From Rhodopirellula sp. SM50 (GTDB lineage Bacteria; Planctomycetota; Planctomycetia; Pirellulales; Pirellulaceae): 64,000 nt of DNA. Position numbers and translations under genes: made by a program. Shown here piece by piece: positions 1 to 64,000 of the stretch. The DNA is taken from NCBI RefSeq assembly GCF_002289565.1, contig NZ_NTFY01000081.1, forward strand, positions 1 to 64,000. Direction: 5' to 3'. The notes beneath the pieces are model-generated. The model had not been told where the DNA came from and made no database searches. It saw only the letters and a list, made by a program, of their open reading frames with translations. How positions within the stretch are numbered: the first letter of the stretch is position 1; each line of letters opens with the position of its first letter.

Positions 1-80
1 GTGGTCAAAGTCACAGCGGCCGTAAATCGCTCCTCACGAACAACCACAGTCCATTCTAATGGAACTGTATTTTCGTTATA

Positions 81-176
81 CGAGCGGCCGGGCATTCTGG
101 CGCCCGCCCGAGGCCTCACGGCCAGCGGCTCACCATTGCCTCAACCAATCTCATTCAATCGATAGGCCACTCGCTC
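81..176. repeat. Dispersed intergenic repeat, block A, copy 1
   Basis: The stretch is rich in GC palindromes (GGCGCCCGCCCGAGGCCT, GGCCAGCGGCTCACC). It is near-identical to parts of 19330-19420 and, inverted, to 26285-26350. It ends in a degenerate AATCGATAGGCC matching the inverted ends of those copies. The remainder of 1-343 shows no convincing gene; it is the upstream region of the cyclophilin gene. Confidence 0.7.
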
Positions 177-343
177 GATGGGCCGAAATTCCCCGGCCGG
201 CGGGACACTTGGGGGGCACCGTTTCGCCTCTGGCCAAACCTGGCGGCATGGCGATAATGTGGACCCAAAGGAGCGGCCCTGTCGGCTGATCCGCTAGTTC
301 GTTCCCCGTCTTGCCTGTAGACTCCCCGCCATCGGAACTCCCC

Positions 344-955
344 ATGCTACGAACCCTAACCGCATTGGCTCTCGCAGCCACCTTCCTGACCATGACCAAC
401 GAAGCATCCGCCAAATCCGCGTCTGAAGCAGAAGTCACCCACAAAGTCTATTTCGACATTGAGATCAACGGCGAGCCCGCCGGCCGGATCGTGATGGGCT
501 TATTCGGCGAAGACGTCCCGAAAACCGCCGAAAACTTCCGCGCCCTCTGCACCGGCGAAAAAGGTGTCGGAAAGATGGGCAAGCCTCTGCACTACAAAGG
601 CAGCAAGTTTCACCGCGTGATCACCGAGTTCATGTTGCAAGGCGGTGACTTCACGGCCGGAAACGGAACCGGTGGTGAGAGCATTTACGGTGAAAAGTTT
701 GCCGACGAAAAATTCGCCTTCGCCCATGACGAAGTCGGATTGTTGAGCATGGCCAACGCCGGCCCGAACACCAACGGTTCGCAATTCTTCATCACCACCG
801 TCAAAACGCCGTGGTTGGACGGCAAGCACGTCATCTTCGGCCGCGTGATCGAAGGGATGGACGTCGTCAAGCGAATCGAGTCGCTCGGATCGCGAAGCGG
901 CGCGACCCGACTGCCGATCGTCATCGCCGACAGCGGCGAACTGAAGGCGGAGTAG
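344..955 (+). CDS. Secreted cyclophilin-type peptidylprolyl isomerase, eukaryote-like
   Basis: It should catalyse cis-trans isomerisation of Xaa-Pro bonds, probably in the periplasm. An N-terminal signal peptide ([15 protein letters not shown], cleavage near ASA at about 23) precedes a full cyclophilin domain. Visible motifs are [15 protein letters not shown], the QFFITT strand, and [12 protein letters not shown] with the Trp typical of cyclosporin-sensitive cyclophilins. The [18 protein letters not shown] insertion is of the divergent-loop type common in eukaryotic and plant cyclophilins. I chose the ATG at 344 over an upstream TTG at 311 because the signal peptide begins there. It is monocistronic in appearance: a repeat-rich spacer follows and the next gene is convergent. 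Confidence 0.93.
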
Positions 956-1042
956 TCGTCGCTTGACCGATCGATGTCATGCGTTGCCCCGGTAGGGCGT
1001 CATGACTCGTTCACAGGCTCCACCTGGGAACAAGGCAACGTG

Positions 1043-1177
1043 GGGTAAGCATCCTGCTTGCCACCCCGGCCGGCTTCGCCGGCGCGATCCCCAGGCGGAG
1101 CCTGGGGACAAGCGAAACAAGTGGGATAGGCTTCCAGCCTGTCATCGCGAAAACGACAGGCTGGAAGCCTATCCCAC
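1043..1177. repeat. Palindromic repeat family 1 (GTGGGRTAGGCTTCCAGCCTG)
   Basis: A perfect 23-bp inverted repeat with an 11-nt loop occupies 1121-1143/1155-1177. Just before it, 1043-1110 carries GTGGGGTAAGCATCCTGCTTGCC plus short GGCCGGCTTCGCCGGC hairpins. Related sequences lie at 23184-23234, 44620-44764 and 46858-47112. This copy sits between convergent genes, where a bidirectional 3'-end structure is plausible. Confidence 0.85.
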
Positions 1178-1211
1178 ACTCAATTCCCGTCACTTACTGT
1201 TCCGAAGTTCC

Positions 1212-4200
1212 TTACCGCCCCCAGCGTTTGTCGTTGGGATTGCCGGCGGTCATCAAGTAAGTCAGCAAGTCGCGAACTTCCTCGGCCGACAACCGGTCCA
1301 ACAAATTCTCGGGCATCTGAGAGACCTTAGAGGCTTCGATCAGCTCCACACTGTCGGCGTCGATGTCCACCGCTTTCGCGTTTTCGTCGATCGGATAGAC
1401 GGTCAAGTTGCCGTCTTCTTTCTCGACCACCAATCCGATCAGCACTTGGCCGTCCTCGGTCAGCACGCGGGAGGATCCATATTGGTCCGAAATGTCCTTG
1501 CTGGGGTGAACGATAGCTTCGACCAAATATCGTTCGTCAAATTTGTTGGGGATGCTGGTCAAGTCTGGGCCGATCGCACCTCCCAGCCCTGCCAAGCGAT
1601 GACACGCGGCACACTTGGCGCTGAAGAACAACGACCGTCCCCGCTCAAAGTTTTTGGGGCCGCGGTTGGCGGCCAACGCCGCATCGACGGTCCACTTCTG
1701 GCCAGGACCTTGGGGTTCGATGATCGGAAAATCAGGCTGCGGGTTGAAGTCTTCGCCGGTGATTTCCTGAAGCGCCACGCGTTGCTCGGACGAACAATTA
1801 GCCAGAGCTTCATCGCGGATGCGGGTCAGGTAGCCGGCATAGCTCGCTCCGCCAGATGCCTTGGCGGCTTGATTGAGAAAGGCGAAGTAGCTGCGTCGCT
1901 GATCGAGGGTCCAACCCTTTCTCAAATTCCGCAACATGAACGCGTACAAGATCTCGCGTGACGGCGGCATCGACTGGATCATGTTGTCGATCGCCCGCCC
2001 GTAACCCTTGTTACGACTGGCAAGCTCGGACCACTGCGGAGGCTCCGTCGGCCCGCGGTTTTCGATCAACGCCATCGTTTTGCCAATCACCGACTCACTT
2101 CGCAGATACGTCAACACACGAATCAGTTCGGTGTTCACGTCGTCGTCGTCGCTGGGCAACAGCGGATCGAGTTTGGCGATGACCTGCTGGGATTCCAGAT
2201 CGGTCGGTTTGCCGAGCCGCTCAAAGACCAACGCATAGGCGCGGAGCATGCCCAACAATTGCGGCGTGTTGAGCGAGTCGATCGGCATCTGCAGCAAGCC
2301 GGCCAGGGCACCGGCGCGGTGGTAGTCGCTGCCCATGCGTGCCAGTGCAACGGTCGCCGTGATGTGTGCTTGGGGATCCGATTCGAGGACCGCGCGCTCG
2401 GCCCAAGTTTCCAGGGGCTGACTTTCGACCGCGATTCGGGCGGCATGGCGAAGGAAACGATCGTCGCTGGAAAGCAGCGGCCAAGCGGTCTGGATCGCAT
2501 CGGGTGACACGATGCCATGATACGCTTCCAGCGATCGACGCTGTTTCCGCGCAGCCTCCGCTGCGGGATCGATCGCGGTCGGTTCTGACCGAGACTCGTC
2601 ACCGACATAGCGGACTCGATACAATCCCGATTGCGTGCCCCGTCCGCCGACGGCGAAGTAGAGCGCGCCGTCATGACCGACCACGGCGTCGGTCAACGGC
2701 AGCGGCGAACCGTACAGAAACGGCTCGGCCTCGCCACGGTATCCGGCTCCGTCGGGCTTGAAGTGAATCGCATACATCGTGCCGAAGGTCCAATCGCAGG
2801 CGAACAGGGCGTCGCGATAGCGTGTCGGAAAATCGGCTTCCCATCCCGAGACCATGCCGGTCGGCGATCCCGGTCCGATTTCGACCACCGGCGGCAGTGA
2901 ATCTTCGTAGTAGGTCGGCCACTTTCCCGACCCGCTTCGCCAACCGTAATCGGCGCCGCTGGCCGCCAAACAAATTCGCGTCGGTCGATACCACGGCAAA
3001 CCGAGATCCCACTCCATGTCGGCGTCGTAAGCGAACAGATCACCGTGACGGTTCAGTGCGATGTCATACTGGTTTCGAAACCCGATCGTGCGAACGACTT
3101 GTTGCTTTGAGGCGACGTCCAATTCCGTGACCCAGCCGCCGGGCGCCAAGCGACCGCGGGCGTGCCCATTGGAATCCCACATCCGCGGCAACAGATGGCC
3201 CTCGTACCAGGTCGGCACGCGACTGCGACTGTGACTGGCCAACGGTGCCGCATTGCCTCCGTCCAAATAAAGTCCCTTTCCGTCCGGCATCGGTAACACG
3301 GCGTGATTGCCATGCTCGCCGCCGCCGGTGGTTCCCGGATAGGTTTCCGCCACGTCCAAGACGTCGTCACCGTCGGAATCACGCAGCCGCATCAGGTTCC
3401 CACCGTTGCGATGAAACCACAGACTGTCGAACGCCCAGTGCAAGCCCTGCGCCCCGGAGACACCAGCGAGCTGCCCCTGGGAAACCTTTTCGATCGTCGG
3501 CGATTCTCCCGGTCGCAGCGTCACGCGATACAGCCCGGCGCCGCCTTGGTCAGACGCATACAAACGACCTTGGGGATCGGTCGCCAGCGAAACCCAACTG
3601 CCTTGTTCCTTCGGCACCTCATAAACCTGTTCGACGACAAAACCCGCCGGCGCATAGATCTCTTGAGGCCGAAGGGTCGCCCGCCGGCCGTCATCCGCCC
3701 CCTCGGACGTCGGAATCCCCCAAGGCCCCGCACCGATCGCGGCGATGATTTTGGCACTCGCCCAAGTCGAATCGTCGAAGCCAACGGCATTCCAATCGCC
3801 GGCTTGCGTTTCGGCACGCTTCCACGTCTGGTCGGTCACGATTGAAGTGGATTTGCCGTCGGAATCGTCCAGCGTCAACTTGGCGACCAACGCCGCCACA
3901 CCGCCTTCGTTCTGGCCAGCGATCGCGATCACGTTGCGTCCGGGCCGAAGCAGCTTGGCAACATCCTGATCAATCGGCGACTGCCAAGCGTCGCTCTTGG
4001 CCACCTGCTTTCCGTTGAGAAAGACGGTCATGCGGTTGTCGCATGTGGCGTACAAGCGGGCGTTTTTCACCGCCGATGCGACTTGAAACGATTTTCGAAA
4101 CCAGACCTTTTGATTCCCTGCGGACTTGTCAGCCCAAATCCATTGGGGCCGGGGCGATTGCTTGAGCCAGGTTTCTGCGTTCGGTTTGGCGGCCGCGTCG

Positions 4201-4958
4201 TCGGCACCACGTTCGGTCGCTGCGCCGGCGGATGATGTCGAATCAATCGCAGCCTGCAAGACCTGTTGGGCCTCGGCACCCTTGAGCGGACGCAGCAACA
4301 GATTGCGGTACTCCGCCTTCATCGCAGGACCTTGATGAAGTTGCAGCCCCAACAATCCGGACCGCTGGGCATCGGGGTGATTGTCCGTGACATCGACCGT
4401 GGTGACGCCATTGACCTGATGAATCATCCGGTTGCCGACGGCGACGATGACCAATTCATTCCACTGCTCGGTCACGATCCCACGAAGCGGCGTCAAGGCC
4501 TTCGTCACGTCGGACTTGCCGTCCGATGAGACCGTCACCCGCTGACCTCCGGTGGCGATGATCCCACGCCCCGTTTTTTCGCCATACATCATGCCCATGT
4601 ATTCGGGTTTGGGATGCAGGTCGGCCTGATAGCCACGCAGCGCCAACTGTTTTTCGTCTGCCAGCGCACTGCGATACTGGACGCCGGAATTGTTGCCTTC
4701 GAAACGTACCAGGCAGCGAAACTCAAAATCACTGACTTCGCCGCCCTGCCAAATCAGGAAGGTATTGGTGGGAACCGGATTTTCTTTCGTTGATTCCCCG
4801 ACAATCGCCCCCTCACGGACCGACCAAAAGGGAGCCAATCCCTTCCACTGCGAAAGATCCTCGCCGTTGAACAGGACTTGGTACTTCGGCCCCTCGCACC
4901 ATCCGAACGTCGCGGTGCAGGCAAGGAGCCCTAACAGTAATAATCGCAGTTGTCGCAT
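1212..4958 (-). CDS. DUF1080 / membrane-bound dehydrogenase propeller / cytochrome c fusion protein
   Basis: This secreted 1248-aa protein has a signal peptide (MRQLRLLLLGLLACTATFG). A 3-keto-disaccharide hydrolase-type DUF1080 domain (about 25-225) follows, with FNGEDLSQWKG at its start. Next come a galactose-binding-like segment (about 270-420; RPQWIWAD, VFLNGKQV), a PVC-type glucose/sorbosone-dehydrogenase-like beta-propeller (about 430-800), a HEAT-like helical region (about 830-1080), and a C-terminal haem c domain with CAACH at 1116-1120 and a likely axial Met in SQMPENLL (1215). Such proteins are a planctomycete hallmark and are thought to oxidise or cleave sugars outside the cytoplasm. 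The substrate is unknown. It stands alone on the minus strand. Confidence 0.88.
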   Translation of the reverse strand: MRQLRLLLLGLLACTATFGWCEGPKYQVLFNGEDLSQWKGLAPFWSVREGAIVGESTKENPVPTNTFLIWQGGEVSDFEFRCLVRFEGNNSGVQYRSALADEKQLALRGYQADLHPKPEYMGMMYGEKTGRGIIATGGQRVTVSSDGKSDVTKALTPLRGIVTEQWNELVIVAVGNRMIHQVNGVTTVDVTDNHPDAQRSGLLGLQLHQGPAMKAEYRNLLLRPLKGAEAQQVLQAAIDSTSSAGAATERGADDAAAKPNAETWLKQSPRPQWIWADKSAGNQKVWFRKSFQVASAVKNARLYATCDNRMTVFLNGKQVAKSDAWQSPIDQDVAKLLRPGRNVIAIAGQNEGGVAALVAKLTLDDSDGKSTSIVTDQTWKRAETQAGDWNAVGFDDSTWASAKIIAAIGAGPWGIPTSEGADDGRRATLRPQEIYAPAGFVVEQVYEVPKEQGSWVSLATDPQGRLYASDQGGAGLYRVTLRPGESPTIEKVSQGQLAGVSGAQGLHWAFDSLWFHRNGGNLMRLRDSDGDDVLDVAETYPGTTGGGEHGNHAVLPMPDGKGLYLDGGNAAPLASHSRSRVPTWYEGHLLPRMWDSNGHARGRLAPGGWVTELDVASKQQVVRTIGFRNQYDIALNRHGDLFAYDADMEWDLGLPWYRPTRICLAASGADYGWRSGSGKWPTYYEDSLPPVVEIGPGSPTGMVSGWEADFPTRYRDALFACDWTFGTMYAIHFKPDGAGYRGEAEPFLYGSPLPLTDAVVGHDGALYFAVGGRGTQSGLYRVRYVGDESRSEPTAIDPAAEAARKQRRSLEAYHGIVSPDAIQTAWPLLSSDDRFLRHAARIAVESQPLETWAERAVLESDPQAHITATVALARMGSDYHRAGALAGLLQMPIDSLNTPQLLGMLRAYALVFERLGKPTDLESQQVIAKLDPLLPSDDDDVNTELIRVLTYLRSESVIGKTMALIENRGPTEPPQWSELASRNKGYGRAIDNMIQSMPPSREILYAFMLRNLRKGWTLDQRRSYFAFLNQAAKASGGASYAGYLTRIRDEALANCSSEQRVALQEITGEDFNPQPDFPIIEPQGPGQKWTVDAALAANRGPKNFERGRSLFFSAKCAACHRLAGLGGAIGPDLTSIPNKFDERYLVEAIVHPSKDISDQYGSSRVLTEDGQVLIGLVVEKEDGNLTVYPIDENAKAVDIDADSVELIEASKVSQMPENLLDRLSAEEVRDLLTYLMTAGNPNDKRWGR

Positions 4959-5589
4959 CGAATTTCGTTTCCGCTATGAAGTCTTTTCGGCGTGTCGATC
5001 AGGAGAAAATCATCTGGGGTCAATCATCTGGGGCAAAGCCGGCCGCCCCAAACATCAGAGGCTCGGAAAAAAGCAGTGGCCGGTGTTCGTCCTCGACGAT
5101 CTCCGTCGCTCTAGATCTTAGCTGGTTCGTTACGGAAAGGGTGGCGGCGAACACCAGCAGAATCACGGGGGCGCAGAATCACGGGGGCGCCGGCGCGAAC
5201 TGACTGATGCCGACGTTTGCCAGCCGTCGGGCGCGGAGCCCCATGCCACCGACATCGCCCCCCACCTGTGTCTTTTTAGCGACAGGCCGCGAGCCCTCCG
5301 GTCGATCAACCTGTTTTCGAGCCGACGGTTTTCGTCGCGCCCGCACTGGGAGCGTGGATCGCGAAAACGGCACGACAAAAGCCCATGACCTGGGGGGACG
5401 TCCGCACCGAAAGAACTGCGACCGGAGGGGTGAATTCAGCCACGCCGGAGGTCCCTGCCGCACGACAATCAGCCCAGTTCGGCCGCTTTGCCGCACTATT
5501 TTCCTGTGCGTGAGTGTAAGTGGCGGACTCGATGCCGTTTAGACGATTTAGCAACTCTCGTGTTTTCGCCTACCTCATCGACCGATTCA
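4959..5589. other. Intergenic region with short tandem duplications, divergent promoters
   Basis: No gene is supported. The region separates the divergent cytochrome-fusion gene and the sigma-factor gene, so promoters for both must lie here. It contains two 12-bp copies of AATCATCTGGGG (about 5008-5035), a 16-bp tandem duplication CAGAATCACGGGGGCG (5158-5189), and a degenerate copy of repeat block B (CGACAGGCCGCGAGCCCTCC, about 5280-5300). Overlapping ORFs on both strands have low-complexity Arg-rich translations. Confidence 0.5.
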
Positions 5590-6261
5590 ATGATCGCCCC
5601 CAGCCACTTTCACCATCCCGATGATGTCGATGCCCAATTGATGCTAAGGATTAAAAACGGCGAGAGCGATGTTTTTGACCGGTTGGTGCGACGCAATCGT
5701 GCGACGGTGCTGCGTTTCATTCGGCATTTCCAGGCCCCCAGCGTGGTCGACCCGGAGGACCTGACCCAACAGGTTTTTCTGCGGGTTTACAAGTCGCGGC
5801 ACACCTACCAAGCGACGGCCAAGTTTTCCAGCTGGCTGTACACGATCACCCGCAACGTCGTCTCCAACACCAATCGGCAACTGGCCAGACGTCGTGAAGT
5901 CTCCATCCAAGGAGTGTCCGACGCCAAGTTCGAGTTTCAGACCCCCTTTGAGATTTCTGTCAACTCGGATCCGGCGCACAACCTGGTCCGCAGCGAATGT
6001 CGACTGGCCGTGCAACGCGCCATGACGCGACTGGGACAGCGTCAGCAACAGGCCCTCCGTCTGGTCCATTTTCGTGGCTACAGTTATCTGGCCGCGGCGA
6101 AGGAATTGATGCTGACGGAAATGGCCCTCAAATCTCTGGTTCAGCGGGCCCGAACCGGGTTGAAAAAATCGCTGCAGCAGGAACATGGCGAAGACATTGA
6201 CGATATGCTGAGAGCTTGCGCTCCCTGCCACCAAACGTCATTCGCGATCAAACGGTCGTGA
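5590..6261 (+). CDS. ECF-type RNA polymerase sigma factor
   Basis: The 223-aa protein has a sigma-70 region 2 (MLRIKNGESDVFDRLVRRN ... DPEDLTQQVFLRVYK ... FSSWLYTITRNVV, about 17-100). A region 4 follows (about 138-195, RLGQRQQQALRLVHFRGYSY with the recognition helix in AAAKELMLTEMALKSLVQRA). It directs RNA polymerase to an unknown regulon. I chose the ATG at 5590; the frame is open from 5488 but the first 34 residues look non-conserved. It lies 121 bp upstream of the PQQ-like gene. No anti-sigma gene is adjacent. The Cys-containing tail (ACAPCH) is a possible metal or redox feature. Confidence 0.9.
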   Translation: MIAPSHFHHPDDVDAQLMLRIKNGESDVFDRLVRRNRATVLRFIRHFQAPSVVDPEDLTQQVFLRVYKSRHTYQATAKFSSWLYTITRNVVSNTNRQLARRREVSIQGVSDAKFEFQTPFEISVNSDPAHNLVRSECRLAVQRAMTRLGQRQQQALRLVHFRGYSYLAAAKELMLTEMALKSLVQRARTGLKKSLQQEHGEDIDDMLRACAPCHQTSFAIKRS

Positions 6262-6382
6262 ATCGATCCGCCAGATTTCCCTGCCCGATCCGCGCTGATG
6301 TCAAACGGATGTGACGGACCAGACGGCAGGCGGTCCACGCAGGGGGCAATCCGTTCAGATCCCTTTTTCTGAAAAGAACACC

Positions 6383-7657
6383 ATGAACATGATGCGTCTT
6401 CTGATTTGCACTGCGATCCTCGCCGGCCTGTCGCTTCCGTCCACTTCCTACGGCGAAGACAACTGGCCGACCTTTCGTGGCGCCGACCGAACCGGGGTTT
6501 CCAGCGACACCGGTCTGTTGGACCAATGGCCCAGCGACGGCCCCGAACTGATTTGGACGGCCGAAGGTGCCGGACGCGGCTACGCCAGCGTCGCGATCTC
6601 GGGGGGCAAACTGTTCACACTCGGTGATGGGCTCTCCACCGCCGATGACGATGACGAATACCTGATCTGCTTTGATCAAAAAACCGGCCAACAACGATGG
6701 CACAGCAAGACAGGTTCGCCATGGACCAGTGGCAAAGAATCCTGGCAAAGCTCTCGCAGCACGCCCACCGTCGACGGTGATCGCGTCTATGTCCTCACCG
6801 CGTATGGCGAATTGATCTGCTTCAGCACCGCGGGAAAAGAACAATGGAGACGCCATCTGAAAGACGATCTCGGCGGCAAAAAGGCTGACGGCTGGGGTTA
6901 CAGCGAATCCGTTTTGATCGACGGAGCGAAATTAATCTGCACCCCCGGCGGTCCGGAATGCACGATGGCCGCCCTCGATAAAATGACCGGCGAAACCCTG
7001 TGGACCTGCGTCCGCGAAGAGGACCGTGGTGCCGGACACGCCTCGGTCGTCCTTTCGACGGTCGGCGACACCAAAGTGTATGTCCAAACGACCGGCAGCG
7101 GACCAATGGGCGTTCGCGCCGAGGATGGAAAACTGTTGTGGTCCTACGAGATCCAACGCACCACCGCCGTGATCCCCACCCCGATCATCAAAGACGACCT
7201 GGTGTTCAGTTCCGCCGGCTATGGCACCGGCGGCGCCCTGCTCCGCCAAATCCCCGACGGGGACGGCGTGACCGTCGCAGAGATCTACCCTCCGAATCCC
7301 AAGCTGGGCAACAAACACGGCGGGATCGTGCTCGTCGGTGACTATCTGTACGGCGACTCGGAAGACCAGGGCGTCCCGTTCTGTGCCGAATTGATGACCG
7401 GCGAGACACTATGGAAATCACGTGGGTCCGGAAGGAAATCGGCCAGCATGACCGCCGCCGACGGCAAACTTTTCATCCGCTTCAGTGACGGCACCGTCGC
7501 GCTCGTACCCGCATCACCGGATGAGTACGAAGAGCAAGGCAGCTTCAAAATCCCCGGCAGCGGAGATCGTCCCAGTTGGGCACACCCCGTCGTCGTCGGC
7601 GGCAAACTCTATCTCCGCGAAGGCGACCAGATCTTCTGCTACAACGTCAAAGGGTAG
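6383..7657 (+). CDS. Secreted PQQ-like beta-propeller repeat protein (BamB-like fold)
   Basis: The 424-aa protein starts with a signal peptide (MNMMRLLICTAILAGLSLPSTSYG) followed by WPTFRGADRTGVS, a common planctomycete opening. Repeated blades of the PQQ/BamB type carry motifs such as YLICFDQKTGQQRWHSKTGSPW, ALDKMTGETLW and GVRAEDGKLLWSYE. Members may be scaffold proteins or dehydrogenases; no catalytic assignment is possible. The start is the ATG at 6383 rather than 6311 because the hydrophobic signal begins there and GAAAAGAA precedes it. It lies between the sigma factor and sulfatase 1 on the same strand. Confidence 0.88.
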   Translation: MNMMRLLICTAILAGLSLPSTSYGEDNWPTFRGADRTGVSSDTGLLDQWPSDGPELIWTAEGAGRGYASVAISGGKLFTLGDGLSTADDDDEYLICFDQKTGQQRWHSKTGSPWTSGKESWQSSRSTPTVDGDRVYVLTAYGELICFSTAGKEQWRRHLKDDLGGKKADGWGYSESVLIDGAKLICTPGGPECTMAALDKMTGETLWTCVREEDRGAGHASVVLSTVGDTKVYVQTTGSGPMGVRAEDGKLLWSYEIQRTTAVIPTPIIKDDLVFSSAGYGTGGALLRQIPDGDGVTVAEIYPPNPKLGNKHGGIVLVGDYLYGDSEDQGVPFCAELMTGETLWKSRGSGRKSASMTAADGKLFIRFSDGTVALVPASPDEYEEQGSFKIPGSGDRPSWAHPVVVGGKLYLREGDQIFCYNVKG

Positions 7658-7794
7658 CCGCCAACTGCGACAACAGTACCGGTCAATCACGCGGTTCGGT
7701 TGACCTGCTGGAGATGGCCACCTAAACGCTGCCGCTCCGGTCAATGGAACCGAGGCGCCCGCGGTGTTGCTTGATGCTTTCCCGCCGGGGCAAA

Positions 7795-9600
7795 ATGGGA
7801 TTCAAGATGATTCAATTGCGACATCGATTCGCGACACTCGCTGGTCTTGCCATTGCAGGCCTGTTGACGCAACACCTCGATCCACGCGCGGTAAAAGCCG
7901 AGTCGCCGCCGCGGCCCAACATCGTGTTCGTCATGACCGACGACCAGGGGTACTGGGACACCGGCGCGACCGGAAACCCGCACATCGACACGCCGAACAT
8001 GGACGCGATCGGCGAACAGGGCATCCGACTGGATCGCTATTATGCGGCGCCGGTTTGCGCCCCCACGCGAGCCGGATTGATGACCGGACGTTACTACTTG
8101 CGAACCGGTTTGTACAACACGCGATTCGGCGGCGACTCGATGGGCTTGGGCGAAATCACCATTGCCCAACTGCTCAAGCAAGCGGGCTATCGAACCGGGC
8201 TGTTCGGTAAATGGCACTTGGGAAAATACCCCGGCTATCAACCGCAACAGCGCGGCTTTGATGAGTTCTTTGGACACTACCACGGGCACATCGAACGCTA
8301 TCAGTTTCCCAACCAGGTCTATCACAACGGACGGCCAGTTGAGGCACGCGGCTATGTCAGCGATGTCTTCACCGATGCCTCGATCGACTTCATCCAACAC
8401 TCCGTCGAATCACAGGACGGCCCGTTTTTTTGTGCGTTGATGTTCAACGCCCCCCATTCACCGTTCCTGTTGGACACGTCGCACTATGCACAACCCGAAG
8501 GCGACAAGACGCTGAAGAAATACCTCGATCGCGGGCTTCCGATCCGCGAAGCTCGGATCTATGGATTGATCGACCGGGTCGACCAAAACATCGGACGGTT
8601 GCTGGAAGCGATCGAACGGTTCGGCGCCGCGGAAAACACGCTGGTCGTGTTCACCAGCGACAACGGCGGCGTCAGCAAGTATTGGAAAGGCGGGATGAAC
8701 GGGAACAAGGCGGGGGTTTACGAAGGCGGCGTCCGGGCGCCCTGTTTTGTTCGCTGGCCGAAACGAATCAAACCGGGCCAAAACGCTCAGGCTCAAACCT
8801 CACACGTCGACTGGCTGCCGACGTTTTGTGAATTGGCCGGTGTCGATGTCCCACAAGACCGAACGATCGACGGGGTCAGTCTGGTTGATTTGCTGACCCA
8901 CGGAGACGCCAAGACACATCATCAGTACGTCTATCACACCTGGGATCGCTACCAACCCAACGCCGAAAAACGCTGGTCCATCAGCGACGACCGTTGGAAA
9001 CTATTGTGCCAAGTCGGTAACTCGACGACGCCGTCGAAATCAAACTGGCGATTGTTCGATCTGCAGGCCGATCCGGGCGAAAAAAAGAACGTCGCCCCAC
9101 AGCATCCCGATCAGGTGGATCGGTTGCGAACCGAATTCGTCCGCTGGTTCAACGACGTCACCGCGGGCCAATCCTATACACCGGTTCCCGTCCCCGTCGG
9201 CAACGTCAGCGTCGATATCGAACCGAGTTGGGCGACCTGGACCGGCAAGCACATCCAGTACGTGTTTGACGGTTACGACTGGGACACGATCCAGGGCTGG
9301 AAGGAAGCCGGTGAACAAGCGAGTTGGAAACTGGACGTCGGCCGCGCCGGCACCTACCGCGTTCGCCTGACCTACGGCTGCCGCCCCCTCGATGCCGGCG
9401 GCAAATTGATCTTGCGCAGCGGTGACGACGCCCTCCGCCACGATGTCGTCGCCAGCGCCACCGCGGACCAATTCGAAAGCCACGCGGCCGGCGTGCTGCA
9501 TCTGGACCAAGGCCGCGTTGAACTGGTCGCCGAAGTCGCCGAGTGCCCGGGCAACGAATTGATGCGACTGAACCGGATCACGTTGGAGCCGGTGGAGTGA
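7795..9600 (+). CDS. Arylsulfatase-family sulfatase 1 with C-terminal beta-domain
   Basis: This is a formylglycine-dependent type I sulfatase that should hydrolyse sulfate esters on glycans outside the cytoplasm. RPNIVFVMTDDQGYWDTGATG provides the metal-binding Asp pair. The activation motif C-A-P-T-R lies at 88-92, followed by LMTGRY. Further motifs are GKWHLG and FTSDNGG. After the sulfatase fold a 130-residue C-terminal extension (from about residue 465, VDIEPSWATWTGKHIQYVF) looks like a beta-sandwich carbohydrate-binding domain. The N-terminus is a signal peptide (FATLAGLAIAGLL). The start is ATG 7795, with GGGG 6 nt upstream; ATG 7807 is also possible. It is convergent with the sialidase-like gene. 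Confidence 0.93.
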   Translation: MGFKMIQLRHRFATLAGLAIAGLLTQHLDPRAVKAESPPRPNIVFVMTDDQGYWDTGATGNPHIDTPNMDAIGEQGIRLDRYYAAPVCAPTRAGLMTGRYYLRTGLYNTRFGGDSMGLGEITIAQLLKQAGYRTGLFGKWHLGKYPGYQPQQRGFDEFFGHYHGHIERYQFPNQVYHNGRPVEARGYVSDVFTDASIDFIQHSVESQDGPFFCALMFNAPHSPFLLDTSHYAQPEGDKTLKKYLDRGLPIREARIYGLIDRVDQNIGRLLEAIERFGAAENTLVVFTSDNGGVSKYWKGGMNGNKAGVYEGGVRAPCFVRWPKRIKPGQNAQAQTSHVDWLPTFCELAGVDVPQDRTIDGVSLVDLLTHGDAKTHHQYVYHTWDRYQPNAEKRWSISDDRWKLLCQVGNSTTPSKSNWRLFDLQADPGEKKNVAPQHPDQVDRLRTEFVRWFNDVTAGQSYTPVPVPVGNVSVDIEPSWATWTGKHIQYVFDGYDWDTIQGWKEAGEQASWKLDVGRAGTYRVRLTYGCRPLDAGGKLILRSGDDALRHDVVASATADQFESHAAGVLHLDQGRVELVAEVAECPGNELMRLNRITLEPVE

Positions 9601-9607
9601 GCCCGTT

Positions 9608-9624
9608 GGCATGCACAGCATGCC
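9608..9624. repeat. Short hairpin GGCATGC-ACA-GCATGCC between convergent genes
   Basis: A perfect 7-bp stem with a 3-nt loop lies between the stops of sulfatase 1 (9600) and the sialidase-like gene (9646). No T-run follows on either strand, so it is not a classical intrinsic terminator. It may be a small dispersed palindrome or 3'-end stabiliser. Confidence 0.5.
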
Positions 9625-9645
9625 CTACGCACGATTCCCTGGGCA

Positions 9646-12627
9646 TCACTTTTCCTCGACCAGCTTGGTCGGATCGATCACGACGTGTTTGACCTTTTGT
9701 CGCTTCCAGGTGTAGGTCGCGTGGACCATGCCGTCGTCGGTTTGAATGATGGCCGGATAACTGAACTCCGCGCCCTTTTCCTGTTCCAACGTTCCGACAC
9801 GTGTCCAGTGATCCCCGTCTTCGGAAATCGCCAGGTTCAACATTCCACGCCGCCCCCAACCCGTGCTTCCGCTGCCCAGGTGGTTGTAGATCAGCAAATG
9901 ACGGCCGTCGGCTAACGAAACGACTTCGATGCCCGAATTGGGATTGGGCAGATCGATGGCTTTTAGAGCCGACCAAGTGGTTCCGCCGTCGCTGGAGCGA
10001 GTGCTGACGATCACGCCTTCTTTGCTTCGGCACAAGGCTTGAAGCGTGCCGTCGGCATGTTGCAGCAGGGTCGGTTGAATCGCGTTGAATTTGGACGCGT
10101 CGTTGATCGGTCCGATTCGATTCCACGTTCCGGCGGGCTGACCACCGAGAAGATCGACTTTCTCGAAATGCACTCGCCAACCGTCGTATTCGGTCGACGA
10201 TCCACACAACAGACGCCCGTCATCGGTCAGGATCGGTTTACACCGCACCGGACCGTCGATGCCTTCGGGCAATCGGACGCGATCGCGAAAGGTTCGCCCG
10301 CGGTCATAGCTGACCATCATCTCGCCCCACCAACTCTGCGGGTCGGGGCCGACTTTAAAAAACAACAGTGTCGGGGCGTCGCCGGGCGGTTGAAACAGCA
10401 CCGGATTCCAGCACGGATGACGCAAGCCATCATGCTGAACACCGGTCGCCACTTGCGAGGGCGACGACCAGCGGCTTCCATCGTGATAGCTGGTCCAGAT
10501 CCCGACATCCTTGTGCTTCTCTTTCGTCCCACCAAACCAGGCCGCGACCAATCCACGACTGGTCTGACAAATCGTCGAAGCGTGGCATTGCTTGGTCGGC
10601 AATTTGTTATAGATGAACTCCTCGCTCACCAACCCGGGCATGCGTGGCACCTCGGCTTCATCGACGATGTCGGCGGCGATCTGTTCGTCGGAATACTCAA
10701 TGCAGTCGTCATGGGCGATGTAGTAGATCCGTCCGTTTTCCGCTCCGACCATCAAGTCGGGCTTGCCGTCGTGATCTAAGTCGCACGCCGACGGGCTGGA
10801 GGTGTGTCCGGCGACGTTACGACGGGCCAGATTGCCGATCCGCTTCAGGACAATCTTGCCGTCGACAGTGTCGCAATTTCGATACCAAATCGCGTTCTCG
10901 GAATTGACCAACACATCCAACCGTTTGTCGCCGTCCCAATCGACCACGGCGAGCTTGTAGCGCCCCGATCCGCCGCACGATTTCTCGTTCAATTGAATCG
11001 GTTGCAACTGTTCATCGACAAACACGCGTTGTGCTTCGCCGGCATCGGATCGCAGCGTCAAATAGCCTTCTTGATCCAGCATCACCAAGTCCAGTTTCTC
11101 GTCGGCATCAAAATCGATGACCAACGGTGTGGTCCGCCACTGGGTGAGCGCCGACTGGCTCTTGGTTCGCCACCAGTACCACGCCGGCGGAGCCTCCGTG
11201 GGCGTTCCCGCGGTCTCCGCTTCGACCATCACGCCGCCGTCGTTTCGCAACCACTGAAGGCGGGAAAGGATGGAGTTGTAAACGATGTCGGGATCACCAT
11301 CGTCGTCCACATCGGCAACCGAAAGCGTCGTGTAGCCCCACTTCGCTTCACAGGGTCCCTGAATTGAACCACTGGGCCCGGCCATCACGCGAAACGGCGC
11401 ACTGGTCCGCCCATCGGCCGATTGCACTTCCACCAGCGAGGGTGCCGACCACTTCGGCATCCCGTTGCTGCCGGCGCCCAGGTTTTCAAAGTACGCGATG
11501 TTACCGGCGGTATTCCCACACAAAATGTCTTCGTCGCCATCGCCGTCCCAATCGTAGGCAAAGGGTGTGGCGAGCGCACCGAACTTCAGCGTGTCGGCTT
11601 CCTGTCGGAAGTAACGAGGCGCCAAAAAGACCGGCTGACGCTCTCGCAACTTGCCGGTGTTCTCGATCAACGCCACGCGACCGTCTTCGTCACCGACGAT
11701 CAAATCCATGTCGCCGTCACCGTCCCAGTCCATGGCCGTGGGGGTGATCATCTGCAAATGCATCACCAACGGATGGCCCAGGTTGTCATTGAGCTTGACG
11801 CCGGCGGCGTAAACTGGCCCGGTGCGCGACCCAATATTTTCGAAGTACGTGAACCCGTCCAAGAACTCGCCACACAACAGATCCAAGTCCCCGTCGCCAT
11901 CAAAGTCCGCAAAATTCGGCGACGGCCAACCGTAAACATCGACGTCGCCGCCGGCCGCGGTGAGACGCTGGGGTGTCGAAGAATAACTCGGTTGCTCGTC
12001 CGACCCTTCGTTGTCGATGATGTAAACGTTTCCATGCAGCGGACCGTTTCGCCATCGCCCGGCCGCGTCATAGGCGTGGTCCCAACCGTAGTCCGTCCAG
12101 TCTCCGGTGCCGACGGCGATGTCTTGATCGCCGTCGCCATCAAAATCGACGTAACGCCACATGTTGCCACGCACACGATTGGCATGCACGTTGGACTTGG
12201 GATAGATCTTTTCAGGTTGGTCGAAATCGAACGCTCCGGTCGATGCGTCCCGCGGAAATTCGCTTCCCGGTTGCAAAATCCTCGGCTGCCCATCGACGTA
12301 ACTGACCTGCAAGTTGTGACCAGCCTTGCCGAGCCGAACGCCGGGTTTGAACACCGGCATCTTGATGCTCGGATCCTGAGTCGGATTCTCAAAGTAATAG
12401 ACGCCTCCGGACGGCTTGTCCGGACAGGCGACCAGCAAGTCGATGTCGCCGTCGCCGTCGTAATCCATCGGCATCGGCCAGGCCCAAAGCCCGACGCCGA
12501 GATCGACTTCCAATCCGGGGTGGTTGTACTCGAGCGGTTGAAGTTTCCAATCCGGGTCGGCGGCGTGTAGGGAACCGGTGACCAGGGCGAGTCCAAGTAG
12601 CAATAGAGGGTGGGTGTGGCGATTCAT
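9646..12627 (-). CDS. Secreted VCBS/FG-GAP propeller fused to BNR sialidase-like domain
   Basis: The 993-aa protein has a signal peptide (MNRHTHPLLLLGLALVTGSLHA). At least eight FG-GAP/VCBS repeats follow (about 30-640), with calcium-type DxDGDGDxD loops (DYDGDGDIDLLVA, DFDGDGDQDIAVG, DWDGDGDMDLIVG). The C-terminal BNR_2 sialidase-like domain (about 650-985) has Asp boxes SSDGGTTW, SYDRGRTF and SEDGDHW. The N-terminal FRIP-type Arg motif of true neuraminidases is replaced by KQCHASTI, so the substrate may be another acidic or neutral sugar. ATG 12627 starts the signal peptide. It is the last gene of the minus-strand cluster and probably its extracellular glycosidase. The assignment to sialic acid is inference. 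Confidence 0.85.
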   Translation of the reverse strand: MNRHTHPLLLLGLALVTGSLHAADPDWKLQPLEYNHPGLEVDLGVGLWAWPMPMDYDGDGDIDLLVACPDKPSGGVYYFENPTQDPSIKMPVFKPGVRLGKAGHNLQVSYVDGQPRILQPGSEFPRDASTGAFDFDQPEKIYPKSNVHANRVRGNMWRYVDFDGDGDQDIAVGTGDWTDYGWDHAYDAAGRWRNGPLHGNVYIIDNEGSDEQPSYSSTPQRLTAAGGDVDVYGWPSPNFADFDGDGDLDLLCGEFLDGFTYFENIGSRTGPVYAAGVKLNDNLGHPLVMHLQMITPTAMDWDGDGDMDLIVGDEDGRVALIENTGKLRERQPVFLAPRYFRQEADTLKFGALATPFAYDWDGDGDEDILCGNTAGNIAYFENLGAGSNGMPKWSAPSLVEVQSADGRTSAPFRVMAGPSGSIQGPCEAKWGYTTLSVADVDDDGDPDIVYNSILSRLQWLRNDGGVMVEAETAGTPTEAPPAWYWWRTKSQSALTQWRTTPLVIDFDADEKLDLVMLDQEGYLTLRSDAGEAQRVFVDEQLQPIQLNEKSCGGSGRYKLAVVDWDGDKRLDVLVNSENAIWYRNCDTVDGKIVLKRIGNLARRNVAGHTSSPSACDLDHDGKPDLMVGAENGRIYYIAHDDCIEYSDEQIAADIVDEAEVPRMPGLVSEEFIYNKLPTKQCHASTICQTSRGLVAAWFGGTKEKHKDVGIWTSYHDGSRWSSPSQVATGVQHDGLRHPCWNPVLFQPPGDAPTLLFFKVGPDPQSWWGEMMVSYDRGRTFRDRVRLPEGIDGPVRCKPILTDDGRLLCGSSTEYDGWRVHFEKVDLLGGQPAGTWNRIGPINDASKFNAIQPTLLQHADGTLQALCRSKEGVIVSTRSSDGGTTWSALKAIDLPNPNSGIEVVSLADGRHLLIYNHLGSGSTGWGRRGMLNLAISEDGDHWTRVGTLEQEKGAEFSYPAIIQTDDGMVHATYTWKRQKVKHVVIDPTKLVEEK

Positions 12628-12639
12628 GGTTTTGTCGTG

Positions 12640-12792
12640 GGGAGAGTGGCAGAACGATGGAAGGCGGGAGGATGGGAGGGAGGTGGGCAAAACGATGGGG
12701 GCAGGACGATGGAAACGATCGGTGGGAAGGCAGAATGATACGGGGCAGAATGATGGGGTGGGGAATGATTGTCGCCCCGTATCATTCTGCCT
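12640..12792. repeat. 14-bp degenerate tandem repeat (GGGGCARAAYGATG) ending in a 19-bp hairpin
   Basis: The spacer between sulfatase 2 and the sialidase-like gene is purine-rich and made of repeated CARAAYGATGG units. It ends in an inverted repeat, 12728-12746 and 12774-12792, with perfect arms. The right arm covers the last codons and the TGA stop (12782-12784) of sulfatase 2. The same 14-bp unit in reverse complement recurs at 17491-17548. Confidence 0.75.
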
Positions 12793-14275
12793 CTTTGCTT
12801 CCGCGCGGTGTCGCCATTCGGGCGTTCATGGATTTCAGTTTCGTTTTCAACTCACGGCGTAACGTTTCCGCGATCTCGGGAGCCGATTCGGAAAGATCGT
12901 GTTGTTCGCCGGGGTCGGATTTTAAATTGTAAAGCTCGATGCGATCGTCTTCGGCGAACCACAGCAGTTTGTGATGATCGCGGCGGAGTGCGGACTGGGG
13001 CCGGGTTTGACTGACACGAAAATCATCGATGCCGATCGACTGTTTCGCATCCTTGTACCCGCGTTCGGGATGGTAGTAGGGAAAGTGCCAGATCAGGCTA
13101 CGATCGGTCCCCTGTGATGTCCCTTGCAACACGCCCCGAATCGATTCACCGTCAACGCTGTCGACGGTGCCACCGGCGACGTCCACAAACGTCGGCAACA
13201 AGTCATAGCCGATCACTGGCGCCTCTGACTCACTCGCCGCGCGAATCTCGCCCGGCCACTTGGCGATCATCGGCACGCGAATCCCGCCCTCGTAGAGGTT
13301 CCATTTCGAACCCCGCAGCGGTGCGTTAGAAACGTATTCGGGATGACCACCGTTATCCGACGTGAACACGACCAATGTTTGATCCGCTTGCCCCGAGGCG
13401 TCCAGGGCGTCGAGCATTTGACCGACGTGATGATCCAGTGTCTGCAGGAACGCGGCGTAGGTGACGCGTCGGTCACGATTGGGGATACCTTGTGGGATGA
13501 CTCGATCGAATCGGTCGACCAGCCACTTACAAGGCGTTTTGACGGGTGTGTGCACATAAAACGACGATGCCATCGCGAAAAACGGTCGGTCGCGTTTCTC
13601 GACCAGATAATCGCAGACTCGGTCGACCATCGAATCCGGGGCGTACTCGCCTTGGCGCCCAATGCTCGCCACGGGCGACCGCTTCCAAGAATACGGGTGC
13701 GCGCCAAAGTCCTCGACGGCAAGTTCAAATCCCTGTGCCGCCGGACCGTGCGTCGGACTCCAGCCGAGGTATCCGCCATGATGCTGATTGAGGTGCCATT
13801 TCCCAAAGAACGCGGTTTGGTAACCGAGTTCGTTCAAATGCTCGGCGATCGAGGTTTCCTCCAGCGGCAGATTCAAGGTCAACGGCGGCGCTTGCAACAT
13901 CGTCGTCCCCTCGATCTTCTGAAACCCCGGTTGGTCCTTCGTGACGAATTCAAAACCCAGCCGAGCCGTCGTCTTGCCCGTCAACAGACTCGCTCGCGAT
14001 GCGCTGCAAATCGGCGCCGACGCGTAGCCATGGGTCAACCGCATGCCTTGGCCGGCCAATCGATCGATGTTGGGCGTCTGGTGCCAGGGGTGCCCATAGC
14101 ATCCCAGGTCGGCCCATGCCAGATCGTCCGCCAGGATGAACAGAATGTTGGGTCGGCCCGCTCGGTCGGGCCGATCGGTTGCTTGGGCAAAACAACGCGT
14201 CGATCCCATCATCACCACAAACAGGGCCGCCGTCCAAAGCGGTCCCACCGGAATCTTCCAAATCGATCGCTTCAC
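12782..14275 (-). CDS. Sulfatase 2 (arylsulfatase family)
   Basis: This is a 497-aa exported type I sulfatase. The metal-site motif is RPNILFILADDLAWADLGCYG, the formylglycine motif C-S-A-S-R is at 90-94 followed by ASLLTGK, and FGKWHLNQHHGGY and FTSDNGGHPEY follow. A hydrophobic signal (VGPLWTAALFVVMMGSTRCFA) precedes the domain. The reading frame is open further upstream, but the best start is a GTG at 14275. It overlaps the TGA of the upstream transporter (GTGA), indicating translational coupling. The last codons and stop lie in a repeat hairpin. It probably desulfates the substrate of the operon. Confidence 0.92.
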   Translation of the reverse strand: MKRSIWKIPVGPLWTAALFVVMMGSTRCFAQATDRPDRAGRPNILFILADDLAWADLGCYGHPWHQTPNIDRLAGQGMRLTHGYASAPICSASRASLLTGKTTARLGFEFVTKDQPGFQKIEGTTMLQAPPLTLNLPLEETSIAEHLNELGYQTAFFGKWHLNQHHGGYLGWSPTHGPAAQGFELAVEDFGAHPYSWKRSPVASIGRQGEYAPDSMVDRVCDYLVEKRDRPFFAMASSFYVHTPVKTPCKWLVDRFDRVIPQGIPNRDRRVTYAAFLQTLDHHVGQMLDALDASGQADQTLVVFTSDNGGHPEYVSNAPLRGSKWNLYEGGIRVPMIAKWPGEIRAASESEAPVIGYDLLPTFVDVAGGTVDSVDGESIRGVLQGTSQGTDRSLIWHFPYYHPERGYKDAKQSIGIDDFRVSQTRPQSALRRDHHKLLWFAEDDRIELYNLKSDPGEQHDLSESAPEIAETLRRELKTKLKSMNARMATPRGSKEAE

Positions 14276-15867
14276 TGCACCGCTCTCCCACGAGAAACAA
14301 CCAAACCGAGCGTCACCATCACTGCCGGGCCGAACACGATGACCAGAAACGGGTGGAATGGACTGGCAATCGACTCCAAGGACGACGGCCAATAGGCAGT
14401 TTTGGAAAACGTCATCCAAGCGATCAAGACGACGCCGGCGGTGAGAATCAGAATCGCCGGACGTTCCCGCAGTCTCGGCGAGGTGGTTCCCAACAAAAAC
14501 AGTCCGATGATCGCCGCTCCGAGCACTCCCGACAGCGTCCACCAGATATCCAAGACGCTATTGGTCAAACGCACCAGAATCAACGCCACGATCGTCCCGA
14601 GTGTCCCCCAGACCAACGTCGCCGATCGCAACACGAGCATGCTGGCCTGGTCACTGGAATCGGGCCGCAACAACCGTTTGTAAAAGTCGCTCATTACCAA
14701 TGTTGCCGAAGAATTGAGCCCGGTCGACACGGTGCTCATCGCCGCGGCGAACACGGCCGCGATCAGCAACCCGCGCGCTCCCACCGGCAAATTCGCCGCG
14801 ATGAAATGGGGAAAGACGCGATCGCCCAGGTCGGTTTGCGACAACCCGTCGGCCGTGGTTTGCAATTGATCTTGATAATCAGCGGATTCCGGATCGACAC
14901 CCGCCTGCATCAGCTTTTGACTCGCCACGATGTTTCGCACCGCGTCCATGTCTTCGGGATGATTTTGATAGTGGGCGTACAATGCCGTTCCGATAAACAG
15001 GAACAGCGCGCTAACGGGAACGTACAGCAGCGCCCCCAACCAAATGCTTTTGGCCGCTTCACGATCGCTGCTGGAGGCGATGTAACGTTGGACGTAACTC
15101 TGGTCGATGCCAAAGTTCTTGAGGTTTTCGAACAGCCCGTAGGCCAACACAATCCACAGGGTCGGGGTGGCCCACAGAGTCAACGATCGGCTGCCCAGCG
15201 AAAACTTGCCTTCGGCCGCTGCGACGTCAAACACTTGTCCTGGACCATCGGGCATGCCCATCAACAAGATCACCAACGCCAGCAAGGCACCACCGAGCAA
15301 CACGAAGGCCTGGATCGCATCGGCCCAGATGACCGCCGTGATGCCGCCGATAAAGGAATACGCCGTCACGATCACGCCGGTCACCAAGATCAGCGTGCGA
15401 ATGTCCCAGCCGAATAGGATCGCCATCGGCAAGGCCATCAAGTACATCACCACACCGATGCGGGCGACCTGAAACAACAGGTAAAACGCACTGGCAAACA
15501 AACGGGCCCACAACCCGAACCGGTGTTCCAACAAGGAATACGCGCTGACTTCACCAGACGCCCGGTACATCGGCAAAAAGTACCGCACCGCAATCCAAGC
15601 GGCCGGGGGCAGGGCGAGTGAAAAGGCAAACGCATTCCAATTGTCCACGAACGCCTTTCCGGGCAACGCCAGGTAGCTGATGCTGCTCAGATAAGTCGCA
15701 AAGATCGACATGCCGCACAGCCATCCCGGCAACGACCGCCCGCCCGCGGTGAAGTCGTCGGCCGATTTGTTGCGCCGCCAAAACACCAAACCGATCGCCA
15801 GAATGCCGACGAAGTAAACGATGAGCACGAACCAGTCGATGCCCGTAAAGAAGGTCGCTGCGATCAT
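14272..15867 (-). CDS. Sodium:solute symporter (SSS family)
   Basis: This is a polytopic inner-membrane protein of about 531 aa with 13 or so hydrophobic helices (FVLIVYFVGILAIGLVFW; LILVTGVIVTAYSFIGGITAV; GLLIAAVFAAAMSTVSTGLNS). SSS signatures include DFTAGGRSLPGW and SIFATYLSSISYLALPGKAF. It should import a small organic acid or sugar with Na+. SSS proteins include sialic acid transporters, but specificity cannot be read here. ATG 15867 overlaps the upstream sulfatase stop (TGATG); a GTG at 15870 is the alternative. The 3' end overlaps sulfatase 2 by four bases. Confidence 0.92.
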   Translation of the reverse strand: MIAATFFTGIDWFVLIVYFVGILAIGLVFWRRNKSADDFTAGGRSLPGWLCGMSIFATYLSSISYLALPGKAFVDNWNAFAFSLALPPAAWIAVRYFLPMYRASGEVSAYSLLEHRFGLWARLFASAFYLLFQVARIGVVMYLMALPMAILFGWDIRTLILVTGVIVTAYSFIGGITAVIWADAIQAFVLLGGALLALVILLMGMPDGPGQVFDVAAAEGKFSLGSRSLTLWATPTLWIVLAYGLFENLKNFGIDQSYVQRYIASSSDREAAKSIWLGALLYVPVSALFLFIGTALYAHYQNHPEDMDAVRNIVASQKLMQAGVDPESADYQDQLQTTADGLSQTDLGDRVFPHFIAANLPVGARGLLIAAVFAAAMSTVSTGLNSSATLVMSDFYKRLLRPDSSDQASMLVLRSATLVWGTLGTIVALILVRLTNSVLDIWWTLSGVLGAAIIGLFLLGTTSPRLRERPAILILTAGVVLIAWMTFSKTAYWPSSLESIASPFHPFLVIVFGPAVMVTLGLVVSRGRAVQ

Positions 15868-17312
15868 CACTGTCCTTTCGGCTCCCCCGCCATTGAATTC
15901 AAGACCGCTCGCAACTGAGAAAGATGTTGCTGGTAGTCGCTGTCGTCGGCACGGTTGACCGATTCGGATGGATCCACGTCGTGATCATACAGCTCCACTC
16001 CGATCCGTTCACCGCCGGCCGGTGATCCGTTTTCGCTGGAACGCCATTCGGTGTATCGAAAACGCGGAGTCCGGATACTGTGGCCCATCGCTTTCATCGA
16101 ATTGCCGTAGTAAGACGGACGGGGATGCTGAGTCAGTGCGGCCGGCTTGACCTGCACGGCGTCACCATCGATCAACGGCCGAAGGCTGACACCCTCGGTT
16201 CCGCTCGGTTCGTGCAGACCGCAGAGGTCGGTAATCGTTGGGTAGAGGTCCAGCAATTCCACGATCGCATCGGTCTGCTTCACCGCCACACCCTTCGGCG
16301 GCGCGATGATCAGAGGCACGCGTGCGTCGAGTTCAAAATTGGACGTCTTGCACCACAGCGTGTGATCGCCAAGCTGGAACCCGTGGTCGGACCAGAACAC
16401 GACCAGTGTTCGCTCGGTCAAACCCAAATGATCCAATTCGGCGAGCAGCCGACCAACTTGTGCGTCCATGTAGCTGATCGCGGCAAGGTAACCGTGACGC
16501 AGCTCTTGCTCGTCGTCCTTGCTTAACGTCGCCGGTTTGCTTTTGCCCAACAGTTCCTGACTGTTGTGCCAGGCGATACGCGGCGTCCCGGCCGGCCATT
16601 GCGGGCACTCCGGCTCAGCAATCTCTTCACGATCGTACAGGTCCCAATACTTCTTGGGCGCATTGAACGGCAAATGGGGCTTCCAAAATCCGACCGCCAA
16701 AAAGAACGGCTGTTTCGACGTCGCGCGTTTCCGCAGCGCATCGAGCGCCAGCGTGGTGATCCGGCCATCGAAATAGGCGTCATCGGGCACGTCACGGCAT
16801 TCGCACCGAATCGCGTCGGCGAAATCGCGTGGAAGCTCGCCTTCCACTTGAGGCACATCGTGTCGGTGGGAATCAAAATGCATCACCGCCGGCACGCTCC
16901 AAGATTCCGGATCGCCGTGAATCTCTGTCGCCCAGTTGTGAAAGATCTTGCCGATGTTTTGGGCGAAATAGCCATTCTGTTTGAAATACTGCGGCAGCGT
17001 CACGACGTCGGGAATCGCGTCGCGAAAATGCTTGGTCAAGTTGTACTGGGCCAGGGTGTTCGGCCGCCGACCGGTGAGCAGACTGCTGCGGGAGGGATTG
17101 CAGAGTGCTTGAGCGCAATACGCCCGATCGAATCGAGTGCCCCGCGCGGCCAAACGATCCAGATGCGGCGTCTCGACCAACGGGTGACCATAGCAACCCA
17201 AATCACAGCGCAAATCATCCGCCGCAATGAACAGCACGTTGGGACGATCAACCGCCGCAGCCTGCGACGTGATCGCCAACGTCAACCAAAAGATCAAAAT
17301 TGTTCGAATCAT
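15867..17312 (-). CDS. Sulfatase 3 (iduronate-2-sulfatase-like)
   Basis: The 481-aa exported sulfatase has a signal peptide (MIRTILIFWLTLAITSQAAA). It then shows RPNVLFIAADDLRCDLGCYG and the formylglycine motif C-N-P-S-R at 71-75 (SSLLTGRRPNT). The IDS-type features KPHLPFNAPKKYWDLYD and FWSDHGFQLGDH suggest the iduronate-2-sulfatase-like branch. Substrate is unknown; uronate sulfates are typical for that branch. It is translationally coupled to the SSS gene downstream. Its leader contains a striking heptanucleotide repeat array immediately upstream of the ATG (17321-17484). Confidence 0.92.
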   Translation of the reverse strand: MIRTILIFWLTLAITSQAAAVDRPNVLFIAADDLRCDLGCYGHPLVETPHLDRLAARGTRFDRAYCAQALCNPSRSSLLTGRRPNTLAQYNLTKHFRDAIPDVVTLPQYFKQNGYFAQNIGKIFHNWATEIHGDPESWSVPAVMHFDSHRHDVPQVEGELPRDFADAIRCECRDVPDDAYFDGRITTLALDALRKRATSKQPFFLAVGFWKPHLPFNAPKKYWDLYDREEIAEPECPQWPAGTPRIAWHNSQELLGKSKPATLSKDDEQELRHGYLAAISYMDAQVGRLLAELDHLGLTERTLVVFWSDHGFQLGDHTLWCKTSNFELDARVPLIIAPPKGVAVKQTDAIVELLDLYPTITDLCGLHEPSGTEGVSLRPLIDGDAVQVKPAALTQHPRPSYYGNSMKAMGHSIRTPRFRYTEWRSSENGSPAGGERIGVELYDHDVDPSESVNRADDSDYQQHLSQLRAVLNSMAGEPKGQ

Positions 17313-17320
17313 TGGGGAAG

Positions 17321-17414
17321 GGGTTTTGGGTTTTGGGTTTTGGGTTTTGGGTTTTGGGTTTTGGGTTTTGGGTTTTGGGTTTTGGGTTTTGGGTTTTGGG
17401 TTTTGGGTTTTGGG
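17321..17414 (+). repeat. (GGGTTTT)13 heptanucleotide tandem repeat, potential G-quadruplex
   Basis: Thirteen exact GGGTTTT units plus a terminal GGG occur on the plus strand, starting 9 bp upstream of the sulfatase 3 ATG. Runs of G3 with T4 loops meet the standard intramolecular G-quadruplex pattern. In the minus-strand transcript the leader would read CCCAAAA repeats. The apparent plus-strand ORFs (FWVLGFG repeats) are translation artefacts of the array. Confidence 0.97.
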
Positions 17415-17484
17415 TACTCAGTACTCAGTACTCAGTACTCAGTACTCAGTACTCAGTACTCAGTACTCAATTTCAGATTTCAGA
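17415..17484 (+). repeat. (TACTCAG)7 plus (TTTCAGA)2 heptanucleotide arrays
   Basis: Seven exact TACTCAG units and one TACTCAA follow directly on the GGGTTTT array, then two TTTCAGA units. All three arrays share a 7-bp period, so the region is a mosaic of unrelated heptads in tandem. Confidence 0.95.
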
Positions 17485-17490
17485 TTTCCC

Positions 17491-17548
17491 ATCGTTTTGC
17501 CCCCATCGTTTTGCCCCCATCGTTTTGCCACCCATCGTTTTGCCACCC
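17491..17548 (+). repeat. 14/15-bp tandem repeat ATCGTTTTGCC(A)CCC
   Basis: Two 14-bp units ATCGTTTTGCCCCC and two 15-bp units ATCGTTTTGCCACCC run up to the stop codon of the aldolase gene (TGA at 17552-17550). The reverse-complement unit recurs at 12640-12792 in the same operon. Confidence 0.95.
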
Positions 17549-17549
17549 A

Positions 17550-18515
17550 TCATCCCGTCTTCCCCAACACCCCGATCTCTCTCAGCACTGCCGCGACTTG
17601 TTCGCGTTGTGGGTCGAGGAACCGGTTGAAGGGATCGGCGGGCAGGTCTTCGCAGATGCCGATCAGCGAGAGTGCGGACTTGGTCGCTTTGATGTGTCGC
17701 GAAGCATACTTGCCGATCTCGTAGATCTCTTGGAACTTCAAGATCGTTGCCAAGGCGGCATCGGCTGCGGCGGCGTCACCGGCGACGAGGGCCTTGTAGC
17801 AATCGACAAAGACGCTGGGCAGGACATTGGCGCCTCCGTTGACACCGCCATCGCCTCCCAACGCGATCGCCTGGGGCAACAGGGCTTCCGGGCCGATCAA
17901 GACCTGCCAATCCGTGCGAATTGATTTCAATTGACACAGCTTTTCGAAATACTCCAGGTCCCCGCTGCTGTCCTTGACGCCGATGATCGAGGGGATCTGC
18001 GACAGTCGTTTCAGCGTTTCGATTTCAAACCAGACCTTCGTCAGCCCCGGCATGTTGTAGAGCATCAACGGCAGTGGAATTTTCGGCGTGATACTCTGCA
18101 CGTAGCGTGTCAGTTCGGTTTGACCGGCGGGAAAATAATAAGGCGTCGTCAGCACCGCGGCGTCGGCACCGCATTGGGCGGCATACTCGGCCAGGGTCAC
18201 CGTTTCCACGTAGGCGGTATCGGTCACTCCGACCAGTACCGGCACGCGTCCGCCGACGATGCGAACTGATTCGGCGATCATCTCGCGGCGCAACCGGTAA
18301 CTTAAACTCGGAGCCTCCCCGGTGGTCCCCAAGATGAACACCCCCGCCACGCCGCCGTCGATCACGTGGTCCAACAAACGCTGCAACCCATCGCCGTCCA
18401 ACTCGTCACGTGCCGCCAGCGGTGTGACCAACGGTGGCACGATCCCCTGCAGCGAAATCGGGCTGGAGTCTGGAACCGATTGTCCATTTGCATGATCTGT
18501 CACGACACTTCCCAT
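17550..18515 (-). CDS. Dihydrodipicolinate synthase / N-acetylneuraminate lyase family aldolase
   Basis: The 321-aa class I aldolase has a TIM barrel with GTTGEAPSL at 63-71, the proton-relay Tyr in LMLYNMP (Y153) and the Schiff-base Lys in IGVKDSSGD (K181). The family condenses or cleaves pyruvate with aldehydes; members include DapA, NanA and 2-keto-3-deoxy-sugar aldolases. The position behind a GntR regulator and beside sulfatases, an SSS transporter and a sialidase-like enzyme favours a catabolic lyase over lysine synthesis, but this is inference. The start overlaps the regulator 3' end by 16 bp. The stop abuts a 15-bp repeat array. Confidence 0.88.
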
Positions 18516-19210
18516 CGATTGGTTTCCCTGGATTCAATTTCTTGCAGCGTCAACTGAAGCCCCGATGCGATGTGACGCTGCATCGCATCGCGGGCGCGGT
18601 CGGGGTCCCTGGATCGGATCCCGTCAAAGATTGCCGCGTGATCGTCGCACGTCGACTCCATGATCGCGGCGTCATAGGCGTGCCGCTCGGCGGCGAAGAC
18701 ACGGACCAGGGCGTTGGAACTTTCGCTCGACCGGACCATCGTTTGGTTGCCGGTCGCGTCGATGATCAACATATGAAATCCCAGGTCAGCGCGTTCAAAC
18801 TCCGCCGTGTCACGCTTACCGGCTTGTCGGCTTTTCGTTTTTGCGACCTTGTCGGCGATCGCCCGCATCCGCCCCAGCGCCCGCTCGATCGCGGCGACCT
18901 GAGCCTCGCTGGCGCGCTCGGCCGCCTTGGCTGCCGCGTACGGCTCGATGGCTTCACGCATCTCGTACAGCTCGACCAACTCGTCGGGATTGATCGTGCG
19001 AACGACGGCCCCGAGCTGCGGGACCAGTTCGACGAATCCTTCGTTAGCCAACAATCCCATGGCTTCGCGAACCGGCGTGGCGCTGATCCCCAGCTCCTGT
19101 CCGATCGGTCCGTAGCGAATCCGGCTGCCCGGCGTGAACTCGCCGGCGATCAGCCGCGAGCGGAGGTTCTGGTAGGCCAGTTGGGCGTGGGTGGAAGTCA
19201 CGGGCGACAC
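18500..19210 (-). CDS. GntR family regulator, FCD (FadR/NanR-like) subfamily
   Basis: The 236-aa protein has an N-terminal winged helix-turn-helix ([20 protein letters not shown] ... [20 protein letters not shown], about 8-75). An FCD all-helical ligand domain follows (about 85-225), with metal-site-type residues in [13 protein letters not shown] and the [14 protein letters not shown] helix. FCD regulators respond to carboxylic acids and sugar acids; E. coli NanR belongs to this subfamily. It is the first gene of the minus-strand cluster and probably its repressor. The ATG is at 19210. Confidence 0.92.
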
Positions 19211-19301
19211 TCAGGTTTGTAGAGGTCTATAGACTTTACCAGAACCGCAGCGTCCCGCAAGCGACCGGCACGGCAACGCGGCGAAGCGTCGTTTCGCGGC
19301 A

Positions 19302-19437
19302 GGGCGCGAGCGGGTTGTCGATTTAGTGAGCCGTGACGCGTGAGCGGCCGGGCACTCCGGCGCCCGCCCGAGGCCTTACGGCCAACGGCTCACCATTGAG
19401 TCAGCAGATCCCGACTAAATCGACAGCCCGCGAGCCC
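19302..19437. repeat. MITE-like element with inverted ends (TGTCGATTTAGT), block A inside
   Basis: The left end 19302-19327 (GGGCGCGAGCGG, then TTGTCGATTTAGT) and right end 19414-19437 (ACTAAATCGACAGCCCGCGA) are imperfect inverted repeats. Between them lies block A, itself palindromic. From 19438 to about 19575 the spacer continues with block B (GACTCGCGCCCTGCCGCC) and a GCTGACCTCCGGCTAC segment that recurs near 59650. No gene is supported in 19211-19597; the GntR promoter must lie at its low end. Confidence 0.75.
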
Positions 19438-19597
19438 TCCGGCGTTTTGGCAACGATGAAGAACCGGACGACTCGCGCCCTGCCGCCAAAACCGAAAGGG
19501 GTCGATGGGAATGCCGCGGCGAGTTCCCCGGAGGCCGCATTACGCTGACCTCCGGCTACCCGCTGGCATCCCTTTGGGAGACTAGAATCGTTGGCGC

Positions 19598-20371
19598 TCA
19601 GGCAACCAGACGGAGTTTTTCGGCTTCCTGCTCTTTGGCGGCACAGATGCCTTCGATGAACTCTTCGAAGATGCGGACATCCAGTGCCGAGGCGGCGGCA
19701 CACTCGGGGTGGAATTGGGTTCCGACCGCGAACCAATCCATCATTTCACTTTCGATGGCTTCGATCACACCATCGGGGCAGCGGGCGGTCACGCGGAAAC
19801 CCGGTGCGACTTCGTCGATCGCCATGTGGTGGCGGCTGCTGACACGGATCTCACCGTCGCCAAAGACGCGGCCGACCAGCGAATCGCTTTCGACTTCCAG
19901 GGTGTGTCGGTGATTGGGGTCGTGGGGGTCCAGGTGCGGAACCGCCGCCGGCAAGTCTTCTTTGATGTGCAGGAACAGGTTGCCGCCCTGCTGGATGTTC
20001 AATAGCTGCATGCCGGCTCCGATCGCCAGCAACGGGATGCGACGCTCGGCGATTTCTGCGACCAAGAGGCGGTCACTGGTTTCACGCACCGGATCCATCG
20101 GGCGAACGCTCGAATGCAACATGAAGCCGTCGTTGCGCGGATCCAGGTCTCCGCCACCGATCATCATGAAACCTTCAACGTGATCCAGAATCCGGGCGAT
20201 CGATTCGGGGTCGTCCATCGGAGGCACGACGACCGGAACGCCGCCGGCCGAGAGAATCGACTGGAAATAGCCCGCCGCCAGATAGGCGAACCCGGGTTTG
20301 CTGCGGTCAGCAGCTTTGAAATCACAATTGATACCGATGATCGGCTTGCTAACCAGGGCTTCGTTTGACAT
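19598..20371 (-). CDS. Class I glutamine amidotransferase-like (peptidase C26/PuuD family), catalytic Cys absent
   Basis: The 257-aa protein has the gamma-glutamyl-GABA hydrolase fold: PIIGINCDFK, the oxyanion region MMIGGGDLDPRND (70-81), and the His-Glu pair in GTQFHPEC (H221, E223). The nucleophile motif G-I-C-R-G-M-Q is here A-I-G-A-G-M-Q, with Gly at position 118 in place of the essential Cys. It is therefore unlikely to be a hydrolase of the usual mechanism and may be a binding or regulatory paralogue. ATG 20371 is chosen because AGGAAA lies 7-12 nt upstream; the frame extends to 20434. Adjacent genes give no pathway. Confidence 0.85.
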   Translation of the reverse strand: MSNEALVSKPIIGINCDFKAADRSKPGFAYLAAGYFQSILSAGGVPVVVPPMDDPESIARILDHVEGFMMIGGGDLDPRNDGFMLHSSVRPMDPVRETSDRLLVAEIAERRIPLLAIGAGMQLLNIQQGGNLFLHIKEDLPAAVPHLDPHDPNHRHTLEVESDSLVGRVFGDGEIRVSSRHHMAIDEVAPGFRVTARCPDGVIEAIESEMMDWFAVGTQFHPECAAASALDVRIFEEFIEGICAAKEQEAEKLRLVA

Positions 20372-21227
20372 CCGACGTTTCCTCATAAAAGTCGCAAAAT
20401 CCAAGAATGACAACGCAGCCGCGTGCTGCGTCAAAAAAGGGGTGCACGGTTACCTGGAAGAACGCCCCGCCACTTCGGCTCGACGCAAACAATGCGTCGG
20501 TCGGAGGTGACGGGAAGCAGGAAAACGCAGCGGCAAAGCGGTTGCGAGTGAACCGGGATTGCCAAACCGAACTGCCGAGTCGGGATGAGTCCGCTGAACT
20601 CGATGAATAGAAGAGCGATAAGAATCCATCTTGGAATCCATGGTGATCGTCCTTAATCAGGACCGCCCCGGCGGTGTCGGCTCTGGGTCAGAGGCCGGCG
20701 ACGTTTCGCAAGCCTCTCCGAGCGGTGCGAAAAGTAGCGGCAATTTTCACTGGTTCCAAACAATCTCTACATCTTGTGCAAACTGACGTGTGCTAGCACG
20801 ACAGGCAGTGCTAGCAATAGGTTTTTTTGCTATCAATGCGGCGTTTGGATGGGATGGCTACCGGAATCACCCCGGAACGCGACCGGAATGCCAGGTTGAA
20901 CATCGTTTCCGCGGGTTTGGCCCGTAGGCTCGCGCCGAACGGCTGATCATCGTCGGAGATCAGCCGGTTCGCGCCAGCGTCCGGGCACCGCCGCTCGCCT
21001 TGACTGAGCGGTATTGGGCTGACGCCCGTACGCTGGCGCGATACGGCTCACCCCACGGGTGCCCCGCTTGAACCAACAGCCGCGGCGGCCTCCGCGACGC
21101 CTCTCCCTGAGAATGCTGCTGGGGTAGACTACCGCAACTCAGCTGAAACAGAGCGTCAGAGAATCGGGCAGAGAATCAGGCCTGGAACTTCAACCGACAA
21201 TAATTCAACCGACAAGGAAACGCGTCT
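20372..21227. other. Long intergenic region with paired palindromes and a dispersed repeat
   Basis: No gene is supported. Two GTGCTAGCA sites (20790-20799 as a perfect GTGCTAGCAC palindrome, and 20808-20816) are spaced 18 bp and could be an operator pair. The segment 20921-21057 is a dispersed inverted repeat (CCCGTAGGCTCGCGCC ... CCCGTACGCTGGCGCG). It is related to the interior of 48531-48622 and to 59281-59372. AAGGAAA at about 21214 is the ribosome binding site for the next gene. Confidence 0.5.
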
Positions 21228-22340
21228 GTGAAATTTGAAAACGTTCGACTGGCGGCCATCGGTGCGTTGGTCCCCGACGAGGTTTGGTCGAGCGACCAGA
21301 TCGAACAGCGCCTGCAGCCGCTCTACCAGCGGCTGAAGCTGCCCGAAGGCCGGCTGGAGCTGATGTCGGGGATCGCCCAGCGCCGTGTCTGGCCGGTGGG
21401 GACTATCCCCAGTGGCCCCAGCATCGAAGCGGGGAAACTGGCCGTCCAGGCTGCCGGGGTGGGCGTCGAATCGATCGGCTGCCTGATCCACGCCAGCGTG
21501 TGCCGCGATTTCCTGGAGCCGGCGACGGCATCACGGGTGCACCACGGGATCGGACTGTCCTCGGATTGCTGGGTCTATGATGTTTCCAATGCCTGCCTGG
21601 GCCTGATCAACGGCGCGATTCAGATTGCGATGATGATCCAGAGCGGCGCGATCGATGCCGGGATGGTGGTGGGCACCGAAAACAGCCGGATGCTGCTCGA
21701 ATCGACGATCCAGGCCCTCAACGGGGACACGTCGCTGCGGCGCAAGGACATCAAGGGCGCGTTTGCGTCGTTGACGATCGGATCGGGCAGTTGTGCCTGG
21801 CTGCTGACCCACGAGCGTTTGGCGCCCGAGGCGACCTCGATCGAGGTCGGTATTGCCGAGGCCCGCACCCGATTTCACGATCTGTGCGTCAGCGACAGCG
21901 ACTCGGCCGGCGCGGCGATGCAGCCGCTGATGGAGACGGATTCGGAGAAGCTGATGGCCGAGGGGATTGCCACGGGGGCTGCGGCTTTTGAAAAACTATT
22001 GGCCGAAAGCGGCTGGGATCGCGAATCGATCGAGCGAACGGTTTGCCACCAGGTCGGGACCCGCCACCGGGTGGCGATGTTGGAATCGATGGGGCTATCC
22101 ACCGAGCGGGACAGCGTTTCGTTTCCCCAGCTCGGCAACACGGGCTCGGTTGCCCTGCCGCTGACGGTCGCGTCGGCAGCCGCGCAGGGCGACCTAACGG
22201 AGGGGGACCGGGTAGCGATGTTGGGGATCGGGTCGGGGATCAACAGCGTGATGCTGGCGGCCCGCTGGGGGAGCACCGCGATCGCGGGAAACATCAAAGC
22301 GATTCAAAATGTCCCGTTGGCCTTGAAAATCCCGAGCTGA
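21228..22340 (+). CDS. Beta-ketoacyl-ACP synthase III-like (FabH/OleA thiolase superfamily)
   Basis: The 370-aa condensing enzyme has the nucleophile Cys in DVSNACLG (C123), the catalytic His in TVCHQVGTRH (H274) and Asn in LGNTGSVALP (N304). This Cys-His-Asn set is that of KASIII-type enzymes, which condense an acyl-CoA with malonyl-ACP or, for OleA, two acyl-CoAs. The GTG start at 21228 is preceded by AAGGAAA at a good distance. It stands alone before rpsD, so its role in fatty acid start-up versus hydrocarbon or secondary metabolism is open. The OleBCD partners are not present here. Confidence 0.85.
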   Translation: MKFENVRLAAIGALVPDEVWSSDQIEQRLQPLYQRLKLPEGRLELMSGIAQRRVWPVGTIPSGPSIEAGKLAVQAAGVGVESIGCLIHASVCRDFLEPATASRVHHGIGLSSDCWVYDVSNACLGLINGAIQIAMMIQSGAIDAGMVVGTENSRMLLESTIQALNGDTSLRRKDIKGAFASLTIGSGSCAWLLTHERLAPEATSIEVGIAEARTRFHDLCVSDSDSAGAAMQPLMETDSEKLMAEGIATGAAAFEKLLAESGWDRESIERTVCHQVGTRHRVAMLESMGLSTERDSVSFPQLGNTGSVALPLTVASAAAQGDLTEGDRVAMLGIGSGINSVMLAARWGSTAIAGNIKAIQNVPLALKIPS

Positions 22341-22566
22341 GCGGCGACACTCTGCCGCTTCCCAAAACCGACGCGCGACCGCCCTCGGAGAAACGTCTCT
22401 CCGGGTGAACTCAGCGGATCGCGCCGGCAGCGTTTCGATCGGTTTCAATCCACCGTTCGTCCCGCAGCCCGACCCCTTTATTGATCTGTAGCGGTCCACC
22501 CGCGGCTAGGTTTTTTACCGATCCGTCAGTGGGGCTGATTGCGGACACCCAGGAGAATCACCGTCT

Positions 22567-23175
22567 ATGGCTCGTTACACCGGCCCTAAAGCACGCGTCA
22601 ACCGTCGACTCGGCACCCTGATTTATGAAACCGCGGGTGCCGCTCGTGCCCTCGACCGTCGCAACACGCCGCCCGGGATGCATGTCCGCGGCCGTCGCCC
22701 GAGTAACTACGGTGCGGCCTTGCAAGAAAAGCAAAAGATCAAGCACTATTACGGGTTGGGCGAACGCCAGCTGCGTCGCTACTTTGACGCCGTCGGTCGC
22801 AAGTCGGGCAACACCGGTGAGCTGTTGTTGCTGATGTGCGAGCGTCGGTTGGACAACGTGGTTCGCCGAGTCGGATTCACCAAGACACGTCCCCAGGCCC
22901 GTCAAGGCGTCGCGCACGGCCACTTCTTGGTCAACGGCGTGAAGGTCGACAAGCCCAGCTACATCCTGCGTCCGGGCGACATTGTCGAAGTCCGCAACCG
23001 CGAGAACCTGAAGAACCTGTACCGGGGTGTGATCGCCAACGCGGCCCCCGATGCACTGGACTGGGTGGCGTTTGACAGCGAGAGCTTGAAGGCGACGATG
23101 CTGGGGTTGCCCGGTGCGAGCGACATCAGCTTGCCGGTCGACGCGAACGCCGTCGTCGAATTCCTGTCTCGTTAA
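22567..23175 (+). CDS. rpsD: 30S ribosomal protein S4
   Basis: The 202-aa protein matches S4 along its length. The N-terminal MARYTGPKARVNRRLGT is followed by an S4 RNA-binding domain (about 94-155; RLDNVVRRVGFTKTRPQARQ, HFLVNGVKVDKPSY). S4 is a primary 16S rRNA-binding protein of the small subunit. AGGAGA lies about 10 nt upstream of the ATG. It is detached from the usual rpsM-rpsK-rpoA operon, and the N-terminal zinc Cys set is absent (C-minus form). A family 1 palindrome follows the stop. Confidence 0.97.
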   Translation: MARYTGPKARVNRRLGTLIYETAGAARALDRRNTPPGMHVRGRRPSNYGAALQEKQKIKHYYGLGERQLRRYFDAVGRKSGNTGELLLLMCERRLDNVVRRVGFTKTRPQARQGVAHGHFLVNGVKVDKPSYILRPGDIVEVRNRENLKNLYRGVIANAAPDALDWVAFDSESLKATMLGLPGASDISLPVDANAVVEFLSR

Positions 23176-23183
23176 TCCAATCG

Positions 23184-23234
23184 GTGTGGCGTCCAGCTTG
23201 CCTTCACTTGGATTGGCGAGCTGGAAGCATACGC
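23184..23234. repeat. Family 1 palindromic repeat downstream of rpsD
   Basis: TGGCGTCCAGCTTGCC pairs with GGCGAGCTGGAAGCATACGCCA across a short AT-richer loop. The hairpin begins 9 bp after the rpsD stop, matching the 3'-end placement of the other copies of this family. Confidence 0.7.
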
Positions 23235-23354
23235 CAATTTGCGGTTTGACAGTACAATTCAGCTTCCGTCGCGGACGCCTCGGCGTCCGTTCTTTTTTGC
23301 TCCGACGGTGGTCTTTGAAACCAACAGTCTTCCTCGCCAATCGAATAGAGAAAA

Positions 23355-24797
23355 ATGCATTGTCCCGTTGTTGTCTTGGGCGGTGGCCCCGGTGGTTATG
23401 CGGCCGCGTTTTTGGCCGCCGATGAAGGATTGGACGTCACCATTGTCGAAGCGGAACCCCGGCTCGGCGGGACCTGCTTGTTGCGTGGATGTATCCCCAG
23501 CAAGGCGCTGCTGCACGTCGCCAAAGTGATCCACGAAGTGGACGACTTGAGAGCCAATTGGGGCGTGGAATACTCCGACAAACCGACGATCGATATCGAC
23601 AAGGTGCGTGCCCGCAAGGACCAGGTGATTTCCAACCTGACCGGCGGGCTCGGCAATCTGGCCAAGCGTCGCAACGTCACCGTGATCCAAGCCCGCGGCA
23701 GCTTCGTCAACTCGACCACGTTGCAATTGGAAGGCGACCACGAATCGATTCCCGTCGGCGGGCAACTGACGTTCGACCACTGCATCCTGGCCACCGGCAG
23801 TGTCCCCGCGATGCCGCCGGCGTTCAACATCGGCAGCGACCGCGTGATGGACAGCACCGGTGCACTGGCGCTCGCGGACATCCCCGAATCGATGCTGGTC
23901 GTCGGCGGCGGCTACATCGGATTGGAAATGGGCAGCGTGTACGCTCATCTGGGTTCCAAGGTCACGGTCGTCGAATTGGCCGAGGGCTTGTTGCCCGGTG
24001 CGGATCGCGATCTTGTCAAACCGTTGGCCAAACGCATCGACAAACTTTGCGAAGGCCGCGTGCTGACGAACACCAAGGTCGGCTCGTTGACCGAAGTCGG
24101 CGACAAGATCGAAGTGACCTTTGAAGGGCCGGCCCATTTCGGGCACGAGCAATTTGATCGTGTGCTGATCAGCATCGGTCGGCGTCCGGTCACCCGCGGC
24201 CTGGGACTGGAAAACACCTCCGTCGTCGTCAATGAGCGGGGCTTCGTCGAATGCGACGACCGGCAACGCACGGCCGATCCGCACATCCTGGCCATCGGTG
24301 ACGTCGCCGGGGATCCGATGCTCGCCCACAAAGCGACGCACGAAGGCCGGGTGGCGGCCGAAGTCCTGGCCGGTAAAGCCGCCAGTTTTGACAAGAAAGC
24401 GATCCCGGCGGTGGTGTTCACCGATCCCGAGATCGCTTGGGCCGGCATCACCGAAACCGAAGCCAAGCGAGACGGCGTGAAGGTCGCGGTGGAAGTTTAT
24501 CCCTGGGCGGCGAGCGGACGGGCTCAGGCTCTGGGGATCACCGAAGGGTTGACCAAGTGGCTCGTCGATCCAGAATCCGGACGCGTGATCGGTTGTGGGA
24601 TCGTCGGATCAGGGGCCGGTGAATTGATCGCCGAAGCCGTCTTGGCGATCGAGATGGGATGCGAAGTCCATGACGTGACCGAAAGCGTGCACCCGCACCC
24701 GACGCTCAGCGAAACGTTGATGAACGCCGGTGAAGTGCACTTCGGCACCGCCACCGAAATTTTCAAACCCAAACGAAAACCTGCGTCAGTGGGTTAA
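23355..24797 (+). CDS. lpdA: Dihydrolipoyl dehydrogenase (E3)
   Basis: The 480-aa FAD/NAD disulfide reductase has the N-terminal FAD motif VVVLGGGPGGYAAAFLA, the redox pair in GGTCLLRGCIPSKALL (C43/C48) and the NAD motif LVVGGGYIGLEMGSVYA. The second FAD site is ILAIGDVAGDPMLAHKA, and the C-terminal active-site His-Glu is in SVHPHPTLSE. It reoxidises dihydrolipoyl groups of 2-oxoacid dehydrogenases or the glycine cleavage system. It is three nucleotides upstream of miaB, implying co-transcription. No E1 or E2 genes are adjacent. Confidence 0.95.
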   Translation: MHCPVVVLGGGPGGYAAAFLAADEGLDVTIVEAEPRLGGTCLLRGCIPSKALLHVAKVIHEVDDLRANWGVEYSDKPTIDIDKVRARKDQVISNLTGGLGNLAKRRNVTVIQARGSFVNSTTLQLEGDHESIPVGGQLTFDHCILATGSVPAMPPAFNIGSDRVMDSTGALALADIPESMLVVGGGYIGLEMGSVYAHLGSKVTVVELAEGLLPGADRDLVKPLAKRIDKLCEGRVLTNTKVGSLTEVGDKIEVTFEGPAHFGHEQFDRVLISIGRRPVTRGLGLENTSVVVNERGFVECDDRQRTADPHILAIGDVAGDPMLAHKATHEGRVAAEVLAGKAASFDKKAIPAVVFTDPEIAWAGITETEAKRDGVKVAVEVYPWAASGRAQALGITEGLTKWLVDPESGRVIGCGIVGSGAGELIAEAVLAIEMGCEVHDVTESVHPHPTLSETLMNAGEVHFGTATEIFKPKRKPASVG

Positions 24798-24800
24798 TCC

Positions 24801-26210
24801 ATGACACAACGCGTCTACATCAAAACCGTCGGCTGCCAGATGAACGTGCTGGACAGCGAAATGGTCATCGCTGACTTAAAACGTCACGGCTACACCGTCG
24901 TGGACTCGCACGAAGAAGCGGACTGCGTGCTGTACAACACCTGCAGCGTCCGCGAGCATGCCGAGGAGAAGGTCTACAGCGCGTTGGGCAAGATCCGTGA
25001 ATCCAAAAAGGATCATCCGGACAAACTGATCGGTGTGATGGGCTGCATGGCCCAGAAGGATCAGGAGATCATTTTCAAACGTGCGCCTTACGTCGACATG
25101 GTCGTCGGTCCGGGGCAACTGCACACGATCCCAGATCTGCTGACCAAGCTGCGAAACGGCGAAGGCCGCCAGATGGCGATCTCGCTGGGCCGCAAGGACG
25201 ACAAGCAAGCCGTCGTCGCGCGGAGCCACGAGACGTTCGACCCGCTCCGTGACCCTACGATGCGGCCGACCCCGTTCCAGGCGTACCTGCGGATCCAGAT
25301 CGGTTGCGATAAGTTTTGCACCTATTGTGTCGTCCCCAACACGCGCGGCCCCGAGCAAGGCCGTCCGCCCCGCCAGATCGTCTCCGAAGCGCAGGTGCTG
25401 GCCGACCAGGGATGCCGCGAGATCACGTTGCTCGGTCAAACCGTCAACAGCTACAAGTATTCCGCCGATGGCGAAACGACGGACATGACGTCACTGTTGG
25501 AAATGCTGCACAATGTCGATGGGATCGAGCGGATCAAGTTCGTCACCAATTACCCCAAAGACATGACCGAACGGTTGTTGGTGGCCGTCCGCGACTTGCC
25601 GAAGGTCTCGCCGTATTTGCACGTGCCCGCCCAGAGCGGCAGCGACGCGGTGCTCAAACGCATGAAACGCGGCTACACGATCGCCGACTACATGGAGATG
25701 TTCGAGCGGATCGAGCGGATTTTGCCCGAGGCCGCCGTCAGCAGCGACTTCATCGTCGGGTTCTGCGGCGAGACGGACGAGGACTTTGAAAAATCCGTCG
25801 CGTTGGTCGAACGTTGCCGCTTCAAGAACAGCTTCATCTTCCAATACAGCGTCCGGCCCGGCACCAAGGCCGCCGAGCGATTGGAAGACGACGTCCCACG
25901 CGAGGTCAAAGCCGAGCGGAACCATCGCTTGCTGGAAGTCCAGAACCGAATCGCGAAAGAAGAAAACGCCAAAATGATCGGCCGCGAGGTTCAGGTGTTG
26001 GTCGAAGGCCCCAGCAAGAAAGCCGCCGACGCCGATGCAGACAGCCCCGTCGTTCAAATGACCGGGCGGACCCCCTGTGATCGCATCGTCGTGTTCGACG
26101 GCAACCGTCGCCAAGCGGGGCAGTTGCTCGATGTCCAGGTCGACGACGTCAGCAGCCACACCCTGATCGGCCGTGTCAAAACGGTCGACGTCGTCTCGAT
26201 CGGGATGTAG
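24801..26210 (+). CDS. miaB: tRNA (N6-isopentenyladenosine-37-C2)-methylthiotransferase
   Basis: The 469-aa radical-SAM methylthiotransferase adds the 2-methylthio group to i6A37 of tRNAs reading UNN codons. The auxiliary cluster Cys are C12 (VGCQMN), C48 (NTCSVR) and C82 (MGCMAQ). The radical SAM motif CDKFCTYC has C169, C173 and C176. A C-terminal TRAM domain (about 395-465) is present, with an acidic/Ala-rich insertion (KKAADADADS). VVPNTRGPEQGRPP is typical of MiaB rather than MtaB or RimO. It is coupled to lpdA. Confidence 0.95.
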   Translation: MTQRVYIKTVGCQMNVLDSEMVIADLKRHGYTVVDSHEEADCVLYNTCSVREHAEEKVYSALGKIRESKKDHPDKLIGVMGCMAQKDQEIIFKRAPYVDMVVGPGQLHTIPDLLTKLRNGEGRQMAISLGRKDDKQAVVARSHETFDPLRDPTMRPTPFQAYLRIQIGCDKFCTYCVVPNTRGPEQGRPPRQIVSEAQVLADQGCREITLLGQTVNSYKYSADGETTDMTSLLEMLHNVDGIERIKFVTNYPKDMTERLLVAVRDLPKVSPYLHVPAQSGSDAVLKRMKRGYTIADYMEMFERIERILPEAAVSSDFIVGFCGETDEDFEKSVALVERCRFKNSFIFQYSVRPGTKAAERLEDDVPREVKAERNHRLLEVQNRIAKEENAKMIGREVQVLVEGPSKKAADADADSPVVQMTGRTPCDRIVVFDGNRRQAGQLLDVQVDDVSSHTLIGRVKTVDVVSIGM

Positions 26211-26247
26211 TGGTGGCTCGTGCGGGGCGGTGCAGTGAGCGGCGCCA

Positions 26248-26376
26248 GCCGTGCGGTCGATTTAATCGAGATCTGCTGAGTTGATGGTGAGCCGCTGGCC
26301 GTAAGGCCTCGGGCGGGCGCCCGATTGCCCGGCCGCTTACGCGTCACGGCTCACAAAACCGACAGCCCGCAAACCG
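26248..26376. repeat. MITE-like element, block A inverted relative to the 19.3-kb copy
   Basis: The left end GCCGTGCGGTCGATTTA (26248-26264) and right end near AAACCGACAGCCCGCAAACC (26357-26376) match the ends of the 19302-19437 element. The interior block A (GGTGAGCCGCTGGCCGTAAG ... GCGTCACGGCTCAC) is in opposite orientation. Block B follows (GGGGCTCGCGCCCTGCCGC, about 26412-26430). Nothing else is seen in 26211-26609 besides the promoter region of the M16 pair. Confidence 0.75.
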
Positions 26377-26609
26377 TCCGGTTTCAGCCTGAAAACACTT
26401 TGAAAAACCAAAGGGGCTCGCGCCCTGCCGCTAACAAAAAACGGAAGGTGAGGGTGAGAAATCACCCTTGCGACCCACCGGCCGGGGCGACCGGGACACG
26501 ATCGATGACGGTTTTCCCGCAGGGTCCCCGGGCGTCGTGCTGCTCTCCATTGCCCCCTGTGCCTAGCCGCCCGCATTCGTGACAATCCGGCCACTCTCCC
26601 CTACAGAAT

Positions 26610-27881
26610 ATGCCTATGTCCACTTCTACCCCATCCTCGGCGGACCCATCCTCCCAGAGCGAGATCACGACGCATCCGCTGCCGTGCGGAATGACGGTTC
26701 TGGTTCAACCGATGCCTTGGCTACGAACCGCGGCCTTCACCCTCTCGCTGCGCAGCGGCATTCAGACCGAGCCGGATAACCGAGCCGGTCTGGCGTCGAT
26801 GGTCTGCGAGATGGTCCAGCGCGGAGCCGGCAGCTTCAGCAGCCGTGACCTGGTCGCGATGCAGGACAATCTGGGCATGGATCGCAACAGCGGTGTCTCG
26901 ACGGCCACGTCATCGTTTGGTGCCGCGATGCCGTCCGAATCGTTCGGCGAAGCGTTGAACCTGTACGCGGACATCGTGCGGCGGCCGCACCTGCCGGCGG
27001 ATCAAATCGAAGATGCCCGGATGATGATGATCCAGGAGCTGCGCGCGATCGAAGACGAGCCGACACAGCGGGTGATGAAGCGTGTCCGCGAGCTGCACTA
27101 TGGCTCTCGACTGGGACGCGGCAACCAGGGAACGATGGAGTCGTTGGCCGCGATCAATAGCGATGACATTCGACAGTTTTATCAAGCCAACTATCACGCC
27201 GGTGGTGCAATCCTGACCGTTGCGGGGCGCGTCGAAGCCGACACGGTGGTGCAGCTCGCCCAGGAAGCGTTCGGAGACTGGCGAACGGAGGACGTTGACG
27301 ACGCCCCGTTGCCCAGCGGCGCGCCGGTGTATGAACACATCCAAGCGGCCAGCAGCCAAACCCACATCGCGTTCGCTTTCCCGAGCATCCCTTACGGTCA
27401 CCCGGACTATTTCGCCATGCGTGCGGGCATCGGCATCCTGAGCGACGGGATGAGCAGCCGGCTGTTCGATCGCGTCCGCGAAAAGCGCGGGCTGTGTTAC
27501 ACCGTCTCGGCGAGTTGTCATTCGCTGATCAATGCCGGCGGTGTGTTTGGCTACGCCGGAACCACGCCCGCCCGCGCCCAAGAAACATTGGATGTCACGC
27601 TGGGAGAGATCCGGAATCTGCCCAGCGACTTGGAACAAAGCGAGCTGGACCGTTGGAAGGTTCGCATCGAAAGCGGGCTGATCATGGAACAGGAATCCAG
27701 TGCCTCGCGGGCCAGTTCCCTGGCCAGCGATTTCTATCAGATCGGCAGGGCGATGCCGACCGCCGAACTGAGTGGGATCATCGAAGCGTTGACGCTCGAT
27801 GATGTGAAGGGCTATTGGGAAAAACACCCGCCGTCGGACTATCGAATCGTCACCCTCGGACCCGAGAAGCTCAACGTTTAA
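26610..27881 (+). CDS. M16 family peptidase-like subunit without HxxEH (R/Y subunit)
   Basis: The 423-aa protein has two M16 half-domains. The zinc motif is lost: the region aligned with HFLEHMMFKGT reads GLASMVCEMVQRGAG. The C-terminal half keeps the substrate-binding Arg/Tyr region in LFDRVREKRGLCYTVSA. In heterodimeric bacterial M16B enzymes one subunit carries zinc and the other the R/Y pair, so this should be the partner of the next gene. The start is ATG 26610, with ATG 26616 as the alternative. It probably acts in peptide turnover; the location is not clear because no signal peptide is seen. Confidence 0.88.
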   Translation: MPMSTSTPSSADPSSQSEITTHPLPCGMTVLVQPMPWLRTAAFTLSLRSGIQTEPDNRAGLASMVCEMVQRGAGSFSSRDLVAMQDNLGMDRNSGVSTATSSFGAAMPSESFGEALNLYADIVRRPHLPADQIEDARMMMIQELRAIEDEPTQRVMKRVRELHYGSRLGRGNQGTMESLAAINSDDIRQFYQANYHAGGAILTVAGRVEADTVVQLAQEAFGDWRTEDVDDAPLPSGAPVYEHIQAASSQTHIAFAFPSIPYGHPDYFAMRAGIGILSDGMSSRLFDRVREKRGLCYTVSASCHSLINAGGVFGYAGTTPARAQETLDVTLGEIRNLPSDLEQSELDRWKVRIESGLIMEQESSASRASSLASDFYQIGRAMPTAELSGIIEALTLDDVKGYWEKHPPSDYRIVTLGPEKLNV

Positions 27882-28000
27882 CCCGCTGCGACGCTTTCGC
27901 TTTGCGCGCCGGGTTGAAAGGCCGATCGCCCGTCGGCCCACGACAGAAGGCTGGTCCGTCCCCAAACACCACCGAACGACACTCCTCGTCTGAATTCCAA

Positions 28001-29233
28001 ATGCCTAAGTTCCAGCAAGCCACCCTCGCCAACGGCCTGCGCATCGTCGCCGAGACGGATCCGCGCAATTACTCGATGTCCTTGGGGTACTTCGTTCAGG
28101 CCGGATCGCGCAACGAACTCGACCCGCAATCCGGGCTCAGCCACTTTCTTGAACACATGATGTTCAAGGGGACGCAGCGACGGAGTGCCGAAGACGTCAA
28201 CCGCGAACTCGACGAACTCGGTGGCCAATCCAACGCCTACACGTCCGAAGAACAAACGGTCTACTACGCGACCGTGCTGCCCAAGTTCCAGGACCGAATC
28301 GTCGACTTGTTGACCGACATGATGTCGCCGATTCTCGACGGAGACGAATTCGAGACCGAACGCAACGTCATCTTGGAAGAGATCGCCAAGTACGAAGACC
28401 AGCCTCCGTTCGGCGGATTCGAACGCGCGATGGAAATCTACTTTTCACCGCGCGGGCTGGGACGACGGGTGCTCGGCACCAGCGAATCGATCGAAGCGAT
28501 GACGGCCGAACGGATGCGAGACTATTTCAACCAACGCTATCGCCCCGAGAACATCGTGCTGGCCGCCTCGGGCAACGTCGACTTTGACGCGTTGGTCGCC
28601 GAGATCGACCAACGCACGGCATCGTGGGCCGACCGGGTGGCCACCGAAACGCTCCCCGCCGATGACGCCGATTCGATTCCCGAGGGGATCGAGTTGTCAA
28701 ACCGAGTCGCCACACCCGACGCGGTGCAAGCCTACTGCATCCAGATCGGCAACGGCCCCTCCTCGGCCAGCAGCCAGCGGCACGCGGCGCGATTGCTGGC
28801 GTCCATCCTGGGCGACGAAGGCGGCAGCCGGTTCTTCTGGGATCTGATCGACACCGGGCGTGCCGAAGTGGCGACGTGTTGGCCACAGGAATTCAGTGAT
28901 CGCGGAGCCTGGTTCAATTACCTGGTCTGCGTGCCCGACGATCTGGAGAGCAACCAGCGCTTCATGCGTGAAATCATCCACAACGTCGTCGAGAAAGGCG
29001 TCACCAAAGAAGAGCTTGAGCAAGCGATCAACAAGACAGCGGCCGGCTACATCATGCAGAGTGAACGACCGAGCAATCGTTTGTTTAGCATCGGAAGCCG
29101 CTGGTTGATCCACAACGAGTACGTTGATCTGGATCAATCCCTGACCAACATTCGGTCGGTCGATCAAGCGGCGATCGCCGAGGTCGCCGAAACCTATTTG
29201 TCCGAAGAACCGACGGAAATCTTGGCCTGTTGA
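28001..29233 (+). CDS. M16 family zinc peptidase, catalytic subunit
   Basis: The 410-aa protein has the inverted zinc motif HFLEH (H48, E51, H52) and a distal Glu near 126-127 (ERNVILEEIAKYED). It resembles the processing-peptidase beta-like half of a bacterial M16B heterodimer. ATG 28001 (MPKFQQATLANGL) is chosen; the open frame from 27815 overlaps the partner gene and its first 62 residues look non-conserved. It lies 119 bp after the R/Y subunit and converges with the histidine kinase gene 9 bp away. Confidence 0.92.
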   Translation: MPKFQQATLANGLRIVAETDPRNYSMSLGYFVQAGSRNELDPQSGLSHFLEHMMFKGTQRRSAEDVNRELDELGGQSNAYTSEEQTVYYATVLPKFQDRIVDLLTDMMSPILDGDEFETERNVILEEIAKYEDQPPFGGFERAMEIYFSPRGLGRRVLGTSESIEAMTAERMRDYFNQRYRPENIVLAASGNVDFDALVAEIDQRTASWADRVATETLPADDADSIPEGIELSNRVATPDAVQAYCIQIGNGPSSASSQRHAARLLASILGDEGGSRFFWDLIDTGRAEVATCWPQEFSDRGAWFNYLVCVPDDLESNQRFMREIIHNVVEKGVTKEELEQAINKTAAGYIMQSERPSNRLFSIGSRWLIHNEYVDLDQSLTNIRSVDQAAIAEVAETYLSEEPTEILAC

Positions 29234-29242
29234 ATCAGATTG

Positions 29243-32200
29243 TCATCGATTCGGTGAGGATTTGGAAAGGAACTGACGGATTTTTCGGATCAGTTGATCG
29301 GCATCGATCGGCTTGCTGAGGTAATCGTCGCATCCACTATCGACGCAACGTTTCATGTCACCGTGCATCGCGTCGGCGGTCAGCGCGATGATGGGGTTGG
29401 TAAACCCTCTCGCTCGCAAACGGCCGGCGGTCTCGTAGCCATCCAAGTTCGGCATCTGCATGTCGAGCAACACGATATCGAACGCCTCTCCATTGGATTG
29501 GGCGTTCGCAACCGCTTCCAGCGCCTTCAATCCGTCATTGGCTTCGGTGATTCGAGCGCCGGACTTTTGCAGGATGTGCTTGCTAAGCAAACGGATATCG
29601 CGGCGGTCATCGACCAGCAGCACATGACAATCCAAGGCGATCGGCGGTTCGTTGTGTTGTTCGCTGCGTTGTTCGTTGTGTTGTTCGGCAGGATCGGTTT
29701 GAGCAGCATCGGGGTCGGCCATCCCCATCGATACTCCAGCCAAGTCGCCGGCGGCGATTTGCAGTGTCACGGTGCTTCCCCGTCCGAGTTCGCTTTCGAC
29801 CGAGATTGCACCGCCGAGCATGTTGGCCAATCGCTGGCTGATGACCAAGCCCAGTCCTGTCCCGCCAAATTCTCGCGAAACGTGGGCGTTCCCTTGAAAG
29901 AACGGTTGGAAGAGTTGTCGCTGTTTTTCCGCCGAAATCCCGATACCGGTGTCGATGACCTGGAACCGTAGCATCGGTTCGCTGCCGCCGCCGAGCAACT
30001 CCACAACCAGGGACACGCTGCCTTGTTTGGTGAACTTGACCGCGTTACCGAGCAGGTTGATCAAGATCTGTTTGAGTCGTTTCGGGTCACTTTCGATTTG
30101 GCTTGGGATTTCGCCGCGGTATTGAACGGTAAACGTCAAATGGTTTTCGCGGGCACGGATCTCCATGATCGATCGGACGTCCTGGATCAACTTGTGCGGC
30201 GAAAAGTACTCCGGCAGGACTTCCAGCTTTCCGGCTTCAATCTTGGAGAGGTCCAGGATGTCGTTGATGATGTCGAGCAGAAAATCGCCATTGCGGCGGA
30301 TGGTCCGCAAATGCTGGTGGGCCACGTCATCGTGAACGTGTTCCTCCAGGAGCTCGGCATAGCCCAAAATGGCCGTCATCGGGGTGCGGATTTCATGGCT
30401 CATGTTGGCGATGAATTCGCTCTTTGAGGTACTGGCGGCCTGGGCCAATTGCCTCGCTTTCTTGAGCGAACGTTCGAATTTTCGTTGTTCGGTGATGTCC
30501 TGTGTCAGGCCGGTCACAAACCCCGAGGCTTCGTTTTCACGTTTTTTGAATCGTCCCCGTTCGCGAAGCCAGCGAACGGTTCGATCCGCTCTGACGATAC
30601 GAAATTCCGCTTCGTAGATGCCTTCGGTCTCGATGGCTTGTTTCCACGCCTGCTCGACCCCCTCACGGTCGTTGCGATGCACAAGGATGAATCGATCTTC
30701 GATCGGGCCCACAGTTTCGACGGGTTCAAAACCGAGAATCTGATTGAGGTTGGCATCACGGGTGTGTTTATCGCTGGACAAATCCGCTCGCCAACGCCCC
30801 ATGCCGGCGGCATTGAGTGCATCGCGAAGACTCTCTTCACTTTCGCGCAGCTCGGCTTGGGCTCTGGGACGATCGATTGCGATGCCGGCGAATCGCGCGT
30901 TGGCTTCGAGCAATTCCAATTCGTGCTGCGTCGGCTCTCTTGATTCCTTGAAGTAAATCGCAAACGTCCCAAGCAAGGATCGATTGGCGGCAAAGATCGG
31001 TTCAGACCAACACGATTTCAAATCGTATCGTTGTGCGAGTTCCTTGTACCGCGCCCAGCGAGGGTCGTGGTCGATCTCCGACACGATGTTGCGTTGTTGC
31101 TGATAGGCCGCGGTGCCACACGAGCCGACGTTGGGCCCGATTTCGATTCCGTCGACGGCAGCGTTGTAACTGTCGGGCAAGTGGGGAGCCGCTCCATGGC
31201 AAAGTCTTTTTCCGTCCTCGTCGAGCAGCAGTACGGATCCGAGCGAACCGGGGATTTGTGATTCCATCGATTTGACCAGTTCGGTCAAGATCTTTCCGAC
31301 GGGCTGCTCGTTGGCGATCATCTCCAGAATGCCGGCTTGTCCCGCCCGGAAATTTTCGGCCTGCTTGCGTTCATGAACGTCAATGACCGCGCCGACGTAG
31401 CCTTCAAACTCCGCGTCTTCGTTGAATCGCGGTCGCGCGGCATCGATCGCCCAGCGGTACTTCCCGTCAGCTCGTCGCAATCGATAATCGAACGAAAAGG
31501 CTTCCTGGCGTTGATTTGCCTGTTGCAGGATGCGGGTAATCCGCTCGCGGTCCTCGGGGTGAACCGCATTGATCCGGCCGAAGCCCAGCCCTTCTTGTTC
31601 GCTCTGGCCGGTGAACTCATACCAGCCGCGAGACAAGAAGGTACACGAGCCGTCGCGTTCGGTGATCCACAACATCGTCGGTGCGTTGTCAGCCATCGCG
31701 CGGAACTGATCGGCGCGTTCCCGCATTGCCACTTCGGCGCGTTTCCGATCGGTGATGTCCACGACGACGCCGACCAATCGCAGCGTTTTGCCGGACGCAT
31801 CGACCACCGCATGGCCACGCTCTTCGATCCAGATGACCCGCCCGTTGTCCGCACGGATGGCGCGGAATTGCAGCTGGAATTCTCCGCCTCGGGCGATGGC
31901 GGATTGGACGATTGAATCGACGCGCTCGCGGTCGTCCGGATGGACAAGTTCGAACCCCGACCGACTGTCTTTGGGAATCGAATCAGGTTGCAAGCCGAAG
32001 ATGTCGACCACGTTCTCAGAAAAGTGGACGACGTCGGCATTCGGGTCCCATTGCCAGGCCACCATTCGTGCGGCCGTCAGCGCCAGTCGAAGCCGTCGCT
32101 CGCTTTCCTGGAGCGCTTCTGCGGTCTCGCGACGCAGGCGGGTGATCCGGACATGAGCCCTGACCCGCGCGACCAATTCGCGGGCACTGAACGGTTTGAA

Positions 32201-34438
32201 AAGGTAATCATCGGCGCCGGCTTCCATTCCATCGACCCGACTCTCCTCACCAGCTCGGGCCGACAACATAATGATCGGGATGTCGCGGGTCCGCTGATGC
32301 TCTCGCAGTCGCTCCAGTAGCCCGTAGCCGTCCAATCGCGGCATCATGACGTCGGTCAAAACCAAGTCGAAATGCTCAGCCTGTGCCCGTTCCCACGCCG
32401 CTTGCCCATCGGCGACCACCGTGACCGAATAGTCTTCGCTCAACAACCGCCTGATGTATTGACGCATGTCTGCGTTGTCGTCGGCAACCAGGATCCGCGA
32501 ACGTGGGTGATCGCGAGTTTCCGCCATCTCGCCGGCGATCGCTCCGGCCAGCGACGCGGGCTGCGGTTGCAGAGCTGGCGGGTCCGGAAAGTCCTCTTCA
32601 CCCACGGGGTCATCGGTGAGCCAGCGCAGCGCTTCTTCGACGTAGGGCGTCGATCCCGTCCCCGTCGGAACGGCGTCATTGCCGTCGCCCATCCACTCGC
32701 CCATCTGCTCACCTGCCTGCTCGCCCGAACCATCGTCGCGACGGATCGGGATGCTCACGGTAAACGTGGTGCCTTGTCCCAATGTACTTTCGGCCGTGAT
32801 CGTGCCCTGGTGCAACTTGACCAATTCCTGCACCAGCGCCAGACCGATCCCGCTACCTTCATGCGTGCGTCCGCGGGCGTTTTCGATGCGGTGAAACCGT
32901 TCGAACAGTCGGGGAATCTGGTCTTGGGGAACGCCTGTCCCGGTGTCTCGAACGGTCAGTCGAACTTGGTCATCGACCTCTCGCTGGGTGACGACAATTT
33001 CACCGTCGAAGGTAAACTTGAAGGCATTGGAGAGCAGGTTCAAGACAATTTTTTCCCACATGTCGCGGTCGACGTGGACCCGCTTGGACAGGTCATCCAC
33101 ATCGACCCGCAAACGCAAGCCCACTCGTTCAATGGCCGATCGAAACACGCTCACCAATTCCCTCGTGAACGCCGCCAAATCGGTCGCCTGGAACTGGGCT
33201 TTGACACGGCCGGCTTCGATCCGCGAGAAATCGAGCAACGAGTTGACCAGGCGCAGCAATCGCAATCCGTTTCGATGGATCACCTCCAGTTGCTCCGTCT
33301 CGGCAGACGATCGGTCTGTGCCGCTGCGGGACAACAAATCTTCCACCGGTCCAAGCATCAGCGTCAGCGGTGTGCGGAACTCATGGCTCACATTGGAAAA
33401 GAAAACCGTCTTGGAGCGATCCAACTCGGCCAACGCCTCGGCACGGCGTCGCTCCGCTTCATATGCCTCGGCATTGGCCACCGCAGCGGCTAATTGTCCG
33501 GCCAACAGATCGAAAAAGCCACGATAACTGTCGTCGAGTTCCAGCCGCGGGCTCGCACCGGCAATCAAGAATCCTGCGAGCAGGTTTTGGCCGGGCTTGG
33601 CAAGCGGGACGACCATGGCGTTCTGAGGCGGTTCCGGCCAAATCCCGACCTCCAAGGGACCGACCCGTGAGGACAAATCATTTAACTCAATCGCCTGCTC
33701 GTGATCGATGACCTCCCGCAGCGGCCAGATGCTGTCGTCTTTGCCAACGTCGATGACCGCCGGGCAGGCGAGGTGCTCGGTCGCCAAACCGCTCAACCCC
33801 GCCAGCCGTGCCTTAGACGTCTTTTGATCGAACAGGTAGATCAACGCAAAGGGAAGGTCTTGGGGATTGCCCGCAAGAATTTCTGCGGCGGTACGACAAG
33901 CCTCATCGATCGACCTGGCTTCGTCCATCGTACGGGCGGCAAGCTCGCGCAGAGTCGCCAGACGCCGCTCGCCAATGGTGCGTTTGGTGTCCTCGGTCAC
34001 GACACAGAGCATGCCACCGGTGCGTTCGCCTGCGCCGTCGAACGGCAGTGGACTATAGGAGAACGTGTGATAAGTCTCTTCCGGAAACCCCTTCCGCTCC
34101 AGGAACAGCAACATGCTTTCGTCCCAGGTTGCTTGCCCCGTTTTCAGAACGGATTCCGCCAGCGGTCCGATGTCATCCCAAATTTCGGACCAGACTTCAC
34201 TGGCAGGTCGGCCGAGCGCCCAGGGGTGCTTGGGACCAAGCGTCATCTCCGAATAGGCGTCATTGTAAAAGAACGTGAATTCCGGTCCCCATCCCACCCA
34301 CATCGCATAGCGTGAGCCGAGCATGATTTGGATGGCCGTTTTCAGACCCATTGGCCAATCTTCCATCGGGCCAACCGGAGTGCTCGACCAATCAAATTCC
34401 CGCGTACGACGGGCCATCTCGCTATCGAATTTGGTCAC
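29243..34438 (-). CDS. Giant hybrid sensor histidine kinase with two kinase cores and two receivers
   Basis: The protein is about 1731 aa from GTG 34438 (SD AGAGGG six nt upstream); the frame is open to 34684 but the extra N-terminus is not conserved-looking. Order: PAS-like N-domain (REFDWSSTPVGP), GAF (about 165-320), HisKA with H352 in FFSNVSHEFRTPL, HATPase, receiver 1 (phospho-Asp about 696, VLTDVMMPRLDGYG), two PAS, GAF (about 1060-1220), PAS, HisKA 2 with H1348 (MSHEIRTPMTAILGY), HATPase 2, receiver 2 (Asp about 1659, LLDMQMPNLDGYET). No transmembrane segment is evident, so it is probably a cytoplasmic sensor. No cognate output regulator is adjacent. A linker near the C-terminus is a QHNEQRSEQHNE repeat. 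Confidence 0.92.
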   Translation of the reverse strand: MTKFDSEMARRTREFDWSSTPVGPMEDWPMGLKTAIQIMLGSRYAMWVGWGPEFTFFYNDAYSEMTLGPKHPWALGRPASEVWSEIWDDIGPLAESVLKTGQATWDESMLLFLERKGFPEETYHTFSYSPLPFDGAGERTGGMLCVVTEDTKRTIGERRLATLRELAARTMDEARSIDEACRTAAEILAGNPQDLPFALIYLFDQKTSKARLAGLSGLATEHLACPAVIDVGKDDSIWPLREVIDHEQAIELNDLSSRVGPLEVGIWPEPPQNAMVVPLAKPGQNLLAGFLIAGASPRLELDDSYRGFFDLLAGQLAAAVANAEAYEAERRRAEALAELDRSKTVFFSNVSHEFRTPLTLMLGPVEDLLSRSGTDRSSAETEQLEVIHRNGLRLLRLVNSLLDFSRIEAGRVKAQFQATDLAAFTRELVSVFRSAIERVGLRLRVDVDDLSKRVHVDRDMWEKIVLNLLSNAFKFTFDGEIVVTQREVDDQVRLTVRDTGTGVPQDQIPRLFERFHRIENARGRTHEGSGIGLALVQELVKLHQGTITAESTLGQGTTFTVSIPIRRDDGSGEQAGEQMGEWMGDGNDAVPTGTGSTPYVEEALRWLTDDPVGEEDFPDPPALQPQPASLAGAIAGEMAETRDHPRSRILVADDNADMRQYIRRLLSEDYSVTVVADGQAAWERAQAEHFDLVLTDVMMPRLDGYGLLERLREHQRTRDIPIIMLSARAGEESRVDGMEAGADDYLFKPFSARELVARVRAHVRITRLRRETAEALQESERRLRLALTAARMVAWQWDPNADVVHFSENVVDIFGLQPDSIPKDSRSGFELVHPDDRERVDSIVQSAIARGGEFQLQFRAIRADNGRVIWIEERGHAVVDASGKTLRLVGVVVDITDRKRAEVAMRERADQFRAMADNAPTMLWITERDGSCTFLSRGWYEFTGQSEQEGLGFGRINAVHPEDRERITRILQQANQRQEAFSFDYRLRRADGKYRWAIDAARPRFNEDAEFEGYVGAVIDVHERKQAENFRAGQAGILEMIANEQPVGKILTELVKSMESQIPGSLGSVLLLDEDGKRLCHGAAPHLPDSYNAAVDGIEIGPNVGSCGTAAYQQQRNIVSEIDHDPRWARYKELAQRYDLKSCWSEPIFAANRSLLGTFAIYFKESREPTQHELELLEANARFAGIAIDRPRAQAELRESEESLRDALNAAGMGRWRADLSSDKHTRDANLNQILGFEPVETVGPIEDRFILVHRNDREGVEQAWKQAIETEGIYEAEFRIVRADRTVRWLRERGRFKKRENEASGFVTGLTQDITEQRKFERSLKKARQLAQAASTSKSEFIANMSHEIRTPMTAILGYAELLEEHVHDDVAHQHLRTIRRNGDFLLDIINDILDLSKIEAGKLEVLPEYFSPHKLIQDVRSIMEIRARENHLTFTVQYRGEIPSQIESDPKRLKQILINLLGNAVKFTKQGSVSLVVELLGGGSEPMLRFQVIDTGIGISAEKQRQLFQPFFQGNAHVSREFGGTGLGLVISQRLANMLGGAISVESELGRGSTVTLQIAAGDLAGVSMGMADPDAAQTDPAEQHNEQRSEQHNEPPIALDCHVLLVDDRRDIRLLSKHILQKSGARITEANDGLKALEAVANAQSNGEAFDIVLLDMQMPNLDGYETAGRLRARGFTNPIIALTADAMHGDMKRCVDSGCDDYLSKPIDADQLIRKIRQFLSKSSPNR

Positions 34439-35100
34439 AAATGCCCTCTGCGTCGTGTGATTGGTTGGAAAGTCTGCAAGCTGGCCGTCACTGCCTCGGG
34501 CCTTACCAGCGTGATCGGGCTGCCCAAGACGATGGACCATCAATCCAAACGACCTGTCCCGGTCGATTTGACCTGTTTCAATCGCTGGCGCAGCCCAGTG
34601 GTTGGCAGGTTGCGCGACAGCGGTTGCCCCGTTACGCCACCGGGCTCGCTCGCAGCCACGGTCGGTCGCTCGTTCCAAATCCATGGAATGCGACGAGCGG
34701 AAAAGGGGTCAGGTACCAAAAACCAAATGGCCCCAAGGGTGCTTCGCATTTTTGGTACCTGACCCCTTTTCCGCGGCACCCTCAGTTTAAAGGTTGCCCC
34801 ACCGCCAGGTCGTCATCGAGACTTAGGATAACCATTTTCGCGATAGCGAATACGTCAGGACCTTGGACGGCCAAGCCTTGGTTTCCGAACGCCCATGGGT
34901 CCACAATGTCAGCTCGGCGAGATCTGCTGGAAGGATTCCGACACTCGATCATGAGGATCGCTAAGAATAAGCGTCGTTCGTCCAAATGTGAAGAAGTAGG
35001 CAGCGTCGGTTCGCGACGATGCCGAGGTGGCGTCGCTACCGGGGGACACCCGGCCGAATGCGATCGCACGCAAACGGCCAGGCGGCCAGATCTCGTGCCG
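34439..35100. other. Intergenic region without a supported gene, carrying a REP-like hairpin
   Basis: This is the upstream region of the histidine kinase gene and the 3' side of a small ORF. It carries the perfect inverted repeat at 34698-34773. The segment 34775-35070 has open frames on both strands (for example 34782-35069 minus) without recognisable motifs; it could be a decayed gene. Confidence 0.4.
34698..34773. repeat. Perfect 25-bp inverted repeat (GGGGTCAGGTACC hairpin), REP-like
   Basis: Arms 34698-34722 and 34749-34773 are exact reverse complements, each containing AAAAGGGGTCAGGTACC; the spacer is 26 nt. The GGGGTCAGGTACC core resembles palindromes that flank REP-associated Y1 transposases in other bacteria. 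No transposase is present here, so this is a stand-alone copy. Confidence 0.9.
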
Positions 35101-35310
35101 TTACCGACGACCGCTGTACCGGGAGTTGCTGGTCACGAACCGATCCAGATCCTTTTCCAGTTGGATCAGCTCTTCGTCGAGCCACGTGGCAAACTCCGCC
35201 CGCGAGACGTCTTCGACCAGCGCGGTGAACTGATCCCAATTCGTCGTGATCACCTGCTTGGCCGATTCGCTCTTCAAACTTGGCGTTTGTTTGTCGCTGG
35301 ATGTCGACAT
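35101..35310 (-). CDS. Small hypothetical protein (69 aa)
   Basis: I do not recognise the family. The protein is acidic/helical (TNWDQFTALVEDVSRAEFAT, then WLDEELIQLEKDLDRFVTSN) and has no signal or membrane segment. The main support is a strong ribosome binding site, CCGGAGGGTTTCGAT, directly before the ATG at 35310, and a sensible amino-acid composition unlike the Arg-rich shadow frames. It sits alone between the histidine kinase and hrpA. Confidence 0.6.
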   Translation of the reverse strand: MSTSSDKQTPSLKSESAKQVITTNWDQFTALVEDVSRAEFATWLDEELIQLEKDLDRFVTSNSRYSGRR

Positions 35311-35794
35311 ATCGAAACCCTCCGGTTGGGGGTGGTTGTGATGTGATCAAATCTGGAAACTGAATCTCAGTCCCACGTCGTCTCTGCCAGTTAGACGCGC
35401 CCACCAAGCTCGGGGTTCATCGTAATAACAAAGGTTCTTTGGGGAACGTTTCTTCAGTAGCAGCAAGCCGCATGCCTTTTTTCGGGCTTGCCACCCACTT
35501 CTTGGGTCCTGACCGTGGAATTCATCCTCTTTTCACACGAAAAACGACTCGAAAGTTTATTTTTAGCAATCTCGAATTGATTCCGATGCCACCAGCGGTG
35601 TGTCGTTCTGGCGACGGATTGTTTCAAAACTGCCACTTCTTCATGCAGCCGACGTCTCCGAATGCTCAAAGAGACCGCACCGCCATAGAATACTCCGTTA
35701 TCGTCCGATAACGGAGGGAGTTTCGACTTTAAATAATTTTTTGGCCGATTTAGCCCTCGGGTTGGCAGGGTCAACGAAGCGATAGCGGTCGCGG
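35311..35794. other. Intergenic region with an 11-bp perfect palindrome
   Basis: CTCCGTTATCG (35693-35703) and CGATAACGGAG (35706-35716) form a perfect inverted repeat with a 2-nt spacer. It lies 80 bp beyond the hrpA stop and may be a 3' structure or operator. The region also holds the leader of the 69-aa gene. No gene is supported. Confidence 0.45.
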
Positions 35795-38700
35795 TCACTG
35801 TTGCGCCAGCCATTTTTCGCAGCGTTTGGCGGAAATCTTGATCGCGGTGCCTAGCGGCTGGGCAAACAGGCTGACACGCAATTCTTCGATCATCCAGCGA
35901 AATTCGTCGGCCGAGCGGGCTTTGGGATGCTGATCCGACTCGGGAAACCGCGCGATCCACTGCTGCCAGAGACGGGCCACGGTCTCCGCACCGGATTGAT
36001 CGCGTGATCCGGCACCGCTACGCAGTTTGTCCAACCGATAGGTGATCGCCGACAGATAGCGTGGGTAGTGTTGCAGCCACTGCCAGGGTGTGACAGACAA
36101 GAACTCAGGGTGAACCAGCCAGCGGAGTTGTTCCTGCACGTCGTTGCCGGCGGCAGCGAAACGCGAGGTGGACAGCGATTCGATTTCGCTCCGCATGTTC
36201 AAGTACGACTGGCCGAACTGTGTCAGCCATTTCGCGACTTCTTGAACGGCGACGGAGATGCGTTCGCCGCGATCGACCCGCCGCGCTTCGAATGCCTCGC
36301 GGCCACGCACCAGGGCTTGGTTTTCGACAAATGCGATCCGCGCCAACAGGTCGATCAATGACGGTTCGAACTGGGCCGCCGGAACCGCACCGGCGAGTCG
36401 GATCTTGGTTTCGTTCAACTCCGGCAACCAACGGACTTGGCGTCTCAGTTCCGCGCGTTCGCTGATCGCGTACAGTCGGGTCAGGCCTTGCCGCATGATC
36501 GAATCGGCGGAGGCTTGGTCGGGGAACAATCCGATGGTGACATGATCCCCTTGGTCAACGAGTGCGGGGTACTGCGCGACTCGCACTCCGCCGCGCTCGC
36601 GTGTGACATCGACCGGTAGATGATCCAGATCAAAGGACCGCATCGGATCGCTCGGCAACTCGGTATCCATCTGGCCGCCGGCGTCGCTGGATGATTCGCC
36701 GCCACTGGCACCGAATTGCCGGGCCAGTGGATCGACCGATCGACCTTGCGCGATCAGCTTGCCCTCGTCATCGACCACGGAGATCAGGAACCGCAGGTGT
36801 TCCTCCAGTTTTTCGTCCTGAAAATCAGATTCGCTGATCGTCATTTCCGCGTGACGTGACATCGCACTGCACAGCGCGGGCATGAACGGGACCTGACCGT
36901 AGTGCGGCAGCAGTTCCTGGTAGATTTGCTGGGCGACATCGGCAGCGGGAACCAGATTGCGACGGATCCGTTTGGGCAGCGATTTAATCATCGCGATAAT
37001 CTTGCCGGGTAGCAGCCCTGGGACGAGCCAACCGAGTCGATCATCGCTGATTTGGGAGACCGCCGCTTGGTGGATCCGCAAGCTGACGCCATCATCTTCG
37101 GCGCCGGGTTCGTATCGATACTTCAGCGGCAGTTCGGTCTTGCCGACGGTCAGCTGGTCGGGAAAGGCGTCGCTGGAGATTTCATCGGTGGCGATGTCGA
37201 TCAAATCGGACGGCATCATGAACAACGTGGTCTCGTCGGCTGGCACGTCCGGGCGGTCATGCAACCAGGCCGACAGCGCCGTCGAATCGGTAAGCCGGGA
37301 AGCCCAATCGGGCACCGGCATGGCCTTGGCAAATTTCTCCAGTCGTCCCTTGTCACAGACGTCGGCCGGTAAACGTTGTTGATAGAACTGCGCCACCACA
37401 AAGTCATCGACGACCATGTCGCGTCGTCGCGTTTTAGCCGCCAGCACTTCGAACGATTCCCGAAGTGAGCGGTTGTGTCGCACGAATTTGGCATTGGTTT
37501 GTAATTGCTGTTCGACCAGTCCGTGCTGGATCAACAGGTCGCGTGCCGTGGCCGGATCGACCGGCGGCAGCGGCACGCGGCGGCGGACGACGATCGGCAG
37601 CCCGAACAAAGATTGACGTTGGTAACAAAACGCACCGCCCGACTTCTGGCTCCAGTGTGGATCGCTGTATGACGACTTGAGCAGGTGGGCGGCGATGGCT
37701 TCGACCCATTGCGGCTGGATCTTCGCCACGGTGCGGGCATATTGCTTGCTGGTTTCCACCAGTTCGGCGGCCACGATCCACTTCGGTTTGGATTCGAACA
37801 CGCCGCTGCCCGGCCACAGAAACAGCTTTAAATTGCGTGGCCCCAGGTAAACATTTTTTTCGCCGGCCATCGCGACGCCGGACAGAAAACCACTCAGCAG
37901 CGCCTGGTGGACCGCCGCATAACGTTCTTTGTCGATCGTGTGTTTGGTTTGATCGTCGGCGAACTGAATCGCGCCGATGCGCCGTCGCGGGGACGATGCA
38001 CCGGCGGCCCGCGAGCGGTTCAGGTCGGATGCGATCTCGCGGAGTTGCCGGTAGGTATCGGCCCATTCCCGCATCCGCGTCGGTGACAGGAAACGCCGAC
38101 GCAGTTGTCGTGTGAGCTTGGCTCGCGAGCAATCGGCGCGGGCCTGTTCGTAATATCGCCACAGTCTGAGAAACGAAAGGAAATCGCTTTCGGCGTCGCG
38201 GAATTCCGCGTGGGCCTGATCGGCCGCTTGCTGCTGGTCTTGCGGACGCTGTCGGGGATCGGGGATTTCCATCGCGGCCGCGATCGGCAAGATTTCCGGC
38301 AGCACGCCCAGTTCATCCGCAGCCAGGATGATGCGTCCGATCCGCGGATCGACCGGCATCCGGCCGAGTGACTTTCCGATCGCCGTCAATTCTTGTTGTT
38401 CGTCGATCGCACCGAGTTCCAGCAACGTCTGCACGCCTTCGCGGATCGATTCCGGTCGCGGCACATCCAACAGCGGCAACGCGTCCAGCGATCCGAACCC
38501 CAGCATCTTGCTTTGCAGCACAACCGAAGCCAAGTTGGTCCGACGTATCTCGGGTGTCGTGAAGGCATCACGGGACTCAAAGTCCATGGGTGAATACAGA
38601 CGCACGCAGACGCCGGGACCGACGCGGCCGCAGCGACCGGCGCGCTGGTCCGCACTGGCACGGCTGACCGGTTCGATCGGCAATCGTTGCAGCTTGCTGC

Positions 38701-40000
38701 GTGGACTGTAGCGGCTGATGCGTGCGGTACCCGTGTCGATCACCGAGCGAATGCCGGGCACGGTCAGCGAACTTTCCGCGACGTTGGTCGCAAAGATCAA
38801 CCGTTGTTTCTGGCCGCTGGGATGAAAGATCCGTTGTTGATCTTTTTGCGGCAACCGCGCGTACAACGGCAAGATCTCGACACGTCCCTCCAGTCCTAGA
38901 CGTTTGTAGTGACCGGCCACGCGGTGCGACACCAAACGGATGTCGCGTTCGGTGGGCAGAAAGATCAGCGTGTCACCGCCGCCACTGTGACCGCGCGACA
39001 GATCTTTGATCCCCGCGATCACATGGTGCGCCAGGTCATACGAACGGTTCTCGTCGGCGACGTCTTCCCAAGGAAGATACCGCATCTCGACGGGATAGCC
39101 GCGGCCTTCGACGGTCAAAATCGGTGCCGGCCCTTGTTGGTCACCAAAATGTTCGGCGAACCGTTCGGCGTCGATCGTTGCCGAGGTGATGATGATTTTC
39201 AGATCCGCGCGTTTTTGTTGCAGCCCCCGCAGGTACGCGAGCAAGAAATCGATGTTCAGCGAGCGTTCATGAGCTTCGTCGATGATGATCGTGTCGTATT
39301 GATCCAGGAATCGATCCGAACCGGTTTCCGCCAGCAGAATGCCGTCGGTCATCAGTTTGATCATCGTGTCGGGACCGGTCTGGTCGCCGAAGCGAACCTG
39401 GTAGCCGACCTGTTGTCCGAGTTGACATTGCATTTCCTCGCACAACCGCGTGGCGATGCTGCGGGCGGCCAGTCGTCGCGGCTGGGTGTGACCGATCATC
39501 GCGGCGCGACCGCGGCCGGCTTCCAGACAGAACTTGGGCAGTTGGGTGCTTTTGCCGCTGCCGGTTTCGCCACACACCACGATCACCTGCCGCGACTGAA
39601 TCAGTTCGATGATCTGATCCTTGTAGCCGGTGATCGGCAATTCGGCCGGATAGTCCAGCCGCGGCGTGTACGATTCGCGTTGTCGGCGTCGGGCAATCGA
39701 TTTGGCCAGACGCGATTCGAATTCCTCGCTGGAGAGACGCTTTTGTTGGCGGCGGAGCCGAAACTGGTCGGCCCGCATCGCATGCTCGATCACCAACTGG
39801 TCGTGGGGAATGTCGGCGATGTCCAGTTTGGTCGCGGCAGCCTGTTCGGTCAGTCGTTCAGCTGGGGCTTCAGACGAGGGGGCTTTCGCGGACGCCTCCG
39901 GTCGGGCAGCGTCGCCCCCGTCACCACCCGACGATGCCGCGGTCGCCTCGTCGGGCTCGGGCTGAGGCTTCAATCGGGGGCTGGTTGGTTTGAAGTTCAT
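35795..40000 (-). CDS. hrpA: ATP-dependent RNA helicase HrpA (DEAH box)
   Basis: The 1401-aa protein has Walker A GETGSGKST (144-152), DEAH at 241-244, the SAT motif ITSATIDAERF, and motif VI SADQRAGRCGR. The helicase-associated winged-helix/ratchet region and a long C-terminal HrpA-specific domain (DUF3418) complete it, matching the length of E. coli HrpA (1300). HrpA unwinds RNA and in E. coli affects mRNA processing and rescue of stalled ribosomes. The N-terminal 60 residues are low-complexity (Ala/Ser/Glu-rich). ATG 40000 is preferred over TTG 40015. Confidence 0.95.
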   Translation of the reverse strand: MNFKPTSPRLKPQPEPDEATAASSGGDGGDAARPEASAKAPSSEAPAERLTEQAAATKLDIADIPHDQLVIEHAMRADQFRLRRQQKRLSSEEFESRLAKSIARRRQRESYTPRLDYPAELPITGYKDQIIELIQSRQVIVVCGETGSGKSTQLPKFCLEAGRGRAAMIGHTQPRRLAARSIATRLCEEMQCQLGQQVGYQVRFGDQTGPDTMIKLMTDGILLAETGSDRFLDQYDTIIIDEAHERSLNIDFLLAYLRGLQQKRADLKIIITSATIDAERFAEHFGDQQGPAPILTVEGRGYPVEMRYLPWEDVADENRSYDLAHHVIAGIKDLSRGHSGGGDTLIFLPTERDIRLVSHRVAGHYKRLGLEGRVEILPLYARLPQKDQQRIFHPSGQKQRLIFATNVAESSLTVPGIRSVIDTGTARISRYSPRSKLQRLPIEPVSRASADQRAGRCGRVGPGVCVRLYSPMDFESRDAFTTPEIRRTNLASVVLQSKMLGFGSLDALPLLDVPRPESIREGVQTLLELGAIDEQQELTAIGKSLGRMPVDPRIGRIILAADELGVLPEILPIAAAMEIPDPRQRPQDQQQAADQAHAEFRDAESDFLSFLRLWRYYEQARADCSRAKLTRQLRRRFLSPTRMREWADTYRQLREIASDLNRSRAAGASSPRRRIGAIQFADDQTKHTIDKERYAAVHQALLSGFLSGVAMAGEKNVYLGPRNLKLFLWPGSGVFESKPKWIVAAELVETSKQYARTVAKIQPQWVEAIAAHLLKSSYSDPHWSQKSGGAFCYQRQSLFGLPIVVRRRVPLPPVDPATARDLLIQHGLVEQQLQTNAKFVRHNRSLRESFEVLAAKTRRRDMVVDDFVVAQFYQQRLPADVCDKGRLEKFAKAMPVPDWASRLTDSTALSAWLHDRPDVPADETTLFMMPSDLIDIATDEISSDAFPDQLTVGKTELPLKYRYEPGAEDDGVSLRIHQAAVSQISDDRLGWLVPGLLPGKIIAMIKSLPKRIRRNLVPAADVAQQIYQELLPHYGQVPFMPALCSAMSRHAEMTISESDFQDEKLEEHLRFLISVVDDEGKLIAQGRSVDPLARQFGASGGESSSDAGGQMDTELPSDPMRSFDLDHLPVDVTRERGGVRVAQYPALVDQGDHVTIGLFPDQASADSIMRQGLTRLYAISERAELRRQVRWLPELNETKIRLAGAVPAAQFEPSLIDLLARIAFVENQALVRGREAFEARRVDRGERISVAVQEVAKWLTQFGQSYLNMRSEIESLSTSRFAAAGNDVQEQLRWLVHPEFLSVTPWQWLQHYPRYLSAITYRLDKLRSGAGSRDQSGAETVARLWQQWIARFPESDQHPKARSADEFRWMIEELRVSLFAQPLGTAIKISAKRCEKWLAQQ

Positions 40001-40380
40001 AGAACGGGGAAACAAGGAAAGCCGCGAAGAAACTGAGTGGAGACTACCACCCTACGAAATTATCGCCGGCCTGACAGTGGGCGGGACAGGCATACGACCA
40101 AGCCCCAGGGACACTCGTTGGACATCCGCCGGTTCGCGCCGGCGCCATAGGCGCCAAGTTAAGCGATCCGTTCATCAACGAAGTTATAGTCACCCTCCCT
40201 CTGGGAGGGTGACTTCAGATGGGTAGACACCAATTCCCGCGGGGAGATTGTCGAAACCGCTTTACTTTCAATCGCTTCAAAACATCGCATTAATCTTTCG
40301 AAAACCCTGAGACCATCAGCTCCCGGTAACATCCTTGTCACAGTTGCGGCGCCTAAGAGCGTCAAAATTTAACGCCGAAC
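40001..40380. other. Divergent promoter region of hrpA and the ECF operon
   Basis: No gene is seen. It contains GGCGCCATAGGCGCC (about 40141) and the perfect 12-bp hairpin at 40188-40214, 167 bp before the sigma-factor start. Promoters for both divergent transcripts should be here. Confidence 0.5.
40188..40214. repeat. Perfect 12-bp stem, 3-nt loop hairpin (AGTCACCCTCCC)
   Basis: Arms 40188-40199 and 40203-40214 are exact complements around TCT. No T-run follows on either strand, so an intrinsic terminator is unlikely. It could be a REP-type element or a leader structure of the ECF operon. Confidence 0.8.
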
Positions 40381-40911
40381 GTGATGTCGATGCCCCCCAA
40401 CGAGCTTGCCGAAATGTGGAACCGCTGCTCGTCGCGGTTGCTGTTGATCGCCCGCGCGATCGGCGAGCCGGCGGAGGATGCGGTGCAGGAGGCTTTTCTT
40501 CAGCTCGCTCGCCAATCGCCAGCACCGGACGATCCCTTTGCATGGCTGGTCACCGTGACGAGAAACCAGATCCTGCAGTGGCGACGCAGCGGAGATCGCC
40601 GGCGTCGTCGCGAGCAGACGACGCAAGGTCATGTCTGGTTTGACGACCCACACCGGCAGATCGAAACCCAACTCGATGCCGAGCGTGTAACCGACGCGCT
40701 GGTGACGCTGGAGTCCCAGACGCGACAAGTCATCGTGATGCATTTGTGGGGCGAAATGAGTTTCGACAAGATCGCCGATGTCATGGGCTGTTCACGATCG
40801 ACGGCCCATCGTGTCTTCCAATCAGGCATCCGAACGATGCGGCAACAGTTCAAACCCACTCCAGACGCTCGACCCGGGGTCTCCGTCCAAGGATCCATCA
40901 GCGATGAATGA
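40381..40911 (+). CDS. ECF-type RNA polymerase sigma factor
   Basis: The 176-aa protein has a short sigma region 2 (NELAEMWNRCSSRLLLIARA ... EDAVQEAFLQLARQ ... PFAWLVTVTRNQILQWRRSG). A region 4 follows (LVTLESQTRQVIVMHLWGEM ... FDKIADVMGCSRSTAHRVFQ). The start may be GTG 40381 or ATG 40384/40390. Its stop overlaps the ATG of the next gene by eight bases (ATGAATGA). It heads a four-gene coupled operon, so it probably controls this operon and a cell-envelope response. Confidence 0.92.
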   Translation: MMSMPPNELAEMWNRCSSRLLLIARAIGEPAEDAVQEAFLQLARQSPAPDDPFAWLVTVTRNQILQWRRSGDRRRRREQTTQGHVWFDDPHRQIETQLDAERVTDALVTLESQTRQVIVMHLWGEMSFDKIADVMGCSRSTAHRVFQSGIRTMRQQFKPTPDARPGVSVQGSISDE

Positions 40912-41596
40912 GACAAACGATCCACTCGATGACGCATTCGCCGAGCAACTCAAAGCATTGGTTCCCGCTTCGATGCCCGGCGGACAGCGATCCGACGACC
41001 AACCCGCTCTGGTGAGCATGCTGTACCAAGCCGGGTATCAGGCCGGTTGTGAACGAAATGTCCATCGCATGGCGGCATCGCGTCGCACCACCACTTGGTT
41101 CTCGATCGCGGCGGCCAGTCTATTGACAGCCGTCTTGACCCTGCCGGTCGCCTACCGGGTCGGACAACGTTCCCAGGAAACGGACTCCGGCGCGAGTGGC
41201 TCCGGTGTGATTGCCGGCGGCGAGGGAGTGAATCAACAGGGCACGGTCCATTCCGCCGCACCGAGCCCCGCTGAAGCACAACGCCTCGAAGAACCGACAG
41301 GACAACCGGGCGAGTCACCGCCACTGATCGCCCCGAAGGTTGATTCAGAAAACACGCCGGCGTCGTTTGCCGTGACGCCATTCGATTTCAAACAGCTTGC
41401 GCGACTGTGGCAACCCGATTGGAAACTGCGCGAGCCGTCGACCGACACACTGACCGCATTTCATGGAGCGTCGTTGGACGATCTTCCGCGTTCCCGTTGG
41501 ACCGTCGCTCACGACGATCCGATGATTCCGCGTGAAACGCTGTCGGCCGGTGATCTTGCAGATTTCACCCTTGGACTTGAGGTCAATCAACGATGA
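40904..41596 (+). CDS. Single-pass membrane protein, putative anti-sigma factor
   Basis: The 230-aa protein has a soluble N-terminus, one transmembrane helix at about 65-85 (WFSIAAASLLTAVLTLPVAY), a low-complexity linker and a short outer domain. This topology and coupling directly behind an ECF sigma gene fit an anti-sigma factor. No HxxxCxxC zinc motif is present and no known domain is recognised. ATG 40904 is chosen over the longer open frame. The stop overlaps the next ATG (ATGA). Confidence 0.75.
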   Translation: MNETNDPLDDAFAEQLKALVPASMPGGQRSDDQPALVSMLYQAGYQAGCERNVHRMAASRRTTTWFSIAAASLLTAVLTLPVAYRVGQRSQETDSGASGSGVIAGGEGVNQQGTVHSAAPSPAEAQRLEEPTGQPGESPPLIAPKVDSENTPASFAVTPFDFKQLARLWQPDWKLREPSTDTLTAFHGASLDDLPRSRWTVAHDDPMIPRETLSAGDLADFTLGLEVNQR

Positions 41597-43101
41597 ATGT
41601 TTTTCCCGGCAAACCTGTCGTGATTCTTTGCTGCTTCGCTGCGGTTGTCTGGACACAGGTCAGCCATGGACAGGTGATGCTGTCGCCGACCGTTAAAAAG
41701 AATGAATCGGTGGCCGGACCGGCCAAGCCAGCGCCCCGGTTGGTGCTTCACGCGCGGCAACAGAGCGACCCTCCACTGCGTTATCGATTGTGGCCGGCGC
41801 CCGAGAAGCGTCGCCTGCGTGGCGCGATGGTGGCGGTCAACCGGTCCATGCTGTTGGTCGCACAGGTTTCGGCGAAACAAAAGCGTGACTTTTTGGATCG
41901 CAACGACGCGTGGACCGAGATGCCCATCGACGAGCTTCCGGTCGAGGAGGCCAAGGCGAGCTACTTGCCGTTTGAAACCGCGATCGGCGTCTTGCGGACG
42001 GGCGAGAATTGGATGGATTTGAAGTACGATCTCGGGTTGGAAGACATGTCGTTTTCCGAAAAGTTAGCGACGCTGCTTCCCGAACTCCAGGAATCGCGAG
42101 ATCTGGCGCGTCTGCTGTGCATGCGTGCCCGCGTCGCCGCGGCTGAACACCGCTGGGCGGATGCAGTCGACGACTTGCGTTTGGGATTCCGACTCTCCGA
42201 AATCACCGCCCACAGCACCAACACGCTGCTCAGTCGCTTGATCGGGATTGCGATTTCCGAATCCTTGCTCGAGACGATCGAGTCGATGATCCAACAGCCG
42301 GACTGCCCCAATCTTTACTGGGCGCTGGCGGGGTTGCCTGTCGACCGTCTGTTTGAAATGCGTGACGCGATCGAATACGAATCGACGGTGGCCTACCACG
42401 CCGGCATCCTGGCCGGACTGGACGAGTTGCCCGACGAAATCATCGGCGAAGCAAGGGCGTTGATTCGACTGAAGGAATTGTCCGATGTGATTGCGACGAT
42501 GTACGATTCGGTCAACACGTCGGCTGAAACGACTTTTCTGCATCAATTGTCGACCGGCGTGCTGATCACAATGATGGTTCAGCCGTCTCGTCAGCTGTTG
42601 CTTGAAAACGACGACTGGAAAGAACGCGTCGATGAACTCTCCGACGCCGAAGCCGTGTTGCGAGCGAGCGATTTCGAACTGTCCCGGATTCGCGAGCGAT
42701 GGTTGGCTTGGTCGTTGTTGCCCAATGAATTGTGGGACGTCAGCAAGGCCGAGCGTGACGCGGCGGTGAAGGTTTCAACGGACACTCTCACGCTCGGGGG
42801 GCAATTGGCGCGCATCATGTTGCCCTCGTTCCAAACTGCGACATCGAGGGGGCTGGACGTCAAACAGCAGCATCATCGGCTGCTGACACTGGAAGCGTTG
42901 CGGATGCACGCCGCTGAAACCGGGACGCTGCCCGAGTCGATCGAGAATCTCACTCCCGTGCCGGCGTGGTTGGACCCGATCTCGCGCAAGGCGTTCGTCT
43001 ACCTTCGACAGACACCCACCGAAGCCACCTTGTCACGTGCCGAAGGGCGACGCGACCAACAGAACCTTACACTCACGATCAAATTGCAGGTGACAAAATG
43101 A
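41593..43101 (+). CDS. Secreted hypothetical protein of the ECF operon
   Basis: The family is not recognised. The 502-aa protein has a signal peptide (MNVFPGKPVVILCCFAAVVW ... SHGQ) and is largely helical, with TPR-like stretches (DLARLLCMRARVAAAEHRWA DAVDDLRLGF). It probably acts in the periplasm or is envelope-attached. The start ATG overlaps the upstream stop, and its own stop overlaps the next start, so it is translated as part of a fixed unit with the sigma factor and membrane protein. Confidence 0.75.
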   Translation: MNVFPGKPVVILCCFAAVVWTQVSHGQVMLSPTVKKNESVAGPAKPAPRLVLHARQQSDPPLRYRLWPAPEKRRLRGAMVAVNRSMLLVAQVSAKQKRDFLDRNDAWTEMPIDELPVEEAKASYLPFETAIGVLRTGENWMDLKYDLGLEDMSFSEKLATLLPELQESRDLARLLCMRARVAAAEHRWADAVDDLRLGFRLSEITAHSTNTLLSRLIGIAISESLLETIESMIQQPDCPNLYWALAGLPVDRLFEMRDAIEYESTVAYHAGILAGLDELPDEIIGEARALIRLKELSDVIATMYDSVNTSAETTFLHQLSTGVLITMMVQPSRQLLLENDDWKERVDELSDAEAVLRASDFELSRIRERWLAWSLLPNELWDVSKAERDAAVKVSTDTLTLGGQLARIMLPSFQTATSRGLDVKQQHHRLLTLEALRMHAAETGTLPESIENLTPVPAWLDPISRKAFVYLRQTPTEATLSRAEGRRDQQNLTLTIKLQVTK

Positions 43102-44603
43102 TTCCTTCCAAACAGCCCCGGTCGGCACGACGAGCCGTTGCATTGTTGATGGTCTTCAGCGCCGGTCTGATCTCCGTCGCCGATGGGCAAGATCGCCGTG
43201 AGGGTCCGCCCCACGCGGCCCTGATCAATGATCTGGCGGCAAGTCATCCGGCGTCGGCGTACATCGATGCATCGACTCTGTTGGTCGCGGAGATCGACTG
43301 GGAAAAACTTGATGTCGACGCGTTCTTTGCCTCGGTCCAAAAACTGACGGGTGATCGACCGTCCGACGTGGCGATCGTGAAAGATCTGATCGGGAAACTC
43401 AAGGCCGGTAAAGCCGGCCGCATCTACGTCTTGGCGGGGCAGCAAACCCTGACGGACCGCGCGCCGCTGATTGTCATTCCGACACCGGACGCAGCCACCC
43501 TGTTCACTGCGATGAAAGGCATGTTCGGCGATAACGTCCGAATCGCACCGTCGGGATCCGCCTTGCTGTTCGGAACGCCCGATCAACTCAAACGCGTTGA
43601 ATCGTTGAACCCCGTCAGTCGCAACGACCTCCTGTCTCCGCTCCAAGACGCGAACCGCCTCGATCATTCCGTGGTGATCGCGCTGCCCGATGCCTCACGC
43701 GATTTGCTGACCAAGTTGTGGCCCGCGAAGGAACCCGATCGATTTCCCGTCAAGGTTTCACCGAGCCGGGCGGCCGCCGACATTCATCGTCTGGTCATCA
43801 CCGTTCAAACGCCGCCCCAACCGATGGTCAGGCTGTTGCTGGACACCGTCAATGCCGAAGCTGCCGACCGCGTCGCCGAAACCTTGGCGGCAATCAAGCA
43901 ACAGTTCGACCCCATGCTGGCCAACGTGACGTTGAACCGCGCGCCCAAACGGGTCATCGTGGAGATCGACCGTAAAACGATTGAGCTGGCTGAGACGATC
44001 GCATCCGAGATGCGTCGATCGGCAGCCCGGGCCAAACGGGTCGCGACCATGAAACAACTGGGTATCGCGTTTTACAATTACCACGACCGCGAAAAACATC
44101 TCCCGCCACGCTGTTTCGTCGCTGCCGATGGCAAACCCCTGCACAGCTGGCTGGTCGCGGTTTTGCCCGACATGGACAACCTGGCGTTTTATCGAAGCAT
44201 CCGGCTGGACCTGCCCTGGAACGCCGACGAGAACGCACGGATGCGAAATACCCTGCCCGCCGGGTTCGGCAGCCCGCAGTTGCCGGTCGGACACACCGTC
44301 ATCCGGGCACCGGTGTTTCCCGGATCACTCTGGCACGGGGACGGCCCGCCGAAACGACTGGATGACATCACCGACCCGGCGGCCAACACCATCTTGTTGA
44401 TCGAGGCACCCGACGACGCCTCCATTCACTGGGCCGATCCGACGCCGTGGGTGATTTCCGAAGACGATCCGATCCAGGATGTCTTTGGCGATCGCGACGA
44501 TGCACGCGTGCTGCTTGCCGACGGCTCGGTGCTGTTGCTCAAACGGGCCGAGATGGACAACCAGAAACTGAAAGCGATGTTGACCATCGCTGCGGGGGAT
44601 TGA
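43098..44603 (+). CDS. Secreted protein with C-terminal DUF1559-like domain
   Basis: The 501-aa protein has a signal peptide (RRAVALLMVFSAGLISVADG) and an unassigned N-terminal half (about 35-300). The C-terminal half resembles the DUF1559 head of planctomycete pseudopilins: MKQLGIAFYNYHDREKHLPP, then DGKPLHSWLVAVLPDMDN, then LDLPWNADEN. The usual N-terminal prepilin helix is missing, so it is a soluble version of that domain. It is coupled to the three upstream genes by ATGA overlap and ends the operon; family 1 repeats follow the stop. Confidence 0.8.
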   Translation: MIPSKQPRSARRAVALLMVFSAGLISVADGQDRREGPPHAALINDLAASHPASAYIDASTLLVAEIDWEKLDVDAFFASVQKLTGDRPSDVAIVKDLIGKLKAGKAGRIYVLAGQQTLTDRAPLIVIPTPDAATLFTAMKGMFGDNVRIAPSGSALLFGTPDQLKRVESLNPVSRNDLLSPLQDANRLDHSVVIALPDASRDLLTKLWPAKEPDRFPVKVSPSRAAADIHRLVITVQTPPQPMVRLLLDTVNAEAADRVAETLAAIKQQFDPMLANVTLNRAPKRVIVEIDRKTIELAETIASEMRRSAARAKRVATMKQLGIAFYNYHDREKHLPPRCFVAADGKPLHSWLVAVLPDMDNLAFYRSIRLDLPWNADENARMRNTLPAGFGSPQLPVGHTVIRAPVFPGSLWHGDGPPKRLDDITDPAANTILLIEAPDDASIHWADPTPWVISEDDPIQDVFGDRDDARVLLADGSVLLLKRAEMDNQKLKAMLTIAAGD

Positions 44604-44619
44604 AACACGTGGAAAAGGT

Positions 44620-44764
44620 GTGGGATAGGCTTCCAGCCTGTCGATGCTGAATGGATGAGCCTGGAAGGCTCTCTCACTGAATTGACAGGCTAGAAGCCTA
44701 TCCCACGGGAATTGACAGGCTGGAAGCCTATCCCACGGGGAGGCAAGCTGGAAGCTTACCCCAC
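44620..44764. repeat. Family 1 palindromic repeat cluster between convergent genes
   Basis: It contains GTGGGATAGGCTTCCAGCCTG and two inverted copies GACAGGCTRGAAGCCTATCCCAC. It closes with GCAAGCTGGAAGCTTACCCCAC, ending one base from the S46 peptidase stop (44766-44768). The cluster fills the whole space between the two convergent stops. Confidence 0.9.
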
Positions 44765-44765
44765 T

Positions 44766-46817
44766 TTATTTGCCGATGGAGTCGGCGAGTTGTTCGGCGC
44801 CGTAGATGTTTCGCAGGGCTTCGAGGATTCCGACACCGGAAACGCTGACCGCACGGGCTTGCTGGTCGGTGTAGAGGTAATCGCTGGTCAGGCTTTGGAT
44901 GTTGCCGTCAAAGATCAACCCGACCAATTCCCCCTTGCGATTGACCACCGGCGAACCGCTGTTGCCGCCGATGATGTCCGCGGTGCAGACAAAGTTCAGT
45001 TGCGTGGACAGATCCAATTTGTCTTGGGCTTGATTCCAAGAGGGCGGCAAATCGAAATCCGTTTGACCTTGGTGTTGCGTTTCATGTTCGAAGGCGCCGG
45101 CAAAATCGGTCGTCGGTTCAATGCGTTCGCCGTCCTGCACGTACCCTTTGACTTGACCGTAAGCCAATCGCAGCGTGAAGGTTGCGTCCGGGTATCCCGA
45201 TGCCCCTTGCAACTTGCTGACCGCCGCGGTGATCTTGGCATAGGCTTGGCGTTCGCGTTCATCGAGTTCCTCGTTGATGGTTCGAATCCGGCGATACTCG
45301 GGTTCCAACTTGCGGGCCAAATCGATCAACGCATCGTCGGAGCGTTTGATGTCGTCAAGTGTTCCGTCGAGATAGGATTTGCGGACGCTGATGTCGTCCA
45401 GCTTGGTGCCCTCGATCAGTTCGGCCGCTCGTTCACGCGGTCCCTTGCCGTCCAAGACCACGGCGACCCATTCGTTGTCGCCGCCACGACTTTCGACGAA
45501 ACGGGCCAGTTCATCGGCCAGTTTGACGCGTTCGAGGTCTCGGTAAATCGGTGCCGTGCTGAGCAGATCTTGGACCAGCGACTCACGCCCCGATTCGGTG
45601 AATTCCCGCAATCGCTCACCGTTGGGCTTTTCGTCTTCGGCGGCACGCAAGACCGATGTCAGCGCCAGGTCGAACAACCGCGAACGGAACGTCACGGTCT
45701 GTCCCAGCATCTTCTTCTTTTCCGCTTGGACCGCCGCGATCTCCGCAAACGCACTTTCGGTTCCGCTCAGCTCGGGATCCGATTGAGCCGCCGCCCGCAA
45801 CTTGGTTTCACGTGCCTGTTTGGTCGCGATGGTGTTGGGGTCTTGCAATCCCGCCAGCATCCCCGTGTAGGCTTTGCGGCCGTTCTGGACACCGAACAAC
45901 TCGTCCCGGGCACGGCGCGTCGCTTCGGCGCCTTCCAAGCCGAATTGCTGCAGCATGATTTCCTTGCGGCGAAGGTAATCCAACACGTACGGCAGTCTGG
46001 AGTCACGCAGAAACTTGAGCGCATCGACAGTGAAGATCCGTTGGGTTCGCCCGGGGTTTCCGCTGACGAAGACCAAATCGCCTTCGTTGACACCGGAGTC
46101 GCTCCAGCGAAGAAAATGCTCCAGCTTGGCGGGTTTGCCGTCTTCGTAGACCCGCATGATGGTGGCATCGAGATTGTAGCGGGGATATTCAAAGTTATCG
46201 GCGTCGCCGCCGAAGAATGCGGCTGCCGTTTCGGGAGCCCAAACCAGTCGCACGTCGGTGTATTTCTTGTAGCGATACAAGTGGTATTGCGCACCGCCGA
46301 AGAGGGTGACGACGTCGCTGCGCAGGCCGGTTTTGTCGGTCGACTCTTTTTCGATTTCCGCGATCACTGCCCGTCGCTGCGTCGCCGCATCGGCAGCCGA
46401 AACGTCCTTGGCGACCGCCGCATTGACACGCTCGGTGACGTCTTCGATCGAGACCAATTGGTTCAGTTCCAGATCGGGAGCTTTGAGTTCCTGGTCCAGC
46501 GACTTGGCCAAATAACCGTCATCGATCAGGTTGCGGTCCTCCGAGCTGAGTTTGTGCAACGTGTCGCTGGCGACATGATGGTTGGTCAGTACCAAACCGT
46601 CGCTGGAGATAAATGATCCCGAGCCGCCGCTGTTGAACCGCACCGAGGACAGACGCAACGCGTCGGCCCACGCCTGAGACGGCTCAAAGTCGTACTTCGA
46701 TTTCAGCTGATCGACCGGCAGATCGTTGAACAAGTACATGCCTTCGTCGCCGGAGGTTTCAAAGACAGGGCAGAGCAAGGTCATCGTCGCCAGCGCCAAG
46801 GGGTAGAGCTTTCGCAT
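44766..46817 (-). CDS. S46 family serine peptidase (dipeptidyl-peptidase 7/11-like)
   Basis: The 683-aa protein has a signal peptide, then GMYLFNDLPVDQLKSKYDF, typical of S46. The chymotrypsin-type triad shows His in LVLTNHHVASD (H80/81) and Ser in GNSGSPVVNRKGELVG (S620). S46 enzymes remove dipeptides from N-termini and belong to periplasmic protein nutrition. The length (about 700) fits the family. P1 specificity (DPP7 versus DPP11) cannot be settled by eye. The gene is flanked on both sides by family 1 repeats. Confidence 0.93.
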   Translation of the reverse strand: MRKLYPLALATMTLLCPVFETSGDEGMYLFNDLPVDQLKSKYDFEPSQAWADALRLSSVRFNSGGSGSFISSDGLVLTNHHVASDTLHKLSSEDRNLIDDGYLAKSLDQELKAPDLELNQLVSIEDVTERVNAAVAKDVSAADAATQRRAVIAEIEKESTDKTGLRSDVVTLFGGAQYHLYRYKKYTDVRLVWAPETAAAFFGGDADNFEYPRYNLDATIMRVYEDGKPAKLEHFLRWSDSGVNEGDLVFVSGNPGRTQRIFTVDALKFLRDSRLPYVLDYLRRKEIMLQQFGLEGAEATRRARDELFGVQNGRKAYTGMLAGLQDPNTIATKQARETKLRAAAQSDPELSGTESAFAEIAAVQAEKKKMLGQTVTFRSRLFDLALTSVLRAAEDEKPNGERLREFTESGRESLVQDLLSTAPIYRDLERVKLADELARFVESRGGDNEWVAVVLDGKGPRERAAELIEGTKLDDISVRKSYLDGTLDDIKRSDDALIDLARKLEPEYRRIRTINEELDERERQAYAKITAAVSKLQGASGYPDATFTLRLAYGQVKGYVQDGERIEPTTDFAGAFEHETQHQGQTDFDLPPSWNQAQDKLDLSTQLNFVCTADIIGGNSGSPVVNRKGELVGLIFDGNIQSLTSDYLYTDQQARAVSVSGVGILEALRNIYGAEQLADSIGK

Positions 46818-46857
46818 GATGGGTGAAGGTTGGAACGTGATGGAGGATACAACGAAC

Positions 46858-47112
46858 GTGGGGTAAGCATCTTGCTTGCCTTCCCCGGAAGCGTCAGCTT
46901 CCGAGTGCGCGATTGCAGTGGGGTAAGCATCTTGCTTGCCTTTCCGGAAGCGTCAGCTTCCGAGTGTGCGATTGCGGTGGGGTAAGCATCTTGCTTGCCT
47001 TTCCGGAAGCGTCAGCTTCCGAGCGTGCGATTGCAGTGGGGTAAGCATCTTGCTTGCCTTTCCGGAAGCGTCAGCTTCCGGGGGGGAACGCAAGCTGGAA
47101 GCTTACGCCACT
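46858..47112. repeat. Four 59/60-bp tandem copies of family 1 repeat with terminal inverted copy
   Basis: Units start at 46858, 46918, 46977 and 47036. Each reads GTGGGGTAAGCATCTTGCTT, a TCCGGAAGCGTCAGCTTCCG hairpin and a GCGATTGCA-type tail. The array ends in GCAAGCTGGAAGCTTACGCCAC, which contains the TAA stop of the oxidoreductase gene (47103-47105). Copies differ by one to a few bases. Confidence 0.95.
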
Positions 47113-48395
47113 TCCCAGCCGGGGCGGTACGTTTTTTGGATCAAGGCATCGGCCTCGGGGCAGTTGGTCGCTTTGAGATGTTTGCCGTCCCAATCGAGTG
47201 CCTTGCCGGTGCGGAAGGCTACGTTGCCCAGCAACACCGACTCGGTCAGCGCACCGGAGTAATCAAAGTTGCACGTCGTTTCGGCGCCTGTCTTACAGGC
47301 GTGAATCCATTCCTGGTGATGCCCGATCGAATTGGGAATCGTCGGGGTCGGCGGCTCAAAGTTCTTGAAGCTGTCTTCGGGGTACAGACGGTAGTTGCCG
47401 TAGCTGGCAAACATCTTGCCTTCGCTACCGACAAACATCACACCACTACCGGGGACCTTTTCGCCGGCCACGGTCTTGGGGATGTGGTCGCCGTCGTACC
47501 ACGTCATCTTGACGGGGACCTGCGATCGGCGGGCGGGGAATTCATAGTGGACCGTCAATCCCAACGGGCAGGTTTCCGGATGCACTTCGGGGCCTTCGGC
47601 TGCAACGCGGGTGGGGTGTCTCAGGTCCAGCGCCCAGAAAGGCAGGTCCATGTAGTGGCATCCCATGTCGCCAAGGGTTCCTTGTCCGAAGTCCCACCAA
47701 CGCCGCCAGTTGGCCGGGTGATAGCGCCCTTCTTTGTAGGGGCGTTCGGGTGCCGGGCCGAGCCAGAGATCCCAATCCAAATGTTCCGGAACGGGATCGC
47801 CTGATTCGGGGCGTTCGCCGCCGCCCCAGCCTTTGCCCACCCAGACATGCACTTCGGCAACATCACCGATCGTTCCGGCGCGAATGATTTCGACGACGCG
47901 TCGATAGTTGTTACCGGCGTGGATCTGCGTGCCCATCTGCGTGGCGACACCCTCTTCCTTGGCCGCTTCGGCGATCAGCCGCGCTTCGTGAACGGTGTGG
48001 GTCAACGGTTTCTCGCAGTAGCAATGCAGCCCGGCGCGAATCGCTCGGATCGCCGCAGGCGCATGGTTGTGGTCTGCCGTCGAGATCACGATCGCATCGG
48101 CGGTGTCGGCTTCTTCGGCGATCATTTCGCGATAGTCGCGATAGGTCTTGGCCGAGGGGAATTGCGCCGCGGCTTTGGCCAGGTACTTGGAATCGATGTC
48201 ACACAATCCGACGATGTCTTCGCCCTTGACGCCATCGACGTTTGCGCCGGCTCGATTGGCCGTCCCGACGCAGAGGACCTTGAGCTTTTCATTGGGTGAA
48301 AGTGATTCGGCCGCGCGGGTTTCACTCCACACGCCGGCGGTCAGCGCTGCGGTGGAGAGGACGGCGGAGTTCTTGAGAAATTGGCGACGTTGCAT
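47103..48395 (-). CDS. Tat-exported Gfo/Idh/MocA family oxidoreductase
   Basis: The 430-aa protein has a twin-arginine signal (MQRRQFLKNSAVLSTAALTA), then a Rossmann domain (KLKVLCVGTANRAGANV) and the family motif CYCEKPLTHTVHEARLIAEA. It probably acts on sugars or cyclitols with a bound nicotinamide cofactor in the periplasm. Planctomycetes encode many such exported paralogues; the substrate is unknown. ATG 48395 begins the Tat signal; the frame is open to 48449. The stop codon lies inside a repeat unit. Confidence 0.93.
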   Translation of the reverse strand: MQRRQFLKNSAVLSTAALTAGVWSETRAAESLSPNEKLKVLCVGTANRAGANVDGVKGEDIVGLCDIDSKYLAKAAAQFPSAKTYRDYREMIAEEADTADAIVISTADHNHAPAAIRAIRAGLHCYCEKPLTHTVHEARLIAEAAKEEGVATQMGTQIHAGNNYRRVVEIIRAGTIGDVAEVHVWVGKGWGGGERPESGDPVPEHLDWDLWLGPAPERPYKEGRYHPANWRRWWDFGQGTLGDMGCHYMDLPFWALDLRHPTRVAAEGPEVHPETCPLGLTVHYEFPARRSQVPVKMTWYDGDHIPKTVAGEKVPGSGVMFVGSEGKMFASYGNYRLYPEDSFKNFEPPTPTIPNSIGHHQEWIHACKTGAETTCNFDYSGALTESVLLGNVAFRTGKALDWDGKHLKATNCPEADALIQKTYRPGWEVA

Positions 48396-48509
48396 GGCAG
48401 GTTCGTTCAGGCGGGTGAAAGGCGGGTGTCCGCGGAACATTCTAGCCAATCGAATGAAAACGAGTGTGGGTGGTGCGGCAAGTTTTAGTGCAGCGATGTT
48501 CGCGGATCG

Positions 48510-48652
48510 GCGCGAGCGGTCTGTCGATTGAATCAGCCGTTTGGCGCGAGCCTACGGGCCCTGGCGTGTTTTCTTCGTGCTACAGGCCCGTACGCTCGCG
48601 CGAAACGGCTGATCCCATGTGTGATCGGATTAAATCGACAGCCCGCGAGCCG
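48510..48652. repeat. MITE-like element with shared inverted ends and different interior
   Basis: Ends GCGCGAGCGGTCTGTCGATT (48510-48529) and AATCGACAGCCCGCGAGCCG (48633-48652) match the 19.3-kb element. The interior (48532-48613) is instead an inverted repeat of ATCAGCCGTTTGGCGCGAGC and its complement. The same interior appears without these ends at 20921-21057 and 59281-59372. Confidence 0.75.
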
Positions 48653-48684
48653 TCCGGTTGCAGCTCAAGAACGACTGGAACCAC

Positions 48685-48815
48685 CGGAGGGCTCGCGCCC
48701 TACCGCTAACAAGCATCGGAGGGCTCGCGCCCTACCGCTAACAGGCATCGGAGGGCTCGCGCCCTACCGCTAACAAGAGAAGAACCACCGGAGGGCTTGC
48801 GCCCTACCGCTAACA
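48685..48815. repeat. Four tandem copies of a 27-bp hairpin unit (block B)
   Basis: Copies at 48685, 48717, 48749 and 48789 share CGGAGGGCTCGCGCCCTACC followed by GCTAACA, spaced 32, 32 and 40 bp. Each contains the small palindrome AGGGC-TCGC-GCCCT. Spacers are 5-13 nt and similar, so this is not a CRISPR. Confidence 0.9.
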
Positions 48816-48835
48816 AAAGAAGAGCGTGGGGCCAT

Positions 48836-48872
48836 AAAAAAACGACACGCGACAATCAGTGTCGCGTGCCGT
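48836..48872 (-). terminator. Rho-independent terminator of the HU-like gene
   Basis: On the minus strand a 12-bp stem (ACGGCACGCGAC / GTCGCGTGTCGT, one G-T pair) with a 7-nt loop is followed by seven T residues. It lies 34 bp after the HU-like stop, which is the expected position. Confidence 0.9.
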
Positions 48873-48906
48873 TTCGATTTCTCGCGGGCCAGGCTTGGGG
48901 CCAGGC

Positions 48907-49224
48907 TCAGATCATTTCCTTGAGGCCCTTGAGCGGACGGATGACGACCTTCTTGCTGGCCGGTTTGGGCTTCAGCCAGATTTCGCTTCCGTCGGACGGG
49001 TTGCGTCCCTTTCGCTTCGGTTTGGCTTCCACATCCTTGCGTTGGATCTTGCACAGACCCGGGATGGTGAATTGACCGGAGCCGGTGCGGCCCATTTCAC
49101 GAGCGATCTCATCGGTCAGCGCGTCGAAAACCGCGGCGACGTCTTTTTTGGACAATTCGGTCGACTCAGCGATGTTCGCGATGATTTGAGTCTTCGTAGG
49201 TGCCTTCGGCGGAGCTTTAGCCAT
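48907..49224 (-). CDS. HU/IHF-family DNA-binding protein
   Basis: The 105-aa protein matches the HU fold: helical KTQIIANIAESTELSKKDVA, then AVFDALTDEI, then the beta-arm region FTIPGLCKIQRKDVEAKPKR and KGRNPSDGSE. HU bends and compacts DNA. The C-terminus (KPASKKVVIRPLKGLKEMI) is slightly longer than E. coli HU. ATG 49224 is chosen over the open upstream frame. An intrinsic terminator follows. Confidence 0.93.
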   Translation of the reverse strand: MAKAPPKAPTKTQIIANIAESTELSKKDVAAVFDALTDEIAREMGRTGSGQFTIPGLCKIQRKDVEAKPKRKGRNPSDGSEIWLKPKPASKKVVIRPLKGLKEMI

Positions 49225-49587
49225 TTGGGAGAACCTTTTCTGATTGCTTATGCAGGAAGGGTTGAAGAGGGGATTGCGATCCCGTGTGTTTGTGACGGCC
49301 AAGTGTTATGTTGCGCCAAAGGTTGGTGCAACCCGGCATCGTCCAAAAAACCCTGCAATTTGCGGGGTTTCCGGCGATTCTTAGCCGAACGAACCGTAGC
49401 TCGCGTGGGAAATCCCCGGGGGCAAATTTGTCCCAAAACGCCTAAAAGCCCGTGTTTTTGAGGTTTGCGGTCGTTTCCACGAGCAGCCCGTCGCAAATAC
49501 GCCGCCAAAACGCCGCCGCCAAAGGTGCGAAAAAAGCCCCAAAAACAGCGGCCAAATTTCCTGGTCGAATCTCAAAAAAACCGCAAA
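49225..49587. other. Intergenic region, nothing recognised
   Basis: The space holds the promoter of the HU-like gene and the 3' end of the giant secreted protein gene. Several A-runs and GCCGCCAAAACGCCGCC-type short repeats occur. No hairpin with a T-run or convincing ORF was found. Confidence 0.4.
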
Positions 49588-52500
49588 TCACCGCCTCAAC
49601 CGGAAAAACCGACTGAGCGAACTCGCACGCAGACCGGACTCGGAGGTCGATTCCGACTCCGCAGCCGACTCCGTTTCGGATGCCTTGCTGTCCGTTTGAG
49701 CCTCCGTGTCGTCCGTCTCCGAAGCCGTCTCGGAAGCCAAAATTCGACTCGCACCGGCAGCGGAAACTTCCAACGCCGGCGTCTCCGGTTCGCTCTCGCC
49801 GTCGGAATCGTCTGACGTGGTCGGAGCCAGCAGACCGGCCGACAACATCGGCGCCGCGACCTCGCTGACCGACGTCGCCTGGGACACCGCTTCGCCTTCG
49901 CCCGAACCGGCCGTCGAGAAGATGCCCGTCGCCGGTTCACTGTCAACCAGCGGACTGCTCACGGCGTCATTGGCGGAGGTATCAGACGTTTGCGTGCCGA
50001 CTTGTTCGCCTTCACCGCTGCCGGCGGCGAGCTGCGTTGCCGCCGCACTGTTTGCAGTACTGTCCGCTGCCGGGGTGCGGCTGTAATTGACCGCGTTGCT
50101 GTCCACGTTCACGCGGAACAGTCTCAAGTCGCCGATCTGTCCACGCGGCTGGACGATGTTTCGATTGCTGGTCAGGACGGCTGCGTTCAACGTATCGGGA
50201 TCGGTGCCGCCGGCGTCGTCGTCGTCTTCACCGGAGATGGTCAGTTCGGTCCCCAAGTCGTTGAGCGTGAAGTTGGCGTTGGAAATCGACTCCGATGCCA
50301 GCGACGTGGGCTCGGCCAGCAACGCCTGTTCGCCGGGTTGGACGACGACCAGCGCGGATTGCTGCGGCGTCGACCCCAGCCAATCCTGGATCGAGAGGTA
50401 CTCCGGTTTGATCCGTCCCATCTGTGCCTCGATCACCGCGTCACCGTCGTCCGCGCCGCTATTGATCGAGTACTGCTGAGGCTCCTCGGCGCCGCTGAAG
50501 AACGGAATCGCCGGGATCTCGACGACGTAGTCACCTGGCAACAAGTCCGCGAAGTACAGGTTGAGTCCATCGAGAGTCGGAGACTCGTTGACGGCATTGC
50601 CCAACGCATCCGTTCCGGTCAGTCGAACCGCCGAAACGAGTCTGCGGCCTTGGCTGCCGCTGAATCTGACCGTGATGTTTCGCTGGGTCAGATCCAGCAC
50701 TTCGATCGTCAACGTCCCCACGCTGTCGGTGCCGGATCCGTCGGACACGCTGTAGGTCAACGTATCGGTACCGGTGAACGTGCCGCTGGGCGGGGTGTAC
50801 GTCAACTCGGTCCCGGCCGTGTTGACCGACGCGGTTCCGTTTTGCGCCGTCGTTTGTTGGTCCGTGGTCAGTTTCAGTTGCAATGTTTCGCCATCGCCAT
50901 CGACGTTCTCCGGCAAGTCTTCCAAGCGAAGCACGACCGATGAGCCGCTGCCCAGATTGATCTGAATGGTGTCGTCGAGCGCCGGCGGCGGGTCCTCGAC
51001 TTCGGTGACGGTAAACGTGACCGTCGCGGTTGCGACTCCGCCGCCGGTGTCGCGGATGGTGTAGGTCACCGTTTCGGTGCCGAAGAAGTTAGCGGCCGGT
51101 GCATAGAAGAACGTGGAACCGTCGCTGCTGAACCGGGCCGTCCCGCCTTGGCTGGGTGTTCCGACACTTTCGATGACAAATGCCTGGTCATCGACGTCGC
51201 GGTCGTCATTGGCCAGGATGTCAAAGGAGGCTTCGGCGGTGTCTTCGTTGACCGTAAAGGCGTTGTCGCGGGCCGTCGGTGGCGCATCGGACGACGTCAC
51301 CGTGACGGTCACCGTTACCGTGTCGGTGGCTTGCCCGTCGCTGACGACATAGGTGAAGGTGTCGGTTCCGGTGAACCCGGCCGGCGGCGTGTAGTCCACC
51401 GCCAAGCCATCCGAGGAAACGTCGACGGTTGCACCGGTGGTGTTGCTGGTCACCGACGTGACGGTCAGCGAGCCATCGGTGTCGGGATCCAGCGAATCAT
51501 TGTCCAGCACGTCCAGTCGATTGGCGGTGGTTCCTTCGACCACCTCAAACGAGTCGTCCAGGCCGGTCGGCGGATCATTGACCGGTGTGACGGTGACGGT
51601 CACCGTGGCGGTGTCTTGTGCGCCGCTGCCGTCCCCGGCCCGATAGGTAAACGTCGTCGTGCCGTTGAAGTTTGCCGCCGGCGTGAACGACACTTGGCCC
51701 GAATTCACGCTGACCGTGCCTCCGCTGGCCGGTTGGGTCACCGAGACGATCGCCAAGGCCGCGGTGCCGGTGGTGGTGTCGTTGGCCAGAACATTGATGC
51801 TCGTCGCCCCGGAATCTTCGGCGACGGTGATCGCGTCATCGAGCAACGTGAAGTCCAACCCCACGGTCAAGTTGGCGCTGCCAAAGAACACCGAATCGGC
51901 CGGTATCTGGTCATCCTCGCCGTAGAGCAACATCTCACTGCTGGACTCGTCGGCTTCTTCGCTGCGAATGTTGACGCTTCCAGCGGCGATGGCTTCCATC
52001 TGCACGCGGGCGATCACCGATTCGGCTTCGCCGGTCGCGACTGCGGCGGTCGATGCGGCACCGAGTTCGTCAATCAAGCCGGTCGAAAACGTCCCCTTGG
52101 GCGACAGCGTGAAATTGCCGACGTATTCGATCGTCGTCCCACCTTTGACACGAACGATCGAGGAATCGAACAGGATGTCGGTGTAGATCGCAAACACCCC
52201 GTCGCGGTCAAAGCTGCTGCGGGCGTCGACACCGACCAGTTCCAAGACAAATTCGTCTCCGACGTTGACGTTGCTGACCTCGTTACCGTCGGTGTCCCTG
52301 AGCACCAATTTGACTTCGGCTTTGGGAGCCTCGGCGACCGTGACGGTGAAGTTCTCAGTACGCGTGTTGCCGGCCAAGTCGCTGATCGCCAGCGAGAACT
52401 GCGTGTCGCCGACATCACCGGCGTCGGGCGTCCACTGGATCACGCCCGAACCGGCATTGATCGTCGCGCCGACGGGAAACTGCGTCAACGCGTACGTGAT

Positions 52501-54585
52501 CGCGCCTTCTTCGCTGTTGATCAAATCGGTTTCATACAGCCGCCCGACATTGGCGCGGGTGTTGGCGCTGCTGATCACCGACGTCGGTACGGTGGTGTCG
52601 TAGGTGACGCTCACCGGTGCGGTTTGCTCGCTGGTTTGTCCGCTGAAGATCTGGCGAGCGGTCACGTTGTACGTGCCCTCGCCGAGGGCGGCGATGTTGT
52701 TGGTCGTGATGGTGACACTCGTCCCGCTGGCGACGGCTTCACCCAAAACCGCCGAGGTTTGTTGATTGATCAGCTGGACCGTCGCACCGCTGGTGACGCC
52801 ATCGACCACAAACGCCAGTGAACCCGAATTGGTGATGTTGTCGCTGTCGCTGCTGCCCGTGTCGCTGCCCGCACTCAAGTCAATCGACGTGGGGGCGGCG
52901 AGCACCTGTTCGCCTTCGAAGTTGAACGTCAAGACTTGATTGTCGCTGTCACTGGAACTGTTGCCGGTGACACCCGGACCGGGGCGGACAGTGACTTGGA
53001 CGTCGACCGTGCCTGTGAAATCGGTTGCCGGCGTGACCGTCAGCAAGCCGTTTTGATCAATCGAAGCGGTCGCATTGGAGCCACCCGAAATGACGGTCGC
53101 AGAATAACTGACCGCATCGCCCTCGATGTCGGTGCTGGACATCTGCAACGTCGCCGGCGTGTTCCGCGTGAATTCGTCGGGCACCGTCACCTGATTCAGG
53201 TAGGGCTGACTGTTCTGCGTGTCATTGTTGACGTCGACCTGGAACGTCTCGCTGTGCGTGTTGCCGTCGCCGTCGGTCACCGTCACCGTGACGTTGGTCG
53301 ATCCCACGCCGTTACCGGTCGGCTTCAACATGATCAACGAGTTTTCTGTGTCGTTGAACACCTCGATCGTGTTGATCGCGATGTCCGTCGTCGGTCGGTC
53401 GGCACCGTTGACCGCGTGCTCGCTGATCGCATCCAAGACGTCAAAGCCCTCGATCAGCTGACCGAAGACACTGTGGTTGTAGTCCAAGAAACGCGTGGGC
53501 ACCTCGGTGAGAAAGAACTGCGAGTTGTTCGTGTCGTCGCTGGATTTCGCAAAGGAGATCACCCCTTTGCGGTTGTGCTGCAGTTCGGGGTGAAAGTCGT
53601 CGTCAAAGTTGCCGAGCGTCGAACCGCTGGTTCCGGTTCCCGTTGGGTCGCCGGCCTGGATCACGAAATCGTCGACCACGCGGTGGAAGATGATGTCGTC
53701 GTAGAAGTCGATATTGGCCAAATTGATCACGCGTCCGGCCGCGGTCGGGGCACGCTGCTCGAACATTTGGATCACCATGTCACCGTAGGTCGCCATGTCG
53801 ATCCGGATCGAACGGTTGCCGCTGACCACGCTGGCCTCCAGCAGGTTCGAATCGGCGACCGAGACGGTCACCGTCAACGGACCTCCGTCGGGGTCGTAGG
53901 CGTCCACGGGCACGTGCAGCGGTGAACCGATCAAGGCGGTCTGGTCACCGATCTCGACGAACGTCGGGTTCTCTCCCTGGGGAATCGGCACGCCGGAGCG
54001 ATCGCTCAGCTGTTGCAGCGTCAGCACGCCCGTCTCGCGCGACCCATCGGGAAACACCCACGTCGGATAGGCCGTGATGTTGTTGTCGATGCCGAGCTGG
54101 CTGATCGATCGATCGGGGTTGGTCACTTCCACGAACGGCAGGTAAATCGCCCCGTCTTCGAACAGGTGTTTCTGTTCCGTGCAGGCCGGACACCAGCCGG
54201 CGCCAAAGAACGTCACCTGGCCTTGTCCGGAGATCGGATTGCCGTTTGCATCGCGACCAACGGCCGCCAGGTCTTTGGCGAACTGGACCAAGTCTGGCGC
54301 CGATTCGCCCTCGGCTTCGCTGACCGTCGTCAACGTCGAACCGGCGGTGGCGGCCGCCACCGTGGCGACTTCGGCACGCGCGTCGATCGGCCCCATCGAT
54401 TCGGTAGCAAAGATCGCGACGTCTCCGGCAAGCAACTGGCGAGCCTCCAGGCTTTCCAGTTTCAGCCGTTCCCCTCGTTTGATCCGGGGGGTGGTCGCGG
54501 AGGACGGTTGGGGATTGCGGCCCAATTGACCCTGCAGACGGCTCAGGCGACTTCGACGGACTCGTTTTTCGCGACCTTGGAACAT
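49588..54585 (-). CDS. Giant secreted protein: thioredoxin-like + cyclophilin + cadherin-like repeats
   Basis: The protein has 1665 aa. The N-terminus has a basic leader and a LEPRxLL-like motif (LESLEARQLLAGD, 43-55), a planctomycete export or anchoring signal. A thioredoxin-like domain (about 97-200) has C-P-A-C at 132-135 (FFGAGWCPAC) and a cis-Pro in TAYPTW. A cyclophilin domain (about 256-411) has FHRVVDDFVIQAGDP and SQFFLTEVP. Beyond are bacterial Ig/cadherin-like repeats (for example TTTFTYRAGDGSG, TDTFTYVVSDGQ, TDTLTYSVSDGS) to about 1330, a SdrD-like segment, and a Ser/Glu/Thr-rich tail ending SLSRFFRLRR. It is probably a cell-surface protein. Confidence 0.9.
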   Translation of the reverse strand: MFQGREKRVRRSRLSRLQGQLGRNPQPSSATTPRIKRGERLKLESLEARQLLAGDVAIFATESMGPIDARAEVATVAAATAGSTLTTVSEAEGESAPDLVQFAKDLAAVGRDANGNPISGQGQVTFFGAGWCPACTEQKHLFEDGAIYLPFVEVTNPDRSISQLGIDNNITAYPTWVFPDGSRETGVLTLQQLSDRSGVPIPQGENPTFVEIGDQTALIGSPLHVPVDAYDPDGGPLTVTVSVADSNLLEASVVSGNRSIRIDMATYGDMVIQMFEQRAPTAAGRVINLANIDFYDDIIFHRVVDDFVIQAGDPTGTGTSGSTLGNFDDDFHPELQHNRKGVISFAKSSDDTNNSQFFLTEVPTRFLDYNHSVFGQLIEGFDVLDAISEHAVNGADRPTTDIAINTIEVFNDTENSLIMLKPTGNGVGSTNVTVTVTDGDGNTHSETFQVDVNNDTQNSQPYLNQVTVPDEFTRNTPATLQMSSTDIEGDAVSYSATVISGGSNATASIDQNGLLTVTPATDFTGTVDVQVTVRPGPGVTGNSSSDSDNQVLTFNFEGEQVLAAPTSIDLSAGSDTGSSDSDNITNSGSLAFVVDGVTSGATVQLINQQTSAVLGEAVASGTSVTITTNNIAALGEGTYNVTARQIFSGQTSEQTAPVSVTYDTTVPTSVISSANTRANVGRLYETDLINSEEGAITYALTQFPVGATINAGSGVIQWTPDAGDVGDTQFSLAISDLAGNTRTENFTVTVAEAPKAEVKLVLRDTDGNEVSNVNVGDEFVLELVGVDARSSFDRDGVFAIYTDILFDSSIVRVKGGTTIEYVGNFTLSPKGTFSTGLIDELGAASTAAVATGEAESVIARVQMEAIAAGSVNIRSEEADESSSEMLLYGEDDQIPADSVFFGSANLTVGLDFTLLDDAITVAEDSGATSINVLANDTTTGTAALAIVSVTQPASGGTVSVNSGQVSFTPAANFNGTTTFTYRAGDGSGAQDTATVTVTVTPVNDPPTGLDDSFEVVEGTTANRLDVLDNDSLDPDTDGSLTVTSVTSNTTGATVDVSSDGLAVDYTPPAGFTGTDTFTYVVSDGQATDTVTVTVTVTSSDAPPTARDNAFTVNEDTAEASFDILANDDRDVDDQAFVIESVGTPSQGGTARFSSDGSTFFYAPAANFFGTETVTYTIRDTGGGVATATVTFTVTEVEDPPPALDDTIQINLGSGSSVVLRLEDLPENVDGDGETLQLKLTTDQQTTAQNGTASVNTAGTELTYTPPSGTFTGTDTLTYSVSDGSGTDSVGTLTIEVLDLTQRNITVRFSGSQGRRLVSAVRLTGTDALGNAVNESPTLDGLNLYFADLLPGDYVVEIPAIPFFSGAEEPQQYSINSGADDGDAVIEAQMGRIKPEYLSIQDWLGSTPQQSALVVVQPGEQALLAEPTSLASESISNANFTLNDLGTELTISGEDDDDAGGTDPDTLNAAVLTSNRNIVQPRGQIGDLRLFRVNVDSNAVNYSRTPAADSTANSAAATQLAAGSGEGEQVGTQTSDTSANDAVSSPLVDSEPATGIFSTAGSGEGEAVSQATSVSEVAAPMLSAGLLAPTTSDDSDGESEPETPALEVSAAGASRILASETASETDDTEAQTDSKASETESAAESESTSESGLRASSLSRFFRLRR

Positions 54586-55011
54586 CTCTATTTAACCAGC
54601 TTCGGTGAACGGCAGTGGGCGACGACGGGAGAAACTCTTGCCAGCACCCAGGACAATCACGGATCTTGAGATTTCAACTGCTCAGAACCGTCTCTTGGGC
54701 CATTCGGCACACAGGGCGGGGCGGACTGAGAAAATCCGGCACAACCGCTACCTTTTCACAGCCCGGTCTAGGACGTTTGGAAACCCACGATTGTTCCGGC
54801 AAAAATGCCGGCCGGGCAGCGGAGCCCCCCACATCGGTGCGTTCGCGGTCGCGCGGTATGTATAACGGCATGAAAATCCGTCACCCAGCTCCCGGATGGA
54901 TCCTGAGCAAAAACACTTCTATTGGGGACGTCCATCCGACCGAGGACGCTTTCTTCAAGGGCGGATTGAGTCGCCGTGGCGCACGCCAAATCCGCTGAAA
55001 AGTAGATTTTT
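54586..55011. other. Intergenic region upstream of the giant gene, no gene supported
   Basis: The promoter of the giant gene should be near 54590-54700. An open frame at 54615-54998 (+) has no recognisable motif and weak composition. No repeat of the families above is evident. Confidence 0.4.
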
Positions 55012-55212
55012 TTATTTCGGCGGTGGGTCGTGCCCACCGGGATGCCAAGGATGGCACTTCAAAATTCGTACGATCGTCCAGAACACTCCGGCGATCGGGC
55101 CGCGATTGCGGATCGCTTCGACCGCATACTGGCTGCAGGTCGGCGTGAACCGGCAGCGGGGCGGGAACAACGGGCTGATTCGAGTCTGGTAGACCCGAAT
55201 CAGCCAAATCAT
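55012..55212 (-). CDS. yidD: Membrane protein insertion efficiency factor
   Basis: The 66-aa protein shows the YidD signature: [16 protein letters not shown], then [15 protein letters not shown] and [11 protein letters not shown] with the conserved Cys. YidD is a small membrane-associated protein that helps YidC-dependent insertion. It normally sits with rnpA and yidC; here it is downstream of an IscA-type gene with a 98-bp gap. The length is close to the usual 70-85. Confidence 0.92.
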
Positions 55213-55310
55213 CGATTTCGAGAAGATTCCCAGCGGATCACCTCGTCAGACGAAGGTCGACGGGAATGCGGCGAAAGCCTGGACACGGGCGCGGCCAGGC
55301 GTCAGCTGGA

Positions 55311-55643
55311 CTAGGCCTGGAAGGAACTTCCGCAGCCGCAGGTTTTGACGGCATTGGGATTTTCGAACGTAAAGCCTTGTTTTTCCAGGCTTTCGTACCA
55401 ATCGACGGTGGTTCCGTCGAGATACAGGGCGCTTTTTTTGTCGACGACCAGTTCAACTCCGTGGCACTCGTACTTCGAGTCCGCTTTTTCATCGTAGCTG
55501 TCGTCGAAATTCAGCGTGTAGTTGAATCCGCTGCACCCGCCACCGGCGACTCCGATCCGCAGGACCATTTCTTCGCCAAAATTGTGTTCGGTACGGAATC
55601 GTTGGACCTCTTGGGCCGCTCTTTCACTCAATTTGACTGCCAT
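55311..55643 (-). CDS. HesB/IscA-type iron-sulfur cluster assembly protein
   Basis: The 110-aa A-type carrier has Cys in GGGCSGFNY and the C-terminal pair in KTCGCGSSF, the three conserved cluster ligands. It should accept and deliver Fe-S clusters. ATG 55643 ([13 protein letters not shown]) is chosen, with AGGTGA about 8 nt upstream; the frame is open to 55811 but those residues are not conserved-looking. ErpA and IscA cannot be told apart here, so no symbol is given. Confidence 0.93.
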
Positions 55644-55941
55644 CGGGGCGTCACCTGGTTTTTTGGAGGACAAATTAACATGTGCGTTCCAACGCGACCG
55701 CGTTTGCGGTTGCGTCTTCATTGTATTTAGTCGGACACCGAACGGAATGTAAGACGAACGCTTGGAAACGGCCGTCGATCGGTGACTATTTTTTGGACCG
55801 CATGGCGGCAAAACTGACTAACCGTCATAGTATCGGGTAGTCCGCCGTCGGCGGCAAGTCTTTGCGCGCCACCGCAGCCCACTCCGAGCGCATTGCATCC
55901 AGATCTACGGCCGTTATTTCCACCTATTTTGTAACAATTGC

Positions 55942-56970
55942 ATGCGCCGAATCGGCACTTTAACGGATCCCGACCAAGCGAGACGTTTTGCGGACTTTCT
56001 GTTCACGCTCTCAATCGAATGCAACGTCGACATCGAAAACGCCCCCGCGGCGGACGGTGCGGCCGGCGGAAAACAATGCCATTTGTGGATTCGCGATGAA
56101 TCCCACGTCGAGCGTGCGAAACAGGAATTGCAGGCGTTTTTACAGTCCCCGACGGATGAAAAGTACCGTGTCGGTGACGAGGCCGAGCGGATTCGAAAAC
56201 AGCGGCAGAGCGAGGAAAAGCGGAAAAAACGCTTGCAGCAAAAGGTCAATCCGAAAGCGCCCGCCACCGGGGCCGGCCCCCTGATGGGCGTGCCGACGCG
56301 ACAGCAGACGATTCCGGTCGTCATCGCCATGGTCGTGCTGTCGGTGATCGCCAGTTTTTCCACCGGATTCGGCAGCCCCAAAACTTCTCAAGTTCCTGGC
56401 GAACTTTCGACCGAAGAAACCATCTTTTATGGTCTGTCCTTCGTCGATTGGCGCGATTACGTGATCGGCAAAGACCCGCTGGCATCGATCAAGAAGGGCG
56501 AGGTTTGGCGGCTGATCACGCCGCTGTTCTTGCACGGCGACACGTATCACTTGGCGTTCAACATGCTTGGGATCTTCTTTCTCGGTTCGGCGATCGAGCG
56601 GCTCGAGGGGTCGTGGTTCATGGCGTTGTTGCTGTTGGCCAGCGGCATCTTTGGCGGATTGGTGCAAATCTGGTTGCCGCCGGAGGACGCGCTGCCGCCG
56701 ATGCTGGCGGGGTTGGCCGGATCGCCGTTTTCGATCGGCGCCTCCGGGGCCGTCTACGGATTGTTCGGTTACCTGTGGATCCGCCCGGCCCTTTCGCCGT
56801 CGTATCCGGTTCGCATGATGCCGTCCAACGTCGCGATCATGCTCGGCTGGCTGGTGTTTTGCATTTTCTTCGTCGAGCGGATCGCCAACGGCGCTCACAT
56901 CGGCGGCCTGGTTGCCGGGGTGGTGATCGCCGTGGTCATCTCGCGGATGCCCTCGGACCGGTTTGCGTAA
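55942..56970 (+). CDS. Rhomboid-family intramembrane serine protease
   Basis: The 342-aa protein has a GlpG-like cytoplasmic N-domain (about 1-75), a charged linker, then about six transmembrane helices. The catalytic Ser lies in GASGAVYGLFG (S268) and the His in ANGAHIGGLVAG (H319). H203 and N207 in TYHLAFNM match the oxyanion residues of GlpG. It should cleave membrane-spanning substrates. It is separated by only six bases from the MATE gene, so they are probably co-transcribed. Confidence 0.94.
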   Translation: MRRIGTLTDPDQARRFADFLFTLSIECNVDIENAPAADGAAGGKQCHLWIRDESHVERAKQELQAFLQSPTDEKYRVGDEAERIRKQRQSEEKRKKRLQQKVNPKAPATGAGPLMGVPTRQQTIPVVIAMVVLSVIASFSTGFGSPKTSQVPGELSTEETIFYGLSFVDWRDYVIGKDPLASIKKGEVWRLITPLFLHGDTYHLAFNMLGIFFLGSAIERLEGSWFMALLLLASGIFGGLVQIWLPPEDALPPMLAGLAGSPFSIGASGAVYGLFGYLWIRPALSPSYPVRMMPSNVAIMLGWLVFCIFFVERIANGAHIGGLVAGVVIAVVISRMPSDRFA

Positions 56971-56976
56971 TCCCCG

Positions 56977-58395
56977 ATGTCGGAAATCTCTGGCGGGCGT
57001 CACGACCTGTCACAGCCAGCGGATACCGTCCCGGCCCTGCCTGTGCCGACCAATCTGGCAGAAGCGGCCGCCGAAGTGCTGCGCGTCGCGATTCCGTTGA
57101 TGGTCAGCGCGGGCATGATGTCCATCGTGTTGTTTGCCGATCGCACCCTGTTGATGTTTTATGACGGCGTATCGATGAGTGCGTCGATGGCCGGCGGCAA
57201 TCTGTTTTGGGTGGTGGTCTGTGTGCCGATCGGGGCCGCCGCGATGACGGGCGCAGTGATCGGTCAACTGATCGGAAACGGGGAACCGGACAAGGTCGGG
57301 CGTTTGCTCTGGCAATCGATTTGGTTGGCCCTGATGACCGTTCCGTTTTTTATCGCCGCCTTCCTGGCGGCTGAATCGCTGTTCCGCTGGACGGGGCAAC
57401 CGGAGGAGTTGATTGCCGCCGAAACGACCTACATGCGTTGGTTGATGCTGGGTGGATTGGGGTTGGTGATCGAGTCGGCGCTGAGCGGTTTCTTCAGCGG
57501 CACCGAACGCACGTCGGTGATCATGTGGGTCTCGGTCGCCAGCGGACTGCTCAATGTGGCGTTGGACGTGGTTTTGATTTTTGGCTGGGCGGGGTTTCCG
57601 GCTTGGGGCATTGCCGGGGCGGCGGTCGGCAGCGTGATCGCGTTCTGGTTCAAAGTCGTTTGCTACGCTTGGCTGCTCAGCCGGCCGGCGTTGGAAAGCC
57701 GTTATGGGATGCGCCGCGGTTTGGTGGTTGATTTTCCGATGTTGCGCAATTTCCTGTACTACAGTCTGCCCAGTGGATTGATGTACCTGACCGAAGCCGG
57801 TGCGTTCACGATCATCATCTTAAAAATCGGCCAGCTCGGTGACGTGCCGCTTCGCGCGACCACGATGGCGATCAATTTCAACATGATCGCGTTCATTCCG
57901 CTGGTCGGCATCGCGATCGCCGCGTCGGTGTTGGTCGGGCGCCATCTGCTTCAAAACGGTCCGGCCTTTGCCGTCCGCACGTCGCTGGCGTCGCTGCTGG
58001 TCGCCTTGGTCTATTCGGCGTTTTGGGCGATCGCCTACCTGGTCGTCGGCGATTGGATGCTCTCGCTGTACGCCTTGGGAACGCCGGATGACAATTCCCG
58101 CCAGGCGATCGTGCTGGCCGGCGGGCTGTTGGGCTTTGTCGCCTCGTACGTCCTCGTCGACGCGGTCCAATTGATCTTCAGTGCGGCGCTCAAGGGTGCC
58201 GGTGACACTTGGTTTGTGCTCGCCGCCGGTGCGGCGACGAGCGCGTTTTCGATCGCCGCCGGAGTCGCGTTTGATCCCGGCCGGTCCTCGCTGACGTGGT
58301 GGTGGTGGGTGATCACGATCTGGATTTGGGCGCTGGCAATCACCATGACCATACGATTCCTCGGAGGCCGCTGGAAATCCATGCGGATGGTTTAA
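56977..58395 (+). CDS. MATE family efflux transporter
   Basis: The 472-aa protein has about 12 hydrophobic helices in two repeated halves. Features include FADRTLLMFYDGVSMSASMA, GLVIESALSGFFSGTERTSV and GIAGAAVGSVIAFWFKVV. MATE pumps export drugs or metabolites by Na+ or H+ antiport; the substrate is unknown. The TAA stop overlaps the next ATG (TAATG), indicating coupling with comB. Confidence 0.92.
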   Translation: MSEISGGRHDLSQPADTVPALPVPTNLAEAAAEVLRVAIPLMVSAGMMSIVLFADRTLLMFYDGVSMSASMAGGNLFWVVVCVPIGAAAMTGAVIGQLIGNGEPDKVGRLLWQSIWLALMTVPFFIAAFLAAESLFRWTGQPEELIAAETTYMRWLMLGGLGLVIESALSGFFSGTERTSVIMWVSVASGLLNVALDVVLIFGWAGFPAWGIAGAAVGSVIAFWFKVVCYAWLLSRPALESRYGMRRGLVVDFPMLRNFLYYSLPSGLMYLTEAGAFTIIILKIGQLGDVPLRATTMAINFNMIAFIPLVGIAIAASVLVGRHLLQNGPAFAVRTSLASLLVALVYSAFWAIAYLVVGDWMLSLYALGTPDDNSRQAIVLAGGLLGFVASYVLVDAVQLIFSAALKGAGDTWFVLAAGAATSAFSIAAGVAFDPGRSSLTWWWWVITIWIWALAITMTIRFLGGRWKSMRMV

Positions 58396-59168
58396 TGCAT
58401 CAATCGATCTCTGTCTCGTTGACGCCGTCTGAACTGTCGCCGGAGTGCGATTTGCACCAGGCCTGTTCGATCATCATCGACGTGCTGCGCGCGACCAGCG
58501 TCATGGCGACCGCCGGCCAATCGGGCGTCCGCCGAATGATCACGTGCGACAACATTCACGCCGCGGCTCAGTTCGCCGATCAGGCCGCCATTCGTCCGCT
58601 GCTGTGCGGTGAACGGCATTGCAAACCGATCGATGGTTTTGATCTGGGCAACTCGCCGGCCGAATACACGCCCGAGCGAGTAGCGGACCGCGACCTCGTG
58701 TTGACGACCACCAATGGCACCCGGGCGATTCATGCGGCCATGCGGTCGCGTCGCTTGTTGGCCGCGTCGTTCTTGAACCTCGACGCCACCCTTGCCGCCG
58801 TGCGGTCCGAGCCACACCTGCAAATCGTCTGCGCGGGAACCAATGGTCAGATCAGTTACGAAGACGTCCTGTTGGCCGGTGCCATCGTCGACCGATTGGC
58901 TCCGCCGCAGTCGCAGGGTTCCGAGCCGTCCGGTCACCTCGACGACTCGGCACGCATCGCTTGGAGTGCATGGCGACAGGCCGACGGAAACACGCGATCG
59001 CTGCGGGAATCGCTCGCATACTCGCTGGGTGGGCGCAACTTGATGGCGGCCGGGTACGAGGCGGATCTTGAGCGCTGTGCAAACGTCAGCACGATCGACG
59101 GCATCGTCGAACGCGTCGAGCCGGGGAAAGCGGTGTTTGAGTTCCGGCGGTTAGTGGTTAGTGGTTAG
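58395..59168 (+). CDS. comB: 2-phosphosulfolactate phosphatase family protein
   Basis: The 257-aa protein matches ComB: IIIDVLRATSVMATA near the N-terminus, then LLCGERHCKPIDGFDLGNSP and VLTTTNGTRAI. The family dephosphorylates 2-phosphosulfolactate, a coenzyme M or sulfolactate step; in bacteria the physiological product is less certain. The last codons (LVVSG and TAG) are encoded by the heptanucleotide array GGTTAGT, so the C-terminus and stop derive from the repeat. The symbol is by family similarity. Confidence 0.85.
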   Translation: MHQSISVSLTPSELSPECDLHQACSIIIDVLRATSVMATAGQSGVRRMITCDNIHAAAQFADQAAIRPLLCGERHCKPIDGFDLGNSPAEYTPERVADRDLVLTTTNGTRAIHAAMRSRRLLAASFLNLDATLAAVRSEPHLQIVCAGTNGQISYEDVLLAGAIVDRLAPPQSQGSEPSGHLDDSARIAWSAWRQADGNTRSLRESLAYSLGGRNLMAAGYEADLERCANVSTIDGIVERVEPGKAVFEFRRLVVSG

Positions 59169-59224
59169 TGGTTAGTGGTTAGTGGTTAGTGGTTAGTGGT
59201 TAGTGGTTAGTGGTTAGTGGTTAG
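59149..59224 (+). repeat. (GGTTAGT)10 heptanucleotide tandem repeat over the comB stop
   Basis: Ten exact units plus GGTTAG run from 59149 to 59224. The comB stop codon TAG (59166-59168) is inside the third unit. The period equals that of the 17.3-kb arrays. Confidence 0.97.
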
Positions 59225-59258
59225 CTGGTAGCTGTCACGACGGCGCGCTCTGCGACGC

Positions 59259-59410
59259 CTGCCATGACCCCGGCGGGGTCATCAGCCGTTTGGCGCGAGC
59301 CTACGGGCGTTCTTCGGTCGCTGCCATGACCCCGGCAGGGGTCATCAGCCGTTTGGCGCGAGCCTACGGGCGCTCTTCGGTCGCTGCCATGACCCCGGCG
59401 GGGTCATCAG
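59259..59410. repeat. 62/63-bp direct repeat, 2.4 copies, GACCCCGGCGGGGTC hairpins
   Basis: Copies start at 59259, 59321 and 59384 (partial). Each carries ATGACCCCGGCGGGGTCAT and the ATCAGCCGTTTGGCGCGAGC segment shared with 48532-48613. The rest of 59411-59746 has further repeat-type segments (GCTGACCTCCGGCTAC near 59653, shared with 19545) and no supported gene. Confidence 0.85.
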
Positions 59411-59746
59411 CCAGTAGCCGGAGGTGAGCGCAGCGACACCTCCGGACAGCCGCGCACCCGCCTGACGCGACCCCGAAGGGTGTCGAAGCGAATCGCGTTG
59501 CCCCCGAACCCGGCCAGACGCCGCGCGTGAACGAGCGAACCGATCAACTCTTTCAGTAAGGCAGACTGCAGATCCGCCGGCGAATCCATCCGCTGCGACC
59601 CCGCCGGGGTCGAGACGATTCCGCGACGGCCTTCCCGGAGGTGGCGCTGCGCTGACCTCCGGCTACTCGCTGGCATCCCTTCGGGATACCGGACGGCTCG
59701 CGCCGTTCCGCTAGCTCCTCCCGTCCCGGCCACGACCTCGACCGGA

Positions 59747-60538
59747 CTAGCCCAGCCCTTCGGGCAACTTGCCCGCGGCGACTTCTTCGTCCCACTGGTC
59801 CATCAACGGCCAAGACTCGGCCAGGGTTCCGAAATCGGCCATCTTCAGATAACCGCTGACGCGATCGATGGTCTTGTTCATGAAGTCCTTGTCATTGGCG
59901 AAGATCGGGCCGTGACTCGGTGCCAACCACTTGACGTCGCTGTCGCGGATACGTCGCAGCGATTGCAGGAACGCCTTGATGTCGCTGCCGTGGTGTGCGT
60001 CGATCGCGCCGATGCATCCGTCGCGGTAGATATTGTCACCGCTCAGCAGCACGTCGCCGATGCGGAAGGCGAGTTGGCTGTTGGTATGGCCCGGCGTGTG
60101 CCAGACCTCGACTTCCAGGTTGCCGATCTTGATCACGTCGCCGTCGTTCACTTGGTGTTCGACGTCGACCTTGGGCATCTCCAGTTTCAGGTTCTGGGCT
60201 TCGATTTCGGCGAGCGTCCACAACGTGTCGCCTTCGGCCAACGGGCGGACCGCGTTGGGATGTGCCGTCACGCTGGTCTTCAGCAGCGACTTGAGCTTGG
60301 CCAGCCCCTGGATGTGATCGACGTCGGCGTGTGTCGCGATCAGGGTTTTGCAACGGGACAAGGGGAAATCGAGCTTGCGAATGATTTCGACAAAATCGTC
60401 GACGGTTTCTTCGTAGCCGATGTCAACGAGTGCCCATTCGTCCTCGTCGTAGATCAGATAGACATTGCAACCGAGCACTTCACGAGCTTGAAAGTTCAAC
60501 TCGAGGATGCCGGGGAAAATGGGGGTGCGCTGGATCAT
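59747..60538 (-). CDS. MBL-fold metallo-hydrolase with HxDxDH variant motif
   Basis: The 263-aa protein has the metallo-beta-lactamase fold with TLIATHADVDHIQGL (H70, D72, D74, H75), a further His in HTPGHTNSQL, and SGDNIYRDG. The classical HxHxDH motif has Asp in place of the second His, so the metal site is altered. Function is unknown; glyoxalase II-like thioester hydrolysis is one option. It lies 34 bp downstream of the SDR-type gene and may share its transcript. Confidence 0.88.
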   Translation of the reverse strand: MIQRTPIFPGILELNFQAREVLGCNVYLIYDEDEWALVDIGYEETVDDFVEIIRKLDFPLSRCKTLIATHADVDHIQGLAKLKSLLKTSVTAHPNAVRPLAEGDTLWTLAEIEAQNLKLEMPKVDVEHQVNDGDVIKIGNLEVEVWHTPGHTNSQLAFRIGDVLLSGDNIYRDGCIGAIDAHHGSDIKAFLQSLRRIRDSDVKWLAPSHGPIFANDKDFMNKTIDRVSGYLKMADFGTLAESWPLMDQWDEEVAAGKLPEGLG

Positions 60539-60572
60539 GCGTTTGGTGTGGTGCTCTGAATTCGTTGGGGCG

Positions 60573-61493
60573 TCATTCTATGGGGGCCTGCAAGACATCC
60601 GCCAGCCCGCTGCGATAGTCAGGGAAGTCCAACCCCGGTAACAGGTCACGCCGTAACTTTCGATTCCATACGCGTTTGTTGCTGTCACTGCGCATGCGAA
60701 CCGGTGCGTCGGCCGCGGGGGGGACAAACCGAGGCAGCGGGGCACCGCATTGCCGGGCGATTTCCCGATAAAAATCGCCGCGCACGACCGGCGCGTCGTC
60801 GGCGACGACGTACAGCCGCGATTGCATCCCGATGGAAACACGTTGCGGCGGATCGGACATCCTTTGCCAGGCCGCCAGCACCGCTCGGGCCGCGTCTCGG
60901 ACGTGTATCAAATTTAAAAATCCCGTTTCGGGCGACGCGATCGGTCGACCGGCGACGACATCGGCGGCGCGGGGCACTCGGTGGGGACCATAAATCCCCG
61001 CCAATCGCAACACGGTCCACGGTGCCGCCGGGCGGAGGGCGTGCAGCAAGCCCTCGGCCTGCAAATGGACGCGTCCGCCCAGGCGATTGGGGTGCGTCGG
61101 CGAGGTTTCATCCACCCAGCGGCCGTCGGTTTGGTGATAAACGCCCGTCGTGCTGATGTAACAAAGTCGCACGTCGGTCGGCAACAGGTGGAGCAGGTTT
61201 CTCAGCCCCCCGACCTGGGACTCGTAGCGTCCCAGCGGACCGCTGCGGTCGTAGCTGACCGCGACCAGCACCCGGGCGGCGGCGGACAACTGCTGCAAAG
61301 GGAGATTTCTATAAGTTGCCTGATCGGTCCAATCAAAACGGATCGGGTGAAATCCGTTGTCGGCCAAGGTGGCGAAGCGGTTTTCCGAGCGCGTCGTCGC
61401 GTAAACTTTCGCACCCGACGCCGCGGACAGCTGGGCCACGGTTTGCCCTAAGTAGCCCGCACCGACCACTAAAACATCTGTATTGTCGTTCAT
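60573..61493 (-). CDS. NAD(P)-dependent epimerase/SDR-type oxidoreductase (YeeZ-like)
   Basis: The 306-aa extended-SDR-like protein has a Rossmann motif VLVVGAGYLGQTVAQL, the strand YISTTGVYHQTDG where the catalytic Ser/Tyr region lies, and LAGIYGPHR. The classical YxxxK is not clear (HLQAEGLLHAL takes its place), so dehydrogenase or epimerase activity is uncertain and it may be an atypical member. It lies upstream of the MBL gene on the minus strand and is divergent from the HtrA gene. Confidence 0.85.
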   Translation of the reverse strand: MNDNTDVLVVGAGYLGQTVAQLSAASGAKVYATTRSENRFATLADNGFHPIRFDWTDQATYRNLPLQQLSAAARVLVAVSYDRSGPLGRYESQVGGLRNLLHLLPTDVRLCYISTTGVYHQTDGRWVDETSPTHPNRLGGRVHLQAEGLLHALRPAAPWTVLRLAGIYGPHRVPRAADVVAGRPIASPETGFLNLIHVRDAARAVLAAWQRMSDPPQRVSIGMQSRLYVVADDAPVVRGDFYREIARQCGAPLPRFVPPAADAPVRMRSDSNKRVWNRKLRRDLLPGLDFPDYRSGLADVLQAPIE

Positions 61494-61540
61494 TCCGGCT
61501 TTTCCCGCGACTTTTTCAAAATTGTGGGGTTGAGGCTACA

Positions 61541-62761
61541 ATGGGTGGCGTGACTTTCAACCGGGCCTTTTATGACAGGGAGTGTGTTTTGAACCAGGCT
61601 GGTCAAACCAATCGGATCGCGGGGGCGGAGGCTGATGTAGTGGGTCGTTGTTCTGTCGGTGGTTCGTTCTCCGCTCTGGTCTGCGTGGTGCTGGCCGCCC
61701 TGCTGTCTGCATCCCCCACCCACGCCGACGATGCCGCCTCCGGCGATCGCAATTCGCCAGCGATCCAAGAAAACGCGTTCGTGCAAAACGAGTCGCGGGA
61801 AACGGCGGCGGCAAACGCGGCGGGAACCTACGTCTCGGTGCCGATCGATCTGGAGCCGATTCACCGCCGCGGTGGCGTCCCCGAATCACTTGAAATCTTG
61901 CAGTTGATGGAAAAACAACAACGCCGCGTGGCCGAGCGGGCGGGCAAGTGTACCGTCAGTGTCAAAATCGGCGCGGCCCAGGGCTGTGGCGTGATCGTCT
62001 CCGATACCGGCTTCATCATCACGGCCGCCCATGTCGCCATGCGACCCCAACGGCGAGCGATCATCACGCTGTCCGACGGACGTCAGGTTTCCGCGACCAC
62101 GCTGGGGATGAACCGAGAGGTGGACGCCGGACTGATCAAAATCGACCCCGACCAAAACGGTGGCAAGCCTTGGCCCCACGCCAGCCTCGGCACGAGCGAC
62201 AACCTGGTGCCGGGCATGTGGTGCATCGCGATGGGCCATCCCGGCGGATACGATCCGTCCCGCGGCGCGGTGATCCGCGTCGGCAGATTGCTGGAAGTCA
62301 GCTCCGACGTGATCCGCACCGACTGCGCCCTGATCGGTGGTGACAGCGGCGGCCCGCTGTTTAATTTCGCCGGCCAGCTGATCGCCGTCCACAGCCGGAT
62401 CGGCAATGACGTCGCCGACAACCTGCATGTGCCGATCGACCACTACGACGAATCCTGGGAGCGGATGGCGCTCGGCAAGGCCTGGGGGTTCTTGCCGAAT
62501 TTCAAACCCACCCTCGGCGTCTCGGGGAACAAATCCACCAAGACCGCTGAGATCATCGCGGTCAAGCCTGGCATGGCGGCCGAAGCCGGCGGGATGTTGG
62601 CCGGCGATATCGTGATCAAATTCGGTCGACAGCCGATTACGGATTTTCAATCACTCGTCGATGCCGTCGCCGACACCATGCCCGGCGAACGTGTCCCGGT
62701 TTTGGTCCAACGGGGCAGCGACACGGTGCGATTGGTGATCGAAATCGGCAGGTCGGGGTGA
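61541..62761 (+). CDS. HtrA/DegP-like serine protease with PDZ domain
   Basis: The 406-aa protein has a hydrophobic export segment (FSALVCVVLAALLSASPTHA). A trypsin-like S1C domain has His in FIITAAHVAM (H164), Asp in VDAGLIKI (D195) and Ser in GGDSGGPLFN (S269). One PDZ follows at about 320-405 (AAEAGGMLAGDIVIKFGRQP). It should act in periplasmic protein quality control. The start is uncertain: ATG 61541 or a TTG at 61589 with AGGGAG upstream. It precedes a pseudo-protease paralogue by 146 bp. Confidence 0.9.
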   Translation: MGGVTFNRAFYDRECVLNQAGQTNRIAGAEADVVGRCSVGGSFSALVCVVLAALLSASPTHADDAASGDRNSPAIQENAFVQNESRETAAANAAGTYVSVPIDLEPIHRRGGVPESLEILQLMEKQQRRVAERAGKCTVSVKIGAAQGCGVIVSDTGFIITAAHVAMRPQRRAIITLSDGRQVSATTLGMNREVDAGLIKIDPDQNGGKPWPHASLGTSDNLVPGMWCIAMGHPGGYDPSRGAVIRVGRLLEVSSDVIRTDCALIGGDSGGPLFNFAGQLIAVHSRIGNDVADNLHVPIDHYDESWERMALGKAWGFLPNFKPTLGVSGNKSTKTAEIIAVKPGMAAEAGGMLAGDIVIKFGRQPITDFQSLVDAVADTMPGERVPVLVQRGSDTVRLVIEIGRSG

Positions 62762-62907
62762 TGCAGCCCCCAAATCGCAGTCCCCAAGTCGCAGCGCCAA
62801 GCCGCAGCCCTGATGTGGAAACCCCCGATGGCTCGTCCGCACCGTTCACGTTGGCTTGAATCTTAAAATCCTTTAAAATACGTTCGTCTCCTTTATTGAT
62901 TGCCGCC

Positions 62908-63993
62908 ATGATTCCTCAACCGATCGACTGGTTTTCAAAACGTCGCCCGTCCGCCTTGGTGTTGGCCGCGGTGGTGTCGATGGTCCTCTCCGGCAGCGTG
63001 CTCACGCCTGCGGTTCACGCCCAGTCGACGCCCCACTGGATGAGCCACGGGCGGTACCGGACATCCATCGCCTCACGCGACAGCGGTGCGATGATGCGTC
63101 TGGTTCGGCCGCTGTCCGAAACCGTGGAACAATCGGTCGTGCAAGTCTATTCGGGCGGCCAGGTCGTCTCGTTGGGAACGGTGGTGTCCGAAGACGGTTA
63201 CATCCTGACCAAGCGGAGTGAGTTGAGCGGGGGCGATCCGGTATCGGTGCGATTGCCCAGCGGCGAGAAAGTGGACGCCCGCGTCGCGGCCCGAAGAAAA
63301 TCCAATGATCTGGCGCTGTTGAAAATCCACGGCGGCGATGAAGCCAGCTGGGACATCAAACCGGCGACCTTCAGCACCGTGGCCCCCCCGACGGGCAGCT
63401 TCTTGATTTCACCCGGACGCGACGGATTCACGATCGGAATCGGCGTGCTGGGTGTTCCGCCACGTCACGTCGCCCACCACGGGCTCTTGGGCGTCAACTT
63501 TTACGACGCACAGACAGGTCCGGCGATGGTCCGTCGCGTGCACCCGGAAAGTGGTGCCGACAATGCCGGGCTACAAGACGGCGATCGGATTCTGAAAATC
63601 AATGGACTGCAATTGCTCGGCTCCGAGTCGGCGGTCAACACGCTGAAAAAAATGTATCCCGGCGATGTGGTGCGACTGACGATCATGCGGGGCGAGAACA
63701 CGCTCGAACTGGACGCCCAAATGAGCGACAAGGCGCTGTTGATGGAGTCGGAAAATGACGCCAAAGTCAACGGGCCGCGGAACATGCGGCTGAGCGGCTT
63801 TGACAGCGTCATCCAACACGACACCGTACTTTCCCCCAACCAATGCGGCGGCCCGCTGTTGGACAGCCATGGCCACGTCATCGGTATCAACATCGCCCGC
63901 GCCGGCCGAGTCGTCAGCTACGCCTTGCCGTCGGCATTGGTCACCGCCGAGATGGTCGAGATGCTCGAAGAGGCTCGTCGACCGCGAGAATGA
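62908..63993 (+). CDS. HtrA-like pseudo-protease with PDZ inserted before the serine loop
   Basis: The 361-aa protein has a signal peptide (ALVLAAVVSMVLSGSVLTPA). The HtrA His position reads ILTKRSELSG (His lost), while Asp is kept in NDLALLKI (D134). A PDZ domain (about 192-272, GLLGVNFYD ... AGLQDGDRILKINGLQ) follows. Only then comes the HtrA serine segment, VIQHDTVLSPNQCGGPLLD, with Cys313 in place of Ser, and GHVIGINIARAG. The PDZ is thus inside the protease fold. It is probably catalytically dead or altered and may bind or regulate the upstream HtrA. ATG 62908 is preferred over TTG 62896. Confidence 0.88.
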   Translation: MIPQPIDWFSKRRPSALVLAAVVSMVLSGSVLTPAVHAQSTPHWMSHGRYRTSIASRDSGAMMRLVRPLSETVEQSVVQVYSGGQVVSLGTVVSEDGYILTKRSELSGGDPVSVRLPSGEKVDARVAARRKSNDLALLKIHGGDEASWDIKPATFSTVAPPTGSFLISPGRDGFTIGIGVLGVPPRHVAHHGLLGVNFYDAQTGPAMVRRVHPESGADNAGLQDGDRILKINGLQLLGSESAVNTLKKMYPGDVVRLTIMRGENTLELDAQMSDKALLMESENDAKVNGPRNMRLSGFDSVIQHDTVLSPNQCGGPLLDSHGHVIGINIARAGRVVSYALPSALVTAEMVEMLEEARRPRE

Positions 63994-64000
63994 TGACGTT

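Follow-up and report, generated by a model that had tools for sequence, protein, structure and literature searches.

A Heptameric Repeat Tract Between a Dihydrodipicolinate Synthase-Family Gene and a Sulfatase Gene in Stieleria, Probably a Near-Neutral Satellite

INTRODUCTION

Heptamers are over-represented among the repeats of many bacterial genomes, and a single cyanobacterial genome can contain tandem heptanucleotides of several kinds, the STRR sequences. Heptameric satellites are already known from cyanobacteria, Xanthomonas, and Beggiatoaceae, and no description of heptads in planctomycetes appeared among the titles and abstract openings listed from the open-licence PMC literature. In a Stieleria species (genome G000, a 9.8-Mb draft in 146 contigs), a stretch of 64,000 nucleotides, here called the window, carries arrays of three different heptads back to back between an aldolase-family gene and a sulfatase gene, which raises the question of whether such a cascade serves the sulfatase gene, was left by a mobile element, or is a tract of DNA that renews itself.

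THE JUNCTION TRACT AND ITS GENES

The features at the junction are the following:

15867..17312, minus strand, sulfatase with a signal-peptide-like N-terminus (judged by eye), the 3' gene (Pfam PF00884, E 1.6e-49)
17321-17415, minus strand, GGGTTTT array (AAAACCC on the mRNA strand), 13.6 copies, 100% match (Tandem Repeats Finder)
17414-17469, minus strand, GTACTCA array (AGTACTG on the mRNA strand), 8.0 copies, 100% match (Tandem Repeats Finder)
17470-17488, minus strand, ATTTCAG array (AAATCTG on the mRNA strand), 2.7 copies, 100% match (Tandem Repeats Finder)
17488-17551, minus strand, 14/15-bp unit CCCATCGTTTTGCC(A), 4.4 copies, 98% match (Tandem Repeats Finder)
17550..18515, minus strand, dihydrodipicolinate synthase/aldolase family (DHDPS-family), the 5' gene (Pfam PF00701, E 1e-56)

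The three perfect heptad arrays and the 14/15-bp units of the original prediction were recovered by Tandem Repeats Finder; the (TACTCAG)7 and (TTTCAGA)2 of that prediction give the second and third arrays in another phase and slightly under-counted, and the tract ends at 17551, not 17548. As had also been proposed, the tract fills the gap between the two minus-strand genes, which measures 237 bp in G000 from the stop codon of the DHDPS-family gene (whose protein scores under the curated TIGR00674 dapA cut-off) to the ATG of the sulfatase gene. Four ATCGTTTTGCC units of 14/15 bp (to 17551) adjoin the three heptad arrays (17321-17488), and the order on the mRNA strand is (GGCAAAACGATGGG)x4 - (AAATCTG)2.7 - (AGTACTG)8 - AGTACCC - (AAAACCC)13 - CCCCTTCCCCA - ATG. 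With a 7-bp unit in several copies, over-represented and mainly non-coding, the arrays belong to the general class of bacterial heptameric simple sequence repeats.

Each AGTACTG unit contributes one TGA, so that stops fall in all three frames, and the sulfatase-frame codons 5' of the ATG include TGA stops within the AGTACTG part. Since the sulfatase N-terminus starts at the ATG past the array and TGA stops lie 5' of it, a change in copy number is unable to shift the reading frame. A three-frame stop 'firewall' formed by the TGA of ANNNCTGA units was also considered and was rejected as a general role, because the arrays occur in both orientations. No intrinsic terminator was found in the spacer (shuffle mean 0.8), and a simple consensus scan of the spacer gave no sigma-70-like promoter on the genes' strand and one promoter-like match on the opposite strand (shuffle mean 0.2).

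ORTHOLOGOUS SPACERS IN RELATED SPECIES

The DHDPS-sulfatase pair was recognised by sequence reading in 9 of 13 same-genus relatives; a symporter-like sequence instead of a sulfatase lies 3' of the DHDPS gene in G004 and G006, no sulfatase was recognised at that place in G011, and G009 was left out of the comparison. Heptads are present in the spacers of G000 (237 bp), G012 (146 bp), G003 (80 bp), G001 (264 bp), G002 (146 bp), and G013 (195 bp), and the five relatives among these keep the layout with other heptads and other copy numbers, once on the opposite strand. Four more distant Stieleria have short spacers (G008, 33 bp; G005, 36 bp; G007, 44 bp; G010, -4 bp), and retention of the gene pair with spacers of at most 44 bp indicates that the tract is dispensable. 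Even there, heptads occur: a GATTTGA array of 3.9 copies spans the DHDPS stop codon in G008 (L018) and supplies the final codons of that gene, and a two-copy CCCCCTC lies in the 44-bp spacer of G007.

The nearest relative of G000 is G012 (DHDPS identity 96%), and its spacer, which reads AAATTTG x3, AGTACTG, AGTACCC, AAGACCC, AATG, represents an unexpanded form in which AGTACTG and AAAACCC, the units of both long G000 arrays, are connected in a single 7-nt register. The spacer of G003 is a mixture of AAATCTG and AGAACTG, and those of G002 and G013 carry AAACYTG. The differing heptads across orthologous spacers mark the junction heptads as a changing tract, and unit turnover was seen again at two other loci. 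The length variation expected from the original prediction is accordingly strong between species, both at the junction and at these two loci.

PHASE VARIATION, G-QUADRUPLEX AND START-CODON POSITION

Phase-variable expression and a G-quadruplex had both been suggested for the array, and they come together in a cis-regulatory or phase-variation device in which (GGGTTTT)13, through its copy number or a G-quadruplex on the template strand, would tune transcription or translation of the sulfatase gene. Such a device would suit the place of the array, which stops 9 bp 5' of the sulfatase ATG with its G-rich strand as the template strand, and it has a parallel in the G-rich heptads of Xanthomonas and Nostoc, which the available portion of Rehm et al. 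(2015; PMC4692102) describes as over-represented on the non-coding strand in the 50 bp that precede ORFs. The GGGTTTT unit fits the quadruplex pattern on the template strand, with (GGGTTTT)13.6 on the plus strand of G000 supplying the at least four G3 tracts of the Xanthomonas/Nostoc type, and some quadruplex potential exists in four of the six heptad-bearing spacers, on differing strands; in G001, G002, and G013, it comes from the 14-bp units, which match G3x4 loosely, with loops of up to 9, on the mRNA strand. However, the unit is missing from the five other heptad-bearing spacers, the template-strand G3x4 pattern is restricted to G000 among the nine spacers scored, and the abundance and conservation in relatives of the Xanthomonas/Nostoc G-rich units are not found for GGGTTTT, whose sole (GGGTTTT)3 site in the G000 draft genome is the junction array. 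A GGGTTTT quadruplex as a conserved function is ruled out by the orthologous spacers that lack this unit. Phase-variable expression is likewise unsupported, in that the array lies outside the sulfatase reading frame, other arrays stand in both orientations and at varied distances, and the four short-spacer species retain the gene pair; in the text available, Rehm et al. (PMC4692102) considered phase variation unlikely for their own repeats. We regard a regulatory device of this kind as quite unlikely.

A third explanation rests on the position of the heptads immediately 5' of the start codon and on their likeness to the TAACTGA direct repeats described by MacGregor (2015; PMC4679880) in Beggiatoaceae, Cyanobacteria, and Bacteroidetes. 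In the portion of that paper available, these repeats are similarly heptameric, intergenic, and 5' of a start codon, as the tract is at the junction; a single heptad recurs in phyla far apart, there are 'split' sets that include related heptads, and ATAACTG, a rotation of TAACTGA, is one base from AGAACTG. The same source describes one unit, mostly forward and a few nucleotides from the start codon, whereas the units here differ from it and vary freely among species at one site, their orientation elsewhere is mixed, and the distance from heptads to start codon is not constant, and so the tract falls outside the TAACTGA type and this explanation is extremely unlikely.

REGISTER AND STRAND REVERSAL

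The heptads had been called unrelated, which holds in part: GTACTCA and ATTTCAG meet with a 1-base shift, but GGGTTTT and GTACTCA share one 7-nt register at their junction and have intermediates in a relative. In 196 sequences, from Stieleria and elsewhere, the register of abutting arrays of different heptads was scored at 53 junctions, which represent 40 distinct pairs of units. The same register was best or tied-best in 32 of the 40 pairs, with a one-substitution difference in 22, a signal partly due to arrays overlapping by six letters; among the pairs without a 4-6-letter overlap, 7 of 15 are in register, where about two would be expected at one in seven. From their sequence, the GTACTCA and GGGTTTT arrays appear to be one drifting tract and not independent inserts in a string.

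Orthologous arrays can also lie on opposite strands. The mRNA strand of G001 carries ATTTCAG and GTACTCA where that of G000 carries AAATCTG and AGTACTG, the units being reverse complements in an unchanged order, and one simple inversion fails to explain an order that is kept with both units reversed. Similarly, at locus B (L080), CTTGAAA in G012 corresponds to AGTTTCA in G000 and G003, the flanks being shared and the left edge carrying a fold-back sequence, and at locus A (L099), head-to-head arrays are found in G000 and G003. Neighbouring arrays at most 100 bp apart are inverted in 18 of 123 pairs in the 80 AGTACTG loci listed (see below), in 5 of 13 pairs from four other genomes (16 stretches), and in 1 of 6 pairs in the Stieleria samples. 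The opposite-strand orthologous arrays suggest fold-back template switching. Separately, head-to-head heptads (e.g., GAGAATT / AATTCTC) that are 14-37 nt apart and capable of a long hairpin were observed in the Acidobacteria MAG BP6.bin107 (L319, L320).

PERIOD-7 ARRAYS IN THE HOST GENOME AND ITS RELATIVES

Outside the window, 60 stretches of G000 (1,115,630 bp; 54 of them contig starts) were sampled for arrays, defined as a perfect run of at least 11 matches, and compared with one first-order Markov shuffle. Period-7 arrays numbered 15 in the sample and 1 in the shuffle, an enrichment that the original prediction had anticipated. The other periods from 1 to 6 and 8 to 11 gave at most 7 arrays each, which makes period 7 the commonest among periods up to 11, and among these only period 7 reached six or more copies (4 arrays); periods 12, 15, and 16 gave 25, 65, and 37 matches, the criterion demanding fewer copies of long periods. 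Extrapolation to the whole of G000 gives about 130 period-7 arrays. All 19 arrays of the sample and the window lie outside predicted genes, bar overlaps of at most 13 nt, and intergenic DNA makes up 16.4% of the sample. A heptad array lies within 300 bp of the contig start in 3 of the 54 contig starts, so that arrays may break assemblies and may also be over-sampled by contig starts. The window holds a further intergenic array:

59149..59229, no strand assigned, GGTTAGT array, 11.4 copies (Tandem Repeats Finder)

This array is followed about 30 bp on by a 63-bp unit in 2.5 copies (window 59149-59412 together). Other tandem repeats of the window have units of 30 bp (44661-44764), 59 bp (46858-47080), and 32 bp (48685-48777), and elsewhere in G000 a run of about 45 heptads alternates blocks of CAGTACC with blocks of CAGTACT (L287 1207-1523; G000:C46).

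The samples of two relatives yielded one period-7 array each, G012 in 380 kb with the target locus excluded (shuffle 0) and G001 in 400 kb (shuffle also 1), so that the enrichment is clear for G000 alone; G012 and G001 are one-contig genomes, and the heptad arrays in them are therefore no artefact of draft assembly. Of 60 relatives, 18 had a match to a pattern of four ARWNCYG heptads, compared with 6 for the control. Counts that include overlapping matches were 118 in G000, 133 in G001, 92 in G003, 74 in G012, 36 in G013, 1 in G002, and 2 in G004, and none in the seven remaining same-genus genomes. Strand bias relative to replication was also examined, and the GC skew of the samples was too faint for replichore assignment.

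THE 14/15-BP UNIT FAMILY

The four units at the DHDPS end of the spacer belong to GGCARRAYGATGGG, a dispersed repeat of 14-16 bp. Doublets of GGCARRAYGATG match 264 times in G000 and 112 to 495 times in five other species of the clade, with zero control matches; in a search of 40 genomes, the only doublets outside this six-species Stieleria clade were 8 in another genus, the other 33 genomes having none. Single 14/15-bp units are intergenic in 90 of 93 cases in the G000 sample. The 14/15-bp units form their own dispersed family of repeats, separate from the heptads. The suggestion that the unit is close to two 7-bp periods was not borne out, and its composition from two heptads is ruled out by spacings of 13 to 16 and by the restriction of the family to the clade. 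Within 200 bp of a heptad tract, GGCARRANNATG was present in 4 of 13 cases, whereas randomly placed intergenic positions have it 3% of the time. The idea that heptads regularly accompany the family was nevertheless rejected, only 2 of 13 multi-unit clusters having a flanking heptad run. The window contains another cluster of GGCAAAACGATG-type units at 12640-12712, in the opposite orientation to the local genes, and a 16-bp repeat similar to GGCAAAACGATG-type units at 5157-5190.

AN IS4-FAMILY ELEMENT WITH HEPTAD-LIKE ENDS

Two copies of about 1.8 kb in G012 (L052 17230-19048 and L046 3835-5654) encode an identical IS4-family transposase of 464 aa (NCBIfam). A shorter derivative (about 310 bp) that shares their ends lies at L095 13190-13496, three pairs of element ends are 307-309 bp apart, and the end GRAAACGTYAGAGTCAG occurs 8 times in G000, 14 times in G012, and 4 times each in G001 and G003. 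Heptads could have been seeded at, or have been favoured targets of, this element (end GAAAACGTTAGAGTCAG), which would make the junction tract a remnant of it. Four Stieleria genomes supplied 30 distinct element ends, of which 13 lie within 12 nt of the hexamer AAATCT/AGATTT (0.36% for random positions in intergenic DNA) and 22 lie within 20 nt of any of eight heptad-like hexamers (3.3% for such random positions), an enrichment in line with this origin even though some of these ends are orthologous pairs and thus represent fewer than 30 independent events. The orthologues of loci A and B, where the heptads are interrupted by an insert in some species and stand by themselves in others, are also compatible with it. 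However, a true heptad run follows in the next 70 nt in only 13 of 36 element end records (duplicates included), the GAGTCAG/CTGACTC heptads are absent from the sulfatase spacers of the nine species scored, and the 17-nt end pattern, with its 8 occurrences in G000, is far outnumbered by the extrapolated heptad arrays. We therefore judge an element-borne origin of the tract to be unlikely.

HEPTADS ACROSS PHYLA

A search for exact (AGTACTG)3, with one genome per species, gave at least 114 stretches, and the 80 loci listed represent Acidobacteria, Planctomycetes, Chloroflexi, Acidimicrobiia, Bacteroidetes, Cyanobacteria, and others; a reversed control of the pattern had no match in 20 genomes drawn from the listed loci. 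These 80 loci contain 222 period-7 arrays, of which 118 consist of other units, and in four genomes chosen by AGTACTG, stretches away from the listed matches (80 kb each) held 5, 4, 4, and 17 heptad arrays of several units. Among the 88 AGTACTG tracts in the 80 loci listed from other genomes, 16 lie inside ORFs from a simple gene finder, which tells against a strictly intergenic placement, and 13 lie at locus edges; the 35 co-directional tracts divide into 16 sense and 19 antisense, and the distance to the start codon varies. Slippage alone fails to explain the recurrence of AGTACTG in several phyla.

It is conceivable, if very improbable, that the heptad tracts of many phyla form one self-renewing class of DNA set by unit length, which a replication machinery counting seven nucleotides would re-make, with in-register turnover and fold-back reversal. 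CTG or CAG is contained in 20 of 31 distinct units from G000, G001, G012, and four genomes of other phyla (6.9 expected), ACG (0) and AAG (2) being rare among them, and in 14 of 23 units when those near AGTACTG are left aside (4.6 expected). Primers of Escherichia coli DnaG begin on 5'-CTG according to the available portion of PMC5429622, and the excess would, if true, point to lagging-strand priming. The units in these counts are not independent, and in a wider set CTG or CAG occurs in 17 of 40 (10.9 expected), a smaller excess; AAAACCC (G000) and AATCCCG (G044) contain no CTG. These CTG-less units, the smaller excess, and the fact that several of the genomes had been selected for AGTACTG all count against the priming part.

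DISCUSSION

The junction tract is probably a heptameric satellite, near-neutral and renewed by slippage plus fold-back template switching. Observations that agree with this reading are the 7-nt unit, the perfect copies, the intergenic site, and the differences in length and unit among six sister species, together with the short form with intermediate units in the nearest relative and the orthologous arrays on opposite strands. A satellite tract would have grown into the operon-like DHDPS-sulfatase junction, where replication slippage by 7 nt would lengthen or shorten the array. A point change in one unit could then be spread by further in-register slippage, as from AGTACTG to AGTACCC to AAGACCC/AAAACCC, and such a spread would produce a cascade of different heptads, while fold-back template switching would occasionally copy the array in the other orientation. 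At each site, the units may have drifted in place or may have been seeded independently from a pool of heptads found throughout the genome. The tract would be a tolerated spacer with no sequence-specific job for the sulfatase, and with at most a mild effect on gene coupling. The fixed period had been taken to suggest a common replication or repair mechanism, and a shared mechanism that depends on length is reasonable; according to an earlier hypothesis, cited in the available portion of Rehm et al. (2015; PMC4692102), slippage by 7 nt is favoured by how much DNA the polymerase holds.

Several known systems resemble the tract. Like the GGGAATC and GGGGA(C/T)T repeats of Xanthomonas and Nostoc, it is heptameric, intergenic, near ORF ends, and partly capable of forming G-quadruplexes, and in both cases the same gene neighbours in related species enclose repeats of widely varying length and sequence, as the accessible text reports for heptads between the same genes of related Xanthomonas (Rehm et al., 2015; PMC4692102). 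That text describes one dominant G-rich unit type per genome and a preference for four units, whereas here there are many mostly non-G-rich units, cascades within a tract, opposite-strand orthologues, and longer arrays. The STRR of cyanobacteria are similar in having several tandem heptads per genome, although the organisms differ and the likeness lies at the level of description; three heptanucleotides are mentioned for Calothrix in the same portion of PMC4692102. The (GATAGRA)n heptamer satellites of Chloroflexus are likewise scattered in one genome, but belong to a single unit family in the part of PMC6749651 available. Less familiar in the present case are the in-register turnover of units, the strand flips, the recurrence of one heptad across phyla, and the heptad-like ends of the IS4-family element.

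The tract shows unusually clearly how bacterial heptad satellites change. An unexpanded form, intermediates, and expanded and reversed arrays are found at one orthologous site, which makes the mutational steps visible. A single genome is poor ground for calling such arrays regulatory, and the sister-species series supplies concrete sites for measuring 7-nt slippage and bears on the excess of heptamers in bacterial genomes.
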